DNA of 64,000 bases from Streptomyces sp. 840.1. Its GTDB lineage: Bacteria > Actinomycetota > Actinomycetes > Streptomycetales > Streptomycetaceae. The notes under the pieces were generated by a model, which worked only from the letters and a program-made list of their open reading frames with translations, was not told the origin of the DNA and ran no database searches. The stretch is from positions 558,001-622,000 of the forward strand of contig NZ_RJUU01000002.1 in the NCBI RefSeq assembly GCF_003751445.1, in the 5' to 3' direction. Within the stretch, counting starts at the first letter, position 1. Each line of letters starts with the position of its first letter. A program made the position numbers and the translations under genes. Below are positions 1-64,000 of the stretch, piece by piece.

Positions 1-42
1 CCAGCCGGCCGATCCGCTGCCGCTCGTGCGGGACCCGGTCGA

Positions 43-411
43 CTACTCGTCCTGGCCGGCCAGCCTGCCGAAGTCCCGGTCCGGGGCGGTCGCCTCGGGC
101 GGGGCGTCCAGGCCGTAGTGCCGGTAGAGCTGGAGCTCCTGCTCCGGCGAGAGGTGGCGGCCGACCCCGAAGTCGGGAGCGTCCTTGATCAGCGTGCGGT
201 CGAAGGGGACGCGAAGCGTGTCCTTGACGAATTCGCTGGGTTCCAGCGGGACGAAGGCGTCCCGGCTGAACAGGCCGGTGCGTACGGCCGCCCACTCCGG
301 CACGCCGGTCGCGTCGTCGAGGTACACCTCGTCCACCGTTCCGATCTTGGTGCCCTCGCGGTCGAACGCCTTGCGGCCGATCAGGCTGCGCGGATCGATG
401 TCGGTCTGCAC
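43..411 (-). CDS. PRC-barrel domain protein
   Basis: A 122-residue cytoplasmic protein. Residues about 8-75 read as a PRC-barrel fold (LIGRKAFDREGTKIGTV, then VPEWAAVRTG and FVPLEP), the domain seen in RimM and in many small actinobacterial stress or photosystem-type proteins. The tail (HLSPEQELQLYRHYGLDAP) is the usual C-terminal extension of Streptomyces members. The start is the GTG at 411 because GGGAGG lies a few bases upstream; the open frame continues to 498 but that part has no family-like sequence. It is transcribed away from the glycine riboswitch and gcvP, so the two genes are divergent. The exact role is unknown. Confidence 0.8.
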   Translation of the reverse strand: MQTDIDPRSLIGRKAFDREGTKIGTVDEVYLDDATGVPEWAAVRTGLFSRDAFVPLEPSEFVKDTLRVPFDRTLIKDAPDFGVGRHLSPEQELQLYRHYGLDAPPEATAPDRDFGRLAGQDE

Positions 412-530
412 GGTCCCTCCCACGGGTCGCGGGTACTCCACAGGAACCACAGAAGTGCAGATCCGTGCGGTTGGCCACTCGAAAACTCCGCCGGGCACCC
501 CGCTGGTAGGCTGGGGGCGGCTGCTTACCC

Positions 531-750
531 CGTGCGGGAGAGTCCTCCGGAGCGAATCCGGAGGCGCCGAAGGAGCAAATCCTCCCCGGAATCTCTCAGG
601 CCCCCGTACCGCACGGACGAGGTCACTCTGGAAAGCAGGGCGGGTTCCGCACGGCCGGGTGCCGAGTGGGTCCCTCCCTCACCGACGGTGAAAGCCGGTG
701 CGCGCAGTGGGCACCGGTGAAGCTCTCAGGTTGAGATGACAGAGGGGGAG
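531..750 (+). promoter_or_regulatory. Tandem glycine riboswitch (gcvT element)
   Basis: Two glycine aptamers in series. The first carries CGGGAGAGTCC, GCGCCGAAGGAGCAA and AATCTCTCAGG (about 534-600); the second carries CACTCTGGAAAGC, ACCGACGGTGAAAGCC and GCTCTCAGG ending in GACAGAGGGGGAG (about 623-750). These are the conserved cores of the glycine riboswitch. A short linker (ACCGCACGGACGAGG) joins them. A GC-rich hairpin follows (GGGCACC at 758-764 with GGTGCCC at 774-780), and the gcvP ribosome binding site (AGGAGG, 801-806) comes next, so this stem is the likely expression platform. The riboswitch should turn gcvP on when glycine is abundant. Confidence 0.93.
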
Positions 751-814
751 GCCGTTCGGGCACCCCGCGCCGCGGTGCCCCTCGCAGGTCGTGACAGACC
801 AGGAGGCCTCCACC

Positions 815-3700
<2,886 letters not shown>

Positions 3701-3745
3701 CGGGACCGACGTCCCGGACGTCGTGGGGTGACGCGGAACTGCGTC

Positions 3746-3779
3746 GGGGCCGGTTCGGAGATCTCTCCGGGCCGGCCCC
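3746..3779 (+). terminator. Intrinsic-type terminator after gcvP
   Basis: GGGGCCGG (3746-3753) pairs with CCGGCCCC (3772-3779), and an inner CGGAG/CTCCG stem closes on ATCT. It sits 46 bases after the gcvP stop and faces the converging small gene on the minus strand. Only a weak T-rich tail (TTCCGTT) follows, as is normal in Streptomyces. Confidence 0.75.
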
Positions 3780-3797
3780 TTCCGTTACCTGCCGCGG

Positions 3798-4004
3798 TCA
3801 GGCGGCCTTCATCACCCGGCCCGTTCCCAGCGGCCGGTGCGGCGCGATGATCTGCCCGTCCGGGAGCAGCTCACCGGTGTCCTCGAAGAGCAGGACGCCG
3901 TTGCACAGCAGGCTCCAGCCCTGTTCCGGGTGGTGTGCCACCAGGCGGGCGGCCTCCCGGTCGGCTGAGTCGGCTGTGGGGCAGGGTGGCTGGTGCTGAC
4001 ACAT
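3798..4004 (-). CDS. DUF5999 family protein
   Basis: A 68-residue small protein starting MCQHQPPCPTA and containing HPEQGWSLLCNGVLLFEDTG, which I recognise as the Streptomyces DUF5999 family. Family members are usually about 65 residues, which argues for the ATG at 4004 over longer upstream starts (for instance 4061). Two cysteines near the N terminus (C2 and C7) and one in LLCNG could bind metal, but that is inference. No signal peptide or membrane segment is visible. It converges on gcvP. Function unknown. Confidence 0.8.
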   Translation of the reverse strand: MCQHQPPCPTADSADREAARLVAHHPEQGWSLLCNGVLLFEDTGELLPDGQIIAPHRPLGTGRVMKAA

Positions 4005-4266
4005 GGCTGGGTTCTTTCGCTGCGTTGAGTTGAGTGTCCTGCGGCTTGAAGAGGTGTTCATGGCCGCCCCCCGTATCTGTCGGTCCGGTCCCAGTGTTGC
4101 CCCACGGGCGTCAATCCGCAGGGATTTCGCGGGAGCGCTGCTACTCCTCTCATGACGCGTCACCCAGCCGGACGGTTCGGCGCAACTGCCCTGTCACTTC
4201 GGGTGGTTCGGGGTGGCCGGATGGGGCTAGTCCGGATGGGTCCCGGATGCGCCCTCGCAGCGCGCC

Positions 4267-4298
4267 GTGCCCCGCCGCCGGAGTCGGCGGCGGGGCAC
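4267..4298 (-). terminator. Perfect 14-bp hairpin terminator
   Basis: GTGCCCCGCCGCCG (4267-4280) and CGGCGGCGGGGCAC (4285-4298) pair perfectly around a GAGT loop. It lies 24 bases past the stop of the minus-strand gene at 4322-4915, so it most likely ends that transcript. Confidence 0.75.
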
Positions 4299-4321
4299 AG
4301 TGAAGTGGGGGCGGCCGTAGG

Positions 4322-4915
4322 TCAGGCCGGGGAGCCGAGCAGGGGGCCGGGACCGGGCGTGATGCGAGTGGTGATCACGGGAAGCAGATCGGCGACCTGG
4401 TGCGGACGGTGTGCCGCGATACCCGGTGGGGCGGGAGCCAGCGGAACCAGCAGGTCGGCGGGGGCGGGGGACCCGCCGGCCGCGTCGGCCCCGGTGTCCT
4501 CGTGCAGCCACAGTGCCAGCATGTAGAGCTCGGGAATGGACAGCAGCCTCGGCTGGTAGTGGGTGCTCGCGGCCTCCGCCTGGCGCAGGGCCAGTTCGGT
4601 CGAGGCGATGTAGGGGCCCTCGAAGAAGTGCGAGAACGTCCAGCCGTCGGGGGTGAGCATGGTGTCCGCCGCGGCGACCGCCCGATCCGGGCCGCAGATC
4701 TGGAAGCGCCAGGCGGCGAGCCGGGTGGTGGATGTGAGCCCGCCCGGTCCGATGCGGTCCAGCACGTGTACGGGGAGCGGGTGTTCGGGGCTCAGGGGTC
4801 CCTGGGCCGAACGCAGGGCAGGTGTCCGGGCCTCGCGGACCGCGGTGGGTGAGCCGAGCGCCGCGAGAACACTTCTCAGCGCGGGCGCGGGAGCTGGAGG
4901 AACATGCAGGGGCAT
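4322..4915 (-). CDS. Conserved hypothetical protein (197 aa)
   Basis: I do not recognise a named family. The protein is soluble, Pro/Ala-rich at both ends, with a central region that looks well conserved (GLTSTTRLAAWRFQICGP, then WTFSHFFEGPYIASTELAL and SIPELYMLALWLHED). That centre resembles an alpha/beta carrier-like domain rather than an enzyme, and I see no catalytic motif. Upstream of the ATG there is TGAGAGGCG, a plausible ribosome binding site. It is transcribed divergently from the glutamate-cysteine-ligase-like gene across an unusually AT-rich spacer and ends at a strong hairpin. Confidence 0.65.
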   Translation of the reverse strand: MPLHVPPAPAPALRSVLAALGSPTAVREARTPALRSAQGPLSPEHPLPVHVLDRIGPGGLTSTTRLAAWRFQICGPDRAVAAADTMLTPDGWTFSHFFEGPYIASTELALRQAEAASTHYQPRLLSIPELYMLALWLHEDTGADAAGGSPAPADLLVPLAPAPPGIAAHRPHQVADLLPVITTRITPGPGPLLGSPA

Positions 4916-5395
4916 AGTGGGTCGCCTCTCACTTCGGAGACACGGTGGAGCGTGGGCGGGTGCAGACGGCGCTGTCGGCGTGCGGGGCCAGAGGAGGCCG
5001 GTGACTGAGCCGGTGCGTCAACTCTCTGCCTCGTCCGCGGAGTTTATACGACAGGTGTTCACGCGGTGATTCCACTAGCCATCACTACTATTGCCGGCAA
5101 GACGGTATCCGGACTTTATTATGCGGAGATTATGCTGATTCGGCGTGAGCGGCGCAGCCGTCGCCTCGGGTTTTTCGTGTGACGCGGTAGGCTGAAACGC
5201 GTCGGTGCATTCCTCGCGTCGAGCGGCGGAAACTGCGTGCTGCGTCATGCCGAGTGAATGTGCCCCGGGTCGTGGTCATCAGATTAGCGGCTGCGCACCG
5301 TCCGCGAGGCGTTATAGATCACTCCGTCTGGGCATTATCGATCGTGACGCGAGCGGCCTGGGCCGCGGGCTGCCCACTCGAGGAGGGACACTTCG
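4916..5395. other. 480-bp non-coding spacer with an AT-rich core
   Basis: No convincing gene. Positions 5041-5160 are only about half G+C by direct count (29 of 60, then 34 of 60), far below the flanks. The stretch holds a perfect palindrome TTGCCGGCAA (5091-5100) and several possible -10 elements such as TAGGCT near 5190. It must hold the divergent promoters for the genes on both sides. The ribosome binding site AGGAGGGA (5381-5388) for the right-hand gene lies at its end. Confidence 0.5.
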
Positions 5396-6901
5396 ATGGG
5401 GGAGAAGGTCGTTGCGGGCGCCTTTGACCTGTCCGATCGGCAGAAGTACCGACGGAAGCTCCACCAGTGCCTGGAGGGGCTGGAGAGGCTCCTGGCGGAG
5501 CGGCGATTCGACCGGCCGCGCAACCTCATGGGCATGGAGATCGAGCTGAATCTGGCGGGCTCCGACGGCATGCCGAAGATGTTGAATGGACAGGTACTCG
5601 AGCGCATCGCGAGCCGGGATTTCCAGACAGAACTCGGGATGTTCAATCTGGAAGTGAACATTGTTCCCCATCGCCTGGACGGCCGCGTTCTCGATCAGCT
5701 GGCCGAGGAGCTGCGGACCGGCCTGGGATATGCCGACCGGAAGGCCGGCGAGGTCGATGCCGGGATCATGATGATCGGAATACTGCCCACCGTCGGCAGC
5801 GAGGACATGGTCCGCGGGAACCTCTCCGACGGGGATCGCTACACACTGTTGAACGACCAAATGGTGGCGGCGCGCGGCGAGGATTTCTCCCTGGATATCG
5901 AAGGTGTGGAGCGACTGGTCTGTACCTCCGGGTCGATCGCGCCGGAAGCCGCCTGCACCTCCGTCCAACTGCATCTGCAGGTCACCCCGGAGCGGTTCTC
6001 GGACGTGTGGAACGCCGCCCAGGCCGTCGCCGCGGTCCAGGTGGCAGTGGGGGCCAATTCGCCCTTCCTGTTCGGCCGGGAGCTGTGGCGGGAGTCGCGT
6101 CCGCCACTCTTCCAGCAGGCCACGGACACCAGGCCGCCCGAACTGCAGAACCAGGGGGTGCGTCCCAGGACCTGGTTCGGGGAGCGGTGGACCGGTTCGG
6201 TGTACGACCTCTTCGAGGAGAACGTGCGCTACTTCCCCCCGCTCCTGCCCATCTGCGACGAGGAGGAACCGCTGCGGGTCCTCGACGAGGGCGGGGTGCC
6301 CCGGCTCCAGGAACTCGTCCTGCACAACGGCACGGTCTACCGCTGGAACCGCCCGGTGTACGGGCTGTCCGACGGCGTCCCCCACCTCCGGGTGGAGAAC
6401 CGGGTGCTGCCCGCAGGGCCGACGGTCGCCGACGTGATCGCCAACGCCGCGCTCTACTACGGGCTCGTGCGGGCGCTCGCCGAGGAGCCCCGCCCGGTGT
6501 GGACCAGGATGCCGTTCGCCGCGGCAGCCGAGAACTTCGACACCGCCTGTCGCCGGGGCATCGACGCCGAGCTGCTCTGGCCCAGGCCCGGCCGCGCCGG
6601 CGGGCTGACCCGGGTGCCGGCCGTCAAGCTCGTACGGGACGAACTGCTTCCGCTGGCGGCCGCCGGGCTCGACGCCTGGAACATCGAGCCCGCCGACCGC
6701 GACCGTTACCTCGGCATCATCGAGGAGCGCTGCAAGCGCCGGACCAACGGGGCGTCCTGGCAGGCCGACACCTATCACCGGGCGCGGGAGGCCGGGCTGG
6801 GGCGGGACGCCGCACTCGCCGCCATGACCCGCCGGTACGCCGAACTGATGCAGTCCGGCGAGCCCGTGCACAGCTGGCCGGTGGGCATCCCGGGCGCATG
6901 A
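5396..6901 (+). CDS. Glutamate-cysteine ligase family 2 protein
   Basis: A 501-residue cytoplasmic protein of the GCS2 carboxylate-amine ligase superfamily (YbdK/EgtA-like). Evidence is the MGMEIELNL strand with the paired acidic residues that bind magnesium (residues about 45-53), TELGMFNLEVNI, and later LQLHLQVTP, GANSPFLFG and LRVENRVLPAGPT, all typical of the ATP-grasp-like GCS fold. Such enzymes join glutamate to an amine or cysteine; the true substrate cannot be read from sequence. The ATG at 5396 follows AGGAGGGA at ideal spacing. The gene stands alone, ending at a strong hairpin. Confidence 0.75.
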   Translation: MGEKVVAGAFDLSDRQKYRRKLHQCLEGLERLLAERRFDRPRNLMGMEIELNLAGSDGMPKMLNGQVLERIASRDFQTELGMFNLEVNIVPHRLDGRVLDQLAEELRTGLGYADRKAGEVDAGIMMIGILPTVGSEDMVRGNLSDGDRYTLLNDQMVAARGEDFSLDIEGVERLVCTSGSIAPEAACTSVQLHLQVTPERFSDVWNAAQAVAAVQVAVGANSPFLFGRELWRESRPPLFQQATDTRPPELQNQGVRPRTWFGERWTGSVYDLFEENVRYFPPLLPICDEEEPLRVLDEGGVPRLQELVLHNGTVYRWNRPVYGLSDGVPHLRVENRVLPAGPTVADVIANAALYYGLVRALAEEPRPVWTRMPFAAAAENFDTACRRGIDAELLWPRPGRAGGLTRVPAVKLVRDELLPLAAAGLDAWNIEPADRDRYLGIIEERCKRRTNGASWQADTYHRAREAGLGRDAALAAMTRRYAELMQSGEPVHSWPVGIPGA

Positions 6902-6956
6902 GCGGACGGGGCCGGGCCCCTGGTCCGGGGACGGCCCCGCCCGCTCGCGTCACCGT
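6900..6956. terminator. Convergent (bidirectional) terminator hairpin
   Basis: GAGCGGACGGGGCCG (6900-6914) pairs with CGGCCCCGCCCGCTC (6942-6956) with one mismatch. It lies between two converging genes, beginning at the stop of the left one and 20 bases past the stop of the right one. Confidence 0.65.
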
Positions 6957-6976
6957 CCAGCTCGGCGACGCGAGCG

Positions 6977-8764
6977 CTATTCCCGGGCGGCGCGGCCGCT
7001 CTGCCCCGCGGTCATGACGGCCTGAAGGATCACCGCCTGGATCTCGGCCGGGTCGTTGACCTGGTAGCCGCCCCCACCGGTCACCTTGGCTATCTGGTTC
7101 ACCTCTTCGCGGTCGGCGTCGGGGCCGACCGCGATGGCGAGCAGCGGAACCGGCCGCTCGGGGTCGGCGATCCGGGTGAGTTCCGCGATCAGGGCGCTGC
7201 GCGAGATGGAACGGTCGTCCTGGTTCGAGCCGTCGGTCAGGATCACCACGGCGTTGAACTTGCCCTTCACGTAGGTGCGCTGCGCCTCCTTGTAGGCGGC
7301 CAGCGTGGTGTCGTACAGCCCGGTCGCCCCGTCCGGCACCGGCTGCAGCGCCGAGAACGCGTCGGCCAGCTTCGCGCGGTGGGTGCCGCCGCCCTTCGTC
7401 TTCTCCCCGAGCCGGCTGGTCGCCACCAGCCGGCGGTAGTCCTTGTCGCCGTCGAGCCTGGTGGCGAACTCCCAGAGGCCGATCTCGTCGTTCGGGGTGA
7501 ACTGGTTCAGGGCCTCGATCAGGGACGCCTTGGTGACGTCCATCCGGGACTGGTTGCGGCCCGGCACGATCGTGGCCATCGACCCCGAGGCATCGACGAC
7601 CGTGGTGAGCCGCGCGCTCTGCACGGTGATCGTCCACATGCCGAGTGTTTCCTGAAGCGTGTCGTCCGAGGGCGCGGTGGCGGGTGAGGTGGCGTACGGC
7701 TGAGGCGACCTGCCGCCCGCCGACGCGACCAGCGTCTCGCCCGCCGTGCCGTCGACGGTCCGGAAACCGTGCTCCTCCAGCGTGCGCTGCGCGCTGTCCT
7801 CGGACAGCAGGGTCATGAACCGCAGGGCCGCCCGGCTCTTCTCCGTGCTCAGCTGGTCCTCGTTGACCAGCGCGAAGGGATAGTCGAGCAGCGGGGTGCC
7901 GTCCGTGGGGTAGAAGAGGTCGAGCTTGCCCGCATCGGTCGACTCGGCGTTGTGGGCGAAGGCGGCCTGCTCGGAGAGCAGCACCGCCTGGTTGCGGGAG
8001 GGATTGCCCTCCTCGGCGCCCGAGCCGTCGCCGGCCAGTGTCCCGGGCACCTGGGTGTCGCTGTCGGACATCCGCTGGGCGAGGAGTTTGGCGGTGGCCG
8101 CGACCCTCGTGTCGCTGTCCCCGCCCAGCTTGTCAAAGGACGCGCCGATGCTGGTGAGGGCCAGCAGACCGGTGGCGCTGCGCGCCGGGTCGGCCGAGCC
8201 CAGCCGCACCTTGTCGGACTCCGTTGCCGAGGCCATCAGCTCGGCCCAGGTGTACTTCTTCTTCGGCCAGCCGAGGGTCTTGGCGGCCGAGGGCACCATG
8301 GCCAGGGCCACGGGGGAGGAGGCCACGGAGTCGCCCGGGGTGACCGGCACGGCGTCGCCGGTCCCCTTCGCGCGGCCCAGCCAGAGGTCGGAGTCCGGCA
8401 GCCACATCTGGTAGTCGGGCTTGCCGGTGCCGGCGGCCAGTGCGTCGGCGACCTTGTACGAGTCGCGGGCCAGCACTTCCACGTCGACGCAGTGGCCGTC
8501 GGATCTCAGATCGTCCTTGCGGGCCTTGTCGGCCACCGCGCGCACGGCGGGCGCGATGTCGGGCGAGGCCACCATGGACAGGTGCACCGCGGAGTCCTCG
8601 CAGGACTTCGAGAACGAGAGCAAGCCCCCCTGGGCCGCTACCGCCGTTCCCGCCGCCACGGCGAGAACGAGCGCGGTGGCGATGGCTACGGTACGACGGC
8701 GGTTCCGTGGACGGTCCCCGCTTCCGTCCGCCGTGTAGTCGTCGGGCAAGCTGTGACGTCCCAT
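6977..8764 (-). CDS. Exported substrate-binding-like protein with C-terminal VWA domain
   Basis: A 595-residue protein. A short basic N terminus (NRRR) is followed by one membrane segment (TVAIATALVLAVAAGTAVAA, residues about 24-44), so it is membrane-anchored or secreted. The middle reads as an extracellular solute-binding domain; the last third is a von Willebrand factor A domain with the MIDAS motif VVDASGSMAT (Asp 391) and ILTDGSNQDD. The metal site probably mediates protein binding. The ATG at 8764 is chosen because AAGGAGGGG lies upstream; the open frame extends further without a signal. It stands divergent from the CPBP gene. Similar Streptomyces proteins are of unknown function. Confidence 0.85.
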   Translation of the reverse strand: MGRHSLPDDYTADGSGDRPRNRRRTVAIATALVLAVAAGTAVAAQGGLLSFSKSCEDSAVHLSMVASPDIAPAVRAVADKARKDDLRSDGHCVDVEVLARDSYKVADALAAGTGKPDYQMWLPDSDLWLGRAKGTGDAVPVTPGDSVASSPVALAMVPSAAKTLGWPKKKYTWAELMASATESDKVRLGSADPARSATGLLALTSIGASFDKLGGDSDTRVAATAKLLAQRMSDSDTQVPGTLAGDGSGAEEGNPSRNQAVLLSEQAAFAHNAESTDAGKLDLFYPTDGTPLLDYPFALVNEDQLSTEKSRAALRFMTLLSEDSAQRTLEEHGFRTVDGTAGETLVASAGGRSPQPYATSPATAPSDDTLQETLGMWTITVQSARLTTVVDASGSMATIVPGRNQSRMDVTKASLIEALNQFTPNDEIGLWEFATRLDGDKDYRRLVATSRLGEKTKGGGTHRAKLADAFSALQPVPDGATGLYDTTLAAYKEAQRTYVKGKFNAVVILTDGSNQDDRSISRSALIAELTRIADPERPVPLLAIAVGPDADREEVNQIAKVTGGGGYQVNDPAEIQAVILQAVMTAGQSGRAARE

Positions 8765-8801
8765 GTCGGTGGTGCCCCTCCTTGAGGATGAACAAGGAAA
8801 T

Positions 8802-8837
8802 GGGGGACCACACCATCGGCAATGGTGCTCGTCCCCC
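8802..8837. repeat. Nested inverted repeat in the leader of the VWA gene
   Basis: GGGGGAC (8802-8808) pairs with GTCCCCC (8831-8837); inside it CACCAT (8811-8816) pairs with ATGGTG (8822-8827). The structure lies 38-73 bases upstream of the minus-strand ATG at 8764 and could act as an operator or an RNA leader stem. Confidence 0.4.
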
Positions 8838-8933
8838 GGCCTGTCGCGCATGATCTTCGTACCTGTATTCGAGACCCTAGTGGGGCGGGGAGCGGCATGG
8901 GACGTGAATGCACAACTCAAGGCAGGTGTACAG

Positions 8934-9728
8934 GTGGAGGCGGGGCGTGTGGCTGATTCTTATCCTCAGGAGGCCGTGTCACGACGGATCCTGCGGTCCG
9001 AGACGGTGCTGGTGCTGGCGCTCTCGCTGGGCGCCAGCGGGGTGTCTGCCCTGATCAGTTTTGTCGGATCGCTGACGAAACCAGGGGGTTTGAAGGATCA
9101 GGCGGCAACGCTCAACAGTTCCTACGCACCTGGCCGTCCCTGGCTGGATCTCGCCTGGCAACTCTTCGGTATCGCGACCGCGCTGGTGCCCGTCGCCCTG
9201 GTGGCCCATCTCCTGATCCGCGAGGGGACGGGCCTGCGGGCGATCGGCTTCGACCGGACCAGGCCGGGATCGGACCTGGGGCGCGGCACGCTGGTGGCGG
9301 CGGGCATCGGCAGCGCCGGGCTGGCCTTCTACCTGTTGGCGCGGGCCGCCGGATTCAACCTCACGGTCGTTCCCGAGTCGCTGCCGGACGTGTGGTGGAA
9401 GTTCCCGGTACTGATCCTTTCGGCGATCCAGAACTCCGTCCTGGAGGAAGTGATCGTCGTCGGATACCTGCTGCGCCGGCTGGGGCAGTTGGGCTGGACC
9501 CCGATGGCCGCCCTGGTGGCCAGTTCGGTGCTGCGCGGCTCGTACCACCTGTACCAGGGGATCGGCGGGTTCATCGGGAACATGGTGATGGGGATCGTCT
9601 TCGTACTGCTGTACCGCCGCTGGCAGCGCGTGGGGCCGCTGGTGGCCGCGCATGCCCTGCTCGACATCGGCGCGTTCGTCGGATACGCGCTGCTCGCCGG
9701 GAAGGTGGGCTGGCTGCCCACTCCGTGA
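8934..9728 (+). CDS. CPBP family intramembrane glutamic endopeptidase homologue
   Basis: A 264-residue polytopic membrane protein with about eight hydrophobic segments. The CPBP (Abi) core is seen as NSVLEEVIVVGYLLRRLG, SSVLRGSYHLYQG and VAAHALLDIGAF, matching the EE, FxxxH-type and H-xxx-D/N motifs of this Rce1-like family. The arginine of the classic EExxxR motif is replaced by valine (EEVIVV), so activity may differ. The start is set at the GTG at 8934 (VQVEAGRVADSYP) with AAGGCAGG upstream; GTG at 8904 is an alternative. It ends at a perfect 16-bp terminator. Substrate unknown. Confidence 0.75.
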   Translation: MEAGRVADSYPQEAVSRRILRSETVLVLALSLGASGVSALISFVGSLTKPGGLKDQAATLNSSYAPGRPWLDLAWQLFGIATALVPVALVAHLLIREGTGLRAIGFDRTRPGSDLGRGTLVAAGIGSAGLAFYLLARAAGFNLTVVPESLPDVWWKFPVLILSAIQNSVLEEVIVVGYLLRRLGQLGWTPMAALVASSVLRGSYHLYQGIGGFIGNMVMGIVFVLLYRRWQRVGPLVAAHALLDIGAFVGYALLAGKVGWLPTP

Positions 9729-9750
9729 GCGGCCGCGGGGCCGGGCGTCC

Positions 9751-9795
9751 GGGAGGGGGTGTGCGGGTGATCCGCACACCCCCTCCCCGCGTTTT
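9751..9795 (+). terminator. Strong intrinsic terminator
   Basis: GGGAGGGGGTGTGCGG (9751-9766) pairs perfectly with CCGCACACCCCCTCCC (9772-9787) around GTGAT, followed by CGCGTTTT. It ends the CPBP transcript and may also serve the converging PhzF gene. Confidence 0.85.
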
Positions 9796-9840
9796 CCCCG
9801 CACCGTCCGGCAGGCCGGCGCTTGCCGGGACCCGGCCCTG

Positions 9841-10656
9841 TTACTGGGCGACGAGCAGTTCTCCGTCCAGGACGGTGACGGCGTCACCGGTCAGCAGCGT
9901 CCGGTCGCCGCGCAGCGCGGTGCGTACGAGGCCGGTCCGGGCGGACGCCTGGAGGCCGGTCAGGTCGTCGCGGCCGAGCCGGGCCGACCAGAACGGCGCC
10001 AGGGCGGTGTGGGAGCTGCCCGTGACGGGGTCCTCGTCGATGCCCACGGCCGGGAAGAAGCCGCGGGAGACGTAGTCGTAGCCGGACCCGGTGGCCGCGG
10101 CCGTGGCGATGACGCCGCGCCGCGAGTGGGCGCCCAGTGCCGCGAAATCCGGGGTCAGTGCCCGTACGGCCGCCTCGTCGGCCAGCTCCACCAGCAGGTC
10201 GCCGGTGTGCGGGCCCGTGTCGTGCACGGAGACGGGCTCCGCGCCCAGCGCGGCGGCCAGCCACTGCGGCGCGGCCTCCGGGGTCAGCGGTGCGGTGGGG
10301 AAGTCGAGCGTGAGCGAGCCGTCGGGCCGGGCGGTCGAGGTGAGGATGCCGCACCGGGCGGTGAAGCGCACCGTGCCGCTCGCGGCGCCGGTGGTGTGCA
10401 GGACGTGGGCGGTGGCGAGGGTGGCGTGGCCGCACATGTCGACCTCGGTGGCCGGGGTGAACCAGCGCAGCGCCCAGTCGGCGGCGCCGCCCGGCGGCAG
10501 CGGGTGGGCGAAAGCGGTCTCGGACAGGTTCAGCTCCGCCGCGATCTGCTGGAGCCGGCTGTCGTCCGGGAAGCCTTCCGGGCCCAGCAGCAGGACGCCT
10601 GCGGGATTGCCGGTGAAGGGGCGGTCGGTGAACGCGTCGACGATTCGAATCCTCAT
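9841..10656 (-). CDS. PhzF family protein (isomerase/epimerase fold)
   Basis: A 271-residue cytoplasmic enzyme of the diaminopimelate-epimerase-like PhzF superfamily. The opening RIVDAFTDRPFTGNPAGV and the later DMCGHATLATAHVLH are hallmark motifs, and the EDPVTGSSHTALAPFW near the C terminus completes the two-fold pseudosymmetric active site. The catalytic glutamate of PhzF is seen in LSETAF. The ATG at 10656 gives the family start; a codon set six residues upstream has no ribosome binding site. Most genomic PhzF homologues have unknown substrates. It is divergent from the PadR gene and its operator. Confidence 0.85.
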   Translation of the reverse strand: MRIRIVDAFTDRPFTGNPAGVLLLGPEGFPDDSRLQQIAAELNLSETAFAHPLPPGGAADWALRWFTPATEVDMCGHATLATAHVLHTTGAASGTVRFTARCGILTSTARPDGSLTLDFPTAPLTPEAAPQWLAAALGAEPVSVHDTGPHTGDLLVELADEAAVRALTPDFAALGAHSRRGVIATAAATGSGYDYVSRGFFPAVGIDEDPVTGSSHTALAPFWSARLGRDDLTGLQASARTGLVRTALRGDRTLLTGDAVTVLDGELLVAQ

Positions 10657-10755
10657 GCCACCGACCGTAGGCATGTCGCGAAGCCGCAGGCCAAGGCCAA
10701 TTTCGCATGCGCGGACCGGTCGGCCTCCTGGAGGGGTTTGTCAAACGACCGGTTC

Positions 10756-10792
10756 CGATATATCGTTGACGCATCGCGACCGATCAACGATA
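10756..10792 (+). promoter_or_regulatory. PadR-type operator
   Basis: TATCGTTGA (10761-10769) and TCAACGATA (10784-10792) form a perfect 9-bp inverted repeat with a 14-base spacer, and CGATATATCG (10756-10765) is itself a palindrome. It ends just before the GAAGGAG site of the PadR gene, so autoregulation is likely. ATATATCG-like sites are typical of PadR regulators. Confidence 0.7.
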
Positions 10793-10806
10793 GAAGGAGT
10801 TAAGTC

Positions 10807-11433
10807 ATGCGATCACATGGACACGAACACGGACATGGACACGGGCACGGTCCCTGCGGGCCGGGCGAGCGCGGACGGGGTGACTTCGAGGGGCGCCGGG
10901 CGGCCTTCGGGCAGTTCGGACCGCCGTTCGGCGGCGGGCCCTTCGGCGGTGGCCCCTTCGGGGGCGGGCGCGGCAGGGGCGGCGGCCGGGGAAGGGCACG
11001 CCGCGGTGACGTACGCGCCTCGATCCTGGCGCTGCTGAAGGACCGGCCGATGCACGGCTACGAGATGATCCAGGAGATCGGCGAGCGCAGCGGCGGGGCC
11101 TGGCGGCCCAGTCCCGGCTCGGTGTACCCGACCCTCCAGCTCCTGGAGGACGAGGGCCTGATCGTCAGTGCCAGCGAGGGCGGCAAGAAGCTGTTCACGC
11201 TGACCGACACCGGCCGCACCGAGGCGGAGTCGGGCCCCGAGGCGCCCTGGGAAGAGGCCGGCCGCGGCGTCGACTGGGAAGGCGTCAACGAGATCCGGCA
11301 GGCCGGTTTCGGCCTGATGGAGGCGTTCGGCCAGGTCTGGAAGACCGGGTCGGCCGACCAGCGCGAGAAGGCGCTCACCGTCATCAACGACGCCCGTAAG
11401 AAGCTCTACCTGATTCTCGCCGACGAGCACTGA
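10807..11433 (+). CDS. PadR family transcriptional regulator
   Basis: A 208-residue regulator. The N terminus is a histidine- and glycine-rich tail (HGHEHGHGHGHG, then repeated PFGGG), which may bind metal. Residues about 70-150 are the PadR winged helix (ILALLKDRPMHGYEMIQEI, RPSPGSVYPTLQLLEDEGLI, KLFTLTDTG). The C-terminal helices (LMEAFGQVW, ALTVINDARKKLYLIL) dimerise. The ATG follows GAAGGAG at the right distance. A perfect inverted repeat directly upstream indicates autorepression. PadR proteins usually sense phenolics or drugs; the ligand and other targets are not evident here, though PhzF is divergent. Confidence 0.9.
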   Translation: MRSHGHEHGHGHGHGPCGPGERGRGDFEGRRAAFGQFGPPFGGGPFGGGPFGGGRGRGGGRGRARRGDVRASILALLKDRPMHGYEMIQEIGERSGGAWRPSPGSVYPTLQLLEDEGLIVSASEGGKKLFTLTDTGRTEAESGPEAPWEEAGRGVDWEGVNEIRQAGFGLMEAFGQVWKTGSADQREKALTVINDARKKLYLILADEH

Positions 11434-11467
11434 GCCGGCCGGTGCGAAGACTGAGGAGCTGTAGTGC

Positions 11468-11502
11468 GAGAAGGCCCCGCGGATGTCCCGCGGGGCCTTC
11501 TC
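11468..11502. terminator. Perfect 15-bp terminator between converging genes
   Basis: GAGAAGGCCCCGCGG (11468-11482) pairs perfectly with CCGCGGGGCCTTCTC (11488-11502) around ATGTC. Located between the PadR gene and the converging SRPBCC gene, so it can end both transcripts. Confidence 0.85.
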
Positions 11503-11551
11503 GATGTCCGTGTGCGGACGGCCGGTCCGCCGGTCGCCGGTTCGCCGCGTC

Positions 11552-11983
11552 TCAGGCGACGATCAGTCCGTCCAGTTTGCGCAGCGACTCGATGAGGGCG
11601 GCGGTGGCCGAGTCCTTGAGTTTGCCGGCCATCAGGGAGACCGCGGCCCCCGTGAACTCGCCGTCGATGCGGACCGTGGTGGCGTCCCCGTCCGGCGTCA
11701 GCGCATAGCGCATCTTCAGGTTGACGCCCATCGGACCCTTTCCCGTGGTCGTCAGCAGGCGGCCTTCGTCGAGCTCGGCGATCGTCCACGTCACCTCGGC
11801 CGGGAAGCCCATGAGCTTCATGTTCTCCTCGTAGGTGCCCGCGAGCTCCAGCGTGGCCGGTCCGCCCTTGGGGAAGCTGGTGTGGGTGGCGTTCCACTCC
11901 CCGTACGTGCTGAAGTCGGTCAGCTGGGCCCAGACCTTCCCGGCCGGCGCCTCGATGCGCGCCTCTGCACTGACTTCGGCCAT
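11552..11983 (-). CDS. SRPBCC family protein (Rv0910-like)
   Basis: A 143-residue START/Bet v1-like fold protein. The family pattern is clear: EARIEAPAGKVWAQLTDFSTYGEWNATHT, then VTWTIAELDEGRLLTTTG and a final amphipathic helix (AALIESLRKLDGLIV). Members bind hydrophobic ligands. The closest annotated group I recall is the Rv0910 family, listed as a toxin in a proposed toxin-antitoxin pair, but no antitoxin-like gene lies beside it here, so that label should not be carried over. GAAGGGG precedes the ATG. Confidence 0.8.
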   Translation of the reverse strand: MAEVSAEARIEAPAGKVWAQLTDFSTYGEWNATHTSFPKGGPATLELAGTYEENMKLMGFPAEVTWTIAELDEGRLLTTTGKGPMGVNLKMRYALTPDGDATTVRIDGEFTGAAVSLMAGKLKDSATAALIESLRKLDGLIVA

Positions 11984-12044
11984 GCGACCACCCCTTCTCG
12001 ACGGGTTACGGTGTCGCGGAACGTAGCCGCAGAGCCGTGAACAT

Positions 12045-12431
12045 TCAATGCTGATGAACTGTCAGATCTATGGGTTCGGTTCCTGCCCGCCAGATCAGCG
12101 CGGAGTCGAAGCGGTCGGATGCGCGCGGATGCGGTCCGTCGTCGTGGCAGTGGAACGCCGCCCAGAACAGATCGGCGGGCAGCGCGTCGCAGGGCGCGTG
12201 GACCCGGTAGACGTAATCACGCCCGTCGAGGGCGGGCAGCGCGACCAGCCAGCTCACCTCCGGCTCCCCTCCCGCCGCCGCAACAGCGCTCCTGGCTGTG
12301 GGACGTGCGCGGGGAGGCTTCCGGTTGCTCCGGGAGCGCAAGGCAAGGCGGCGCGCGCCGATTCCCGGGATCGGACACCGGAACGGCGTGATCTCATCCG
12401 TAAGGAGGAGGAGTCGCGCTTCTGTGCCCAA
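12045..12431 (-). CDS. Hypothetical protein, possibly a decayed gene
   Basis: Not recognised. Only the last 75 residues look like protein under selection (EVSWLVALPALDGRDYVYRVH, DLFWAAFHCHDDGPHP). The first 50 residues are arginine-rich and low in complexity, as expected from a random reading of GC-rich DNA, and no ribosome binding site precedes the ATG at 12431. It may be the C-terminal remains of a longer gene, or a shorter gene with an unseen start. Confidence 0.35.
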   Translation of the reverse strand: MGTEARLLLLTDEITPFRCPIPGIGARRLALRSRSNRKPPRARPTARSAVAAAGGEPEVSWLVALPALDGRDYVYRVHAPCDALPADLFWAAFHCHDDGPHPRASDRFDSALIWRAGTEPIDLTVHQH

Positions 12432-12500
12432 CTCGGGTGGGATGCGTCAATGGGCCTCTCCGGGGACGTTCCGGCCCGTCAGGGCTGATGAGGTAGGAGT

Positions 12501-13043
12501 GTGCAGAACCGGACACCGCGGATTCCTCAGCAACCCGCACCGAACCACCGTGCCGAGACGGACGCCGAACTCACCGATGAGCTGGCCGCCGTGGTGACGG
12601 GTGCGCGCAGGCGCGCCCTCCGCGACGGCGATCAGCAGATCGACACGGCTCATCTGCTGCACTCCCTGATCGAATCCGACCCGGCGGTCCGCACCGCTTT
12701 CGACGGCGGACCGCAGCTGGCCAGGGTGCTCGGCTATCTCGTCCAGCGCAGTATCGGCTACGGGCTCCGCTGGCAGGGCGCGATCGAGGACTCCGGAGCG
12801 ATCCCGCTGGTCCCCGCCGCACCGAACGCGTCGGCCGAGGGCTGGTCGCCGGGCGCCGCAGCCGCGATGGAGGAGGCCCACCGGCGCGCGCGGCTCCTCG
12901 GCCGGGAGCGGGCCTGCGGCCTCGATCTGCTCGCCGCGCTCGCCGCGGACCGGCAGTGCCGGGCCGTCGAGGTCCTGGAGCGGGCGGGAGTGGACGCGGC
13001 GCTGCTCGCGGACCGGATCATCGGCGCCTCCGGCCAGGGCTGA
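12501..13043 (+). CDS. Clp N-terminal-domain protein
   Basis: A 180-residue protein made of two Clp_N-type repeats: ELAAVVTGARRRALRDGDQQIDTAHLLHSLIE near the start and AAAMEEAHRRARLLGRERACGLDLLAALA near the end. These are the helical repeats of ClpA/ClpC N domains that bind adaptors or substrates; there is no AAA+ ATPase module, so it is a stand-alone adaptor-like protein. GTG start at 12501 after TAGGAG. Its role may be in proteolysis or antibiotic tolerance, by inference only. Confidence 0.75.
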   Translation: MQNRTPRIPQQPAPNHRAETDAELTDELAAVVTGARRRALRDGDQQIDTAHLLHSLIESDPAVRTAFDGGPQLARVLGYLVQRSIGYGLRWQGAIEDSGAIPLVPAAPNASAEGWSPGAAAAMEEAHRRARLLGRERACGLDLLAALAADRQCRAVEVLERAGVDAALLADRIIGASGQG

Positions 13044-13175
13044 CTGTCTGAACGGGCCCGGGTCCGTCACTGCCCGGACGGGGGTGCGGGTCAGGGGTGG
13101 CGGTGACATCGGAGTGTTACCCGCGTCAGGCGTCACCGGGATGAAGCTCCTGACGGCAGCTGTCATGATGTGCCG

Positions 13176-14195
13176 ATGCACGCGTCTCAGGGGAGAAGCG
13201 CCGGCCTGGGACTCGCCCTCGCCTCGGCCTTCGCATTCGGCGGTTCCGGAGTGGCGGCCAAGCCGCTGATCGAGGCGGGGCTCGACCCGCTCCATGTGGT
13301 GTGGCTCCGGGTGGCGGGCGCCGCGCTCGTCATGCTGCCGGTGGCCTGGCACCACCGCTCACTGGTGCGGAGCCGGCCCGTGCTGCTGCTCGGCTTCGGC
13401 CTGCTCGCCGTCGCGGGCGTCCAGGCCTGCTACTTCGCGGCTATCTCGCGCATCCCGGTCGGCGTCGCGCTGCTGGTCGAATACCTCGCACCGGCTCTCG
13501 TCCTGGGCTGGGTGCGCTTCGTCCAGCGACGCCCGGTGACCCGGGCCGCCGCCGTCGGCGTGGTCCTGGCCGTGGGCGGTCTGACGTGCGTGGTCGAGGT
13601 GTGGTCCGGGCTGAGCTTCGACGCCGTCGGACTGCTGCTCGCACTCGGTGCCGCCTGCTGCCAGGTCGGCTACTTCGTCCTCTCCGCCCAGGGCAGCGGC
13701 GAACAGGCGGCCGGCGCCGAGCCGCCGCACCCGGTCGGCGTCATCGCCTACGGGCTGCTGGTCGGCGCCGTCGTCCTCACCGCGGTGGCCAGGCCGTGGG
13801 GCATGGACTGGTCCCTGCTCGGCGGGAACACGGTCATGAACGGCACGGATGTGCCCGCCTGGCTGCTGCTCGTCTGGATCGTGCTGCTCGCCACCGTCAT
13901 CGCGTACGTCACCGGCGTCGTCTCGGTGCGGCTGCTCTCCCCGGCGGTCGCGGGCGTCGTCGCCTGTCTGGAAGCGGTCATCGCGACCGTGCTCGCCTGG
14001 GTGCTGCTCGGGGAACACCTGGCGGCCCCGCAGCTCATCGGCGGGTTCCTGGTGCTGTTCGGCGCCTTCATCGCGCAGTCCTCGACACCGAAGGCACCCT
14101 CGGGGCCCCTCGCTTCGGGGTCCGTCGCTTCAGGGCCGGGCGGTGAGCTCGCCGGGACCGAGGGGGAGTTGTCCGCGGACCGTGCCGCCTCGTAG
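13176..14195 (+). CDS. EamA/DMT family transporter
   Basis: A 339-residue inner membrane protein with about ten hydrophobic segments in two EamA repeats (GLGLALASAFAFGGSGVAAKPL; later AYVTGVVSVRLLSPAVAGVVAC and EAVIATVLAWVLLGEHL). The second repeat has the typical E(A/P)-V-xA-xxLAWLxLGE signature. The family exports metabolites or amino acids. ATG at 13176 is preferred to the GTG two codons earlier. No Shine-Dalgarno sequence is seen, so the transcript may be leaderless. The hydrophilic tail (about 30 residues) is repetitive. First of three DMT genes in 6 kb. Confidence 0.85.
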   Translation: MHASQGRSAGLGLALASAFAFGGSGVAAKPLIEAGLDPLHVVWLRVAGAALVMLPVAWHHRSLVRSRPVLLLGFGLLAVAGVQACYFAAISRIPVGVALLVEYLAPALVLGWVRFVQRRPVTRAAAVGVVLAVGGLTCVVEVWSGLSFDAVGLLLALGAACCQVGYFVLSAQGSGEQAAGAEPPHPVGVIAYGLLVGAVVLTAVARPWGMDWSLLGGNTVMNGTDVPAWLLLVWIVLLATVIAYVTGVVSVRLLSPAVAGVVACLEAVIATVLAWVLLGEHLAAPQLIGGFLVLFGAFIAQSSTPKAPSGPLASGSVASGPGGELAGTEGELSADRAAS

Positions 14196-14198
14196 TGT
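14169..14198 (+). promoter_or_regulatory. Promoter for leaderless micro-ORF and EamA gene
   Basis: TTGTCC (14169-14174), 18-base spacer, TAGTGT (14193-14198). The -10 ends seven bases before an ATG, so transcription would start at or next to that ATG. The promoter overlaps the end of the preceding EamA gene. Confidence 0.55.
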
Positions 14199-14205
14199 GG
14201 CGATC

Positions 14206-14241
14206 ATGCATCTGACCGTACTTCCGCCTCCCGTCGCTTAG
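14206..14241 (+). CDS. Putative leaderless leader peptide MHLTVLPPPVA
   Basis: An 11-codon ORF (ATG to TAG) that begins seven bases after a -10-like TAGTGT, so it could be read from a leaderless transcript. It has three consecutive prolines (PPP), a ribosome-slowing sequence that normally needs EF-P. It ends 106 bases before the GTG of the second EamA gene, and the RNA between can form competing stems. The arrangement suggests translation-dependent attenuation of the transporter gene. This is a sequence-based proposal only. Confidence 0.4.
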   Translation: MHLTVLPPPVA

Positions 14242-14261
14242 CGCGGGCGGCCACCTCTGAC

Positions 14262-14340
14262 GAAGACCGGGCTCGGGCAGTCCCCGAGCGGTTCGTCGCT
14301 GCCCGCGTGCGGAGCGACCACCTTCCCGTCTTCCTTGGAG
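14262..14340 (+). promoter_or_regulatory. Structured leader before the second EamA gene
   Basis: GAAGACCGGG (14262-14271) can pair with CCCGTCTTC (14325-14333) with one bulge, bringing the stem within four bases of the GGAG ribosome binding site (14337-14340). Inside are GCTCGGG/CCCGAGC and GTCGCT/AGCGAC stems. The layout would allow the preceding micro-ORF to alter access to the start. Confidence 0.35.
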
Positions 14341-14347
14341 AAGTCAC

Positions 14348-15304
14348 GTGTCGAATCCTGCTTCCGGCCTGTCCACCGGGCGGAGCCTGTGCTATTTGAT
14401 CATCGCCGGAGTGGCCTGGGGTACGGCCGGTGCCGCCGCCTCACTGATCTACGAGGCCAGTGATCTCGGCCCTCTCGCGCTGTCGTTCTGGCGCTGCGCG
14501 GGCGGCCTCGTACTCCTGCTCGGCGCGCTGGCGCTACGGCCCGCCCGGCCTGCCGTCGCTGCCGAGCCCCGCCGTCGCCGGATGCTGCGCACCGTCGGTA
14601 CCGGTGCGGGGCTCACCGTCTTCCAGACCGCCTACTTCGCCGCGGTCCAGGTCACCGGCCTCGCCGTCGGGACCGTCGTCACACTCGGGGCGGGCCCCGT
14701 CCTCATCGCCGTGGGTGCCCGGCTCACCATGGGCGAGCGGCTGGGCGGCGGCGGTATCGCCGCGGTGGCGGGCGCGCTGGCCGGGCTCGCCGTGCTGGTG
14801 CTCGGCGGCGACGCCGGCACGGTGCGGCCCGCCGGGATCGCGCTGGCCCTGCTCTCCGCGGCGGGATACGCGTCGCTCACCCTGCTGACCCGGTGGCTCG
14901 GCCGGGACGGCGGCGGCACCGACGCGCTCGCCACGAGCGCCTGGGCGTTCGCCGTCGCGTCGGTGCTGCTGCTGCCGATGGCGGCCGGTGAGGGAATCGT
15001 GCCGGGGACCGCGCACCCGCTTCAGGTGGTGGTCCTCATGGCGTATGTCGCCGCGATCTCGACCGCACTCGCCTACGCGCTCTACTTCGCGGGCGCCGCG
15101 GTGGTGCGCGCCGCGACCGTCTCGGTGATCATGCTTCTCGAACCGGTGAGCGCGGCGGCGATCGCCGTCGTGGTGCTCCGCGAGGAGCTCACCGCGGCCA
15201 CCGTCGCCGGGACCCTGCTGCTGCTCACCGCGGTGGCCGGACTCGCGGTGACCGAGACCCGCGACGCCGCGAACGCCCGCCGGGAAGCGGCCGCCCACGC
15301 CTGA
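14348..15304 (+). CDS. EamA/DMT family transporter
   Basis: A 318-residue membrane protein with ten predicted segments and two EamA repeats ([20 protein letters not shown]; then [19 protein letters not shown] and [19 protein letters not shown]). RhtA-like members export amino acids; the substrate here is unknown. GTG start at 14348 with GGAG seven bases upstream. Preceded by a possible leader peptide and structured leader, and followed by a GC-rich hairpin. It differs in sequence from the other two DMT genes nearby, so these are not recent duplicates. Confidence 0.85.
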
Positions 15305-15312
15305 CCGAGGGT

Positions 15313-15347
15313 GGCGGGCCGGGTCGCTTCCGATGGGCCGGCCCGCC
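15313..15347. terminator. Terminator hairpin between converging genes
   Basis: GGCGGGCCGG (15313-15322) pairs with CCGGCCCGCC (15338-15347). It lies nine bases after the EamA stop and 13 bases past the stop of the converging PNPOx gene. Confidence 0.65.
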
Positions 15348-15359
15348 GCTCCGGGTGCT

Positions 15360-16055
15360 TCAGAGGGCCTCGATGTAATCCGGCACCGTGATGGCGGGAT
15401 CGAGGTCCGCCGCGGGGACGGGGGCGGCGAACCCCTGCGTGAGCGGGACTACGCCCGTCCAGTGGGGCAGTGCGAGGTCTTCGGGTTCGTCGTTCGGACC
15501 GCCGGTGCGGACCTTGGCGGACACCTCCCGCAGATCCAGCCGGAGCACGGCGGTGGCGGCCAGTTCCTTCTCGTTGGCCGGCCGTGAGTCCCGTGAGCGC
15601 CCCGGAACCACCTGTTCCACGATCGCGTCGAGCGCGGTGCGCCGCTCCTCGGGGTCCGTCACCGCGTACGCGGTCCCGTGGACGACCACCGAGCGGTAGT
15701 TGAGCGAGTGGTGGAAGGCGGAGCGGGCCAGTACCAGCCCGTCGACATGCGTCACGGTCAGGCACACGGCGAGTCCGTCGGAACTCCCGCCCGCCGTCCG
15801 CAGCGGCCGGGAGCCGGTTGAGCCGTGTACGTAGAGCCGCTCGCCGATCCGGCCGAACAGCGTAGGCAGGACGACGGGTGCGCCGTCGCGCACGAAGCCG
15901 AGATGACAGACGTAGGCCTCGTCGAGTATCGAGTGGATCTGCTCGCGGTCGTACGCGGCCCGTTCACGTGAGCGCGTCGGGACCGTGCGGCCGGTCGGTT
16001 CGTAGGCGGCTGCGGCGTCCGGGCCCGTGGTCTGCGGCGGTTGGGTGTCCGGCAT
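15360..16055 (-). CDS. Pyridoxamine 5'-phosphate oxidase family (FMN-binding split barrel) protein
   Basis: A 231-residue flavin split-barrel protein (PNPOx-like, Pfam FMN-binding or pyridoxamine oxidase group). Motifs: AYVCHLGFVRDGAPVVLPTLF, ERLYVHGSTGSRPLR and FHHSLNYRSVVVHG. It lies back to back with a MocR/PdxR-type regulator across a 12-bp palindrome, a common arrangement in which the regulator controls the neighbour; this hints at a role linked to vitamin B6 or flavin redox, by inference. ATG at 16055 is preferred because GGAG lies six bases upstream; ATG at 16067 abuts the palindrome. Confidence 0.8.
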   Translation of the reverse strand: MPDTQPPQTTGPDAAAAYEPTGRTVPTRSRERAAYDREQIHSILDEAYVCHLGFVRDGAPVVLPTLFGRIGERLYVHGSTGSRPLRTAGGSSDGLAVCLTVTHVDGLVLARSAFHHSLNYRSVVVHGTAYAVTDPEERRTALDAIVEQVVPGRSRDSRPANEKELAATAVLRLDLREVSAKVRTGGPNDEPEDLALPHWTGVVPLTQGFAAPVPAADLDPAITVPDYIEAL

Positions 16056-16067
16056 TGCGTACTCCAT

Positions 16068-16079
16068 TGCACTAGTGCA
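16068..16079. promoter_or_regulatory. Perfect palindromic operator TGCACTAGTGCA
   Basis: A perfect 12-bp palindrome in the 35-base gap between two divergent genes. It overlaps the likely promoter of the regulator gene (CATACT or TACTGT -10 just right of it, 5-7 bases before the GTG), so it is the probable autoregulatory site of the MocR-type protein. Confidence 0.6.
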
Positions 16080-16090
16080 TACTGTTGTTT

Positions 16091-17422
16091 GTGCTAGGAG
16101 AGTATCGGATCACCGGACGGCGTGCATCAGAAATTGCCGCCAGCGTGGAGCGGGCGGTCGGCTCGGGGGAGCTGGCCCCCGGTCAAGTGCTGCCACCCAT
16201 GCGGGAGTTGGCGACACTGCTGGAGGTGAATCCCAATACGGTTGCGGCCGCCTACCGCACCCTGCGCGAGCGCGGGGTGATCGAGACGGCTGGGCGCAGG
16301 GGGAGCCGGGTCCGGCCGCGCCCAGCGAGCACTGCGCGCGGATCGCTGCGGATCGAGGCGCCGCCCGGCGCGCGGGATCTGGGTACGGGGGATCCGGATC
16401 CGGCGCTGCTGCCCGCCCTCGGCGAGGCGTTCGCGGCGGTCACCGAGGCGTATGCGCAGGCGCCCGGGATGTACGCGCAGGCGCCCGTGGACCCGGAGTT
16501 CGCCGCGCTCGCCCGGAGCGCGTTCGACGCGGACGGGGTTCCGGCCGGGCCGGTGATCGCCACCTCGGGCTCGCTCGACGCGATCGAGCGGGTGCTGAGT
16601 GCCCACCTCAGACCGGGTGACGCGGTCGCCGTCGAGGATCCGGGCTGGGGCAGCCTGCTGGATCTCGTGCCCGCGCTGGGGATGCGCCCCGTCCCCGTGG
16701 CGCTCGACGATGACGGCCCGCTGCCGGACGCTCTCGACGCGGCGCTGCGAGCGGGCGCCCGTGCGGTCGTCGTGACGGGCCGGGCGCAGAATCCGACCGG
16801 GGCCGCGATCGGTGCCGGACGCGCGGCCGAACTGCGCGCGGTGCTCGCCGGCCACCGGGGCGTCCTGCTGATCGAGGACGACCACGGGCACGCCATCGTG
16901 GACCTGCCGCTGCACACCCTGGCGGGCGCCACGGACCGCTGGGCGGTCGTGCGTTCGGTGGCCAAGGCGTACGGGCCGGACCTGCGGGTCGCCGTGCTGA
17001 CGGGTGACGCCGTCACGGCCGACCGGGTGTCGGGGCGGCAGCGGCTGGGGCCCGGCTGGGTCAGCAAGCTGCTGCAGCGGGCGATGGTGCACCTGTGGAC
17101 CACGGGCGCCGTCGATCCGCGCGAGGTGGCCCGGTCGTACGCGGTTCGCCGGGATGCGCTCGTGCGGGCGCTCGCGGCCCGGGGGGTCGAGGCGCACGGC
17201 CGGAGCGGGATGAACGTCTGGGTTCCGGTGAGCGACGAGACCGGGGCCGTGGCGCGGTTGCTGCACGCGGGGTGGGCGGTGGCGCCAGGCGCCCGGTTCC
17301 GGCTGTCCGCGCCCCAGGGCATCCGGATCACCGTCTCCCCGCTCGTCGACGCGGACATCGGGCCGCTGGCGGACGCGGTGGCGGCAGCGGCGGGCCCCGC
17401 CAGGCCGCTGAGCTACGGCTGA
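16091..17422 (+). CDS. MocR-type GntR/aminotransferase regulator
   Basis: A 443-residue fusion. Residues about 1-70 are a GntR winged helix (RRASEIAASVERAVGSGEL, VLPPMRELATLLEVNPNTVAAAYRTLRERGVIE). The rest is a fold-type I aminotransferase domain (SGSLDAIERVLSAHLRPGD, TGRAQNPTGAAIGAGRA, LLIEDDHGHAIVD, VRSVAKAYGPDLRVAVL) with the PLP lysine in SVAKAYGPDLR. Such proteins sense PLP or an amino acid. GTG at 16091 is chosen; an upstream TTG at 16085 is possible. There is no Shine-Dalgarno, so the mRNA is probably leaderless. It likely controls itself and the divergent PNPOx gene. Confidence 0.85.
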   Translation: MLGEYRITGRRASEIAASVERAVGSGELAPGQVLPPMRELATLLEVNPNTVAAAYRTLRERGVIETAGRRGSRVRPRPASTARGSLRIEAPPGARDLGTGDPDPALLPALGEAFAAVTEAYAQAPGMYAQAPVDPEFAALARSAFDADGVPAGPVIATSGSLDAIERVLSAHLRPGDAVAVEDPGWGSLLDLVPALGMRPVPVALDDDGPLPDALDAALRAGARAVVVTGRAQNPTGAAIGAGRAAELRAVLAGHRGVLLIEDDHGHAIVDLPLHTLAGATDRWAVVRSVAKAYGPDLRVAVLTGDAVTADRVSGRQRLGPGWVSKLLQRAMVHLWTTGAVDPREVARSYAVRRDALVRALAARGVEAHGRSGMNVWVPVSDETGAVARLLHAGWAVAPGARFRLSAPQGIRITVSPLVDADIGPLADAVAAAAGPARPLSYG

Positions 17423-17693
17423 CCGGCCGTCGAGCTACGGCTGAGCCTGTCCGTTCCTCGGTCGTGCGACAGGCGGTGGCGAGCTGACGGAGGCGGGCTG
17501 ACGGACGCGGCGCGGGAGCGGGCGGAGCCCCGGAGTGGCCGGCAGGGGCGGGCATGACCGCGTTCCGGGGTGCCCGTGCCGGCTGTGGGCGGCGGTCCGG
17601 GGTGCGGATCGTCCGGCGGAGTCGTTCCGCCGATGAGTTCACCGTCGTCGAACGGTCTACCCATCGACACGACCGTTCTCGACAGGAGTGCCC

Positions 17694-18062
17694 ATGTCCA
17701 CCATCCAGCCAGTGATCATCACTGCCGACCCGGAGGGCCTGGCCGGCTTCTACAGGAAACTGTTCGGCGCCGAGCAGATCTTCCGGGTACCGGAGGAAGG
17801 CCCGGCCTTCTACCTCGGCCTGCGCATCGGCGACACCGACCTCGGGCTGGTGGCCGGGACGGACCCGGAGACCGGGGCGGCGCCGCGGATGCTGCTCAGC
17901 ATCGGTGTCGACGACGTCGACGAGACGCTCGGCCGGGTGGCGGCGCTGGGCGGCTCGGTCGCCGGCAGTCCGAACGACATGCCGTGGGGACAGCGCGTCG
18001 CCCACATCCAGGACCCCGACGGCAACCCGGTGAACCTCACCAGGCCGATCCCGGCTCAGTGA
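17694..18062 (+). CDS. VOC family protein (glyoxalase/bleomycin-resistance fold)
   Basis: A 122-residue protein with two beta-alpha-beta-beta-beta modules: PVIITADPEGLAGFYRKLFG and MLLSIGVDDVDETLGRVAALGG, ending HIQDPDGNPVNL, the classic end of the VOC fold. It may be a dioxygenase, a glyoxalase-like enzyme or an antibiotic-binding protein; sequence alone does not say. AGGAG (17684-17688) precedes the ATG at 17694. Its stop overlaps the stop of the converging DMT gene by seven bases. The 270 bases upstream contain no gene that I can see. Confidence 0.8.
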   Translation: MSTIQPVIITADPEGLAGFYRKLFGAEQIFRVPEEGPAFYLGLRIGDTDLGLVAGTDPETGAAPRMLLSIGVDDVDETLGRVAALGGSVAGSPNDMPWGQRVAHIQDPDGNPVNLTRPIPAQ

Positions 18063-19078
18063 CGCCGCTCCGGGACGCTTGCGCCGGTCGCGGCGGGTGC
18101 GGCTCTGCGGGCCCGGGGCCGGCTCTGGGTCAGTGCGGCCCCCGCCAGGACCACGAGGGCGCCGACCGGGGTGTTCCAGTTCAGCTGTTCGCCCAGCACG
18201 GTGACCCCGGCGGCGGTGGCGATCACCGGAATGAAATAGGTGACCATCTGGGCGGTCGTCGGGCCGACCTCGGTGACCAGCCCGTACTGGAGGAGCACCG
18301 CGAGCCCTGTGCCCAGGGCTCCCAGGGCGGCCACGGCCAGGGTCGGCAGCAGCGGAAATGCTTTCGGAGCGGCGGTGAACAGCGGAGTGATCAGGGCCAG
18401 TTGCACGGTGCCCAGGAAGAGCTGGCCGCCCGTGAGCGCGAGGGCCGATGAGTCGCTGCCCGCCAGCGTCCGGCGGACGTAGATCCAGCCGACCGGGTAG
18501 CTGAGGGAGGCCAGCAGCGCCATCGCCGTACCGGTGAGGTCCAGGCCGGAGAAGCCCTGCCAGGCGCCCAGCACGGTCAGCACCCCGAGGAACCCGAGCC
18601 CCAGGCCCGCCACCCGGCGGCGGGTCGGCCGGTCCTCCGAGAGCGCGACCAGCGACAGTGCCATGCCCCACAGCGGTGAGGTCGCGTTGCAGATCCCGGC
18701 CAGCGTCGAGGGAATGGTCAGCTCGGCGTAGGCGAAGAGCGAGAACGGCAGCGCGTTGAGGAAGAAGGCGGCGACGGCCAGATGACCCCAGGTGCGGGCG
18801 GTCCGCGGCAGCCGCTCCCGCTTCACCGCCATGGCCACGGCCAGTACCGCCGTGCCCGACAGCAGTCGGCCCAGGGTCACCTGGAACGGCGCGTACCCGT
18901 CGGTGCCGACCTTGATCAGGAGAAAGCTGAAACCCCAGATGAGCGAGAGCGCCGCGAACCGCAGCCGCCAGTCCAGGGCCGGGCGGGGGACGGGCGCCCC
19001 TGCTGCGGGAGCCGTCGTGGACGGCGTCGCGGGAGGCGATTCGGGGGATACCGGCGGCGGTGCGGGCGGTGCGCTCAT
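18056..19078 (-). CDS. EamA/DMT family transporter
   Basis: A 340-residue membrane protein. A Pro/Ala-rich cytoplasmic tail of about 40 residues precedes ten hydrophobic segments (LRFAALSLIWGFSFLLIKVG; NATSPLWGMALSLVAL; VTYFIPVIATAAGVTVLGEQL). The GEQL end of the second repeat is typical of YdcZ/EamA carriers. It is divergent from a LysR gene with a shared inverted repeat between them, so the LysR protein probably controls it. ATG at 19078 (MSAPPAPP). Substrate unknown. Confidence 0.85.
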   Translation of the reverse strand: MSAPPAPPPVSPESPPATPSTTAPAAGAPVPRPALDWRLRFAALSLIWGFSFLLIKVGTDGYAPFQVTLGRLLSGTAVLAVAMAVKRERLPRTARTWGHLAVAAFFLNALPFSLFAYAELTIPSTLAGICNATSPLWGMALSLVALSEDRPTRRRVAGLGLGFLGVLTVLGAWQGFSGLDLTGTAMALLASLSYPVGWIYVRRTLAGSDSSALALTGGQLFLGTVQLALITPLFTAAPKAFPLLPTLAVAALGALGTGLAVLLQYGLVTEVGPTTAQMVTYFIPVIATAAGVTVLGEQLNWNTPVGALVVLAGAALTQSRPRARRAAPAATGASVPERRH

Positions 19079-19107
19079 GGGCCAACGATGACGAAAGCGA
19101 TCTCGTA

Positions 19108-19144
19108 GCACAAGTGAGAGTTTGTGCGGTGGTCCGCGTAGTAT
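19108..19144 (+). promoter_or_regulatory. LysR operator and leaderless promoter
   Basis: GCACAA (19108-19113) and TTGTGC (19122-19127) form a perfect inverted repeat with 8-base spacing. A -10-like TAGTAT (19139-19144) ends seven bases before the LysR ATG, implying a leaderless transcript. Placement between divergent LysR and transporter genes is typical for LysR control. Confidence 0.55.
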
Positions 19145-19151
19145 CCCTTAC

Positions 19152-20108
19152 ATGTTGAATCTGGAGCGCCTCCGTACCCTGGATGCCCTGGCCAGGCTCG
19201 GCTCGGTCAGTGCCGCCGCCGAGGGGCTGCATGTCACGACCTCGGCCGTCTCGCAGCAGATGGCCAAGCTGGAACGCGAGGTCGGGCAGCAGTTGCTCGC
19301 CAAGAACGGCCGCGGGGTCCGGCTCACGGACGCGGGTCAGCTGCTCGCCGATCACGCGGCCCGGATCCTGTCCCAGGTCGAGCTCGCCCAGTCCGACATC
19401 GAGGCGCAGCGGGGTGAGGTGGTGGGCGAGATCCGGCTGGGCGCGTTCCCCACCGCCGCGCGCGGCCTCTTCCCGGCCACGCTGCTCGCCCTGCGCGCGG
19501 ATCACCCCGAACTGCGGGTGCGGACCAGTGAGCTGGAGCCCGAGGCCGGGATCCGCGCGGTGTTCCGGGGCGACATCGACCTCGCGGTGGTGCTGGACTG
19601 GAGCAACAAGCGGCTGCCCGTGCCCGGCGGTCTGGCGACGGCCCAACTGCTGGACGACGTACCGGACATCGCGATGCCGTCCGGGCATCCGCTCGCGGGC
19701 CGGGCGGAGGTGGACCTGGAGGACTTCGCGGACGACGACTGGGTCTCCTGGCCCGAGGGCGAGTTCTGCTACGAGTGGCTCATGTTCACCCTGCGCTCCA
19801 AGGGCATCGAGCCGCGTATCGCCCATCTCGCGGGCGAGCACCACACCCAACTCGCTCTGATCGCGGCAGGGATGGGGGTATGTGTGGCGCCCAGGCTCGG
19901 TCGCGGCCCGGTGCCGGACGGGGTGCGGCTGGTGCCCGTACGGCAGCGGATGCGGCGGCACGTCCATGCCGTCTGGCGGGCCGACGCGGACCGACGGCCC
20001 TCGATCAGGGCGGCGGTCGCCGCGCTGCGGGTGGCGGGCCGGGCCCTGGACGAGCCGCTGGAAGGGGCGCGGGGCCGGGCCCAGGGTGCGGCGCCGGAGG
20101 GCGGGTAG
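19152..20108 (+). CDS. LysR family transcriptional regulator
   Basis: A 318-residue regulator. The winged helix is at the start (MLNLERLRTLDALARLGSVSAAAEGLHVTTSAVSQQMAKLE), followed by the linker helix and a periplasmic-binding-type effector domain (GEIRLGAFPTAARGLFPATLLAL, DLAVVLDW, HHTQLALIAAGMGVCVAPRLG). Divergent from the DMT transporter at 18056-19078 with a GCACAA-N8-TTGTGC repeat between them, so it likely activates or represses that exporter in response to a small metabolite. ATG at 19152 without Shine-Dalgarno, probably leaderless. The last 30 residues are low in complexity. Confidence 0.88.
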   Translation: MLNLERLRTLDALARLGSVSAAAEGLHVTTSAVSQQMAKLEREVGQQLLAKNGRGVRLTDAGQLLADHAARILSQVELAQSDIEAQRGEVVGEIRLGAFPTAARGLFPATLLALRADHPELRVRTSELEPEAGIRAVFRGDIDLAVVLDWSNKRLPVPGGLATAQLLDDVPDIAMPSGHPLAGRAEVDLEDFADDDWVSWPEGEFCYEWLMFTLRSKGIEPRIAHLAGEHHTQLALIAAGMGVCVAPRLGRGPVPDGVRLVPVRQRMRRHVHAVWRADADRRPSIRAAVAALRVAGRALDEPLEGARGRAQGAAPEGG

Positions 20109-20138
20109 GGGCGGGGGCGGAAACGACCCCCTTCGATG

Positions 20139-20615
20139 TCAGGCACCGGGAAGAGTGGCGAGTTTGCCGAAGTCCCAGGAGGTGACGGCCTGCGGTGTGA
20201 GCCGCAGCCACGCGTGCCGGCCGTCGTGCGGCATCACTTCCATGCCGAAGTACTTCGCCGCGAACAGCTGCTCGGGGACGGCCAGTTCAGGGCAGGGCTC
20301 GCCGGTCCGCGGCGCCTCCCCGACGAACACGGCCTCGCCGGACAGCTCGATGCCGCGCAATTCCCCGTACTCCACGCCGTCGTCGACGACGACCGCGATC
20401 CTCGGGTCCCGGCCGAGCTGCGACCAGCGCAGGCTCCGGGTGATGGAGTACAGCCACAGCGAGGTGCCGTCCCAGCAGAACCAGAGGGCCCCGACGTGGG
20501 GGCGGCCGTCAGGGCCGATGGTGGCGACCCGGCAGGTGCGCTGCTCGGCGAGGTAGGTGTCGCGTTCCTCGTCCGTCATCATGATCCGACGGCCCCGTCG
20601 CTGAATGACGGCCAT
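20139..20615 (-). CDS. Pyridoxamine 5'-phosphate oxidase family protein
   Basis: A 158-residue FMN split-barrel protein: MMTDEERDTYLAEQRTCRVATIGPDGRPHVGALWF at the start and DPRIAVVVDDG in the core, with GIELSGEAVFVG. This resembles F420/FMN-dependent TIGR03618-type or Rv1155-like oxidoreductases of actinobacteria. Cytoplasmic. AGGAGGGG lies upstream of the ATG at 20615. It is divergent from the hydrolase-like gene at 20729; the 113-base gap contains CTGAC-N5-GTCAG (about 20636-20650), a possible operator. Ligand and substrate are unknown. Confidence 0.8.
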   Translation of the reverse strand: MAVIQRRGRRIMMTDEERDTYLAEQRTCRVATIGPDGRPHVGALWFCWDGTSLWLYSITRSLRWSQLGRDPRIAVVVDDGVEYGELRGIELSGEAVFVGEAPRTGEPCPELAVPEQLFAAKYFGMEVMPHDGRHAWLRLTPQAVTSWDFGKLATLPGA

Positions 20616-20728
20616 GGGGAGCCCCCTCCTGGTAGCTGACTGTGTGTCAGGAATCATGGAGCCTCTTCCCTCATCACGCAATGGCGGTTAGCCTCGCGCG
20701 CCCGTTCCTTCATCGAGAGGGGCAGCCC

Positions 20729-21379
20729 GTGCCGTCCAGGGAACAGCTCGCCGAGCAGATCGATCCGGCCTCCACCGTCCTGCTGACGGTGGAGTGCCAG
20801 CAGGGTGTGGTGGGACTCGACAGCGCACTGCCCGAACTCGCCAAGGAGGCCAGGTCGTCGGGGGCGCTGCACAACGTCGCCCGGCTGGTCGCCGCCGCGC
20901 ACGAGGCCGGTGTCCAGGTGCTGCACGCCGTGGCCGAACGCCGCCCCGACGGGCGCGGCGCCAACCACAACGCCCGGCTCTTCCGCGCCGCCGGACGGCT
21001 GCCCGTGCAACAGCACTCCGGCACCACGGCGGTACGGATAGCCGAGCCGATCGAGGTGGCGGACGAGGACCTCGTCGTGCGCAGACTCCACGGGCTCTCA
21101 CCCATCGCCGGTACCGACGTGGACGCGCTGCTGCGCAACCTCGGCTGCCGCACGCTCGTCGTCACCGGGGTGTCGGCCAACGTGGCCATCCCCAACGCGG
21201 TGTTCGACGCCGTGAACCTCGGCTACACGGCGGTGGTGGCGTCCGACGCCATCGCGGGGGTGCCCGCCGACTACACCCCCGCGATGATCCGCAACACCCT
21301 CGCCCTGGTCGCCACCGTCGCCACCACGGACGACGTGCTCGGCTGCTGGCTGGCCGGGCGCCCTAGGAAGCGAGGCTGA
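20729..21379 (+). CDS. Isochorismatase-like cysteine hydrolase family protein lacking the nucleophile
   Basis: A 216-residue protein with the isochorismatase fold: [32 protein letters not shown] and [22 protein letters not shown]. In active cysteine hydrolases the motif after the final strand is TGVxTNVCV with the catalytic cysteine; here it reads [16 protein letters not shown], so the cysteine is alanine. The usual first aspartate position also reads glutamate (VECQQ). It is probably not a standard amidohydrolase of the family. GTG start at 20729 with GAGAGGGG upstream. Its stop overlaps the converging Rieske gene by 17 bases. Confidence 0.8.
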
Positions 21380-21818
21380 TCGAGTCGCCCTGGACACTGA
21401 TCGGGGCGGCCGGCAGCGGCTCGGTGGCGGGGCCGGCCTTCACGTCACCCGTCGCCACGTCGAACTTGCTTCCGTGACAGGGGCAGTTGATGGTGCCGTC
21501 CGCGACGCTCGACACCGCGCAGCCCATGTGCGTGCACTTCGACGAGAACGCCTTGAACTCACCGGCGGCGGGCTGCGTCACCACCACCCCCTGCTCCGTG
21601 AAGATCTTGCCGCCGCCCTCCGGAATGTCGGCGGTCTTCGCGAGGACGGAGCCGCCGCCGGCCCCGCCCTCACCGCCCTGCTTGACGGTCTCGGATCCGG
21701 CGGACGCCTCCGTGGACCCGCCGCACGCGGTGAGTACGGCGGCCACGGATACGGCGCCGGCCGCTGTGACGACGGCGCGGCGGCCGGGGCGGCCCTCGTG
21801 GTCCTGCGATGCGCTCAT
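21363..21818 (-). CDS. Rieske [2Fe-2S] lipoprotein
   Basis: A 151-residue exported iron-sulfur protein. The N terminus has a twin-arginine ([23 protein letters not shown]) run in which LTAC is a lipobox, so it is probably a Tat-exported lipoprotein. After a glycine-rich linker the Rieske cluster motifs are complete: CTHMGC and CPCHGS. Streptomyces has several such proteins, which serve as membrane-tethered electron carriers of unknown partners. ATG at 21818, with GGAAGGGA upstream. The short divergent distance to the S9 peptidase stop suggests read-through from neither side. Confidence 0.9.
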
Positions 21819-21891
21819 ACTGGCTTTCCCTTCCACGGTGTACTTGGCTCCGGCGCTTCGTACCCGGGCACGCGCAGCAGGCGCCCCGTGT

Positions 21892-24057
21892 TCAAAGCCC
21901 CAGGGACTTCCTCAGGAAATCCCGCTCCAGCAGCAACAGACCGCTCGCTGCGCGCTCCTGGCTGACCAGATGGCCGGCGCCCGACAGCGGCAGCACCGTA
22001 TGCGGCCGGCCGGCGGCCAGCAGCGCTGCGGAGAACCGCAGCGTGTGGGCCACGGCCACATTGTCATCGGCAAGACCGTGCACCAGCATGAGCGGGCGGA
22101 CCAGGGCCCCGGCCTCCGCCAGGAGGGAACTACGGGTGTACCGGAGCGGAAACACCTCCGGGTGGCCCAGGAACCGTTCCTCCCAATGGGTGTCGTAGAG
22201 CCGCCGGTCGATCGACGCCGCACCGGCGATCGCGGCATGGAAGACCTCCGGACGACGCAGCACTGCGGCCGCCGCCAGATAGCCGCTGAACGACCAGCCA
22301 CGCATCGCCACCCGGGTCAGGTCCAGGTCGGGGTGGAGCTCGGCCGCCGCGTGCAGGGCGTCGGTCTGGTCATCGAGGACCGCGGTGAGACGGTCGCCGT
22401 GCACCGCCTTCTCCCAGGCCTCGCCGCGCCCCGGCGTACCCCGGCCGTCGGTCACCAGGACCGCGAAACCCTGCTCCGCGAACCACTGGGCGACCGCGGT
22501 CCACCAGGTGCGCACCTTCAGGACGACCTGCATGCCGTGGCCCGCGTAGGGGCTGAGCAGCACCGGCAGCGGACCGTCGCCCGGCCGGTGCCAGGACGGC
22601 AGATACAGCCGGCTGCGCAGCTCCCGTTTCCCGAGGCTCAGCTCCAGCGGCCGGGGCGTGACGAGCGGTTCCTCCGCCAGTACGGCGATCCGGCCCACCG
22701 GCACGCCCGCTCGCAGCACCGTCACGGTATGGCCGTCCGGAGTCCTGCTGTCGAGCACCACCGTCGGCCCGCCGGCCGACGCCGTGTGCACACCCGGTGT
22801 GCCGCTGACGCGTACGAAACCCTCCTCGGGCGCGTCGGTCGCGTACGACCAGACGTGGGTCTCGGTCGGTTCCTCGCACGCGGTGAAGTACACCCTGGCG
22901 CCCGCCGCGCCGAGCACCTCACGGACCTGCAGCCCCGGCGGCGTCTCGACGCCGCCGATGTCCAGGCCCTGGGTGTCCCCGCCCGGCCGGGCGGAAACGG
23001 CCGGCGCGCCCGAGGGGAGACGCAGCGGAGTGCCGGGCCGCAGTGACACCCAGGCGGTGTCGTGGGACACGTGCACCGGACGGGTGGCGCCCGTCCGCTC
23101 GTCCACCTCCAGGACCTGGACGGACCGCTGGTCACGCGTCTGCACCGAGACCAGGGGCCCGACGCTGTCCCAGCCCGCCGTCACGACGTACTCGAAGGCC
23201 CGGTCCGTCCAGGCACCCTCGGGGTGACCGGCACCGGCGGCCGGGGGCAGCCGGACATCGGTCCCTTCCCCGGACACCCGGACCAGCCGCAGTGTCACCT
23301 CGGCGTTCGGTGTGCCGGCCGCCGGATACGGCACTGCTCGCGGCGGCCGCTCCGGGGCCGCCGGGTCACTGATGTACCGGCGCCGGACCCCGGCGGTGTC
23401 CACCCGGGCCACCAGCAGCCCATCGCCGCGCGGCGACCACCAGTAGCCGCGCGAGCGCCCGATCGACTCCTGCGACACGTAGTCCGACAGCCCGTACGTC
23501 ACGTGCTCGCCCTCCGGGACGGCGAGCACACGGCCGGCCGCCCCGTCGGTCCGTACGGTGTGCAACGCGCCGCCCGACACGTACGCGATCAGCGAACCGT
23601 CGGGCGAGGGGCGCGGGTCCACCACCGGTCCCGCCGTGCTGATCCGGCGCGGCGCCCCGCCGTCGGTGCGCACCACCCAGAGGGCGCCCCGAAGCGCGAA
23701 GGCCACCAGGCGTGCGGCCGCGTCCGTGGCGTAGGAGACCACGCCGGACGAGGTCTCCCCGGCCCGTTCCCGCCGCGCCAGCTCCGCCGGCGGCACTTCG
23801 CCCGGCGCCTCGTCCGCGAAGTCCGGCCCGACGGGATCGGCGAGCATCCGCTCCGCGCCGTTCTCGTACAGCCAGAGCCGGCTCACCGGGTCGGTGCCCG
23901 AGGTGCCGCGTACGAACAGCACCCGCTCGCCGTCCGGAGAGACGGTGAACTGCCGGGGCACCCCGAGCGAGAAGCGCCGGGTGCGGGCGAACTGCTGGGG
24001 AAACCGCTCGGCGGCGGTGGCGCGGTCATCGGCCGGGGAGCCGGCGGGGGGAGTCAT
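21892..24057 (-). CDS. S9 family (prolyl oligopeptidase / DPP IV type) serine peptidase
   Basis: A 721-residue peptidase. Residues about 25-440 are a DPP IV-like beta propeller ([42 protein letters not shown]). The C-terminal alpha/beta hydrolase has the nucleophile in MRGWSFSGY (Ser 589), the acid in GLADDNV and the histidine in SGAGHL. The VSQEEx propeller motif of DPP IV is represented by YVSQESIGR. It removes dipeptides or cleaves peptides in the cytoplasm; no signal peptide is seen. ATG at 24057 is used; no good ribosome binding site is visible and the open frame runs on upstream without family sequence. Confidence 0.9.
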
Positions 24058-24104
24058 GGCGACACCATGACAGGCCGGAATCGGCCGGAGCCACCGGCCT
24101 CTCC

Positions 24105-25340
24105 TCAGCCGTGCAGCCGTACTGGCAGCCGCCGCACGCTGTTGCCCACGAAGGAAGCGTGCCGGGGCAGTTCGGACTCGGGCACGGCGAGATCGAGGTG
24201 GGGGAAGCGTGCGAAGAGCTGCTCCAGTGCCGCGACGCCCTCCATGCGGGCCAGCTGGGCGCCCATGCAGTAGTGCGCGCCATGTCCCAGGGACAGATGG
24301 CGGACCCCGCGGTCGCGGGTGAGGTCGAAGCGCCCGGCGTCGGGGCCGTGGGCCGACGGGTCGCGGCCGGCGGCCGAGTACCCGGCGAGCACCGGGGTCC
24401 CCCTGGGGATCACGGTGCCGCCGATGTCGAGGTCGCGGGTCGGGTAGCGGAACGGGAAGTAGCTGACCGGGCTGTCCCAGCGCAGCGTCTCCTCGACCAC
24501 GTCGGCCCAGCTCGCGCCGCCCGACCGCACCAGGTCGAGCTGGTCGCGGTGGGCGCACAGCGCCCGCACGGCGTTGGTGATCAGATTGAGCGTCGTCTCG
24601 TGGCCGGCGATGATCGTGAGCATCAGGGTGCCGATCAGCTCGTGCGGGCCGAGCCGGTCGCCGCCCTCCTCGCGGGCCGCGATCAGAGCGCTGGTGAGGT
24701 CGTCCCCCGGATTCTGCGTCCGGGCGGCGGCCACCGCGCCCAGCATCTCCACCATCTCCCGGTTGGCCGCCTTCGCCTCCTGCGGGCCGATGTCCGTGGC
24801 GACGATCCGGTTGGACAGCTCGTGCAGCCGGTCGTGGAGCGCGGCATCCACGCCGAGCAGCTCGCAGATGACGCCCATCGGCAACGGCAGCGCGAAGTGC
24901 GCCCGCAGATCGACGATACCGCCACCCCTCCCGGCCGCCGTTTCGAGGCCGTCCAGCAGGGAGGCCGTCAACGCCTCCGTGCGCGGACGCAGTTCCTCGA
25001 CCCGGCGCGCGGTGAACGCCTTGCTCATCAGCGAGCGCAGCCGCCGGTGATCGGCCCCGTCGGCGGTGGTCATCCCCTGCACCGTGGCGAACGTCCGCAG
25101 CGGCCAGCCGTCGTCGATCGCACCGGCCTGGAGCGCCGCGAAGTGCCGGGCGTCCTTGGCGACATCGGGGTGCGAGAGGAACTCCCTGAGCGCCTCGTGG
25201 CCCAGCACCGCCATGCCCTCCACCTCACCGGGCAGGATCACCGACGCGACGGGCCCCCTGCCCAGCAGCCGGGCGTTGGCCGCGTGCGGACAGCCGCCCG
25301 CCGGGTCCATGCGGTGCGGGCGAGCGGCTGCGGGTTCCAT
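24105..25340 (-). CDS. Cytochrome P450
   Basis: A 411-residue bacterial class I P450. I helix: TIIAGHETT; K helix ExxR: VEETLRWDSP; heme loop: HLSLGHGAHYCMGAQLAR with the cysteine ligand at residue 358. The heme loop reads LGHGAHYC where most have FGxGxHxC, a common variant in CYP107-type biosynthetic enzymes. ATG at 25340 is used; an upstream TTG at 25358 with GGAGAG is an alternative. It is divergent from a type II thioesterase, a pairing usual in polyketide or peptide biosynthesis clusters, but no synthase gene is in the window. No ferredoxin gene is adjacent. Confidence 0.9.
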   Translation of the reverse strand: MEPAAARPHRMDPAGGCPHAANARLLGRGPVASVILPGEVEGMAVLGHEALREFLSHPDVAKDARHFAALQAGAIDDGWPLRTFATVQGMTTADGADHRRLRSLMSKAFTARRVEELRPRTEALTASLLDGLETAAGRGGGIVDLRAHFALPLPMGVICELLGVDAALHDRLHELSNRIVATDIGPQEAKAANREMVEMLGAVAAARTQNPGDDLTSALIAAREEGGDRLGPHELIGTLMLTIIAGHETTLNLITNAVRALCAHRDQLDLVRSGGASWADVVEETLRWDSPVSYFPFRYPTRDLDIGGTVIPRGTPVLAGYSAAGRDPSAHGPDAGRFDLTRDRGVRHLSLGHGAHYCMGAQLARMEGVAALEQLFARFPHLDLAVPESELPRHASFVGNSVRRLPVRLHG

Positions 25341-25684
25341 CGGCTCCGTGCTCAACAGGGCTCTCCAGTCCACCGGTTCAACAGGGCGCTCCAGTTCCCC
25401 CGTGGCAGGGGGGCGCCGGGCCGGGGTCTTTCGTTTGTACCAGGCCGGACCGGGCAGCGTGCCGGATCCGGCGAGCCCGGCCCGACCCGAACGAGTGGAC
25501 CTGGGCCGACAGGTCTGAACCGGGGCCCGGACGGGGAAGTGTCCCGGCGGGAACGGGGGGAATGGGAAACGGGGGAGGGGCCCGGCCGGCACGGCGCAGG
25601 GCGCAGCCGTATCCGCCGGTCGCGACCGGACGGAATAGGGGCCGTCAACTCCGTCGAGCGGGGTCCGACGTCCTGGAGTCGGGT

Positions 25685-25750
25685 ATGAACCACAGCATTC
25701 GTACGGCTGCCGCTGCTGCGGCTCCCGTCGCCGGAAAGGGATGGTTGTGA
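25685..25750 (+). CDS. Micro-ORF coupled to the thioesterase gene (21 aa)
   Basis: ATG at 25685, six bases after GGAG (25675-25678), encodes MNHSIRTAAAAAAPVAGKGW plus a final leucine and stops at TGA 25748-25750. That stop overlaps the GTG start of the thioesterase (25747) as GTGA, and the thioesterase Shine-Dalgarno (GGAAAGGG, 25733-25740) lies inside it. The arrangement fits a leader ORF that enables translation of the thioesterase. The six-alanine run is notable. No family is recognised. Confidence 0.45.
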   Translation: MNHSIRTAAAAAAPVAGKGWL

Positions 25751-26499
25751 GCAACTGGTTGCGGTGTTTCCGCCCGGACCCCGATGCCGGGGCCCGGCTG
25801 CTGTGCTTCCCCCACGCGGGTGGTTCGGCCAGCGGCTACTATCCGCTGTCGGCCGAGGTCGCGGGGACGGCGGAGACACTGATCGTGCAGTACCCCGGGC
25901 GGCAGGACCGTCTCGCCGAACCGTTCGCCGAACGGCTCGGGGACGTCGTGGACGCGGTGCTGGCCGCGCTGCCCGCGAGCGGCGGCCGGCCACTCGTGAT
26001 CTTCGGTCACAGCATGGGCGCACTCCTCGCGTTCGAGACCGCGCGCCGGCTGACGGCCGAAGGACGGCCGCCCTCGGCGCTCCTCGTCTCGGGATGCGAG
26101 GCCCCGTCACTGCCCCGGCCGGTCCGGACGGCCGGTCCGCCGGACGACGAGGACCTGATCCGGGACATGCGGATGCTGTCCGGCACGGACGAACAGTTGC
26201 TGGCCGACCCCGAGATCCTCCGGCTTGCCCTGCCGCCGTTGCGGGCCGACTACGCGATGCTCGCCGCCCGCACCCACGTTCCCGGGCCGCCGCTGCGCTG
26301 CCCGGTCGTCGCGCTGAGCGGTGACCGCGACCCCCGGGTCTCCGTCGAGGGTGCGCGGGCCTGGGAGCGGGAGACCGTGGGCGCCTTCGAACTGCGGGTG
26401 CTGTCCGGCGGCCACTTCTTCCTGGGTGACCACCTGGACCGTGTCGCGGAACTCGTCGCCGGGTACGCGTCCGGCCGGGCGGCGCGGACCGGCGGCTGA
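25747..26499 (+). CDS. Type II (external) thioesterase
   Basis: A 250-residue alpha/beta hydrolase of the TEII/GrsT family. Motifs: RLLCFPHAGGSASGYYPLS, IVQYPGRQDRLAEPF, the nucleophile in FGHSMGALLAFE, and the aspartate in ALSGDRDPRV with the histidine in GGHFFLGDHL. These enzymes clear wrongly loaded or decarboxylated chains from PKS and NRPS carrier domains. The start is GTG 25747 (six bases after GGAAAGGG) rather than the ATG at 25741, which touches that site. It is translationally coupled to an upstream micro-ORF and divergent from a P450, which suggests a relic or detached part of a biosynthetic cluster. Confidence 0.88.
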   Translation: MSNWLRCFRPDPDAGARLLCFPHAGGSASGYYPLSAEVAGTAETLIVQYPGRQDRLAEPFAERLGDVVDAVLAALPASGGRPLVIFGHSMGALLAFETARRLTAEGRPPSALLVSGCEAPSLPRPVRTAGPPDDEDLIRDMRMLSGTDEQLLADPEILRLALPPLRADYAMLAARTHVPGPPLRCPVVALSGDRDPRVSVEGARAWERETVGAFELRVLSGGHFFLGDHLDRVAELVAGYASGRAARTGG

Positions 26500-26580
26500 G
26501 GCGGTGGGGACCGGCTGAGAACCTGGAGACCGGCTGAGGCGGTGAACACCGCCGGACGCGGCTGAACCGTGGACACCGGT

Positions 26581-26700
26581 TCAGCCGCGACGGCGTTCCG
26601 CCGGCACTCCCAGGGCGGTGAAGAGCTTCTCGGCCTCGGCCCCGTACCGGACGGCGTCCGGCGTGTCACCGAGGGCGTCGGCCGTGCCCGCGAGGGAGGG
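26581..26700 (-). pseudogene. C-terminal relic of a TPR-containing regulator
   Basis: Reading the minus strand, DALGDTPDAVRYGAEAEKLF and then TALGVPAERRRG end at a TGA (26581-26583). The pattern of a short repeat ending in LFTALGVPE is typical of the last tetratricopeptide repeat of SARP/AfsR- or LuxR-type regulators. There is no start, and the frame is broken by the adjacent end of pyc 8 bases away. It is most simply a 3-prime remnant left after a deletion. Confidence 0.5.
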
Positions 26701-26707
26701 AGGCCAC

Positions 26708-29700
26708 TCAGCCGATCTCGATGAGCAGATCGCCCGCCTCGACCTGCTGGACCCGGCCGATCGCGAGACGGCGTACGACCCCGGCGGACTGGGCGGTGAT
26801 CGACGCCTCCATCTTCATGGCCTCGATGGTGGCGACGGTCTGGCCCGCCGACACCGACGCGCCCTCCTCCGCCTGGAGGGTGACGACCCCGGCGAACGGC
26901 GCCGCGACATGGCCCTCGTTGGAGCGGTCCGCCTTCTCGGCGGCCTTGACCTCCGTCGCGACGGACCTGTCCCGCACCGACACCGGCCGCAACTGGCCGT
27001 TGAGGGTGGCCAGTACGCTGCGGAAGCCGCGCTCGTCGGCCTCGGAGATGGCCTCCAGCTCGATCAGCAGGGTGACACCCGGGTCGAGCGTGACCGTGTG
27101 CTCGGTCTCCGTCTCCAGCCCGTACAGGAAGTCCTGCGTCGGCAGGACCGAGGTGTCGCCGTACGCCTCGCGGTGGGCCTCGAACTCCTTGGTCGGGCCG
27201 GGGAAGAGCAGCCGGTTCAGGGTCGCGCGGGGCGACTTCTCCAGGCCCTCGCGGTCCTCGTCCGAGAGGTGCGGGGTCTTTGCCCTCGTGGGGCGGCCCT
27301 TCAGCGCGCGGGTACGGAACGGCTCGGGCCAGCCGCCGGGCGGGTCACCCAGCTCACCGCGGAGGAACCCGATCACGGAGTCCGGTACGTCGAACTTGCC
27401 GGGGTCGGACTCGAAGTCGGCCGCCTCGACGCCCGCACCCACCAGGTGCAGGGCCAGATCGCCCACCACCTTGGACGACGGAGTCACCTTCACCAGCCGC
27501 CCGAGCATCCGGTCGGCCGCGGCGTAGCAGTCCTCGATCAGCTCGAAGCGGTCGCCCAGGCCGAGGGCGATCGCCTGCTGGCGCAGGTTGGAGAGCTGCC
27601 CGCCGGGGATCTCGTGGTGGTAGATCCGGCCGGTGGGCGAGGCGAGACCGGACTCGAAGGGGGCGTAGACCTTGCGGGTCGCCTCCCAGTACGGCTCCAG
27701 GTCACCGACCGCCTGCAGCGAAAGACCGGTCGCACGCTCGGTGTGGTCGGTGGCGGCCACCAGGGCGGACAGCGGCGGCTGGCTGGTCGTGCCGGCCATC
27801 GAGGCGACCGCCGCGTCCACCGCGTCCACGCCCGCGTCGATGGCGGCGATCAGTGTGCCGAGCTGCCCGCCCGCCGTGTCGTGGGTGTGCAGGTGCACCG
27901 GCAGGTCGAACCGCTCGCGCAACGCGGTGACCAGGGTGCGGGCGGCCGGCGGGCGCAGCAGCCCGGCCATGTCCTTGATGGCGAGGACGTGGGCGCCCGC
28001 GTCCACGATCTGCTCCGCGAGGCGCAGGTAGTAGTCCAGCGTGTACAGGGTCTCGCCGGGGTCGGAGAGGTCCGCCGTGTAGCAGAGGGCCACCTCCGCG
28101 ACCGAAGTGCCGGTGGCGCGCACGGCGTCGATCGCGGGGCGCATCTGGGACACGTCGTTGAGGGCGTCGAAGATCCGGAAGATGTCCATCCCGGCGGTGG
28201 CGGCCTCGGCGACGAACGCCTCGGTGACCTCGGTGGGGTAGGGCGTGTAGCCGACCGTGTTGCGGCCCCGCAGCAGCATCTGCGTACAGATGTTGGGCAC
28301 GGCCTCCCGGATCTTCACCAGCCGTTCCCACGGGTCCTCGGCCAGGAAGCGCAGCGCCACGTCGTAGGTGGCCCCGCCCCAGCATTCGAGGCTCAGCAGC
28401 TGCGGTGCGGTCCTGGCCACGTGCGGGGCGACGGCCAGCAGGTCGCGGGTGCGCACCCGGGTGGCGAGCAGCGACTGGTGGGCGTCGCGGAACGTGGTGT
28501 CGGTGACGGCCACGGCCGACTGGGCGCGCAGCTCGGCGGCGAAGGCCTCCGGTCCGAGGGCCGCGAGGCGCTGCCGGGAACCGGCGGGCGGCGTCCCGGC
28601 CGGCAGGGCCGGCAGCTTGTCGACCGGGTCGATGACGGACGGGCGGGGCCCGTAGGGCCGGTTGACGGTGGTCTCGGCGAGGTAGCCGAGCATGCGGCTG
28701 CCCCGGTCGGCCGAGGGACGGGCCCGGATCAGCTCCGGGTGCTCCTCGATGAAGCTCGTCGTGATGCGCCCCGCCCGGAAGTCCGGCTGGTCCAGTACGG
28801 CGCCCAGGAACGGCAGGTTGGTCGCCACCCCGCGGATGCGGAACTCGGCGATCGCCCGGCGCGCCCGGCGGGCCGCGTTGGTGAAGTCGTGCCCGTGGCA
28901 GGTGAGCTTGACGAGCATGGAGTCGAAGTGGGCCGACACCTCCGCGCCGGTGTGGACGGTGCCGCCGTCCAGGCGCACGCCGGGTCCGCCGGGGGAACGG
29001 TAGGCGGAGATGGTGCCGGTGTCCGGCCGGAAGCCGTTGGCCGGGTCCTCGGTGGTGATGCGGCACTGCATCGCGGTGCCGTTCAGCGTGATGTCGTCCT
29101 GGGAGAGGTGCAGCTCGGGCAGAGTCATGCCGGCGGCGATGCGCAGCTGGGCGATCACCAGATCGCGGCCGGTGACCTGCTCGGTGACGGTGTGTTCGAC
29201 CTGGATGCGCGGGTTCATCTCGATGAAGACGTGGTTGCCGCGCTCGTCGACGAGGAACTCGACCGTGCCCGCGTTCACGTACCCGATGTGGTGGGCGAAG
29301 GCGACGGCGTCGGCGCAGATCCGGGCCCGCAGCTCCGGGTCGAGGTTCGGGGCGGGCGCGATCTCGATGACCTTCTGGTGGCGGCGCTGCAACGAGCAGT
29401 CCCGCTCGTACAGGTGGACGACGTTGCCCTCGGCGTCGGCGAGGATCTGCACCTCGATGTGGCGGGGGTTGATCACCGCCTGCTCCAGGAAGACCGTCGC
29501 GTCGCCGAACGCGGAGCGCGCCTCGCGCATGGCCGCGTCGATCGACTCGCGCAGTTCGCCCGCCGAGGCGACCCGGCGCATGCCGCGTCCGCCGCCGCCC
29601 GCGACGGCCTTGACGAAGACGGGGAAGCCGATGTCGTCGGCCGCGGCGACGAGCGCGTCGACATCCTCGGAGGGCTCGGACGACTTCAGCACCGGTACGC

Positions 29701-30082
29701 CGGCCTCCCGGGCGGCGGCGACCGCGCGGGACTTGTTCCCCGTCAGGTTCAGCACCGAGGCGGGCGGTCCGACGAACGTGATGCCGGCCTCGGAGCACGC
29801 GGCGGCGAGGTCCGGGTTCTCCGACAGGAAGCCGTAGCCGGGGTAGACCGCGTCGGCGCCCGCCTTCCGGGCCGCCTTGACGACCTCGTCGACCGAGAGG
29901 TAGGCGCGCACGGGGTGTCCGGGCTCCCCGATCCGGTACGCCTCGTCGGCCTTCGCCCGGTGGAGTGAGTTGCGGTCCTCGTGGGGATACACCGCCACCG
30001 TGGAGATCCCGAGCTCGAACGCGGCGCGGAACGCGCGGATCGCGATCTCACCGCGGTTGGCGACCAATACCTTGTCGAACAT
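26708..30082 (-). CDS. pyc: Pyruvate carboxylase
   Basis: A 1124-residue biotin enzyme, full length for single-chain Pyc. It makes oxaloacetate from pyruvate and bicarbonate. Order of domains: biotin carboxylase (MFDKVLVANRGEIAIRAFRAA; AGGGGRGMRRV; FIEMNPRIQVEHTVTE), carboxyltransferase TIM barrel (VTDTTFRDAHQSLLATRVR; LAIKDMAGLLRP), and C-terminal biotinyl domain with the modified lysine in ATIEAMKMEASI. GGGGAG precedes the ATG at 30082. The gene is alone on the minus strand; the 290 bases upstream hold only its promoter. It supplies C4 acids to the central cycle. Confidence 0.97.
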   Translation of the reverse strand: MFDKVLVANRGEIAIRAFRAAFELGISTVAVYPHEDRNSLHRAKADEAYRIGEPGHPVRAYLSVDEVVKAARKAGADAVYPGYGFLSENPDLAAACSEAGITFVGPPASVLNLTGNKSRAVAAAREAGVPVLKSSEPSEDVDALVAAADDIGFPVFVKAVAGGGGRGMRRVASAGELRESIDAAMREARSAFGDATVFLEQAVINPRHIEVQILADAEGNVVHLYERDCSLQRRHQKVIEIAPAPNLDPELRARICADAVAFAHHIGYVNAGTVEFLVDERGNHVFIEMNPRIQVEHTVTEQVTGRDLVIAQLRIAAGMTLPELHLSQDDITLNGTAMQCRITTEDPANGFRPDTGTISAYRSPGGPGVRLDGGTVHTGAEVSAHFDSMLVKLTCHGHDFTNAARRARRAIAEFRIRGVATNLPFLGAVLDQPDFRAGRITTSFIEEHPELIRARPSADRGSRMLGYLAETTVNRPYGPRPSVIDPVDKLPALPAGTPPAGSRQRLAALGPEAFAAELRAQSAVAVTDTTFRDAHQSLLATRVRTRDLLAVAPHVARTAPQLLSLECWGGATYDVALRFLAEDPWERLVKIREAVPNICTQMLLRGRNTVGYTPYPTEVTEAFVAEAATAGMDIFRIFDALNDVSQMRPAIDAVRATGTSVAEVALCYTADLSDPGETLYTLDYYLRLAEQIVDAGAHVLAIKDMAGLLRPPAARTLVTALRERFDLPVHLHTHDTAGGQLGTLIAAIDAGVDAVDAAVASMAGTTSQPPLSALVAATDHTERATGLSLQAVGDLEPYWEATRKVYAPFESGLASPTGRIYHHEIPGGQLSNLRQQAIALGLGDRFELIEDCYAAADRMLGRLVKVTPSSKVVGDLALHLVGAGVEAADFESDPGKFDVPDSVIGFLRGELGDPPGGWPEPFRTRALKGRPTRAKTPHLSDEDREGLEKSPRATLNRLLFPGPTKEFEAHREAYGDTSVLPTQDFLYGLETETEHTVTLDPGVTLLIELEAISEADERGFRSVLATLNGQLRPVSVRDRSVATEVKAAEKADRSNEGHVAAPFAGVVTLQAEEGASVSAGQTVATIEAMKMEASITAQSAGVVRRLAIGRVQQVEAGDLLIEIG

Positions 30083-30373
30083 CAAACTCCCCAGTCGTGT
30101 CACGAGCGCGTGGCGTCAGGACGGGCGATGTCGCACGGGTGCACCGTTCGGTGTCCCGTGGTCACTCGGCTGCGGCGAACCTCTCCGTGCCCTTTCGGGC
30201 CCGAAGCGTTCGACACCGTACCGGAGACCTACCCACAGTTGGCGGACACACGAGATGGCCTGCGTCACGTGCCGAGTGTCCCGTGATCTCCCGGTTCCTG
30301 GAGGTTCGCCGGGACCGGCCTGCCGGCCTCGAAGTGCCCGTGGGCCGGCCGGTCCCTGGGCCTCCGCTCGTGC

Positions 30374-31162
30374 TCACCCGGGTTCGCCGGCCGCCTTCGC
30401 GGCGAGGTAGCGGGCGGGGAACTCGCCGCCGCCGTGCACCGCCAGGTCCGCCCCGTTGACGTAGCCCGACAGTTCGCTCGCCAGGAAGAGGCAGGCGCGG
30501 GCGACGTCCTCGGGCACGGCCATCCGGCCCATCGGGACAAGGCCCGCCACCGAGGCCCCGCCGTCCGCGCCGTAGACCGAGGCCGCGCTTGGGGTGCGGA
30601 CCAGCCCCGTGGTGATGTGGTTGACCCGTACCGAGGGCGCCCACTCCAGGGCCAGCGCCTTGGTGAGCGCCAGGAGACCGGCCTTGGCGGCGGTGTACGC
30701 GGCGGTGCCGGGCTGCGGGTCGTGGGCGGAGACGCTGCCGATGTTGATGATCGAACCGCCGCCGTCCCGGGCCCGCATGACGCGGTTGGCGGCCTGCGCC
30801 ACGTAGAACGGTGCGAGGAGGTTGAGCGCGACGACCTTCTCGACGAAGCGCGGTGAGACGGTGGCCGCGTCGGCGTCCGGGGAGCCGCCCGCGTTGTTGA
30901 CGAGTACGTCGAGCCGGCCGAAGCGCTCCACCGCGGTGTCCACCAGCGAGGCCGCCGCCGCCGGGTCGCGCACATCGGTGGCGACGAAGACGGCCTCCCG
31001 GTCCCCGGCCGACGGCAGGGAGTCCGGGGCGGTGCGGCCGCAGACCACCACGTCGGCCCCGGCCCCGAGGAACGCCCCGGCGATGGCGGCCCCGATGCCC
31101 TTGGTGCCGCCGGTGACCAGCACGACGCGCCCGGTGAAGGCCGGCGGGGTGTCGATGTGCAT
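30374..31162 (-). CDS. SDR family oxidoreductase of the steroid-catabolic cluster
   Basis: A 262-residue classical short-chain dehydrogenase: nucleotide loop LVTGGTKGIGAAIAG, NNAG in LVNNAGGSPD, catalytic serine-tyrosine-lysine as INIGSVSA and YTAAKAG. It is the last gene of a minus-strand set (enoyl-CoA hydratase, two acyl-CoA dehydrogenases, SDR) that starts at the KstR2-like operator near 34270. It most likely oxidises or reduces a hydroxyl group on a steroid-derived CoA thioester. It may correspond to Rv3549c in the mycobacterial cluster, but that is from memory of gene order. GAGAGAGG lies upstream of the ATG. Confidence 0.8.
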   Translation of the reverse strand: MHIDTPPAFTGRVVLVTGGTKGIGAAIAGAFLGAGADVVVCGRTAPDSLPSAGDREAVFVATDVRDPAAAASLVDTAVERFGRLDVLVNNAGGSPDADAATVSPRFVEKVVALNLLAPFYVAQAANRVMRARDGGGSIINIGSVSAHDPQPGTAAYTAAKAGLLALTKALALEWAPSVRVNHITTGLVRTPSAASVYGADGGASVAGLVPMGRMAVPEDVARACLFLASELSGYVNGADLAVHGGGEFPARYLAAKAAGEPG

Positions 31163-31243
31163 GACGTCGGTGCCTCTCTCTGTGAGTGTGCCGGTGTGCC
31201 GTGTTCAGTGCCCGGCGTACGCCGTCGGGCCGGCGCGGCGCGG

Positions 31244-32230
31244 TCAGCCGGCCAGCACCCGGGCCCGGCACGCGGCCGGGGTGCCCCAGGCGTCGCGCAG
31301 GGGCCGGGCCTTGCGGATCCACAGGGACAGGTCGAGTTCGTCCGTGTAGCCCACCGCCCCGTGCAGCTGGAGGGCGGCCCGCGCCGCCCGGTACGCGGCC
31401 TCGCCGGCCGTGACCTTGGCCGCGGCGATCTCCCGCCCCGCCCCGTCGTCACCGGCGGCGAGCGCCAGCGCGGCGCCGTGCACCAGCGGTTCGGTGAACT
31501 CCAGGGCCAGCAGGGTGTCCGCCAGCCGGTGCTTGACCGCCTGGAAGGAGCCGATCGCCACGCCGAACTGGGTGCGCCGGGTGACGTGGGCGACGGTACG
31601 GGCGAGCAGGGTGCGGCCGACCCCGAGAGCCTGGGCCGCCGTGGCGAGCGCGGCGACGTCGGCCGCGTACGTCGCCGCGGCGGTGACCGCCGGCCCCCGG
31701 GCGACGACCGCGCCGCCGGACGGCCTTGAGAGCCGCCGCGCCGGATCGGCCGACGGCTGCACGGGGCCGGGCCCGGCGGCGACGCGCAGGGTGTCGCCGT
31801 CCACCACGAACACCGCGTCGGCCACGTCGCCGTCCAGGGCGTACGGGCCGAAGGAGGTCATACAGAGCGAGGCGAGGGACTTGCCCGAGGCGATGGCGGG
31901 CAGCCGGGCGGCGGCCGTTTCCGCGTCCCCGAGCCGGTCCAGCAGCGCGGCCGCGGCCACCGTCTCGACCAGCGGACCGGGAACCGCGTGGCGCCCCAGC
32001 ACCTCGAAGGCGACGGCGAGTTCGACGGGCAGCGGGCCGAAGCCCTCGTGCTCCCGGGGGACCGCGAGCGCGAACACCCCGGCCTCGGCCAGCCGGGTCC
32101 AGAGGGCCCGCCCCGGGCCGTGGTCGCCCTCGGCCCAGGAGCGGACCGCGGCCGGGGTGCCGCCGGAGGTGAGCAGTGCGTCGAGGGAGCGGGCGAACTC
32201 CCGCTGCTCGGCGTCGGGGAAGAAGCGCAT
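31244..32230 (-). CDS. Acyl-CoA dehydrogenase, short FadE type
   Basis: A 328-residue flavoprotein of the acyl-CoA dehydrogenase family, shorter than the usual 380-390 because the middle beta domain is reduced. Signatures: MRFFPDAEQREFARSLDALL, RTQFGVAIGSFQAVKHRLAD and LQLHGAVGYTDELDLSLWIRKA. Short members of this kind act as one half of a heteromeric alpha2-beta2 dehydrogenase (FadE28/29, IpdE1/IpdE2 type) in steroid catabolism. Its start overlaps the stop of the upstream dehydrogenase gene (ATGA), which fits co-translation of the two subunits. Exact pairing and substrate are inferred. Confidence 0.85.
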   Translation of the reverse strand: MRFFPDAEQREFARSLDALLTSGGTPAAVRSWAEGDHGPGRALWTRLAEAGVFALAVPREHEGFGPLPVELAVAFEVLGRHAVPGPLVETVAAAALLDRLGDAETAAARLPAIASGKSLASLCMTSFGPYALDGDVADAVFVVDGDTLRVAAGPGPVQPSADPARRLSRPSGGAVVARGPAVTAAATYAADVAALATAAQALGVGRTLLARTVAHVTRRTQFGVAIGSFQAVKHRLADTLLALEFTEPLVHGAALALAAGDDGAGREIAAAKVTAGEAAYRAARAALQLHGAVGYTDELDLSLWIRKARPLRDAWGTPAACRARVLAG

Positions 32231-33405
32231 CACCGGCGTCCCTTCGGCAGTCCGAGCAGCCGCTCGGCGATGATGTCGCGCTGGATCTCGTTGGTGCCCG
32301 CGTACACGGGACCGGCCAGGGAGAAGGTGTACCCCTCGGCCCAGGCCCCGTCCTCGGGCGACTCGCCCGCGTGGTCGGCGAGTTCGCCGTACGGGCCGAG
32401 CAGGTCGAGCGCCGTCTCGTGCAGAGCGATGTCCAGTTCGGACCAGTAGATCTTGTTGAGGCTGGAGGCGGCCGCGGCCGGCCCGCCCTCGTCGTGCAGT
32501 ACGTGGGAGGCGCCCCGGTAGGAGAACAGCCGGTAGGCGCGTGCGCCGATCACGGCATCGGCCACCCGGTCGCGCAGTGCCGTGTCGGCCGGGTCGCCGT
32601 GTTCGCGCCACAGGGCGGTGAGCCGGTCCGCAGCCGCGGTGAACCGGCCCGGACTGCGCAGGGTGAGTCCGCGTTCGTTCCCGGTGGTGCTCATCGCGAC
32701 CCGCCAGCCCTGTCCGGGCTCACCGATGACGTCCTCGTCCGGGACGAACACCTCGTCCAGGAAGAGTTCGGCGAAGGCGGGCTTCCCGTCGAGCCGCCCG
32801 ATGGGCCGCACGGTGACCCCGTCGGCCCCCAGCGGGAACATCAGATACGTCAGTCCCCGGTGCGGCCGGTCCGCGTCCGGGTCGCTGCGGAACAGGCCGA
32901 AGGCGCGGTCCGCGAAGGCGGCCCGGGACGACCAGGTCTTCTGGCCGCTGAGCAGCCAGCCGCCCTCGGTGCGTACGGCCTTCGAACGCAGCGAGGCCAG
33001 GTCCGATCCGGCCTCCGGCTCCGACCAGGCCTGCGCCCAGATGACCTCGCCGCGTGCCATCGCCGGCAGGATCCGGTCCCGCTGCCCGGCGGTGCCGTTC
33101 TCGAAGAGGGTGGGGGCCAGCAGGCTGATGCCGTTCTGGCTGACCCGGCCGGGCGCGCCGGCGGCGTAGTACTCCTCCTCGAAGACCAGCCAGCGCAGCA
33201 GCGAGCCGCCGCGCCCGCCGAACTCCTCGGGCCAGGACACCACCGACCAGCGGTCGGCGGCCAAGGTCGCCTCCCACTCCCGGTGGGCGGCGAATCCGGC
33301 GGCGGTCTCCAGGGACGGCAGGGGAGCGGCCGGTACGTGGGCGGCGAGCCAGTCGCGCACCTCGGTCCTGAACTCCTCGTCGCCCGCGTCGAGATCGAGG
33401 TCCAT
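32230..33405 (-). CDS. Acyl-CoA dehydrogenase, long FadE type
   Basis: A 391-residue acyl-CoA dehydrogenase of normal length. N-terminal DEEFRTEVRDWLAAHVP, FAD region WAQAWSEPEAGSDLASL, SGQKTWSS, and the C-terminal signature YAGTNEIQRDIIAERLLGLP. Its gene overlaps its neighbours on both sides by ATGA (hydratase upstream, short dehydrogenase downstream), so all three are translated together. Probably the partner subunit of the 328-residue protein, acting on a ring-derived CoA ester. Given that fadE30 is truncated close by, one of these enzymes might take over that step, but this is inference. Confidence 0.88.
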   Translation of the reverse strand: MDLDLDAGDEEFRTEVRDWLAAHVPAAPLPSLETAAGFAAHREWEATLAADRWSVVSWPEEFGGRGGSLLRWLVFEEEYYAAGAPGRVSQNGISLLAPTLFENGTAGQRDRILPAMARGEVIWAQAWSEPEAGSDLASLRSKAVRTEGGWLLSGQKTWSSRAAFADRAFGLFRSDPDADRPHRGLTYLMFPLGADGVTVRPIGRLDGKPAFAELFLDEVFVPDEDVIGEPGQGWRVAMSTTGNERGLTLRSPGRFTAAADRLTALWREHGDPADTALRDRVADAVIGARAYRLFSYRGASHVLHDEGGPAAAASSLNKIYWSELDIALHETALDLLGPYGELADHAGESPEDGAWAEGYTFSLAGPVYAGTNEIQRDIIAERLLGLPKGRR

Positions 33406-34253
33406 CAGGCACCCGCCTCCTTCATCGCCCGGATGTCCATGCCGCCGAGCGCGTCGGGCGCGGTCGCGGCGTTGTGGGCGTGTGCCAGGTGGTGCAGGCC
33501 GAAGACCGAGTCCATCCCGGCGTGCATGCCCTGCAGATCCTCGGCCTGGTTGACGGCGCGCTTGGTCAGGGCGAGGCCCAGACGCGGCATCTCGGAGATC
33601 CGCAGCGCCAGTTCGCGGGTGCGCTCGGGCAACTCGGCCCTGGGCACCACCCGGTTGACCATTCCGATCTCGTAGGCGCGCCGCGCGCTCATCCGGTCGC
33701 CTGTGTAGAGGAACTCCTTGGCGATCCGGGGCGGCATCACCCAGGGGTGCGCGAAGTACTCGACACCCGGAATGCCCATGCGGACCACCGGATCGGCGAA
33801 GAACGCGTCCTGCGCCGCCACGATCAGATCGCACACCCAGGCCAGCATCAGGCCGCCCGCCACACACGCGCCCTGGACGGACGCGATGACCGGCTTCGGC
33901 AGCTCCCGCCACCGCCGGCACATCCCCAGATACACCTCGGACTCGCGGGCGAAGCGGCTCTCCGCGCCCGCCTTGTCCGAGTGGTCCCACCAGAGTCCCG
34001 CCCGGCGTTCGAAGGGGAGATGGGCGTCCCGCTCCGGGGTACCGATGTCGTGCCCGGCGGAGAAGTGCTCGCCCGCTCCGGCCAGTACGACGGTCTTCAC
34101 CTCGCTGTCGTCGGCCGCGCGGTAGAACGCCCGGTCCAGTGCGTAGGTCATCGCGGAGTTCTGCGCGTTGCGGTAGTCGGGCCGGTTCATGGTCACCGTG
34201 GCGACGGGGCCCTGCTTCTCGTAGCGCACCGGTTCGTCGTGGGCAGCGGGCAT
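33405..34253 (-). CDS. Enoyl-CoA hydratase/isomerase family protein
   Basis: A 282-residue crotonase. Motifs: VATVTMNRPDYRNAQNSAMT, HFSAGHDIGTP (oxyanion hole), QGACVAGGLMLAWVCDLIVA and the acid region DPVVRMGIPGVEYFAHPW. This subfamily, with ample PGVEYFAHPW and MDSVFGLHHLAHAHN, is the one annotated in mycobacterial steroid regulons. It is the first gene of the four-gene minus-strand operon, 14 bases from the KstR2-like operator. AGGAGG lies close upstream of the ATG at 34253. It probably hydrates the alpha,beta-unsaturated CoA product of the dehydrogenases. Confidence 0.87.
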   Translation of the reverse strand: MPAAHDEPVRYEKQGPVATVTMNRPDYRNAQNSAMTYALDRAFYRAADDSEVKTVVLAGAGEHFSAGHDIGTPERDAHLPFERRAGLWWDHSDKAGAESRFARESEVYLGMCRRWRELPKPVIASVQGACVAGGLMLAWVCDLIVAAQDAFFADPVVRMGIPGVEYFAHPWVMPPRIAKEFLYTGDRMSARRAYEIGMVNRVVPRAELPERTRELALRISEMPRLGLALTKRAVNQAEDLQGMHAGMDSVFGLHHLAHAHNAATAPDALGGMDIRAMKEAGA

Positions 34254-34267
34254 CGGCTCCTCCTTCC

Positions 34268-34290
34268 CTAACAAGTGTTTGGTAGATTAA
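34268..34290. promoter_or_regulatory. KstR2-like operator with back-to-back -10 elements
   Basis: CTAACAAGTGTTTGGTAG (34268-34285) is an imperfect palindrome that fits the published mycobacterial KstR2 consensus AnCAAGnnCTTGnT at all fixed positions but one. It overlaps the plus-strand -10 TAGATT (34283-34288). The minus-strand -10 TAATCT (34290-34285) shares those bases and has TCGACG 17 bases away (34313-34308). One bound repressor would block both divergent operons. The same 18-mer form recurs at 41785-41802. Confidence 0.75.
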
Positions 34291-34299
34291 CGTACCCCC

Positions 34300-34440
34300 A
34301 TGAGCAGCGTCGAGGAGTTCCGCGCCGGGATCCGTGGCCGGCCGCAGACCTCACCGCCGGAGCCGCGGAGATCCCACGACACCTGGTTCGACACCATCGC
34401 CGAGCGCGTCCTCGGCCTGCCCGAGGGGATCCGCCCGTGA
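34300..34440 (+). pseudogene. fadE30: Internally deleted fadE30-like acyl-CoA dehydrogenase (46 codons)
   Basis: ATG 34300 to TGA 34440 is an open frame. It begins MSSVEEFRAGIRGR, matching the FadE30 N terminus (VEEFRAQVRGW as I recall it), and ends TIAERVLGLPEGIRP, matching the invariant acyl-CoA dehydrogenase C terminus (IIAERVLGLP). About 340 residues of FAD and substrate domain are missing between them. Its TGA overlaps the GTG of ipdF (GTGA), and in mycobacteria fadE30 is next to ipdF. So an in-frame deletion removed the enzyme but kept promoter, start and coupling. The peptide cannot be a dehydrogenase. Confidence 0.78.
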
Positions 34441-35222
34441 CCACCCAGCCGTCCTACGTAGCAGGGCACTCCCTCCTGACCGGACGCACCGCCGTGATCA
34501 CCGCCGCCGCCGGCGCCGGGATCGGCGGGGCGACGGCCCGCAGGTTCCTGGAGGAGGGCGCCCGGATCGTCATCGGTGACGCCCACGCCCGCCGGCTGGG
34601 GGAGAGCGCCACCGCCCTGGCCGAGGAGTTCGGCGACAGAAACGTCGCCGCACTGCCCTGCGACGTCACCGACCAGGAACAGGTCGACGCCCTCTTCGCG
34701 TTCGCCGCCGAGCGCCACGGCGGCCTCGACATCGTCGTCAACAACGCGGGACTCGGCGGCACCGCCGACCTCGTCGACATGGGCGACGAGCAGTGGTCGA
34801 AGGTCCTCGACGTCACCCTGAACGGCACCTTCCGCTGCACCCGCGCCGCCCTGCGCCACTTCAAGGACCGGGCGGGCGGCGGCACCGTCGTCAACAACGC
34901 CTCCGTCGTCGGCTGGCGCGCCCAGCGCGGCCAGGCCCACTACGCCGCCGCGAAGGCCGGCGTGATGGCCCTGACCCGGTGCGCGGCCCTGGAGGCCGCC
35001 GACTACGGCGTACGCGTCAACGCCGTCGCCCCGAGCCTGGCCATGCACCCGCACCTGGTGAAGGTCACCACCCCCGGACTGCTGGCCGAACTCACCGAAC
35101 GCGAGGCCTTCGGCCGGTACGCCGAACCCTGGGAGGTCGCCAACGTCATCGTCTTCCTGGCCAGCGGCTACTCCTCGTACATGACGGGGGAGACCGTCTC
35201 CGTCAGCAGCCAGAGGGCGTGA
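34437..35222 (+). CDS. ipdF: IpdF, short-chain dehydrogenase acting on HIP-CoA-type intermediates
   Basis: A 261-residue SDR. It opens TQPSYVAGHSLLTGRTAVIT, with cofactor loop AAAGAGIGGATA, NNAGLGGTADLVDM, catalytic YAAAKAGVMALTRC and the ending SDYSSYMTGE-like SGYSSYMTGETVSVSSQ. These strings closely follow M. tuberculosis IpdF (Rv3559c) as I remember it, including the rare VSSQ end. IpdF oxidises the ring hydroxyl of the indanone propionyl-CoA derived from steroid rings C and D. GTG start overlaps the stop of the fadE30 relic, and its own stop overlaps kstR2, giving a coupled operon. Confidence 0.88.
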   Translation: MTTQPSYVAGHSLLTGRTAVITAAAGAGIGGATARRFLEEGARIVIGDAHARRLGESATALAEEFGDRNVAALPCDVTDQEQVDALFAFAAERHGGLDIVVNNAGLGGTADLVDMGDEQWSKVLDVTLNGTFRCTRAALRHFKDRAGGGTVVNNASVVGWRAQRGQAHYAAAKAGVMALTRCAALEAADYGVRVNAVAPSLAMHPHLVKVTTPGLLAELTEREAFGRYAEPWEVANVIVFLASGYSSYMTGETVSVSSQRA

Positions 35223-35821
35223 GCGCCATCGCCGGGAACGCGAACGCCGAACGGCGCGCCGAACTCCTGGCGACCGCCGCCGAGGTGTTCGCCGCCCTGG
35301 GGTACAGCGCCACCACCGTCCGCCGCATCGCGGACGAGGCGGGGCTGCTCGCGGGCAGCCTCTACTACCACTTCGACTCCAAGGAGTCGATGCTGGACGA
35401 GATCCTCTCCGCCTTCCTGGACGAGCTGTGGGCGGGTTACGGCAGCGTCCTCGACGCCGGACTCGGGCCCGGGGCGACCATCGAGGCGCTCGTCACCCAG
35501 TCCTTCCGGCAGATCGACCGGCACCGCCCGGCGGTCGCCATCTACCAGAAGGAGTCCGGACAGCTCTCCGCCCAGCCGCGCTTCGCCTACCTCACCGGCT
35601 CCCGGGCGAAGTTCGAGGACGCCTGGCTGCGGACCCTGGAACGCGGCGTGGCCGAGCACGCCTTCCGAAGCGACCTGGACGTCAGGCTCGTCTACCGCTT
35701 CGTCCGCGACACCGTCTGGGTCGCCGCCTCCTGGTACCGGCCCGGCGGCACCCACAGCCCGGAGGAGATCGCCCGCCAGTACCTGTCCATGGTCCTGGAC
35801 GGCATCACACCCCGTACCTGA
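35219..35821 (+). CDS. kstR2: KstR2, TetR family repressor of steroid C/D-ring catabolism
   Basis: A 200-residue TetR regulator, the same length as mycobacterial KstR2. DNA-binding part: RRAELLATAAEVFAALGYSA, TTVRRIADEAGLLAGSLYYH. The ligand domain ends DLDVRLVYRFVRDTVWVAAS then WYRPGG and YLSMVLDGIT, which I recognise as the KstR2 C terminus (DLVYRFIRDTTWVSVRWYRPGG). KstR2 is released from DNA by HIP-CoA. The GTG start overlaps the ipdF stop. Two matching operators in the window at 34268 and 41785 complete the picture of a local regulon. Confidence 0.88.
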   Translation: MSAIAGNANAERRAELLATAAEVFAALGYSATTVRRIADEAGLLAGSLYYHFDSKESMLDEILSAFLDELWAGYGSVLDAGLGPGATIEALVTQSFRQIDRHRPAVAIYQKESGQLSAQPRFAYLTGSRAKFEDAWLRTLERGVAEHAFRSDLDVRLVYRFVRDTVWVAASWYRPGGTHSPEEIARQYLSMVLDGITPRT

Positions 35822-35854
35822 CAACCCACCGCCCTCCCGAACGAAGGAGCAGTC

Positions 35855-37012
<1,158 letters not shown>

Positions 37013-37083
37013 CGGACCTGACGAACCGGTGGCACGGGCTGCCGCTGTCGCTCCACCGGTGCGTCCCGGCCGGGCCCGGTGCC

Positions 37084-38130
37084 TCAGCGAGCCGTCCGGT
37101 CCGGGATCGTCGGCAGGACCTTCTCCGCGATGTCGAGGAGGGCGCCGTCGTCGGGGAAGGCCCCGGACTGGCTCCATACGGTGATGTCGTAGTAGCCGCC
37201 CTTGTCCTTCCGGTCGAGAGCCACGGACAGCGTCCTGGCGACGGGACCTTCCTCGGCGGGCGCGGTGGAACCCTTGCTGCCCAGGCTGAACTCGAACTGC
37301 ATGGTGCGCTCGGAGGAGAAGACCGCGGGTCTGCCGAGAATCGTGTCCGTCCTGATGTTCTCGCCGCCCGTCCTCATCATCTTCACGTACTGGGCGATCG
37401 ACAGGTGGTTGTACGTGGCCGAGAGGTTCACGGTGTACGTGTCGAACTGGACCCGGGCTTCGGGCTCGGCGACCTTCCCGGCGGTCAGGGCCGCGGTACC
37501 GCTGGAACCGGAGGCCGAGGTCGCCGTCTCGTCGGGCGTTCCGACGAGCTGCGCCAGGTCGGGACGGTTGAGTGCCTTGCACAGTTCGTCACCGGTCACG
37601 GCCTTCGGTGTCCTGGCGTACGCCTTCGGCAGCTTCTCGTCCTCGCCCGGACAGGAGACGGGCGCGGGGGTGTTGTCGCCGCCCTCTGTCATATGGGGGA
37701 CCACCCACACCGCTGCCGCGAGTGCCCCGAGCAGACCCACGGCGGCGAAGGCCTGCCCCCAGGCGTTGGGCTCCTTCGCCGGCGTCGCGGGCACGGTTGC
37801 GGGCTGCGGCTGCGGCTGCGGCTGTTGTGCCTGCGTCTGAGCCGGCATCAGTACCTGCGCCTGCGACTGCGGCACAGTGCCGTCCGCACCCGCGGCCTCC
37901 CCGGCCGCGGGCAGCGGCTGGTTCAGGGTCCGGCGTGCGCGCAGTACGCGGACCACCTCGTGGATGCGGACCGCGGTGACCAGGAGAACGGCTACGCCCA
38001 GACCGGCCGGGATCCACTCCTGATCGCGGATGGCGGCATATATGAGGCCTACGCCGAAGACCGATCCGAACAGGATGAATATGGGCTCGCGGATCCAGAA
38101 GGGCAGGACGCGAAGGATTAGACCGAGCAT
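37084..38130 (-). CDS. DUF6215-like membrane protein
   Basis: A 348-residue protein. Two membrane segments near the N terminus (VLPFWIREPIFILFGSVFGV and AGLGVAVLLVTAV), a repetitive Gln/Pro linker (QAQQPQPQPQPATVP), a third segment (WGQAFAAVGLLGALAAAVWVV) and an extracytoplasmic C-terminal domain with SCPGEDEKLPKAYARTPKAV, GDELCKALNRPDLAQLVGTP and RVQFDTYTVNLSATYNHL, which I associate with DUF6215. It sits in the middle of the steroid cluster but has no enzymatic link to it and is probably an unrelated insertion. Function unknown; two cysteines may form a disulfide. Confidence 0.7.
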   Translation of the reverse strand: MLGLILRVLPFWIREPIFILFGSVFGVGLIYAAIRDQEWIPAGLGVAVLLVTAVRIHEVVRVLRARRTLNQPLPAAGEAAGADGTVPQSQAQVLMPAQTQAQQPQPQPQPATVPATPAKEPNAWGQAFAAVGLLGALAAAVWVVPHMTEGGDNTPAPVSCPGEDEKLPKAYARTPKAVTGDELCKALNRPDLAQLVGTPDETATSASGSSGTAALTAGKVAEPEARVQFDTYTVNLSATYNHLSIAQYVKMMRTGGENIRTDTILGRPAVFSSERTMQFEFSLGSKGSTAPAEEGPVARTLSVALDRKDKGGYYDITVWSQSGAFPDDGALLDIAEKVLPTIPDRTAR

Positions 38131-38297
38131 TCGGTGATCTCACCAGAGCAGGTCGGCTACCGCTGTGATGGAAGCCACAATTCCGGGCAGGTGCAGGCCT
38201 TTGCTGTGAACTGTTATCCAAGGTCAGGCCCGCAACACGCCAGTTCGCCCCGCCAGGGGCCGTGAGTCCCGCACCGCCCCCTGCGCCCGTCCGTACA

Positions 38298-39374
38298 TCA
38301 GGGGCCCGGGTCCGCCCCCGGCAGCGACTTCAGCGTCGTCCGCGCCTCATCCATGATCCGCTCGACCAGCTCCGCACAGGACGGCAGATCGTCGATCAGA
38401 CCTGCCACCTGCCCCGAGGCCATCACCCCGATGTCGGTGCGGCCCTCGACCATCGAAGCCTTGAGCAGCATCGGTGTGTTGGCGGCCAGCAGCACCTGGC
38501 TCCAGGTCAGTTCCCTGCCGTGTCTCATCGCCAGCCCGTCGCGGACCAGTGCGCGCCGGCTCGCTCCGGTCTCCTTCCGGAACGCCGAGGCGTGCCGGAC
38601 CGCCGCCAGCAGGGAGGCCGCCCGTCCGGACCGCTCCAGCGTGTCGACCATCTCGGTGCGCAGCATCCGGTGCGGCAGGCCGTCGACCCGGTCGGTGACC
38701 GTGACGTCCTTGACGGTGGCGGCCAGGTACTTGGCCTTCACCGCCGCCGGGACGGTGCTGTCGGAGGTCAGCAGGAAGCGCGTCCCCATCCCGATGCCGG
38801 CCGCCCCGTAGGCGAGCGCGGCGACCAGTCCCCGGCCGTCGTGGAAGCCGCCCGCCGCGACGACCGGGATGTCCACCGCGTCCACGACCTGGGGGAGCAG
38901 CACGGTGGTGGCCACATCGCCCGTGTGGCCGCCGCCCTCGCCGCCCTGCACCATCACCGCGTCGGCGCCCCACGCGGCGACCTTCTCCGCGTGCCGCCGG
39001 GCGCCCACGGACGGGATGACGACGACGCCCGCGTCCTTGAGCCGCGCGATCAGCTCCTTCGACGGGGCGAGCGCGAACGACGCAACCCGCACCCCCTCCT
39101 CGATCATGATCCGTACCCGCTCGGCCGCGTCGCCCGCGTCCGCCCGCAGATTGACGCCGAACGGCGCGTCCGTGCGGGACTTGACCTCGCGCACCGCCGC
39201 ACGCAGCTGCCCGGCGGTCATCGTCGCGGAGGCCAGGATGCCCAGCGCGCCCGCGTTCGCGGAGGCGGACACCAGCCGGGGACCGGCCACCCACCCCATG
39301 CCGGTCTGCACGATCGGATACCGCACCCCGGTCAGTTCGGTGAGCGCGGTCGGCAGCGGCGCGGGCCCCGTCAT
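38298..39374 (-). CDS. ipdC: IpdC, nitronate-monooxygenase-like FMN enzyme
   Basis: A 358-residue FMN TIM-barrel protein of the nitronate monooxygenase family: VRYPIVQTGMGWVAGPRLVS, FGVNLRADAGDAAERV, VMVQGGEGGGHTG, PVVAAGGFHDGRGLVAALAY and GIGMGTRFLLTSDS. In steroid degraders this gene follows ipdAB and encodes IpdC, which acts on the ring-opened CoA ester. Its ATG overlaps the ipdB stop (ATGA), so it is co-translated. It is the last gene of the minus-strand echA20-ipdA-ipdB-ipdC operon. Family assignment is firm; the ipdC name rests mainly on context. Confidence 0.85.
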   Translation of the reverse strand: MTGPAPLPTALTELTGVRYPIVQTGMGWVAGPRLVSASANAGALGILASATMTAGQLRAAVREVKSRTDAPFGVNLRADAGDAAERVRIMIEEGVRVASFALAPSKELIARLKDAGVVVIPSVGARRHAEKVAAWGADAVMVQGGEGGGHTGDVATTVLLPQVVDAVDIPVVAAGGFHDGRGLVAALAYGAAGIGMGTRFLLTSDSTVPAAVKAKYLAATVKDVTVTDRVDGLPHRMLRTEMVDTLERSGRAASLLAAVRHASAFRKETGASRRALVRDGLAMRHGRELTWSQVLLAANTPMLLKASMVEGRTDIGVMASGQVAGLIDDLPSCAELVERIMDEARTTLKSLPGADPGP

Positions 39375-40150
39375 GCCGGGACCTCGCGCTCGCGCAGCCC
39401 CTTGGGGTCGATGACCTCGCGGATCAGCCGGAGTTCCGCCTCCGAGGGGTCCCGGGTGAGCGGCACCTCGTCGGGGATCGTGAGGGCGAAGCCGGTGGCC
39501 CCGGTGACCTCCTCGACGCCCACCCCGGGGTGCAGGGAGCGCAGCCGCATGGTGCGGTCGGGGGTCTCGAAGTCGAAGACGCCCAGATTGCTGATGACTT
39601 CGGGGATGCGGTGGTAGCGGGTCGCGGAGGGCCCGGCCGCCGCCGCCCGCTCGTAACCGACCCCGCTGACCATGTCGACGTGCTCGACGAACACCCGGGA
39701 GGAGTGCTTGGGCACCCAGTAACTCGTCGGGTTGTTCAGGGTGTTGACCGGGGCGCCGCGCACTCCGAGCAGCTGCCGCGCCGGTTTGGACCAGGGGCCG
39801 ATGCAGGAGATGTTCTGGTTGCCGTGCCGGTCGATCTGGCTGGCGCCCATCATCACGTGCCGGCGGCCGGTCGCGGTGAGCGTCAGGTGCTGACGGAACG
39901 GCAGCCAGCCCTCGATGCTCGCCGCCCGCGCCCCCAGCGCGGGGGTGTCGCCGGTCAGCAGCGCCTCCCCGTCGGTCAGCAGGAGATCGGGCGAGAAGGT
40001 GAGCCTGGCCAGCCGCGCCCCGATGGCCGGGACGGTGCCCATCGGGCTGGCGAGGATCTCGCCGGCGTCCCGCCACGCCTCGGCGCAGGCCACCACGCAG
40101 TACTCCGCGCGGCTCGCCGCCGCGTTCCCGGTGGCCTCGGTGCCGCTCAT
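39371..40150 (-). CDS. ipdB: IpdB, CoA-transferase-like ring hydrolase beta subunit
   Basis: A 259-residue protein of the class I CoA-transferase fold: YCVVACAEAWRDAGEILASP, LLLTDGEALLTGD, RHVMMGASQIDRHGNQNISC and RVFVEHVDMVSGVGYERAAA. With IpdA it forms the heterotetramer that hydrolytically opens the last steroid ring of COCHEA-CoA. Both stop and start overlap its neighbours by ATGA, as expected for stoichiometric subunits. In mycobacteria the same order ipdA-ipdB-ipdC follows echA20. Confidence 0.9.
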   Translation of the reverse strand: MSGTEATGNAAASRAEYCVVACAEAWRDAGEILASPMGTVPAIGARLARLTFSPDLLLTDGEALLTGDTPALGARAASIEGWLPFRQHLTLTATGRRHVMMGASQIDRHGNQNISCIGPWSKPARQLLGVRGAPVNTLNNPTSYWVPKHSSRVFVEHVDMVSGVGYERAAAAGPSATRYHRIPEVISNLGVFDFETPDRTMRLRSLHPGVGVEEVTGATGFALTIPDEVPLTRDPSEAELRLIREVIDPKGLREREVPA

Positions 40151-41013
40151 GCTTCCTCCTGGTGGAACGCGGTGACGGCGGCCTGGTAGGCGGCCTCGTC
40201 GCCGGACAGGAACCGTTCGGCGAAGGCGGGCCACGCCTCGGGGTCGCGGGCGGCTCGGACGTAGGCGCGCTGGAAGCTCTCGTCCCGGTCGTGGTCGGGC
40301 ACGCAGGAGGTGAAGTGCGCGCCGTTCGGTGTCTCGACGACCCCGTCCACGAACAGCCGCTTGACCAGTAGCGTCTGCGGCCCGTGCTCCTTGAGCAGAT
40401 CCGCCGTCTGGACGATCCGCTCGCAGGAGAGGTAGCTGTGGTCGGCGGCCTCGCAGAACAGGTCGTCGAAGTACGGGTCCGGGCCCAGGTACTGGCCGTT
40501 GCCCTGAACGTCCGCGCGGTTCAGATGGACCAGGGCGGCGTCCAGGCGCAGCGCCGGTGCCGCGACCAGCGTCTCCCCGTCGTCGTACGGCGAAGTGACC
40601 GTGCGCAGAGCGGGGTTGACCGTCATCAGGTCCGAGCCGAGGCCGGCCCGCACCGGCATGAACGGCAGTCGCTGTGCGCCCGCCGTCAGCCCCCACATCA
40701 TCATCGCCTCGTCGAGCTCGGCCATCTCGAACGCGCCGCGCTGCCGGGCGGCGGTGAAGTGGGGCTCCAGCGGTATGGAGTCGAGCGTCCCGAACGCCGC
40801 GACCAGCTTGCGGATCCTTCCCGCGGCGGCGAGCAGTCCGACATCGGGCCCGCCGTACGACACCACGGTCAGATCGGTGACGTCCGAACGCAGCAGCGCC
40901 CGCACCAGGGCCATCGGCTTGCGGCGCGATCCCCAGCCGCCGATGCCGAGTGTCATCCCGCTCTCCAGCCGGCCGACGACGTCATCGGCCGTCATCGTCT
41001 TGTCGTGTGTCAC
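40147..41013 (-). CDS. ipdA: IpdA, CoA-transferase-like ring hydrolase alpha subunit
   Basis: A 288-residue CoA-transferase-fold protein: KTMTADDVVGRLESGMTLGI then GGWGSRRKPMALVRALLRS, VVSYGGPDVGLLAAAGR, FEMAELDEAMMMWGLTAGAQ and FMPVRAGLGSDL. The pattern ELDEAMMMWGL and the following residues are typical of IpdA. Together with IpdB it opens steroid ring C. The GTG start at 41013 overlaps the echA20 stop (GTGA). Operon position is directly downstream of echA20. Confidence 0.9.
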   Translation of the reverse strand: MTHDKTMTADDVVGRLESGMTLGIGGWGSRRKPMALVRALLRSDVTDLTVVSYGGPDVGLLAAAGRIRKLVAAFGTLDSIPLEPHFTAARQRGAFEMAELDEAMMMWGLTAGAQRLPFMPVRAGLGSDLMTVNPALRTVTSPYDDGETLVAAPALRLDAALVHLNRADVQGNGQYLGPDPYFDDLFCEAADHSYLSCERIVQTADLLKEHGPQTLLVKRLFVDGVVETPNGAHFTSCVPDHDRDESFQRAYVRAARDPEAWPAFAERFLSGDEAAYQAAVTAFHQEEA

Positions 41014-41765
41014 GTCTGCTGCTCCTTGTCCGTGCCGAAGGTGTCGCGCACGCGGTCGGCGACGCCACTGAGGTTGGCCTCGAAGGTGAAGCCCTGCTCG
41101 AAGCGGTAGCTGCGGCGTACGTCGACCGGGTCGATGCCGTTGATGGCCGCCTTGGCCAGCCGGATCAGGTATCCGTCCTTGGCGGCGATCTCCCCGGCCA
41201 GCTCCAGGGCGGCTCGGGACAGCTCGTCACGCGGGACGACGCGCCACACCGAGCCGTGCCCGTGCAGCTCCTGGGCCGTGACGGTGCGCGAGGTGTAGTA
41301 CAGGGCCCGCATCAGATGCTGCGGAACCAGCCGGGCCAGATGTGTGGCCGCGCCGAGCGCACCCCGGTCCAGCTCCGGCAGGCCGAACGAGGCGTCGTCA
41401 CTGGCCACGATCGCGTCCGCGTTGCCCACCAGGCCGATGCCGCCGCCGAGGCAGAAGCCCTGTACGGCGGCGACCACCGGCACCTCGCACTCGTAGACCG
41501 CCGCGAACGCCTCGAAGCAGCCCCGGTTGGCGCCGATCAGTGCCTCCGGCCCTTCCGTGCGCTGCATCTCCTTGATGTCCACGCCCGCGTTGAAGCCTCG
41601 GCCCTCGGCGGTGAGCACCACGCAGCGGACCTCCGGGTCGGCCCCGGCGGCGCGCAGGGCGGCGGCGAGGTCGTACCAGCCCTGCACGGGCAGGGCGTTG
41701 ACCGGGGGGAAGTCCACGGTGACGACGGCGACGCCCTCTTGCGGGGCGGAGGTGGAGACACCCAT
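41010..41765 (-). CDS. echA20: EchA20, crotonase-fold hydrolase that opens ring D
   Basis: A 251-residue crotonase. VAVVTVDFPPVNALPVQGWY, GRGFNAGVDIKEMQRTEG, CFEAFAAVYECEVPVVAAVQ, GFCLGGGIGLVGNADAIVAS and FGLPELDRGALGAATHLARL match mycobacterial EchA20 (Rv3550) closely as recalled, including the ending SYRFEQGFTFEANLSGVAD. EchA20 hydrolyses the beta-diketone in HIEC-CoA, opening ring D, and feeds IpdAB. First gene of the ipd operon, 20 bases from the second KstR2-like operator. Confidence 0.9.
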   Translation of the reverse strand: MGVSTSAPQEGVAVVTVDFPPVNALPVQGWYDLAAALRAAGADPEVRCVVLTAEGRGFNAGVDIKEMQRTEGPEALIGANRGCFEAFAAVYECEVPVVAAVQGFCLGGGIGLVGNADAIVASDDASFGLPELDRGALGAATHLARLVPQHLMRALYYTSRTVTAQELHGHGSVWRVVPRDELSRAALELAGEIAAKDGYLIRLAKAAINGIDPVDVRRSYRFEQGFTFEANLSGVADRVRDTFGTDKEQQT

Positions 41766-41784
41766 GAGCAGATCAGCTACCTTT

Positions 41785-41805
41785 CCACCAAACGTTTGTT
41801 AGATT
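41785..41805. promoter_or_regulatory. Second KstR2-like operator and divergent promoter
   Basis: CCACCAAACGTTTGTTAG (41785-41802) is the reverse orientation of the site at 34268 and differs from it at only a few bases. On the plus strand it runs into TAGATT (41800-41805), a -10 identical in sequence and relative position to that at the first site, followed by CAACGTA in both. The site lies between echA20 and a divergent SDR gene. Confidence 0.75.
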
Positions 41806-41948
41806 CAACGTAGCAGCGATACGGGCGCCGTGGGAGAGCGCCGGTCCCACCCGCCGGCCCCCGCGCCCCGCCCTCCACCCCTCGCCCTCTCGCTCCGCGC
41901 TCCGCCTCTCTTCCTTGTCGTCCCTCGTCCCTCGAAAGGACACTCGTC

Positions 41949-42869
41949 ATGACCTCATCGACAGCCCTGTGCGCCGGTCGCGTCGCCGTCGTCACCGGTG
42001 CGGGCCGCGGACTCGGCCGCGCCCACGCCCTGGCCTTCGCCGCCGAGGGCGCGAAAGTCGTCGTCAACGACCTCGGCGTGGGCCCCGACGGTTCCGGTAC
42101 GACTGCCGGCCCCGCCCAGCAGGTCGTCGAGGAGATCCGCGCGGCCGGAGGCGAGGCCGTCGCGCACGGCGGGGACATAGCCACCGCCGACGGCGCGGCC
42201 TCCCTCGTCGCGACCGCCCTCGACTCCTTCGGCCGCCTCGACACCCTCGTCAACAACGCCGGATTCCTCCGGGACCGGATGCTGGTGAACCTGGACGAGG
42301 ACGACTGGGACGCGGTGACCCGCGTCCACCTCAGGGGCCACTTCCTGCCGCTCAAGCACGCGGCGGCGCACTGGCGCGCCGAGGCGAAAGCGGGCCGGGC
42401 ACCTGCGGCGAGGGTCGTCAACACCGGTTCCGGGGCAGGGCTGCTGGGCAGCGTCGGCCAGGGCAGCTACTCCGCCGCCAAGGCCGGGATCATCGCCCTG
42501 ACCCTGGTGGCCGCCGCCGAGATGGGCCGCTACGGCGTCCAGGTCAACGCCATCGCCCCGGCCGCCCGGACCAGGATGACCGAGGACACGTTCGCCGAGA
42601 CCATGGCGGCGCCCGCCGGGGGAGGGTTCGACGCGATGGCCCCGGAGAACGTCTCGCCGCTCGTCGTCTGGCTCGGGTCCGACGCGTGCGCCGGGGTCAG
42701 CGGCCGGGTCTTCGAGGCCGAGGCCGGCCGCATCACCGTGATGGAGGGCTGGCGGCCCGGCCCCACCGCGGACAAGGGCGCCCGCTGGAGTCCGGCCGAG
42801 GCGGGGGCGGCCGCGTCCGGACTGCTCGCGGCCGCCGAGGCACCGCAGCCGGTGTACGGGGCGCGCTAA
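41949..42869 (+). CDS. SDR of the steroid regulon (Rv3548c-like)
   Basis: A 306-residue short-chain dehydrogenase of the larger hydroxyacyl-CoA dehydrogenase (MFE-2/Hsd4-like) subgroup: VVTGAGRGLGRAHALAFAAE, NDLGVGPDG, NNAGFLRDRMLVNLDEDDWD, VNTGSGAGLLG and SYSAAKAGIIAL. The C-terminal ENVSPLVVWLGSDAC and VMEGWRPGP are typical of this subgroup. It lies divergent from echA20 under the second KstR2-like operator, as Rv3548c does in the mycobacterial cluster. The leader is about 135 bases and pyrimidine-rich; GAAAGGA precedes the ATG. Confidence 0.85.
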   Translation: MTSSTALCAGRVAVVTGAGRGLGRAHALAFAAEGAKVVVNDLGVGPDGSGTTAGPAQQVVEEIRAAGGEAVAHGGDIATADGAASLVATALDSFGRLDTLVNNAGFLRDRMLVNLDEDDWDAVTRVHLRGHFLPLKHAAAHWRAEAKAGRAPAARVVNTGSGAGLLGSVGQGSYSAAKAGIIALTLVAAAEMGRYGVQVNAIAPAARTRMTEDTFAETMAAPAGGGFDAMAPENVSPLVVWLGSDACAGVSGRVFEAEAGRITVMEGWRPGPTADKGARWSPAEAGAAASGLLAAAEAPQPVYGAR

Positions 42870-42878
42870 AGGCGCCCC
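42858..42878 (+). terminator. Short hairpin at the end of the steroid SDR gene
   Basis: GGGGCG (42858-42863) pairs with CGCCCC (42873-42878); the TAA stop codon lies in the loop. Weak on its own. Confidence 0.35.
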
Positions 42879-42986
42879 GGCGGTGGGCGTGCGATGACGC
42901 CTCGTCATGGGGCATGACGCACAGGGGTGTTCAAGCCTCGACGGACCTCCCTCGCACCCCTCGGACCGCCCGCGGGGGCGCCCCGT

Positions 42987-44621
42987 TCAGGCGGAGTGGA
43001 CGAGCGCGCCCCCGACATAGGTCCGCAGGACCCGTGCCCCGGCGATCTCCTCCGGCGGCGCGGTGAGGATGTCGCGGTCCAGGACCACCAGATCGGCCAG
43101 GTTGCCGGGGAGCAGACTGCCCGCGTCGTCCACCCCGTTCACATGGGCGCTGCCCGCGGTGTACGCGGCGACGGCCGTCGTCGGGTCCAGGCGCTGCTCG
43201 GGCAGGAAGACCCGGCTGTCGGTGGCCCCGGGCTCCCTCCGGTTGACCGCGACATGGATGCCCTGGACCGGGTCCGGGCTGCTGACCGGCCAGTCGCTGC
43301 CCGCGGCGAGGGTGGCGCCCGCGCGCAGCAGATCCCCGAACGGGTACTGCCAGGCGGCGCGTTCGGGTCCGAGGAACGGGATGGTGAGCTCGTCCATCTG
43401 TGGTTCGTGGGCGGCCCACAGCGGCTGGATGTTGGCGATGGCGCCGAGCCGGGCGAAGCGCCCGATGTCGTCGGGGTGCACGACCTGGAGATGGGCCAGG
43501 TGGTGGCGGTTCCCCCGGTGCCCGTTGGCCTCGACTGCGGCCTCGACCGCGTCCAGCGCTTCCCGGACGGCCCGGTCGCCGAGCGCGTGGAAGTGCACCT
43601 GGAATCCGAGGGCGTCGAGCCGGGTGACATGGCCGCGCAGGGCTTCCGGGTCGACGAAGCTCAGACCGCTGTTGGCAGTGGCACAGCCGCAGCCGTCGAG
43701 GTACGGGGAGGTCATCGCGGCGGTGAAGTTCTCCGCGATGCCGTCCAGCATGATCTTCACCGAGCCGGCCCGGAACCGTCCGTGGCTCAGCTCCTCGCGC
43801 CGCGCGGCCAGTTCGTCGATCTGCTCGGCACCGCGCCCGCGGTCCCACCACATCGCGCCGGTGACCCGGGCGGTGAGCGAGCCGTCGCGGGCGGCGGTCA
43901 CATAGGCGTCCGAGGGATCGGCGTTGCCGCTGAACACGCCGAGCAGGGCGTCCTGCCAGCCGGTGACACCGAGGGAGTGCAGCAGCTCCTGCGAGCGCAG
44001 CAGCCCCGCCAGCCGGTCCGCCGGGGTGGTCGATGGCACCAGCCGGGCGACCAGCGCCTGCGCACCCTCCTGGAGGACCCCGCCGGGCCCGCCCCCCGGC
44101 TCCCGCTCGATGCGGCCGTCGGCGGGGTCGGGGGTGGCGGCGGTGATGCCGGCCAGTTCGAGGGCCCGGGTGTTGGCCCAGGCGCCGTGGTGGTCGCGGT
44201 TCGACAGCAGAACCGGGCGGTCGGGGACCACGGAATCGAGCAACTGCCGGGTGGGCAGCCCGCCGTCGAAGCTCTCCAGCGACCACCCGCCGCCGGTGAT
44301 CCACGCACGCTCCGGATGGGCGTCCGCGTAGGCCCTGATCAGGGTCAGGTACTCCGCCGCGCCGACCGTGCCGGTCAGATCGCACTCGGCCAGCTCGACG
44401 CCGGCCGACACCGGGTGGATGTGGGCGTCCTGGAAGCCGGGGAGCAGCAGCTTCCCGGCGAGGTCGACGACTTCGGTGCCGGGGCCGATGAGTTCACGGA
44501 CCTCGTCGTGTCCGACGGCGGTGATGCGGTCACCGGTGACGGCGAGTGAGGTGGCCCGGGTGCGAGCCGGATCGGCGGTGAAGACGGGGCCGCGGGTGAA
44601 GACCAGATCGGCCGTGGTCAT
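42987..44621 (-). CDS. Amidohydrolase family protein (YtcJ-like)
   Basis: A 544-residue metal-dependent hydrolase. LLLPGFQDAHIHPVSAGVE holds the HxH pair, with VKIMLDGIAENFTAAM, VHFHALGDRAVREALDAVE, HLAHLQVVHPDD and ATLAAGSDWPVSSPDP supplying the further ligands. The subgroup (YtcJ/LAF3, amidohydrolase 3) acts on N-acyl amino acids or cyclic amides. It lies downstream of an APC permease and a truncated amidase on the same strand, which suggests uptake and hydrolysis of an amide or amino acid derivative. TCTGGAGC precedes the ATG at 44621. Confidence 0.85.
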   Translation of the reverse strand: MTTADLVFTRGPVFTADPARTRATSLAVTGDRITAVGHDEVRELIGPGTEVVDLAGKLLLPGFQDAHIHPVSAGVELAECDLTGTVGAAEYLTLIRAYADAHPERAWITGGGWSLESFDGGLPTRQLLDSVVPDRPVLLSNRDHHGAWANTRALELAGITAATPDPADGRIEREPGGGPGGVLQEGAQALVARLVPSTTPADRLAGLLRSQELLHSLGVTGWQDALLGVFSGNADPSDAYVTAARDGSLTARVTGAMWWDRGRGAEQIDELAARREELSHGRFRAGSVKIMLDGIAENFTAAMTSPYLDGCGCATANSGLSFVDPEALRGHVTRLDALGFQVHFHALGDRAVREALDAVEAAVEANGHRGNRHHLAHLQVVHPDDIGRFARLGAIANIQPLWAAHEPQMDELTIPFLGPERAAWQYPFGDLLRAGATLAAGSDWPVSSPDPVQGIHVAVNRREPGATDSRVFLPEQRLDPTTAVAAYTAGSAHVNGVDDAGSLLPGNLADLVVLDRDILTAPPEEIAGARVLRTYVGGALVHSA

Positions 44622-44706
44622 AAGTGCTCCAGACGTGAGGAGGAGAGAGCAGAGAGGGGAGAGGGGAGAGGGCTGGGCCGTCAGGTGTACGACCCGGGCC
44701 GGCGGT

Positions 44707-44874
44707 TCAGAGGGCGGGGACGCTGTTCCCGGGGAGGGCCGCCTCGATCGTCTCGAATGGCTTCGGCCGCGCGAGGACCGCGGTCATCAGCCCGAGCGGT
44801 GACAGGCTGCGGTCGCGGAAGCGGCGCAGGGCCTCGGTGGCCGGCAGGTGGGCGAGTTCGGTGAGGTCGCTCAT
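44707..44874 (-). pseudogene. Truncated amidase (N-terminal fragment, 55 codons)
   Basis: MSDLTELAHLPATEALRRFR followed by DRSLSPLGLMTAVLARP is the conserved N terminus of the amidase-signature family (ELxxLxAxELLRRFRARELSPVELxxAVLAR). After residue 37 it diverges (PKPFETIEAALPGNSVPAL) and stops; the Ser-Ser-Lys catalytic domain is missing. The ATG overlaps the permease stop (ATGA), so it was the second gene of a permease-amidase-amidohydrolase operon. The ORF is still open, so the deletion may be recent or tolerated. Confidence 0.65.
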
Positions 44875-46472
44875 GCGCCGGTCCTCCGTGAGGTCTCGGG
44901 GGCGTCCGGGAGGTCGGGGGTGCCGGGGGTGGCCTGGGTGCGGGCACGGGTGAAATAGGGCGACCGGCGGTGCCAGCGGGCCCACGCGGCGGCCAGCAGG
45001 CCGGAGCCGATCATCAGTACCGGGACGAGCAGCGCGAACCAGCCGTTGTCCGCGGAGACCTCGAAATGATCGGTGGAGGTGTAGAAGGTCCAGGTGAGGT
45101 AGGCGCCGGTGGCGAGCAGCACCAGGGCGCCCAGCGCCGGCCCGACGACCGCGCGCAGCGACTCCAGGGGCGAGGTGCGCAGCAGGTGGCGGAAGCGCAC
45201 CGCGGCGGCCGTGGCGGTGAGGGCGTAGTAGAGGGCGACGACGATGCCGATCGCGTTGACGGCGGCGAAGATCAGGTCATTGACGGTGGGGATGACCAGT
45301 GACATCGCGGCGAGGAGCAGCGCGATCGCGGTGATCAGCAGGGTCCCGGCGGCGGGGGTCCCGTGCCTGGGGTGCAGGCGCGTCCAGACGGGGCCGAGGA
45401 CGCCGTCGCGGCCCATCGCGTACATCCCGCGTGCGGTGGGGATGACCGAGGCCTGGAGCGAGGCCACCGCGGAGAACATGAGAGCGATGAGCGGCAGCGC
45501 GGCAAGTGGCTGCTCGGCGAGCTTCGTGCCGAAGTAGGCGAGCCCCTGCGCGCCGTTGTCGGCCAGTTCGCCCAGCGGCAGGACCCGCTGGAAGGCGGTG
45601 CCGGCCAGCAGGAAGAGCAGCAGCATGACGACCAGGGCGATGAACCCGCCGCGGGAGGCGTCGCGCGGGTCGCCGACCTCCTCGCCGACGCTGAAGACCG
45701 ACTCGAAGCCCCAGTAGCAGAAGACCGCGAGCATCATGCCCTGGGCGAGGGCCTCGGCCGAGGGGAGGTCGAACGGGTTGTACCAGGAGAGCGAGAAGGG
45801 CTGGTCCCCGGCGAACAGACCGTAGACGCAGAAGGCGATCAGCACGCCGTACTCGAAGACCAGCAGGTACTTCTGGAGACGCGCGGCGACGTCGAGACCG
45901 CGCACCGCCACCAGCGAGGCGGCGAGCAGTACGACCATCCCGAGGAGCGTGGACTGCAGGGTCGAGTCCGGGTCGAGCGAGAGGCCCGCCACGCTGTGGA
46001 CGGTGGCCTGGCGCAGGAGCTGGATGACCGCCGAACCGGTCACCGTCGTCGTGTACGCCATGAACACGACGGTGCCGACGACGTTGACCCATCCGGTCAG
46101 GAACCCCAGCCAGGGGCTGAAGATCCCGCCGACCCACTTGTAGCTGCTGCCGGCGTTGGGGTCGACGCGGTTGAGCCGCCCGTACCCGCCGGCTATGCCG
46201 AGTACGGGCAGGAAGGCCAGCAGCATGATCGCCGGCAGGTGCAGGCCGACGATGCCCGCCATCAGACCGAGTCCGATGCCGATACTGCTGGTCGCCGCCG
46301 TGCTCGAAGCGGCGAGGACGACGCCGTCCACGACGCCTATGGACTTCCGCATCGCGGTCCGGGGCGCATTGGCGCCACCGCCCGGCCCGGGGTTCGCTCT
46401 GTTCACTGCTGCTGCCAACGGATCGTCGCCTTGCCTGGGGAAGGGAGCTGGAGAGCCTGGATGGCGAGTCAT
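44871..46472 (-). CDS. APC family amino acid permease
   Basis: A 533-residue membrane transporter with 12 or more hydrophobic segments. SIGVVDGVVLAASSTAATSS, GSSYKWVGGIFSPWLGFLTG then WVNVVGTVVF, FCYWGFESVFSVGEEVGDPR and PTARGMYAMGRDGVLGP are characteristic of the amino acid-polyamine-organocation superfamily. It imports an amino acid or polyamine. ATG at 46472 is used; a GTG at 46493 is equally in frame and nearer GAAGGAG. Divergent from a TetR gene, and first in an operon with a broken amidase gene and an amidohydrolase. Confidence 0.85.
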   Translation of the reverse strand: MTRHPGSPAPFPRQGDDPLAAAVNRANPGPGGGANAPRTAMRKSIGVVDGVVLAASSTAATSSIGIGLGLMAGIVGLHLPAIMLLAFLPVLGIAGGYGRLNRVDPNAGSSYKWVGGIFSPWLGFLTGWVNVVGTVVFMAYTTTVTGSAVIQLLRQATVHSVAGLSLDPDSTLQSTLLGMVVLLAASLVAVRGLDVAARLQKYLLVFEYGVLIAFCVYGLFAGDQPFSLSWYNPFDLPSAEALAQGMMLAVFCYWGFESVFSVGEEVGDPRDASRGGFIALVVMLLLFLLAGTAFQRVLPLGELADNGAQGLAYFGTKLAEQPLAALPLIALMFSAVASLQASVIPTARGMYAMGRDGVLGPVWTRLHPRHGTPAAGTLLITAIALLLAAMSLVIPTVNDLIFAAVNAIGIVVALYYALTATAAAVRFRHLLRTSPLESLRAVVGPALGALVLLATGAYLTWTFYTSTDHFEVSADNGWFALLVPVLMIGSGLLAAAWARWHRRSPYFTRARTQATPGTPDLPDAPETSRRTGA

Positions 46473-46488
46473 GAAACCCGCCGTCTCC

Positions 46489-46517
46489 TTCACAGGTCAA
46501 TGGTGTTGTCATAAGCT
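46489..46517 (+). promoter_or_regulatory. Promoter of the TetR gene
   Basis: TTCACA (46489-46494), 17-base spacer, TAAGCT (46512-46517). The -10 ends six bases before the TetR ATG, so the transcript is probably leaderless. The divergent permease start lies at its left end, so repressor binding here could control both genes. Confidence 0.5.
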
Positions 46518-46523
46518 CGGGCC

Positions 46524-47240
46524 ATGGTTGAACGGGTGGTTCCCGAGCCGCAGCGGCGGCGCAGACGGCCGACGAAGCAGGGCACCGTGCTGTCCGAACA
46601 GGTCATCGTGGAGACGGCGCTGCGTCTGGTCGGGCAGCACGGCGCGGACGCGCTGACGGTCCGCCGGCTGGGCGGGGCGCTGGGCGCCGACCCCAGCGCG
46701 CTCTACCGGTACTTCCGTGACACCGACGACCTGTTGCTGGCGGTCGCCGACGAGCTCATCGGCCGGTCGCAGCTCGGCTGGAGTCCCACCGGTGAGTGGC
46801 GCTTCGACCTGTGCGAACTCGGTCTGCGCATCCACGCCTCGTACCAGGCGCATCCGCAGGCAGCGCTGCTGGCCGCGCACCGGACGACCGGGCGGGACAA
46901 CGAGCTGCGGGCCGTGGAGAGGATCCTCGGCGTGCTGCGCTCGGCGGGCTTCGGCGACCGGGAGGCGGTCCGGATCTACCACGCATTCGTGGACCAGGCG
47001 CTCGCCTTCGCGGCCCTGGACGCGGCCGCGCTCGCACTGCCGGCGCCCGCGCAGGCGGCCGACCTCCAGGTGTGGCAGGAGCGCTACGGCCGAGTCGACG
47101 CGGCCTCGTACCCGCACATCGCCGCCACCGTGCGCCTGCTGGCCCACGAGATGAGGTTCAGCGGCTATCCGTTCGCTCTGGAGCTGCTGCTCGACGCGGT
47201 CGAGGCCAGGCTGCCCGCGGCCGGCGGGAAGACCGGCTGA
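46524..47240 (+). CDS. TetR/AcrR family regulator
   Basis: A 238-residue regulator. An arginine-rich tail (PQRRRRRPTKQG) precedes the TetR helix-turn-helix (VIVETALRLVGQHGADALTV then RRLGGALGADPSALYRYFRD). The C-terminal ligand domain has TGRDNELRAVERILGVLRSA. It is divergent from the APC permease, 52 bases away, and most likely represses that operon until its substrate is present. No Shine-Dalgarno; leaderless start at ATG 46524 proposed from the promoter spacing. Confidence 0.87.
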   Translation: MVERVVPEPQRRRRRPTKQGTVLSEQVIVETALRLVGQHGADALTVRRLGGALGADPSALYRYFRDTDDLLLAVADELIGRSQLGWSPTGEWRFDLCELGLRIHASYQAHPQAALLAAHRTTGRDNELRAVERILGVLRSAGFGDREAVRIYHAFVDQALAFAALDAAALALPAPAQAADLQVWQERYGRVDAASYPHIAATVRLLAHEMRFSGYPFALELLLDAVEARLPAAGGKTG

Positions 47241-47274
47241 GCCCGGATCGGACGCCCCCGAGGACCCAACCGCC

Positions 47275-47292
47275 GCCCCGCCCGAGCGGGGC
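47275..47292 (+). terminator. Short GC hairpin after the TetR gene
   Basis: GCCCCG (47275-47280) and CGGGGC (47287-47292) form a small stem between the TetR gene and the converging hypothetical gene. Only moderate support as a terminator. Confidence 0.4.
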
Positions 47293-47313
47293 TGCCGTCA
47301 CCGCCCGCGGTCC

Positions 47314-47556
47314 CTATCCCTTGTCCTGCCGCCCGACGGGGGAGTCCTCGCCGACGGCGTCACGGAGTCGCTCGATGGCGTGCCTGAGCTCGTCGAAGGC
47401 CCGCTGTTCCTCCCGGGGCGTGACCCGGGAGGCCGGCAGGATGCTGTCGCGCGTCCCGTGGGCGCGGGCATAGGCGTCGAAGCAGGCGAGCACCTGCTCG
47501 ATCGCTGACTCCTGCGGTATGGAAGGGGGCGGCGCGGAGGGGCGTTGCGGGGACAT
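47314..47556 (-). CDS. Small hypothetical protein (80 aa)
   Basis: Not recognised by name. The 80-residue product reads like a real helical protein: ESAIEQVLACFDAYARAHGT and EEQRAFDELRHAIERLRDAV are amphipathic helices with low arginine bias. The N terminus (MSPQRPSAPPPS) is disordered. The ATG at 47556 has only a weak GAGAG upstream, so the start is uncertain. It sits alone between the TetR gene and a 440-base spacer. Confidence 0.5.
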   Translation of the reverse strand: MSPQRPSAPPPSIPQESAIEQVLACFDAYARAHGTRDSILPASRVTPREEQRAFDELRHAIERLRDAVGEDSPVGRQDKG

Positions 47557-47996
47557 CTCTGAACTCTCATCCGGTCGGAAGCCGCCGGGCGGACCGAAGA
47601 GGGCGCCCGGAGGGCGCCGAGAACCCGGCTCGAACGGCACGCGGGGCGTGGCTCTGTCGACGACGAGTCGCACGCCGGACCGGCGGACCCGACGGGCAAG
47701 AAGCACGGCAGGCCTTTCCGGGCGCACGACTGTTACGCCGCCGACCAGGCTTCCCGGCACACCACCCGCTCCTCAGCAATGAGAATGAGACGAGATGCGG
47801 CCATGCTATCCGCCTCGGTGCCCCGACCGACCACGCGAGTCCCGTGGTGCGCACACTCCTCGCCGGCCGTCCCCGGTCACGGTGCGCACTTCTCACACCG
47901 GGGGCCGGCATGGACAGCACGGCTGAGGACTCGGCCCGGGGCTTCGCGAACCCGGGCCACCGTCGGCGTATCCGGCCCGCACAGTGGCGACCGGAG
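47557..47996. other. 440-bp spacer with no gene seen
   Basis: No open frame here has protein-like sequence. GGCGCC-CGGAG-GGCGCC forms a short stem near 47619-47638. The stretch around 47775-47810 (CAATGAGAATGAGACGAGATG) is purine-rich and less GC than its surroundings and may hold a promoter, but I cannot assign one. Confidence 0.3.
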
Positions 47997-48224
47997 TCAG
48001 TCGACCACTGCGGAATCGTCCTCGGTCCGTGCTCCCGGCAGCCGGTAGCGAGCGGCTATCAACGCCGCGTCCACGTCCTGTGTCCCCGTCGACAGGCAGA
48101 GCGAGTAGGCCAGGTCGTCCATGCGCTGACGTGCTGCCGCGCCGCCCTCCTCGCCCTGCAGCACCTTGAGTGCCTCGTACTCCTTGACCAGGCCCGACAA
48201 CACAACAGGGTGAGCCAGCAGCAC
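47997..48224 (-). CDS. DUF5133 family protein
   Basis: A 75-residue protein. VLLAHPVVLSGLVKEYEALK, ARQRMDDLAYSLCLSTGT and DVDAALIAARYRLPGAR follow the Streptomyces DUF5133 family. The GTG at 48224 lies eight bases from GGAG, and the family begins with LLAHP, which together fix the start. Cytoplasmic; function unknown. Members often occur next to antibiotic-related or small stress genes; here the neighbour is an LPFR-motif small protein on the opposite strand. Confidence 0.8.
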   Translation of the reverse strand: MLLAHPVVLSGLVKEYEALKVLQGEEGGAAARQRMDDLAYSLCLSTGTQDVDAALIAARYRLPGARTEDDSAVVD

Positions 48225-48442
48225 GACGGTTCTCCTCGCCTCGCACGACACGTTTCTACGTGCAACGGCTGCCCGCAGATCAGTCCGGCATGCACGAGCC
48301 GGCCGGCGAGGACCGCCCTCCCGCAATCCCGGCCCGTGGACACAACGCGTTTGCTCCTGCATCGAGGGGGAACGGGCCTCAGTGAGAGAGCGCATCGCGG
48401 CTTACGCCGGTGCCGCTGTGACACCGACAAGGGAGGAAACAC

Positions 48443-48571
48443 ATGCTGAAGGCGATCGCGGATGTCTTCCGGTCCATCGGCGGGGCTGTCGCCACCGTTG
48501 TGACCTTGCCCTTCCGTGCCGTCGCACGACTGTTCGGTGGAGCCTCCGACACTGCTCACGGTCACCACTGA
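48443..48571 (+). CDS. LPFR-motif small protein (42 aa)
   Basis: MLKAIADVFRSIGGAVATVV then TLPFRAVARLFGGASDTAHG and a His-His end. GGGAGGAAACAC precedes the ATG at 48443, an excellent ribosome binding site. The string VTLPFRALARLFGG is the mark of the LPFR small-protein family of Streptomyces, which have one hydrophobic or amphipathic helix and unknown function. Too short for usual gene calling. A strong terminator follows 18 bases after the stop, so it is an independent unit. Confidence 0.8.
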   Translation: MLKAIADVFRSIGGAVATVVTLPFRAVARLFGGASDTAHGHH

Positions 48572-48588
48572 ACAGCCCCCCCACACCC

Positions 48589-48625
48589 AGCCCCGGCCGA
48601 CTCGTCGAGAGCGGCCGGGGCTTCC
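48589..48625 (+). terminator. Terminator of the LPFR small-protein gene
   Basis: AGCCCCGGCCG (48589-48599) pairs perfectly with CGGCCGGGGCT (48612-48622), followed by TCCT. It lies directly after the 42-codon gene. Confidence 0.75.
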
Positions 48626-48800
48626 TGTATGCAACAGCCCACTGCTGTGCCCCCTCGACGAGGCCGGTCCTCACGCATGGGGGAGTCACCGCCGGGCCGC
48701 GCCGCTCGCTGCGTGGCGCGCGCATCGGCCGGCACGTCATTGACGGTCTCTTGACCAGGCGGGGCGGCATGGAGGCGGGCTGCCGGGTTAGCAGCTGTGA

Positions 48801-50384
48801 GTGACACGTATCGGATCGGTTCTCCTCATCCTGGCCGCGGGGCTCGCCTCGGCCGCCGCCGCGGCGCTGGTTTCGCCGTGGTGGTGGTGCGCCGCTGTTC
48901 CGCTCGTCCTGCTGGGCCTGCTGGGCGCATGGGATCTGCTGCAGCGCCGGCACACGGTGCTGCGCAACTATCCCGTGGTCGGGCACGCGCGCTTCCTTCT
49001 GGAGAAGATCCGCCCCGAGCTCCAGCAGTACTTCGTCGAGCGGAACTTCGATGGCCGCCCCTTCGACCGGGACGTCCGCAGCATCGTGTACGAGCGGGCG
49101 AAGGGCACCGACGCCGAGCAGCCGTTCGGCACGGAACGGGATGTCTATCTGCCCGGATACGAGTTCCTGATCCCGTCCATGGCACCCGCCCGGGTGCCGC
49201 ACGAGCCGCCTCGGGTGCGGATCGGCGGGCCGGACTGCGCCCGCCCGTACGACATGGCTCTGCTGAACGTGTCGGCCATGAGCTTCGGCGCCCTGTCCTC
49301 CAACGCGCTCCTCGCCCTCAACGGGGGCGCCGCCGCCGGGGGCTTCGCCCAGGACACCGGTGAGGGCGGCCTGTCGGAGTACCACCTGCGCCCCGGCGGC
49401 GACCTCGTCTGGGAGATCGGCACCGGGTACTTCGGCTGCCGTACGCAGGACGGCGGCTTCGACCCCCGGCAGTTCGCCGACAAGGCCGCGCACGAGAACG
49501 TGAAGTGCGTGTCGCTCAAGCTCTCCCAGGGCGCCAAGCCCGGCATCGGCGGTGTCCTGCCCGGCCCGAAGGTCAATGCGGAGATCGCGCGGGTACGCGG
49601 CGTGCCGGAAGGGCGGACGGTGATCTCACCCCCGTACCACCGGGTGTTCTCCACCCCTCGCGAGCTGGTCCGCTTCCTCGCCACGATGCGCGAGCTGTCC
49701 GGAGGGAAGCCGACCGGCTTCAAGATCTGCCCGGGTTCGCGCCGTCAGTTCCTCGCCGTGTGCAAGGCGATGCTGGAGGAGGGCACGACTCCGGACTTCA
49801 TCGTCGTGGACGGTGCCGAGGGCGGTACGGGCGCCGCGCCGCTGGAGTTCGCCGACCACGTCGGCACCCCCCTCACCGAAGGACTGCTCACCGTGCACAA
49901 CGCCCTCGTCGGCGCCGGGCTGCGTGAGCGGATCAGGATCGGGGCGAGCGGCAAGATCGCCACCGGTACCGATCTGGTCAAACGCCTGCTGCAGGGCGCC
50001 GACTACGGCAACGCGGCCCGGTCGATGATGTTCGCGGTGGGCTGTATCCAGGCGCAGCGATGTCACACCAACACCTGCCCCACCGGTGTCACCACCCAGG
50101 ACCCCCGGCGTGCCCGCGCCCTCCACGTCGGCGACAAGACCCTGCGCGTACAGCGCTTCCAAAAGGCGACCGTGTCCAGCGCTCTGCAGATCATGGCGTC
50201 CATGGGCGTCACCGACCCCGCACAGCTGCGCCCCCACATGCTCCACCGGCGCATCGACCCGTACACCGAACGCTCCTACGAGGAGCTCTACGAATGGCTT
50301 GAGCCCGAGCAGCTGCTCGCCGGGCCGCCCGCGTCCTGGGCGGCCGACTGGAGGGCGGCCGATCCCGACCGCTTCACCGTGTGA
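48801..50384 (+). CDS. FMN-binding glutamate-synthase-like protein with N-terminal membrane segments
   Basis: A 527-residue protein. Two hydrophobic segments (VLLILAAGLASAAAAALV and CAAVPLVLLGLLGA) anchor it; the rest is the FMN TIM barrel of the glutamate synthase large chain (MSFGALSSNALLALNGGAAA, GVLPGPKVNAEIARVRG, VDGAEGGTGAAPLEF, RIRIGASGKIATGTD). The iron-sulfur motif CIQAQRCHTNTC is intact. It lacks the glutaminase domain, so it is not a complete GOGAT; similar proteins oxidise unknown substrates at the membrane. GTG start without a clear Shine-Dalgarno. Thirteen bases separate it from the pyruvate-oxidase-like gene, so the two form an operon. Confidence 0.85.
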   Translation: MTRIGSVLLILAAGLASAAAAALVSPWWWCAAVPLVLLGLLGAWDLLQRRHTVLRNYPVVGHARFLLEKIRPELQQYFVERNFDGRPFDRDVRSIVYERAKGTDAEQPFGTERDVYLPGYEFLIPSMAPARVPHEPPRVRIGGPDCARPYDMALLNVSAMSFGALSSNALLALNGGAAAGGFAQDTGEGGLSEYHLRPGGDLVWEIGTGYFGCRTQDGGFDPRQFADKAAHENVKCVSLKLSQGAKPGIGGVLPGPKVNAEIARVRGVPEGRTVISPPYHRVFSTPRELVRFLATMRELSGGKPTGFKICPGSRRQFLAVCKAMLEEGTTPDFIVVDGAEGGTGAAPLEFADHVGTPLTEGLLTVHNALVGAGLRERIRIGASGKIATGTDLVKRLLQGADYGNAARSMMFAVGCIQAQRCHTNTCPTGVTTQDPRRARALHVGDKTLRVQRFQKATVSSALQIMASMGVTDPAQLRPHMLHRRIDPYTERSYEELYEWLEPEQLLAGPPASWAADWRAADPDRFTV

Positions 50385-50397
50385 TCTGGAGGATTCC

Positions 50398-52161
50398 ATG
50401 GCACGAACCGTTTCCCGCACCATCGTCGATGCCCTGAGCGAGCTGGGCGTACGCCAGGTCTTCGGCGTCGTCGGCGACGCACTCAACCCGCTGACCGACG
50501 CCATCCGCACCACCGAGGACATCGAGTGGGTGGGCTGCCGGCACGAGGAGGCCGCAGCGTTCGCGGCGAGCGCCCAGTCGCAGCTCGGCGACACCCTCGG
50601 GGTGTGCATGGGCACCGTCGGCCCAGGCTCCGTGCACCTGCTCAACGGGCTGTACGACGCCGCCAAGAGCCGCACCCCGGTTCTGGCGATCATGGGCCAG
50701 GTGCCGCTCGCCGATCTCGGCAGCGACACCTTCCAGGAAATCGACAACGACGCCCTCTTCAGCGACGTAGCGGTCTTCCACGCCACCATCACCTCCCCGG
50801 ACCAGCTGCCGCAGCTGCTGGAGACGGCCGTGCGCAACGCGCTGGGCCGCAAGGGCGTCGCCGTCCTCAGCGTGCCGGGCGATCTCGGCGACCAGGAGCT
50901 CGGCACGGACCGGCCGGCCCGCTTCTCGCTGAGCACACCCGTGAGCCGTCCGGAGGAGTCGGCCGTGCGCCGCGCCGCGGAGCTGCTCGACGGCGCGGAA
51001 CGGATCACGCTGCTCGTCGGACGGGGCGCCCGCGCCGCGCGCGAGGACGTGCTGGCCCTCGCCGAACGCCTGGCCGCGCCCATGGTGCTCACCCTCAAGG
51101 CCAAGGAGGGCTTCGAGGGCGAGGGCAACGCCTTCCAGGTGGGCCAGACCGGGCTGATCGGCAACCCCGCCGCGGCCTCGGCGCTGCACGACGCGGACAC
51201 CCTCCTGATGCTGGGCACCGACTTTCCCTACCGGGACTGGTATCCCGAGGGCCGGACGGTGATCCAGGTGGACACCGAGGCCGCGCACATCGGACGCCGG
51301 GTCCCGGTCGAGGTCGGGCTCGTCGGCGATACCGGTGCCACGGTCCGCGACCTGCTCACCCATCTCGGCGCCGCACCGCCCGGTGCCGGGGGTGCCCGCG
51401 ACCGCTCGCACCTGGAGGAAGCGCGCAAGAGCTTCGAGCAGTGGCGTACCGGGCAGGCCCGGCTCGCGGACCCGGCACACGACAAGGGCCTGGTCGGGCG
51501 GCTCCGCTCGGCGCTGGACAACCGCTCGCACGACATCCGCCCGGAGGCGCTGGCCGCGGTGGTGGACCGGCTCGCCGCCGACGACGCCGTGTTCACCTCC
51601 GACACGGGGATGGCGACGGTCTGGCTCTCGCGGTTCGTCGAGATGCGCGGTGACCGGCGGCTGATCGGCTCGTTCAACCTCGGCTCGATGGCCAACGCCA
51701 TGCCCCACGCCCTCGGCGCGCAGTGCCTGGACCGGGACCGTCAGGTCGTGGCCTTCTGCGGCGACGGCGGGCTGAGCATGCTCCTCGGCGACCTCATGAC
51801 GCTGAAGACCAGCCGGCTCCCCGTCAAGCTGGTCGTCTTCGACAACCGCCGCCTGGGCATGGTGAAACTGGAGCAGGAACAGGCCGGGCTGCCGGAGTTC
51901 GGCACGGTCCTCGACAATCCGGACTTCGCCGCCGTCGCCACGGCCCTCGGCCTCACCGGCATTCGCGTGACGGATCCGGCCGACCTGGAGGAGTCCGTAC
52001 GGCGCGCGTTCAGCACCCCGGGCCCGGTCCTGCTCGACGTGCTCACCAACCCGGACGAGATCGCTGTCCCGGCCAAGCCGACCGTCGAGCAGGGCTGGGG
52101 CTTCGCGGTGGCCAAGATGAAGGAGGTCATCCGCAGCCAGGGCGACCGGGACGGACGGTGA
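50398..52161 (+). CDS. Thiamine diphosphate enzyme, pyruvate oxidase/dehydrogenase (PoxB) type
   Basis: A 587-residue ThDP/FAD-type protein. N-terminal Pyr domain with catalytic glutamate (GCRHEEAAAFAASA), central domain (VGRGARAAREDVLALAERLA), C-terminal PP domain with the ThDP motif GDGGLSMLLGDLMTLKTSRL ending VVFDN. The sequence FGVVGDALNPLTDAIR at the start is typical of Streptomyces pyruvate dehydrogenase (quinone) annotations. It probably decarboxylates pyruvate to acetate with electrons to quinone. TGGAGG lies ahead of the ATG at 50398. It follows the FMN glutamate-synthase-like gene closely, suggesting a shared redox role. Confidence 0.87.
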   Translation: MARTVSRTIVDALSELGVRQVFGVVGDALNPLTDAIRTTEDIEWVGCRHEEAAAFAASAQSQLGDTLGVCMGTVGPGSVHLLNGLYDAAKSRTPVLAIMGQVPLADLGSDTFQEIDNDALFSDVAVFHATITSPDQLPQLLETAVRNALGRKGVAVLSVPGDLGDQELGTDRPARFSLSTPVSRPEESAVRRAAELLDGAERITLLVGRGARAAREDVLALAERLAAPMVLTLKAKEGFEGEGNAFQVGQTGLIGNPAAASALHDADTLLMLGTDFPYRDWYPEGRTVIQVDTEAAHIGRRVPVEVGLVGDTGATVRDLLTHLGAAPPGAGGARDRSHLEEARKSFEQWRTGQARLADPAHDKGLVGRLRSALDNRSHDIRPEALAAVVDRLAADDAVFTSDTGMATVWLSRFVEMRGDRRLIGSFNLGSMANAMPHALGAQCLDRDRQVVAFCGDGGLSMLLGDLMTLKTSRLPVKLVVFDNRRLGMVKLEQEQAGLPEFGTVLDNPDFAAVATALGLTGIRVTDPADLEESVRRAFSTPGPVLLDVLTNPDEIAVPAKPTVEQGWGFAVAKMKEVIRSQGDRDGR

Positions 52162-52228
52162 CCCCGCGTCCGCGCCGCGAGCTCCTCGGCCCGCTGCCGG
52201 CCGCCCGACGGCGCCTCCTGGCCGTTCC

Positions 52229-52312
52229 GGCGCCTGCGCACCGCGGCGGTCGCACCGGCAGCAGCGGAGCTACGCGTTCCCACAGGTCATCAGGCACAAG
52301 GCCGGCAGACAC
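52229..52312 (-). pseudogene. N-terminal relic of an IS5-family transposase
   Basis: From GTG 52312 the minus strand reads SAGLVPDDLWERVAPLLPVR then PP, the usual N terminus of IS5-group transposases in Streptomyces (LVPDDLWERVAPLLP). After about 23 residues the frame turns into low-complexity arginine-rich sequence and stops; the DDE domain is gone. Near it, MLKRSVAFLKEMGEEG (52369 on) resembles the end of an IS3 OrfA but is too short to rely on. The relic marks the left edge of the efflux/resistance island. Confidence 0.6.
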
Positions 52313-52440
52313 CCGCCAAATCCTGCCGACACAACACCCAACTGCCCAGCCCCCACACCGATCCCATGCTGAAACGATCAGTGGCGTTCCTGAAGGAGAT
52401 GGGCGAGGAAGGGAGCCACGGTCCGGGAACTGGCGGCTGA

Positions 52441-53127
52441 CTACTTCGCGCGCGGGGTGTGTGCGATGCCGTTGACGAGGGACTGAAGGATCCAGGTGCG
52501 CCGCGCGGCCGGTGGGCCTGAGATCAGCTCCGCACGGAGCGCGGCGACATGCGGGTGCCGGGTGGGTGAGGCTTGGCGCAGGGATTCGTGCACGGTGTTC
52601 CAGTCGTCCTCGGCCCCGGCGGACTGTGCGCGGGCGGAGTGCTCGGCTGCGGTGGCGGTGGCGGCCTGCAGCAGTGCGTCGACTCCCCAGGCAGCCTGGC
52701 CGTCCGGCACGCCGCCTTCGGCCAGCAGCGCGAGCAACGCCTCTACCAGGTCAAAGTAGTGGGGGCCGGCCGGGCGGGCGATCAGGGCCGACTGGGCCAG
52801 GCTGGGGTTCGCGTAGAGCACCTTGATGTACGAGGTGAGCACAGCATCGATGCGTTCACGCCAGTCACAGGTGGCCGCGACCGGGCTCAGATCGACCTCG
52901 CCGAGGAGCTCTTCGAGGATCGCCGCGTGCAGTTCGGCGGTGTTGGCCACGTACACATACAGCGATGCCGGTCCGGTGTCGAGCTCCTGGGCCAGACGGC
53001 GCATGGTGACCCGCTGCAGGCCCTCGGCCTCCATGAGTCGCACTGCGGTGGTGATGATGCCGTGGCGGGTGAGTGCCGGCTTGGCGGGGCGCTCCCGGCG
53101 GCTGCGCGGCTGTGGGTTGGTCGTCAT
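52441..53127 (-). CDS. TetR/AcrR family regulator
   Basis: A 228-residue TetR regulator. Helix-turn-helix: GIITTAVRLMEAEGLQRVTM then RRLAQELDTGPASLYVYVAN. The long C-terminal domain (LVEALLALLAEGGVPDGQAA, WGVDALLQAATATAAEHSA) is of the TetR_C type found in drug-efflux regulators. A four-half-site operator lies 14 bases upstream of its ATG, and the same site lies upstream of the MFS gene at 54054, so this protein is the best candidate for binding both. It ends without an obvious terminator, next to a transposase relic. Confidence 0.87.
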   Translation of the reverse strand: MTTNPQPRSRRERPAKPALTRHGIITTAVRLMEAEGLQRVTMRRLAQELDTGPASLYVYVANTAELHAAILEELLGEVDLSPVAATCDWRERIDAVLTSYIKVLYANPSLAQSALIARPAGPHYFDLVEALLALLAEGGVPDGQAAWGVDALLQAATATAAEHSARAQSAGAEDDWNTVHESLRQASPTRHPHVAALRAELISGPPAARRTWILQSLVNGIAHTPRAK

Positions 53128-53140
53128 GGCCCCAGCGTAG

Positions 53141-53167
53141 TGAACGTGTTCGTTGCGAACGAGTTCG
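53141..53167. promoter_or_regulatory. Four-half-site TetR operator, copy 1
   Basis: TGAAC-GT-GTTCG-TTG-CGAAC-GA-GTTCG. Pairs of GAAC/GTTC half-sites at fixed spacing. It has the same layout as the site at 53985-54011. Located just upstream of the TetR gene at 52441-53127. Confidence 0.75.
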
Positions 53168-53179
53168 CGCGTGCGCGGG

Positions 53180-53860
53180 TCAGGACGGCTGCGGCGCCTG
53201 GCTGATGCCTTCGATCAGCGCATCGACCTTCCAGCGGAAGCGGGCGGGGCCGTCGCCACTGAAGAGCTGCTCCTTGAGCCCATGGATGTGCGGGAAGTCG
53301 TGGGCAGGTGCTTGTGCGTAAGCCTCGGCGACCTCGTCCATTTCGTGACCGTGCTCGATGCGATAGCTCAGCTCGGAGGCGATCGCCGTGAACTGCAGGA
53401 GCAGCAGATCCACACCCCAGGCTGCGGACGCCGGCGCCACACCGGCGGCCATCAGGCCGTCGAGCAGGGCCTCGGTCAGACGCATCGCGCCCTGGCCGTG
53501 CGGCACGGTAGTGGCTGCGAGCTTCGCCAGCCCAGGACGGTCGAGCAGCGTGCGCACGTAGGAATGCAGGATCGACCGCAGCCGCTCGCGCGGGTCGCTC
53601 GCCGAGCCGCCGGACAGGTCGACCTCGCCGAGCGTGCGGTCGAGGAGCAGGGAGTGCAGCTCCTGCATGTTGCGGACGTAGGCATAGAGCGAGGCCGGCC
53701 CGGTATCCAACTGCACGGCGATTCTGCGCAGGCTCACGGCCGACAGCCCGTCCTGGTCCAGCAACCGCTGGGCGGCGGCCAGGATGGCGTCCCGGCTCAG
53801 CGGGGACTTTGCGGGGCGGGCGCGACGGCTGACCGGCACGGGTCGTGAGGGAGCGGACAT
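53180..53860 (-). CDS. TetR/AcrR family regulator
   Basis: A 226-residue regulator similar in length and layout to the adjacent TetR protein. DNA-binding part: SRDAILAAAQRLLDQDGLSA then VSLRRIAVQLDTGPASLYAY; ligand domain: LTEALLDGLMAAGVAPASAA and WGVDLLLLQFTAIASELSYR. Both proteins share LDTGPASLYxYV, so they are related paralogues. ATG at 53860 lacks a Shine-Dalgarno but has TAACGT (53873-53868) seven bases upstream, suggesting a leaderless transcript. It is divergent from the MFS gene; GACGATCGTC palindromes (53951 on) in the gap may be its own operator. Confidence 0.86.
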   Translation of the reverse strand: MSAPSRPVPVSRRARPAKSPLSRDAILAAAQRLLDQDGLSAVSLRRIAVQLDTGPASLYAYVRNMQELHSLLLDRTLGEVDLSGGSASDPRERLRSILHSYVRTLLDRPGLAKLAATTVPHGQGAMRLTEALLDGLMAAGVAPASAAWGVDLLLLQFTAIASELSYRIEHGHEMDEVAEAYAQAPAHDFPHIHGLKEQLFSGDGPARFRWKVDALIEGISQAPQPS

Positions 53861-53984
53861 AGCGGTCACGTTAGTCCGCACCGGCGGAAGCTGTATCCGC
53901 ACCAAGCGCCCTCGTCCCGAATTGCCGCAAAAGTTCACATTACCTACGCTGACGATCGTCGATCGTCGCGATTGGCGATCGTTA

Positions 53985-54011
53985 CGAACTTGTTCGCGAC
54001 GAACATGTTCG
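53985..54011. promoter_or_regulatory. Four-half-site TetR operator, copy 2, upstream of the MFS gene
   Basis: CGAAC-TT-GTTCG-CGA-CGAAC-AT-GTTCG, the same spacing pattern as at 53141-53167 and flanked by GTTA on one side and TTAC on the other. It overlaps the probable promoter region of the MFS pump gene (TACGGT at 54013-54018). Confidence 0.75.
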
Positions 54012-54053
54012 TTACGGTGGAGGAGTCTTCCCATTCGAAAGGAGTGATCCGCC

Positions 54054-55562
54054 ATGTCCGCGTCCATCGAACCCCCGGTCGACGACGTTCCCGTCGTCCC
54101 GAAGAACATCCGCTGGGTCATGCTCGGCATCCTGCTGGCAATGCTGCTGTCCATGCTCGACGGTCTGATCGTCGGCACCGCGATGCCCACCATCGTCAAG
54201 GACATCGGCGGCCTCGACCACATCTCCTGGGTCGTCACCTCCTACACCCTCACCACCGCCTGCTCGACCCCGGTCTGGGGCAAGCTCGGCGATCTCTTCA
54301 ACCGCAAGCACATGTTCCTGGGCTCCATCGTGATCTTCATGATCGGCTCGGTACTCTCCGGGCAGGCGTCCTCGATGGGCGAGCTGATCGCCTTCCGCGC
54401 CCTGCAGGGCATCGGGGCCGGCGGTCTGATGGCGGGGGCATTCGCACTCATCGGCGTCCTGCTGCCGCCGCGCGAGCGCGGCAAGTACCAGGGCATGGTC
54501 GCCATCGTCCAGGCTGTCGGCAGCATCGGCGGGCCCCTGGTCGGCGGCTTCATCACCAGCAACCTGGGCTGGCGCTGGGCGTTCTACGTCAACATCCCGC
54601 TCGGCCTGATCTGTCTCGTCTGGTGTGGACTGCTGCTGAAGCTGCCCGCCGCCCGCCGCACCGGCAAGGTCGTCATCGACTGGCTGGGCATCACCCTCAT
54701 GACCTCGATGATCAGCATCGTCGTACTGGCGGCTACGTGGGCAGGCAGCACGTACGCCTGGGGGTCCTGGCAGATCCTGACCCTCGCCGCGGCGGCCGTG
54801 ATCCTGCTCGCCGCGTTCATCGCCTCTCAGCGGCGTGCCGCCGATCCGCTGCTGCCGCCGCGGATCTTCACCGGGCACCGCAACTTCCCGATCGCCGGTG
54901 TACTGCTCACCGTCTCAGGCATCGCCATGTTCGGCGGCACCCTGTATCTGCCGCTGTATCAGCAGACCGTGCAGGGTGCTTCAGCCTCCAACTCGGGCCT
55001 GCTGCTGGCGCCGATGATGGCGGGTACCGTCGTCGCGTCCATGATCGCGGGCAAGACGATGGCGAAGACCGGAAAGTACAAGATCTTCCCCGTGGCGGGG
55101 GCCGCCCTGCTCGCCATTGGCATGGGACTGCTGTCCACGATGGGCGTCGATACCTCCCGCTTCATCACCAGTGCGTACATGGTTCTGGTCGGCCTGGGCA
55201 TTGGATTCACCATCCAGATGGCCAACACCATCGCCCAGAACAGCGTTGAGCTGCGGGACATGGGCGCGGCGTCGGCATCCACCAGCCTCTTCCGCACCCT
55301 CGGCGGCTCCGTCGGTGTAGCGGTGTTCGGCTCCCTGTTCACCCGCGCCGTCCAGGGGCACGGCGGCAGCACGCAGGCCGCCAAGGACACCTATCTGCAC
55401 GCAGCCGCCCACGGCACCCAGCAGATCTTCCTCGTCGGCGCCGTCTGTGCGGCGGTCGCCTTCGTCGTGGCGCTCTTCATCCAGGAGGTCGCCCTGCGCT
55501 CCGGCCCCGGCAAGAAGCCCGCGCCAACGACTGAGAAGCCGGCCGGAGCCGCCACCTCATAA
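54054..55562 (+). CDS. DHA2-type MFS drug efflux pump (14 segments)
   Basis: A 502-residue transporter with about 14 membrane segments. MLSMLDGLIVGTAMPTIVKD then IGGLDHISWVVTSYTLTTA is the motif D1/TM1 region of DHA2 pumps; GKLGDLFNRKHMFLGSIVIF is motif A; GPLVGGFITSNLGWRWAFYV then NIPLG is motif C and the standard loop. It exports drugs or an antibiotic out of the cell. GAAAGGAG precedes the ATG at 54054. The upstream operator indicates repression by a neighbouring TetR protein. Together with the FAD monooxygenase downstream it forms a likely self-protection operon. Confidence 0.9.
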   Translation: MSASIEPPVDDVPVVPKNIRWVMLGILLAMLLSMLDGLIVGTAMPTIVKDIGGLDHISWVVTSYTLTTACSTPVWGKLGDLFNRKHMFLGSIVIFMIGSVLSGQASSMGELIAFRALQGIGAGGLMAGAFALIGVLLPPRERGKYQGMVAIVQAVGSIGGPLVGGFITSNLGWRWAFYVNIPLGLICLVWCGLLLKLPAARRTGKVVIDWLGITLMTSMISIVVLAATWAGSTYAWGSWQILTLAAAAVILLAAFIASQRRAADPLLPPRIFTGHRNFPIAGVLLTVSGIAMFGGTLYLPLYQQTVQGASASNSGLLLAPMMAGTVVASMIAGKTMAKTGKYKIFPVAGAALLAIGMGLLSTMGVDTSRFITSAYMVLVGLGIGFTIQMANTIAQNSVELRDMGAASASTSLFRTLGGSVGVAVFGSLFTRAVQGHGGSTQAAKDTYLHAAAHGTQQIFLVGAVCAAVAFVVALFIQEVALRSGPGKKPAPTTEKPAGAATS

Positions 55563-55630
55563 CTCCACGCCCCGGTCCGGCAGGGGACAACCCCCGGAAC
55601 CGCGTGCCATTCCAGCAAGGAGCAACGACC

Positions 55631-56779
55631 ATGACCACCCCCACGCACCACTCCGTAGCCGTCATCGGCGCCGGCCTCGGCGGCCTCACCCTCGCCCGCG
55701 CACTGCACGTGCACGGCATCGAGGCGGCCGTCTTCGACCTGGAAGCCTCGCGTCACGCCCGTACCCAGGGCGGCATGCTCGACATCCACGAGGAGAGCGG
55801 CCAGATCGCTCTGCGGGCGGCCGGGCTGTACGACGGTTTCCGCGACCTCGTCCACGCCGGCGGCGAGGCCTGCCGCGTCCTGGACAAGCACGCCACCGTC
55901 CACTGGGAGAAGCTCGACAACGGCAACGGCGATCGTCCCGAGGTCGACCGCGGGCAGCTGCGCGATCTGCTGCTCGACTCCGTTCCCGAAGGCACCGTCC
56001 GCTGGGGCCGCCAGGCCGGCGGCGCCCGCCGGCTCGGCGACGGTCGGCACGAGGTCACCTTCACCGATGGCGAGAGCATCACCTGTGACCTGTTGGTGGG
56101 CGCTGACGGCGCGTGGTCCCGTATCCGCCCGCTGGTCTCCGATGCCTGGCCCACCTATACGGGTCTCTCGTTCGTCGAGGGTGACCTGCTGGACGCCGAC
56201 GCCCGGCACCCGGGCAGCGCTGCCGTCGTCGGCGGCGGCCAGCTCTTCGCGCTCACCGACCGCAAGGGCATGATGGCCCACCGCCAGACCGACGGCAGCC
56301 TGCACATCTACACCTCGCTCCAGATCGCCGAGGACTGGCTCGACGGCATCGACTTCACCGACACCGAGGAGGCGAAGACGGCGGTGCTGCGGCAGTTCGA
56401 GGGCTGGGACGACAGCATCAAGGCGCTGGTCGCCGACGCGGACACCCCGCTGATCCCCCGCAAGATCAACGCCCTGCCCATCGGTCACAGGTGGGACCGC
56501 GTCCCGGGCGTGACACTCCTCGGCGACGCCGCACACGTCATGTCACCGTTCGCCGGCGAAGGCGCCAACCTCGCCATGCTCGACGGCGCCGAACTCGGAC
56601 AGGCCATCGCCGCCCACCCCACCGATCCCGAAAAGGCCCTCATCACCTACGAGGAAGCCCTCTTTCCCCGCAGCGCTGAAAAGGCCCGGGAATCCGCCGA
56701 CGCCATCGACCTCTGCTTCGGCCCGAACGCTGTCGACGACCTCGTGGCCATGTTCAGCGCCACCCCGGAGGAGGCATGA
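55631..56779 (+). CDS. FAD-dependent monooxygenase, TetX-like
   Basis: A 382-residue group A flavoprotein hydroxylase. Dinucleotide motif VAVIGAGLGGLTLARALHVH, the DG motif LLVGADGAWSRIRPLV and the GD motif LLGDAAHVMSPFAGEGANLA. The MxPFxGxGxN sequence and overall length resemble TetX-type enzymes, which inactivate tetracyclines, and other small antibiotic-modifying oxygenases. AAGGAGC precedes ATG 55631. Sixty-eight bases after the MFS gene, so efflux and oxidative modification of the same compound is a reasonable guess. The actual substrate is unknown. Confidence 0.82.
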   Translation: MTTPTHHSVAVIGAGLGGLTLARALHVHGIEAAVFDLEASRHARTQGGMLDIHEESGQIALRAAGLYDGFRDLVHAGGEACRVLDKHATVHWEKLDNGNGDRPEVDRGQLRDLLLDSVPEGTVRWGRQAGGARRLGDGRHEVTFTDGESITCDLLVGADGAWSRIRPLVSDAWPTYTGLSFVEGDLLDADARHPGSAAVVGGGQLFALTDRKGMMAHRQTDGSLHIYTSLQIAEDWLDGIDFTDTEEAKTAVLRQFEGWDDSIKALVADADTPLIPRKINALPIGHRWDRVPGVTLLGDAAHVMSPFAGEGANLAMLDGAELGQAIAAHPTDPEKALITYEEALFPRSAEKARESADAIDLCFGPNAVDDLVAMFSATPEEA

Positions 56780-57032
56780 GCACCTGACGCCACACGGCAC
56801 AGCACAAGATCGGTTCGGGAGGTGGCTCAGAGCACGGCGGGCGGCACACCGCGCGCCATTGACCTCACGGGCCGGTCACAGTCCCGATGCGCACAACCCA
56901 GCGGGTCACGAGTCATCGCCATGGCCTCAACCCCACAAGCGTACGAATGTACGGCGTGGAACGGGCTCTGTACGCCGATCCCGCACAGGACATCCGTCAG
57001 CGCACCCATGCCATCGATGAGAGGACAGAATC

Positions 57033-58019
57033 GTGGAGAGCATCACCAAGAACCGCCAGTCACCCGCTGTGCTGCGCGCCATGATCGAGCGTGCGTATGG
57101 TGCCGGCAGAGTCCCTTCGGGGGACGGGTGGGCCACGGAGCTGGGACACGGCTGGTTCAACGTCGCCTACCGGATTCGCCTGGGCGACGGCGCCGAGGTC
57201 GTGCTGAAGATCGCGCCGCCCCCACAGGTGGAGGTGATGACGTACGAGCGCGGTGCCATGGCGATCGAACTGTGGACGCTGGACATCCTGCGTACTCAGA
57301 CGTCCGTACCCGTTCCGGTCGTGGACTTCGCCGACCGGAGCCACGAGCTGTGCGACGCCGACTACTTCTTCATGCAGTACATCGATGCCGACAACCTCGG
57401 CATCATCACCGGAGCGCTCCCCGATGCGGAGCGCGAGTCCTGCATGGAACAACTCGGCGCGGCGAACCGGGAAATCAACTCGGTGCGCGGCGATCGGTTC
57501 GGTCCACTGGCAGAGCCCGGCGACACGAGTTGGAGGAGGGTGTTCACCGGCATGATCGAGGACGTTCTGTCCGACGGCGAGCACCGGAGCGTCGAGATCG
57601 GCTGGGGCTACGATGCCGTCCGCGCGACAGTGGCCCAGCATGCCGGCAGTCTGGACGAGGTCACCGAGCCCCGCCTGGTCGAGTGGGACTTGTGGGACAG
57701 CAACGTGATGGTCCGCGACGGCAGGATCGTCTGCATCATCGACCACGAACGGGCTTTCTACGGTGATCCGTTGATCGAGGCCGGGTTCACTGGAACGCAG
57801 ATATCCGCGTTCGGTGACGCGTCGGCCTTCATGCGCGGATACGGGCATGCCGAGCTCACCGAGACCCAGCGGACACGCCGCAGTCTGTACTGCCTGTACC
57901 TCTTGCTGATCATGGTCATTGAGTCGGTGTACCGCGGGCACACCGACACCAAGCAGTACGACTGGGCCCGCCCCCTCCTCGACGAGGCCATGGCGCTGCT
58001 CGGCCGCAGCGGCCGGTGA
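57033..58019 (+). CDS. Aminoglycoside-phosphotransferase-like kinase
   Basis: A 328-residue protein of the APH/choline-kinase fold. The substrate-binding start GHGWFNVAYRIRLGDGAEVV followed by LKIAPP holds the ATP-binding lysine; the catalytic loop reads VEWDLWDSNVMVRDG instead of the usual HGDLHxGNxLV; the metal motif is IIDHERAFYGDP. The histidine of the catalytic loop is replaced (EWD) but the aspartate and asparagine are kept. GTG start after AGAGGAC. Its stop overlaps the start of the MATE gene (GTGA). The role may be antibiotic or metabolite phosphorylation. Confidence 0.8.
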   Translation: MESITKNRQSPAVLRAMIERAYGAGRVPSGDGWATELGHGWFNVAYRIRLGDGAEVVLKIAPPPQVEVMTYERGAMAIELWTLDILRTQTSVPVPVVDFADRSHELCDADYFFMQYIDADNLGIITGALPDAERESCMEQLGAANREINSVRGDRFGPLAEPGDTSWRRVFTGMIEDVLSDGEHRSVEIGWGYDAVRATVAQHAGSLDEVTEPRLVEWDLWDSNVMVRDGRIVCIIDHERAFYGDPLIEAGFTGTQISAFGDASAFMRGYGHAELTETQRTRRSLYCLYLLLIMVIESVYRGHTDTKQYDWARPLLDEAMALLGRSGR

Positions 58020-59373
58020 CAGGCTCACCCGACACCGCGGCGACCGACCACACCGCCCGGCTCGGCACCGAGCCGGTCGGCCGGCTGCTGTGGCACGCAT
58101 GCACCCAGACCACCGGAGCCGTCGGCGTCTACGGCATCTACGCCCTGACCAACGCCTGGTTCGTCGGCCACGGTGTCGGTGACACCGCGATGGCGGCGGT
58201 CAATCTGGTCGCCCCTTTGCTGCTGTTGCTCGGCGCGGTGTCAACCACCGTCGGCGCGGGCGGCGCTTCCCTGGTCTCCCGCGCCCTGGGTGCGGGAGAC
58301 CGGCAGGCCGCCGCCCGCGCTGCCGGTAACTCCTTCACCCTCTTCTGGCTGTGCGCGGTCGTCACCACCACGGTGGGACTCGCTCTGCTCGATCCACTGC
58401 TCACACTCCTCGGAGCAGAGGGCGAACTGCGCGACAGTGCGCGCCCGTACGCGGTGATACTGCTGTGCGGCGCCCTCGTCTCGACGGGCTTCTCCAGTCT
58501 GGTGCGCGCCGAGGGGCGGATGGGGTTCTCCACGCTGTTGTGGCTCGTGCCCGTTGCAGTGCAGATCACCCTGGACCCCTTGCTGATCTTCGGATTCGGC
58601 ATGGGCGTGGAGGGCGCCGCGCTCGGCACCGTCGGGGGCCAGGCCGTGTCCGCCGCACTGAGTCTTTGGTTCTTCTTCGCGCAGCGCGGCCGCCCCTACC
58701 GCATCGATCCGAGCAGCCTGGTGCCCCACGGTCCGACGCTGCGGGCGCTGCTGGGCATTGGACTGCCCTCGTTCCTGGCCGGATCGGGCTCACCCTGCTG
58801 GCCGTCCTCGTCAACTCCACCCTCGCTGCGACCGGGTCTGCCGCGGCTCTGGCCGCCTACGCCGTCTGCGTGCGCCTGCAGACCTTCGTGCTGATGCCGC
58901 ACACCGGTATCAGCCAAGGTCTGCAGCCGATCGTGGGCTACAACGCCGGCCGCGGCCTGATGGGCCGGGCCCTGCGGGCTCGTAATCTCGCTCTGGGCAG
59001 CTCGCTGGTCTACGGTGCCGTCACCGCCGCGGCCCTGGCTGTACTGGCGCACCCTGTGAGCGGTCTCTTCCTGAATGATCCGGCCGCAGTCGACAACGCT
59101 GCCCGAGCCCTGCGTGTCCTTGCCCTGGGCATGACCGTCGCGGGACTCGCACCGCTTGTGGCCGCCTACTCCCAGTCGATGGGCCGCCCCGCTCCCGCCT
59201 ACCTCCTCACCCTCGGCACCCTCCTCCTGATCAAGATCCCGCTGGTCGCGACGCTGGGCCGACTGGGGGCCGAGGGGCTCTGGGCGGCACTCGCCGCAGG
59301 CGAAGCAGCCGGCGCGATCGTGGCCCTCTGGCTGATGCGGCGGCTGCGGGACGCAACGCCGCAGGCATCGTGA
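58016..59373 (+). pseudogene. MATE family efflux protein, frameshifted
   Basis: The GTG at 58016 opens a frame with clear MATE sequence (ALTNAWFVGHGVGDTAMAAV, AVSTTVGAGGASLVSRALGA, VPVAVQITLDPLLIFGFGMG) that breaks near 58785 after GLPSFLAG. The rest of the protein continues in the frame offset by one base (RIGLTLLAVLVNSTL; MPHTGISQGLQPIVGYNAG; SQSMGRPAPAYLLTLGTLLL) and ends at 59373. Joined, the protein would be about 450 residues, the normal MATE size. A single-base loss near 58780-58795 explains it. No slippery heptamer is seen, so this is a mutation or a sequence error. Confidence 0.82.
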
Positions 59374-59417
59374 GGAGGTCCTGCAAGGTGCTATGGCGTC
59401 GCCCAGGAATGTCAAAG

Positions 59418-59457
59418 TGCCTGTCGGGGCCGCGGAGTGACGACACCCCGACGGGCA
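59418..59457 (+). terminator. Terminator after the MATE gene
   Basis: TGCCTGTCGGGG (59418-59429) pairs with CCCCGACGGGCA (59446-59457) with one G-T pair. It lies 44 bases past the MATE stop. Confidence 0.65.
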
Positions 59458-59551
59458 CACCAAGGACGACGGCGGCAGTGTCCCGGTCGCCCTGGAAGCC
59501 CGCCTCGGCTCAGACCGGCGTCATCCCGCCGCGTGCCGAGGGGGCGAAAGC

Positions 59552-59725
59552 CTGGCAGTGGGCAGCAGCCTCGGGCACTCCTCGCCCGCGATCACCCTCG
59601 GTTACTATGCTCACTTCTTGCCGGAGGCCGGCAGCAAGGGGCGGGGCACCATCGACGGACTGCCTGGGGAGCGGGGAGAGCGGCACGCCGGTCGAAACTC
59701 CCCAGATGCTCCCCAGCGTCGTTGA
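59552..59725 (+). pseudogene. C-terminal relic of a tyrosine recombinase (integrase)
   Basis: In this frame the plus strand reads SSLGHSSPAITLGYYAHFLP then EAGSKGRGTIDGLPGERGER and stops at TGA 59723-59725. LGHSSPxITLxxYAHF is the box II region of tyrosine recombinases including the catalytic tyrosine in GYYAHF, and PEAGSKGR is typical of Streptomyces integrative-element integrases. No start or catalytic arginine remains upstream. It marks the right edge of the island that carries the pumps, monooxygenase and kinase. Confidence 0.78.
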
Positions 59726-59801
59726 CCGCCGGTTGTCGCCCTCGCGTCTCGGAGAGATCGTCCGTGGATTGCAAGGCTGAAGAGATGGGTGGCCTGGGAA
59801 A

Positions 59802-60653
59802 GTGTTGGAAGAGGTGGTAGCGACCCGCTATGTCACGCCTTTGCGTGAAGGTGGCTCGCTCCCCGGGATCGTCGAAGCCGATGACCTGGGTACGTACGTC
59901 ATGAAGTTCACCGGTGCCGGTCAGGGGCGCAAGACGCTGGTCGCCGAAGTGATCTGCGGGCAGCTCGGCCGCCGGCTCGGGCTGCGCGTTCCCGAGCTCG
60001 TGCGGATGCAGCTCGACCCGGTCATCGGTCTCGCCGAGCCCGACCAGGAGGTGCAGGAACTCCTGAAGGCCAGTGGCGGCCTCAACCTCGGGATGGACTT
60101 CCTCCCCGGTTCGCTCGGCTTCGACGCGCTCGCCTACCAGGTGGATCCGCGCGAGGCCGGGCGTGTCGTCTGGTTCGACGCCCTGATCAACAACGTCGAC
60201 CGGTCCTGGCGCAATCCGAACATGCTGATCTGGCACGGCGACCTCTGGCTCATCGACCACGGCGCCACCATGATCTGGCACCACAACTGGCCCGGCGCCC
60301 AGGCCTCCGCCGCCAAGCCCTACAACGCCTCGGACCACGCGCTGGCCCCCTTCGCCCCCGATGTCGCCGCGGCCGCCGCCGAACTCGCGCCGCTGGTGAC
60401 CGAGGAACTGCTCACCGAGGTCGCCGCCGACGTGCCCGACGAGTGGCTGGTGGACGAGCCCGGCTTCGACTCGACCGATCAGCTCCGGCGTGCCTACGTG
60501 GAGGCGCTGCTGCCGCGGGCGGCCACCATCCACGAGCGGATCGTCCTGGACACGCCCACCGCCGACAAGCCGTCCCAGGCCCCGGGCTGGCTCACCGAAC
60601 GCCTCGCCCCGAGGCGTGGCACCAAGAACAGCGACGAGAGCGGCCGGCCGTGA
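59802..60653 (+). CDS. HipA-like kinase domain protein
   Basis: A 283-residue protein. EADDLGTYVMKFTGAGQGRK has the ATP-binding lysine, LVAEVICGQLGRRLGLRVPE follows, and the catalytic region is DALINNVDRSWRNPNMLIWH then GDLWLIDHGATMIWHH, with the aspartate/asparagine pair and the IDHG metal motif. This is the actinobacterial HipA-like kinase family, distinct from toxin HipA, with no HipB beside it. GTG start at 59802. Its stop overlaps the DUF3037 gene start (GTGA), a partnership seen across many bacteria. Substrate unknown. Confidence 0.85.
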   Translation: MLEEVVATRYVTPLREGGSLPGIVEADDLGTYVMKFTGAGQGRKTLVAEVICGQLGRRLGLRVPELVRMQLDPVIGLAEPDQEVQELLKASGGLNLGMDFLPGSLGFDALAYQVDPREAGRVVWFDALINNVDRSWRNPNMLIWHGDLWLIDHGATMIWHHNWPGAQASAAKPYNASDHALAPFAPDVAAAAAELAPLVTEELLTEVAADVPDEWLVDEPGFDSTDQLRRAYVEALLPRAATIHERIVLDTPTADKPSQAPGWLTERLAPRRGTKNSDESGRP

Positions 60654-61033
60654 GCGAACGTGTTGTCTTCGAGTACGCCCTGCTGCGCGTGGTGCCGCGC
60701 GTGCAGCGCGGTGAGTTCTTCAACGCCGGTGTGGTCGTCTACTGCCGCGCGAAGGGGTTCGTCGCCGCCCGCACCGAACTCGACGAGGGGAAGCTCAGGG
60801 CGCTGGACCCCGGCGCCGACGTCACCGGCGTGCGGGCCGCCCTGTACGGCGTCGAGGGGATCTGCCGGGGCGGCGTGGACGCCGGCCAGGCGGCGGGCGA
60901 CGACGCCGGGCGGCGCTTCCGCTGGCTGATCGCCCCGCGCTCGACCGTCATCCAGCCGAGCCCCGTGCACAGCGGTCTCACCACGGACCCGGCCGCCGAG
61001 GTGGAACGGCTGCTCGACCTTCTGGTGCGCTGA
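60650..61033 (+). CDS. DUF3037 domain protein
   Basis: A 127-residue protein: VFEYALLRVVPRVQRGEFFN then AGVVVYCRAKGF, and the ending FRWLIAPRSTVIQPSPVHSG, which is the conserved core of DUF3037. GTG at 60650 overlaps the kinase stop by GTGA. DUF3037 regularly pairs with HipA-like kinases, so it may be a substrate or partner, but no function is established that I can cite. Confidence 0.87.
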   Translation: MSERVVFEYALLRVVPRVQRGEFFNAGVVVYCRAKGFVAARTELDEGKLRALDPGADVTGVRAALYGVEGICRGGVDAGQAAGDDAGRRFRWLIAPRSTVIQPSPVHSGLTTDPAAEVERLLDLLVR

Positions 61034-61091
61034 TCCGCGCCCGGTTGCCGCTGCCTCGGGGTGTGACATGCGACGCTGCGTCCGCGGGCCG

Positions 61092-61120
61092 TTGACACCG
61101 GGTGCCAGGCCTTCTAGCGT
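61092..61120 (+). promoter_or_regulatory. Consensus HrdB-type promoter for the two-SDR operon
   Basis: TTGACA (61092-61097), 17-base spacer, TAGCGT (61115-61120). It is the cleanest vegetative promoter in the window. Transcription would start near 61127, ahead of the operator-like repeat at 61137. Confidence 0.8.
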
Positions 61121-61136
61121 CTCGACTGCTGAAGGT

Positions 61137-61154
61137 ACTAAGCGGTTGCTCAGT
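61137..61154 (+). promoter_or_regulatory. Operator-like inverted repeat downstream of the promoter
   Basis: ACTAAGC (61137-61143) and GCTCAGT (61148-61154) are inverted with one mismatch around GGTT. It lies 10-27 bases after the expected start point, a typical place for a TetR-type roadblock; the cognate regulator is not in the window. Confidence 0.55.
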
Positions 61155-61245
61155 TATCGGGAACCATCTCGCGGGGAAGAAGCATTCCGCGGCGAGTGGG
61201 CCTGACGTCCGCTGAGCCGCGATCCAAGGGCGAGGAGAACCAAGC

Positions 61246-62007
61246 ATGTCCACCACCGAGCAGCGCGTAGCCATCGTGACGGGAGCGGCACGGGGCATCG
61301 GTGCCGCCACCGCGGTACGCCTGGCGGCCGAGGGCCGCGCCGTCGCCGTACTCGACCTGGACGAGGCGGCCTGCAAGGACACCGTCGAGAAGATCACCGC
61401 TGCCGGGGGCCGGGCCCTCGCCGTCGGCTGTGACGTCTCGGACAGCGCCCAGGTGGAAGCCGCCGTCGCGCGGGTCGCCGCCGAGCTCGGCGCCCCGACG
61501 ATCCTCGTCAACAACGCGGGTGTGCTCCGTGACAACCTGCTCTTCAAGATGAGCGAGTCCGACTGGGACACCGTGATGAACGTGCACCTCAAGGGCGCGT
61601 TCCTGATGGCCAAGGCCGTTCAGAAGCACATGGTGGACCAGAAGTTCGGCAGGATCGTCTCGCTGTCCTCCTCCTCCGCCCTGGGCAACCGCGGCCAGGC
61701 CAACTACGCCGCGGTCAAGGCGGGGCTGCAGGGCTTCACCAAGACGCTCGCCAAGGAGCTCGGCAAGTTCGGCATCACCGCCAACGCCGTCGCGCCCGGC
61801 TTCATCGTCACCGAGATGACCGCGCAGACCGCGGAGCGCGTCGGCATGGGCTTCGAGGAGTTCCAGGCCGCGGCCGCCACCCAGATCCCGGTGCAGCGCG
61901 TCGGCTTCCCCGAGGACATCGCCAACGCCATCGCCTTCTTCGCGGGCGACGAGGCGGGCTTCGTCTCCGGCCAGGTCATGTACGTCGCCGGCGGACCGCT
62001 CAACTGA
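61246..62007 (+). CDS. 3-oxoacyl-ACP reductase-like SDR (FabG type)
   Basis: A 253-residue classical SDR. VAIVTGAARGIGAATAVRLA, NNAGVLRDNLLFKMSESDWD, catalytic IVSLSSSSALG with YAAVKAGLQGFTKTLAKELG, and the FabG-like end ANAIAFFAGDEAGFVSGQVM. It reduces a 3-oxoacyl thioester with NADPH, for fatty acid or similar metabolism. It is the first gene behind the consensus promoter and operator-like repeat, 20 bases before a second SDR. GGCGAGGAG lies ahead of the ATG. Confidence 0.88.
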   Translation: MSTTEQRVAIVTGAARGIGAATAVRLAAEGRAVAVLDLDEAACKDTVEKITAAGGRALAVGCDVSDSAQVEAAVARVAAELGAPTILVNNAGVLRDNLLFKMSESDWDTVMNVHLKGAFLMAKAVQKHMVDQKFGRIVSLSSSSALGNRGQANYAAVKAGLQGFTKTLAKELGKFGITANAVAPGFIVTEMTAQTAERVGMGFEEFQAAAATQIPVQRVGFPEDIANAIAFFAGDEAGFVSGQVMYVAGGPLN

Positions 62008-62027
62008 CCCGAAGGGCTGCGGACATC

Positions 62028-62783
62028 ATGACTGTGCAGGACAGTGGCAAGGTCGCGCTGATCACCGGCGCGAGCCGGGGTATCGGCTACGGCATCGCCG
62101 AGGCGCTCGTCGCCCGGGGCGACCGGGTGTGCATCACCGGACGCGGCGAGGACGCGCTGAAGGAGGCCGTCGAGACGCTCGGCTCCGACCGTGTCATCGG
62201 TGTGGCGGGCAAGGCGCACGACGAGGCCCACCAGGCGGTGGCCGTCGCGCGCACCATGGAGGCCTTCGGCAGGGTCGACTTCCTGGTCAACAACGCCGGT
62301 ACGAACCCGGTCTTCGGCCCGATGGCCGAACTCGATCTCAACGTCGCCCGCAAGGTCTTCGAGACGAACGTGATCTCGGCGCTCGGCTTCGCGCAGCAGA
62401 CCTGGAAGGCGTGGCAGAAGGACAACGGCGGGGCGATCGTCAACATCTCCTCCGTCGCGGGCGTCTCCGCCTCGCCCTTCATCGGCGCGTACGGCATGAG
62501 CAAGGCGGCGATGATCAACCTGACCCTTCAGCTGGCACACGAGTTCGCGCCGGTCGTGCGGGTCAACTCGATCGCCCCCGCGGTCGTGAAGACCAGGTTC
62601 GCCCAGTCGCTGTACGAGGGGCGCGAGGAGGAGGCTGCCGCGGCCTACCCGATGGGACGGCTCGGTGTCCCCGAGGACATCGGCGGCGCCGCGGCCTTCC
62701 TCACCTCGGACCAGTCCGACTGGATCACCGGACAGACCCTGGTGGTCGACGGCGGTATTTTCCTGAACTCGGGCGTGGGCTGA
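62028..62783 (+). CDS. SDR family oxidoreductase
   Basis: A 251-residue classical SDR: VALITGASRGIGYGIAEALV, NNAGTNPVFGPMAELDLNVA, catalytic IVNISSVAGV and YGMSKAAMINLTLQLAHEFA, end WITGQTLVVDGGIFL. Co-transcribed with the FabG-like gene 20 bases upstream, so both probably act on similar substrates. It differs in sequence from that gene, so it is not a recent tandem copy. The ATG at 62028 has GGGCTGCGG upstream, a poor site. A strong terminator follows. Confidence 0.86.
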   Translation: MTVQDSGKVALITGASRGIGYGIAEALVARGDRVCITGRGEDALKEAVETLGSDRVIGVAGKAHDEAHQAVAVARTMEAFGRVDFLVNNAGTNPVFGPMAELDLNVARKVFETNVISALGFAQQTWKAWQKDNGGAIVNISSVAGVSASPFIGAYGMSKAAMINLTLQLAHEFAPVVRVNSIAPAVVKTRFAQSLYEGREEEAAAAYPMGRLGVPEDIGGAAAFLTSDQSDWITGQTLVVDGGIFLNSGVG

Positions 62784-62821
62784 GAACAGCCTGAGCGGGT
62801 TTGGCCCTGATTGACTCAAGT

Positions 62822-62855
62822 GCCCCGTCGGGCCAGCGGATTGACCCGACGGGGC
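62822..62855 (+). terminator. Terminator hairpin overlapping the next promoter
   Basis: GCCCCGTCGGG (62822-62832) pairs perfectly with CCCGACGGGGC (62845-62855). It ends the SDR operon and overlaps the -35 region of the following gene. Confidence 0.75.
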
Positions 62856-62868
62856 GCTGCGGTATGGT
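62841..62868 (+). promoter_or_regulatory. Promoter of the ABC substrate-binding gene
   Basis: TTGACC (62841-62846), 16-base spacer, TATGGT (62863-62868). It shares bases with the terminator hairpin of the upstream operon. Confidence 0.6.
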
Positions 62869-62901
62869 CTGCCGACCCATGGCTGATCGAGGAGCGTGCG
62901 C

Positions 62902-64000
62902 GTGTTCTACCGGGCCAGTCTGCAGGCCGCTGCAGCCCTTGCTTCCCTGTCTCTGCTGGCCGGCTGCGGTCTGTTGTCCGACAGCGGTTCGGACGTGGAG
63001 CAGAAGCTAGCCGTCGGGACGACCAGCCAACCCTCCACCCTCGACCCGGCGGCGGCGTGGGACGGTTCCTGGGAACTGATGCGCAACGTGTTCCAGACGC
63101 TGGTCAGCTTCCCCACCGGAAGTACGAGCCCCGAACCGGACGCGGCGGACCACTGCAAGTTCACCGACACCACCAGTACCGCCTACCGGTGCACGCTCCG
63201 CGAGGGGCTGAAGTTCTCCAACGGCGAGAAGCTCGACGCCGAGGCCGTGAAGTACTCCATCGACCGGATCAGGACGATCGCGGTCAAGGGCGGCCCCGTC
63301 GGCATGCTCGGCTCGCTGGACCAGGTGGAGACCAAGGGCGACTCCGAGGTCATCTTCCACCTGACCAAGCCGGACGCCACCTTCCCGTTCATCCTGGCCA
63401 CGCCCGCCATGTCGCTGGTCGCGCCGAGCGAGTACTCGGCACACAAGATCCGTGACGACGGCAAGGTCACCGGGTCCGGGCCGTACCTGCTGGACGCGTA
63501 CAAGCAGGGTGAGCGCTCCGAGCTGGTGAAGAACCCCGACTACAAGGGTTTCGCGGACCGCAAGAACGACGCCGTGACCATCCGGTACTTCAAGGGGTCC
63601 GGCGCCATGGTCGCGGCGCTCAAGAAGGGCGAGATCGACGCCACCTACCGAGGTCTCACCGCCGAGGAGGTGGTGAGCCTGGAGGACAACGAGGACAAGA
63701 AGAGCAACCTCCAGCTCGTCGAGTCGGTCGGCGCCGACATCCGCTTCCTGGTCTTCAACCCCAAGGACCCGGCCGCCGGCAAGCCGGCCGTGCGGCGCGC
63801 GATCGCCCAGCTGGTGGACCGGGACGCGCTGGTGGCCAAGGTCTACCAGGGCACCGCCGAACCGCTCTACTCGATGGTGCCCAAGGGCATCGCGGGGCAC
63901 ACGACCAGTTTCTTCGACACCTTCGGCGACCCGGACGCCAAGAAGGCCAAGAAGATCCTCAGGGACGCCGGTATCGACGAGCCGGTCGCGATGACCTTCT
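62902..64000 (+). CDS. ABC transporter substrate-binding lipoprotein (SBP family 5), partial
   Basis: The reading frame is open from GTG 62902 to the right edge of the window (366 codons seen), so the gene is cut by the window, not broken. LAALASLSLLAGCGLL-type signal with lipobox LAGC marks a lipoprotein. SBP_bac_5 features: GTTSQPSTLDPAAAWDGSWE, CTLREGLKFSNGEKLDAEAV then KYSIDRI, and VRRAIAQLVDRDALV. It binds peptides or nickel-like ligands for an ABC importer whose permease genes should lie to the right. GAGGAG sits seven bases before the start. Confidence 0.9.
   Translation, partial: MFYRASLQAAAALASLSLLAGCGLLSDSGSDVEQKLAVGTTSQPSTLDPAAAWDGSWELMRNVFQTLVSFPTGSTSPEPDAADHCKFTDTTSTAYRCTLREGLKFSNGEKLDAEAVKYSIDRIRTIAVKGGPVGMLGSLDQVETKGDSEVIFHLTKPDATFPFILATPAMSLVAPSEYSAHKIRDDGKVTGSGPYLLDAYKQGERSELVKNPDYKGFADRKNDAVTIRYFKGSGAMVAALKKGEIDATYRGLTAEEVVSLEDNEDKKSNLQLVESVGADIRFLVFNPKDPAAGKPAVRRAIAQLVDRDALVAKVYQGTAEPLYSMVPKGIAGHTTSFFDTFGDPDAKKAKKILRDAGIDEPVAMTF

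Follow-up and report, generated by a model that had tools for sequence, protein, structure and literature searches.

Attenuation leader peptides are encoded by short open reading frames (ORFs) that stand before an operon. The short ORF described here likewise precedes an operon, and differs from attenuation leaders in lacking a terminator, an Rfam match and conservation of its peptide. A closer likeness is offered by the small leaderless ORFs that mycobacteria couple to the next gene (Shell et al. 2015, PMC4633059). These combine a leaderless first ORF with an RTGA link to the following gene, the linkage being kept rather than the peptide. In Streptomyces coelicolor, approximately 21% of primary start sites give leaderless mRNAs, with 5'-UTRs of under 9 nt and ordinary -10 elements (PMC4895711). 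For the enzymes concerned, a Mycobacterium table in PMC5380842 gives the gene order fadE30-ipdF-kstR2-fadA6, and PMC8708139 describes FadE30 (IpdE1) as the alpha partner that acts with IpdE2 (FadE33) on 5-OH-HIP-CoA.

The window analysed here is a 64,000-nt stretch of Streptomyces sp. 840.1 (contig NZ_RJUU01000002.1, positions 558,001 to 622,000). The intact reference FadE30 is that of locus L047 (Streptomyces sp. DvalAA-43, 388 aa), encoded at the same genomic place. The relevant features, in window coordinates and with Shine-Dalgarno abbreviated to SD, are:

33405..34250, minus strand: divergent enoyl-CoA hydratase, PRK08290 type (NF006140, 444 bits, cut-off 280)
34268..34285, plus strand: KstR2-like operator CTAACAAGTGTTTGGTAG, overlapping a -10-like TAGATT (34283-34288)
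34300..34440, plus strand: 46-codon fadE30 remnant ORF (the stub); ATG start without SD, stop overlapping ipdF (GTGA)
34300..34338, plus strand: first 13 codons of fadE30, kept; 12/13 identical to residues 1-13 of L047 FadE30
34339..34389, plus strand: 17 scar codons; in DNA alignment to L047 and L204, first out-of-frame fadE30 DNA after a 4-nt loss, then no reliable alignment
34390..34437, plus strand: last 16 codons of fadE30, kept; 12/16 identical to L047 residues 373-388; contains the SD-like stretch of ipdF
34437..35222, plus strand: ipdF, SDR family oxidoreductase (NF005880, 443 bits, cut-off 336); start within the GTGA overlap
35219..35821, plus strand: TetR-type regulator, assigned as kstR2 by its position between ipdF and the fadA6-like thiolase; overlaps ipdF as GTGA
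35855..37012, plus strand: acetyl-CoA C-acyltransferase, fadA6 by position (NF005865, 699 bits, cut-off 591)

The gene order of the window matches fadE30-ipdF-kstR2-fadA6, with ipdF and the thiolase above their cut-offs and the TetR-type gene assigned by position, its NCBIfam TetR-family matches being weak and none of them above cut-off. As no NCBIfam model is named FadE30, and the intact L047 protein falls below every NCBIfam cut-off, the name fadE30 rests on gene order. Two acyl-CoA dehydrogenase genes also run divergent from the stub operon, beside the enoyl-CoA hydratase. The stub occupies the same operon place as the gene for FadE30/IpdE1 and has the same N- and C-terminal residues as that protein; unlike the enzyme, it has no catalytic body. 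The spacing of its start would fit a leaderless mRNA of the kind common in S. coelicolor (PMC4895711).

By analogy, the stub would fit the mycobacterial class of coupled small ORFs: it is a short first ORF with an SD-free start and an RTGA overlap (here GTGA at 34437-34440), in which linkage appears to be kept over peptide. Unlike the ORFs of PMC4633059, the stub has a visible origin (a dead enzyme gene, seen at many stages within one genus), and we infer its leaderless start and its translation. What is new here is that a putative coupled leader ORF can be seen to descend from a dead gene, and that this has happened repeatedly; a literature search that left most subscription journals outside its reach returned no title describing such an origin.

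Origin of the 46-codon ORF

The stub is a remnant of full-length fadE30. Residues 1-13 align by BLASTP with residues 1-13 of L047 FadE30 (E 3e-5) and residues 31-46 with residues 373-388 (E 1e-5), whilst the 17 residues between them give no better-than-chance BLASTP alignment to that protein. Relative to L047, FadE30 residues 14-372 of 388 are replaced by these 17, i.e. approximately 340 residues are gone. The 46-aa sequence matches none of the NCBIfam families and the full acyl-CoA dehydrogenase body is absent; with the catalytic body gone, the stub cannot be an acyl-CoA dehydrogenase. At its other end, the TGA stop (34438-34440) overlaps the GTG start of ipdF (34437-34439) as GTGA, read directly from the window. 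The first-pass annotation had described a 46-codon ORF with both ends derived from fadE30 and a GTGA link to ipdF, and sequence and BLASTP bear this out.

The presence of the intact gene at the same place in close relatives, and of a second 46-aa version in Streptomyces sp. NPDC048462, makes the stub more than a product of chance. This sister ORF, retrieved by a protein search limited to 0.55-1.75 times the query length and to sequences sharing exact words, carries eight substitutions (residue 10 and residues 23-30) at unchanged length. No full-length, high-identity second copy of the window stub turned up in a DNA search across 392 Streptomyces genomes, and the longest matches to its DNA were the scars of other strains, at 71-75%. 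Misassembly or sequencing error could in principle yield a 46-codon remnant, and no actual support for this was found; an ORF of equal length in a second strain and comparable remnants across many independent assemblies refute such an artefact in practice, and we attach next to no probability to it.

The DNA alignment to L047 and L204 shows how the scar is built. Over its first 35 nt the stub DNA matches fadE30; 4 nt are then missing from a TGGC repeat near codon 13, and the next approximately 20 nt correspond to fadE30 in a shifted frame. A stretch too short and mixed for safe alignment comes next, and the match to fadE30 resumes, back in the original frame, near nt 1122. The loss in the window is thus net in-frame but composite, in that the 4-nt loss shifts the frame and a later loss restores it. 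The first-pass annotation had proposed an in-frame internal deletion of about 340 residues: the extent of the loss and its net frame stand, whereas a single in-frame deletion is ruled out by the two compensating losses. Locus L205 has a 4-nt loss in the same TGGC repeat, with its frame-restoring loss at other positions; shared descent and repeat slippage are both possible sources of the common 4-nt loss. Frameshifts cancel out within the scars of L001, L205, L045 and L039, and in L046, a further close relative, the frame stays broken.

Recurrent loss of fadE30 in Streptomyces

At E <= 1e-70, ipdF was found in 102 of 150 Streptomyces genomes. In total 278 loci were gathered (L001, 29 more, 80 named, 72 remaining and 96 new, the last being 96 among the matches listed), of which 276 could be anchored; the other two, L262 and L267, gave no match to the ipdF anchor motif and were set aside. 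Of these, 253 were distinct in the ipdF body and upstream stretch, and five automatic class labels were corrected. Full-length fadE30 is present in 73 of the 253 distinct loci and absent from 180. The latter fall into four classes: 1) fused, in which ipdF is read from the old start position (112/253); 2) mini, in which a short ORF ends exactly on the ipdF start (22/253), in the manner of the RTGA link of coupled small ORFs; 3) start-less, with no start at the old position and an SD-led ipdF (40/253, counting L107, which has a 17-codon SD-led stub, MSSVAERVLGLPKGARP); and 4) broken-frame (6/253). Start-less and broken loci still keep an open ipdF. The first residues of many fused loci are those of FadE30 (MSSVEE-), and derivation from fadE30 is less direct for large fused clades that begin M-x-x-VES or GTG-GACAACAAG. 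One locus inside the large fused clade, L106, carries a GTG-initiated leader ORF of 9 codons that ends on a new ipdF start, as if the captured start had split again.

If regain is barred, 38 losses of fadE30 are counted, or 31 with weak nodes collapsed, and plain parsimony gives 20 state changes; the underlying tree, built from IpdF plus two divergent dehydrogenases where available, is weak in places and open to horizontal transfer. Of 19 ipdF loci from outside the family, ten have a FadE30-like gene immediately upstream, so that the full-length gene before ipdF is probably ancestral. Five of these ten FadE30-like genes start close behind a similar box; of the remaining loci, three of the 19 have lost the gene behind a similar box and six have other neighbours. 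The first-pass annotation had suggested asking whether other strains share the deletion: many do, but with different junctions. It had also held that relatives with the short ORF only, and with ends unlike FadE30, would count against a fadE30 origin; 73 of the 253 loci are full-length and the ends of the stub align with FadE30. An event unique to this strain is ruled out by comparable losses in many Streptomyces loci.

Loss often extends beyond fadE30 itself. The divergent hydratase is present in 56 of 63 loci with full-length fadE30 vs 32 of 179 that have lost it, counts that ignore descent and leave out 11 of the 253 loci for short flanks. The window keeps this hydratase although its fadE30 is lost; elsewhere the hydratase has often gone together with fadE30 across the shared promoter.

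Operator, start site and coupling frame

Each of the 276 anchored loci, hence each of the 253 distinct ones, has a KstR2-like operator before ipdF (with up to five substitutions allowed). Together with its -10-like TAG[GA]TT this operator is near-invariant in every class, most positions reaching 2.0 bits, and from its position it would be the binding site of KstR2. In the window, TAGATT sits 11 nt before the ATG of the stub. A sigma-70 consensus scan of 34240-34520, which also requires a -35, returns no promoter, and TAGATT has no recognisable -35, so that a promoter here is suggested by position and conservation. The "promoter -10" of the first-pass annotation is therefore present as a hexamer at the spacing given, but not as a promoter that the scan finds.

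The old start of fadE30 is fixed relative to this operator. It lies at operator +10 in all 67 full-length loci with a start there (six more start later), in 102 of 112 fused loci (six are at +13, and four scored +8 are probably GTG at +10), in 21 of 22 mini loci and in 6 of 6 broken loci. SD duplex energies average -3.4 kcal/mol ahead of the fadE30 start (66 full loci) and -4.9 ahead of the fused ones, vs -11.7, -10.7, -10.9 and -11.7 kcal/mol before the ipdF start in full, mini, start-less and broken loci respectively. In start-less, broken and seven full-length loci the candidate with the best SD was taken as the ipdF start, which biases the means of these classes towards strong values. On these energies, ipdF appears to be read either from an SD-free start at the operator or from an SD-preceded start. 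In the window, the SD-like stretch GAGGGGA (34423-34429) before ipdF has a duplex energy of -15.2 kcal/mol. Lying 10 nt behind the operator without an SD, the old fadE30 start is probably a (near-)leaderless one. The six full-length loci without a start at +10 are L113, L116, L121, L240, L248 and L263; L121 has a longer, GGAG-containing leader and a fadE30 start further downstream, a switch from a leaderless-looking to an SD-led start. The fadE30 codons GTCGAG survive behind the operator in start-less loci (e.g. L036, L103 and L094), at 0.7-1.1 bits per base, and recent loss of the start or a role of the DNA itself are possible reasons for their persistence.

We consider it likely that the window holds a decayed fadE30 whose stub still loads ribosomes into ipdF. 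fadE30 would be the first gene of a KstR2-controlled operon, fadE30-ipdF-kstR2-fadA6, decayed here as many times in Streptomyces, with its start fixed behind a promoter-overlapping operator and read as a (near-)leaderless start, and with its last codons carrying an SD and overlapping the start of ipdF. Deletions that spare ipdF expression would then remove the middle of the gene and leave both ends. Ribosomes loading at the old start would translate the stub and reach the GTGA overlap, so that a frame ending there would be harmless or helpful and other frames would tend to be cleared. The stub peptide itself would have no role.

Grouping the mini loci by junction, by eye, and leaving out L106 (in the fused clade) and L107 (SD-led) gave 13 events, which were set against six broken events and one (L069) that shares the ipdF frame and also has an SD of its own. 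The coupling frame is kept in 13 of the 20 scar events against an expectation of 1/3 (P = 0.0037); merging L001 with L205 gives P = 0.0074, and also dropping L115 gives P = 0.0144. Several multi-indel scars restore the frame overall. The spacing from box to ipdF is longer in broken than in coupled scars (P = 0.003), which would fit broken frames being recent and lost with time, and where spacing is at most 250 nt, a threshold picked after seeing the data, 11 of 13 scars are coupled (P = 0.0002). The 27-nt stub of L025, L038, L117, L124 and L125 is constant in length whilst pairs of these loci differ by 8-10% in ipdF.

These frame counts and constant lengths speak against plain neutral decay, under which the stub would be debris, its ends surviving because operator/promoter and the SD and start of ipdF are indispensable, and its coupled frame a matter of luck (1 in 3). 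Neutral decay has points in its favour, namely the strong SD of ipdF in the window, the open ipdF of six broken-frame and 40 start-less loci, and the weaker outcomes of some tests: coupled against broken events alone, 13 vs 6 at 1/2, gives P = 0.084, and when 12 fused events are included, six broken of 31 events with a retained start, tested at 1/3, give P = 0.068. Nor is there a structural need for coupling, the RNA opening cost at ipdF in mini loci not exceeding that in start-less loci (median 11.5 vs 12.7, P = 0.90; the length-matched comparison covered the mini class only), so that nothing shows that ipdF needs the coupling. Among the 40 start-less loci no out-of-frame excess was found (18 in the coupled frame, 12 in the ipdF frame and 10 out of frame). 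On balance we regard neutral decay as unlikely, and selection on the coupling frame as the likelier cause of the bias.

What would be kept is frame and length rather than peptide, since codon changes between sister stubs comprise seven nonsynonymous and one synonymous (seven non-independent sister pairs). The same changes weigh against a 46-aa peptide that functions in itself, whether as a small protein or as a regulatory leader peptide. The identical length of the sister ORF in another strain would agree with such a peptide, but stubs of separate events have only their FadE30 ends in common, and the stub region contains no terminator, no Rfam match and an unremarkable fold (z -1.26, with 24 of 200 shuffles as good); we consider a functional peptide very improbable. 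Frame bias and peptide drift together correspond to the linkage-not-peptide property of the coupled small ORFs, with weaker variants of the frame test at 0.07-0.08. The first-pass annotation had proposed that the stub may be kept as a leader needed to translate ipdF and kstR2. A leader role gains indirect support from the frame bias, the operator-fixed start and the peptide drift, but a strict need is not supported, given the window's own SD-like stretch before ipdF (-15.2 kcal/mol), the 40 loci without the old start and the null result on RNA opening.

The FadE30-like paralogue and wider implications

Elsewhere in the genome of the window, a gene at G000:C1:1507882-1509045 (L126, L203) specifies a protein with 62% identity to intact FadE30. 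At E <= 1e-145, this FadE30-like paralogue is found in 87 of 150 Streptomyces genomes: in 84 of 102 with ipdF vs 3 of 48 without an ipdF match and, among those with ipdF, in 78 of 86 without full fadE30 vs 6 of 16 with it (Fisher P = 1e-5, a test that ignores descent). Its surroundings form a conserved second cluster: an SDR and a putative cyclase accompany it in 21 of 21 loci (L203 and L346-L365), and in most of these stretches an amidohydrolase and another dehydrogenase gene of the alpha type are present as well. No KstR2-like box was matched in the 16 kb around the genome's own paralogue, nor in the 20 further paralogue loci at two mismatches. Since the paralogue co-occurs with loss of fadE30, it is a plausible candidate substitute for FadE30. 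The first-pass annotation had raised a possible loss of HIP-CoA dehydrogenation unless another FadE substitutes, and the paralogue makes such a substitution plausible. No beta partner is named, as the IpdE2 model stays below its cut-off throughout the genome (best 186 of 450 bits).

A broader proposal, which we offer tentatively and with confidence a little short of even, is that death of a first gene may be a recurrent birth route for coupled leaderless leader ORFs. Under this proposal fadE30 would have been deleted dozens of times in Streptomyces, selection would keep its start and frame (not its peptide) as ribosomes feed ipdF, the end state would be the capture of the leaderless start by ipdF, and the FadE30-like paralogue of the second cluster would take over the reaction. 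If true, it would 1) give a visible origin to many unexplained coupled small ORFs of actinobacteria; 2) provide a set of natural deletions, running from the full gene through stubs of 8 to 134 codons to start capture and SD-led loci, in which to measure what a leaderless upstream ORF adds to the next gene; 3) imply that the translation signals of neighbouring genes shape how genes are lost from operons; and 4) suggest a candidate enzyme that may replace FadE30 when Streptomyces degrades steroid C/D rings.

A second KstR2-like palindrome, with 2-3 mismatches to the pattern used, is present in the window at 41785-41802, between the divergent genes ending an ipdA/echA20-like cluster and an SDR gene.
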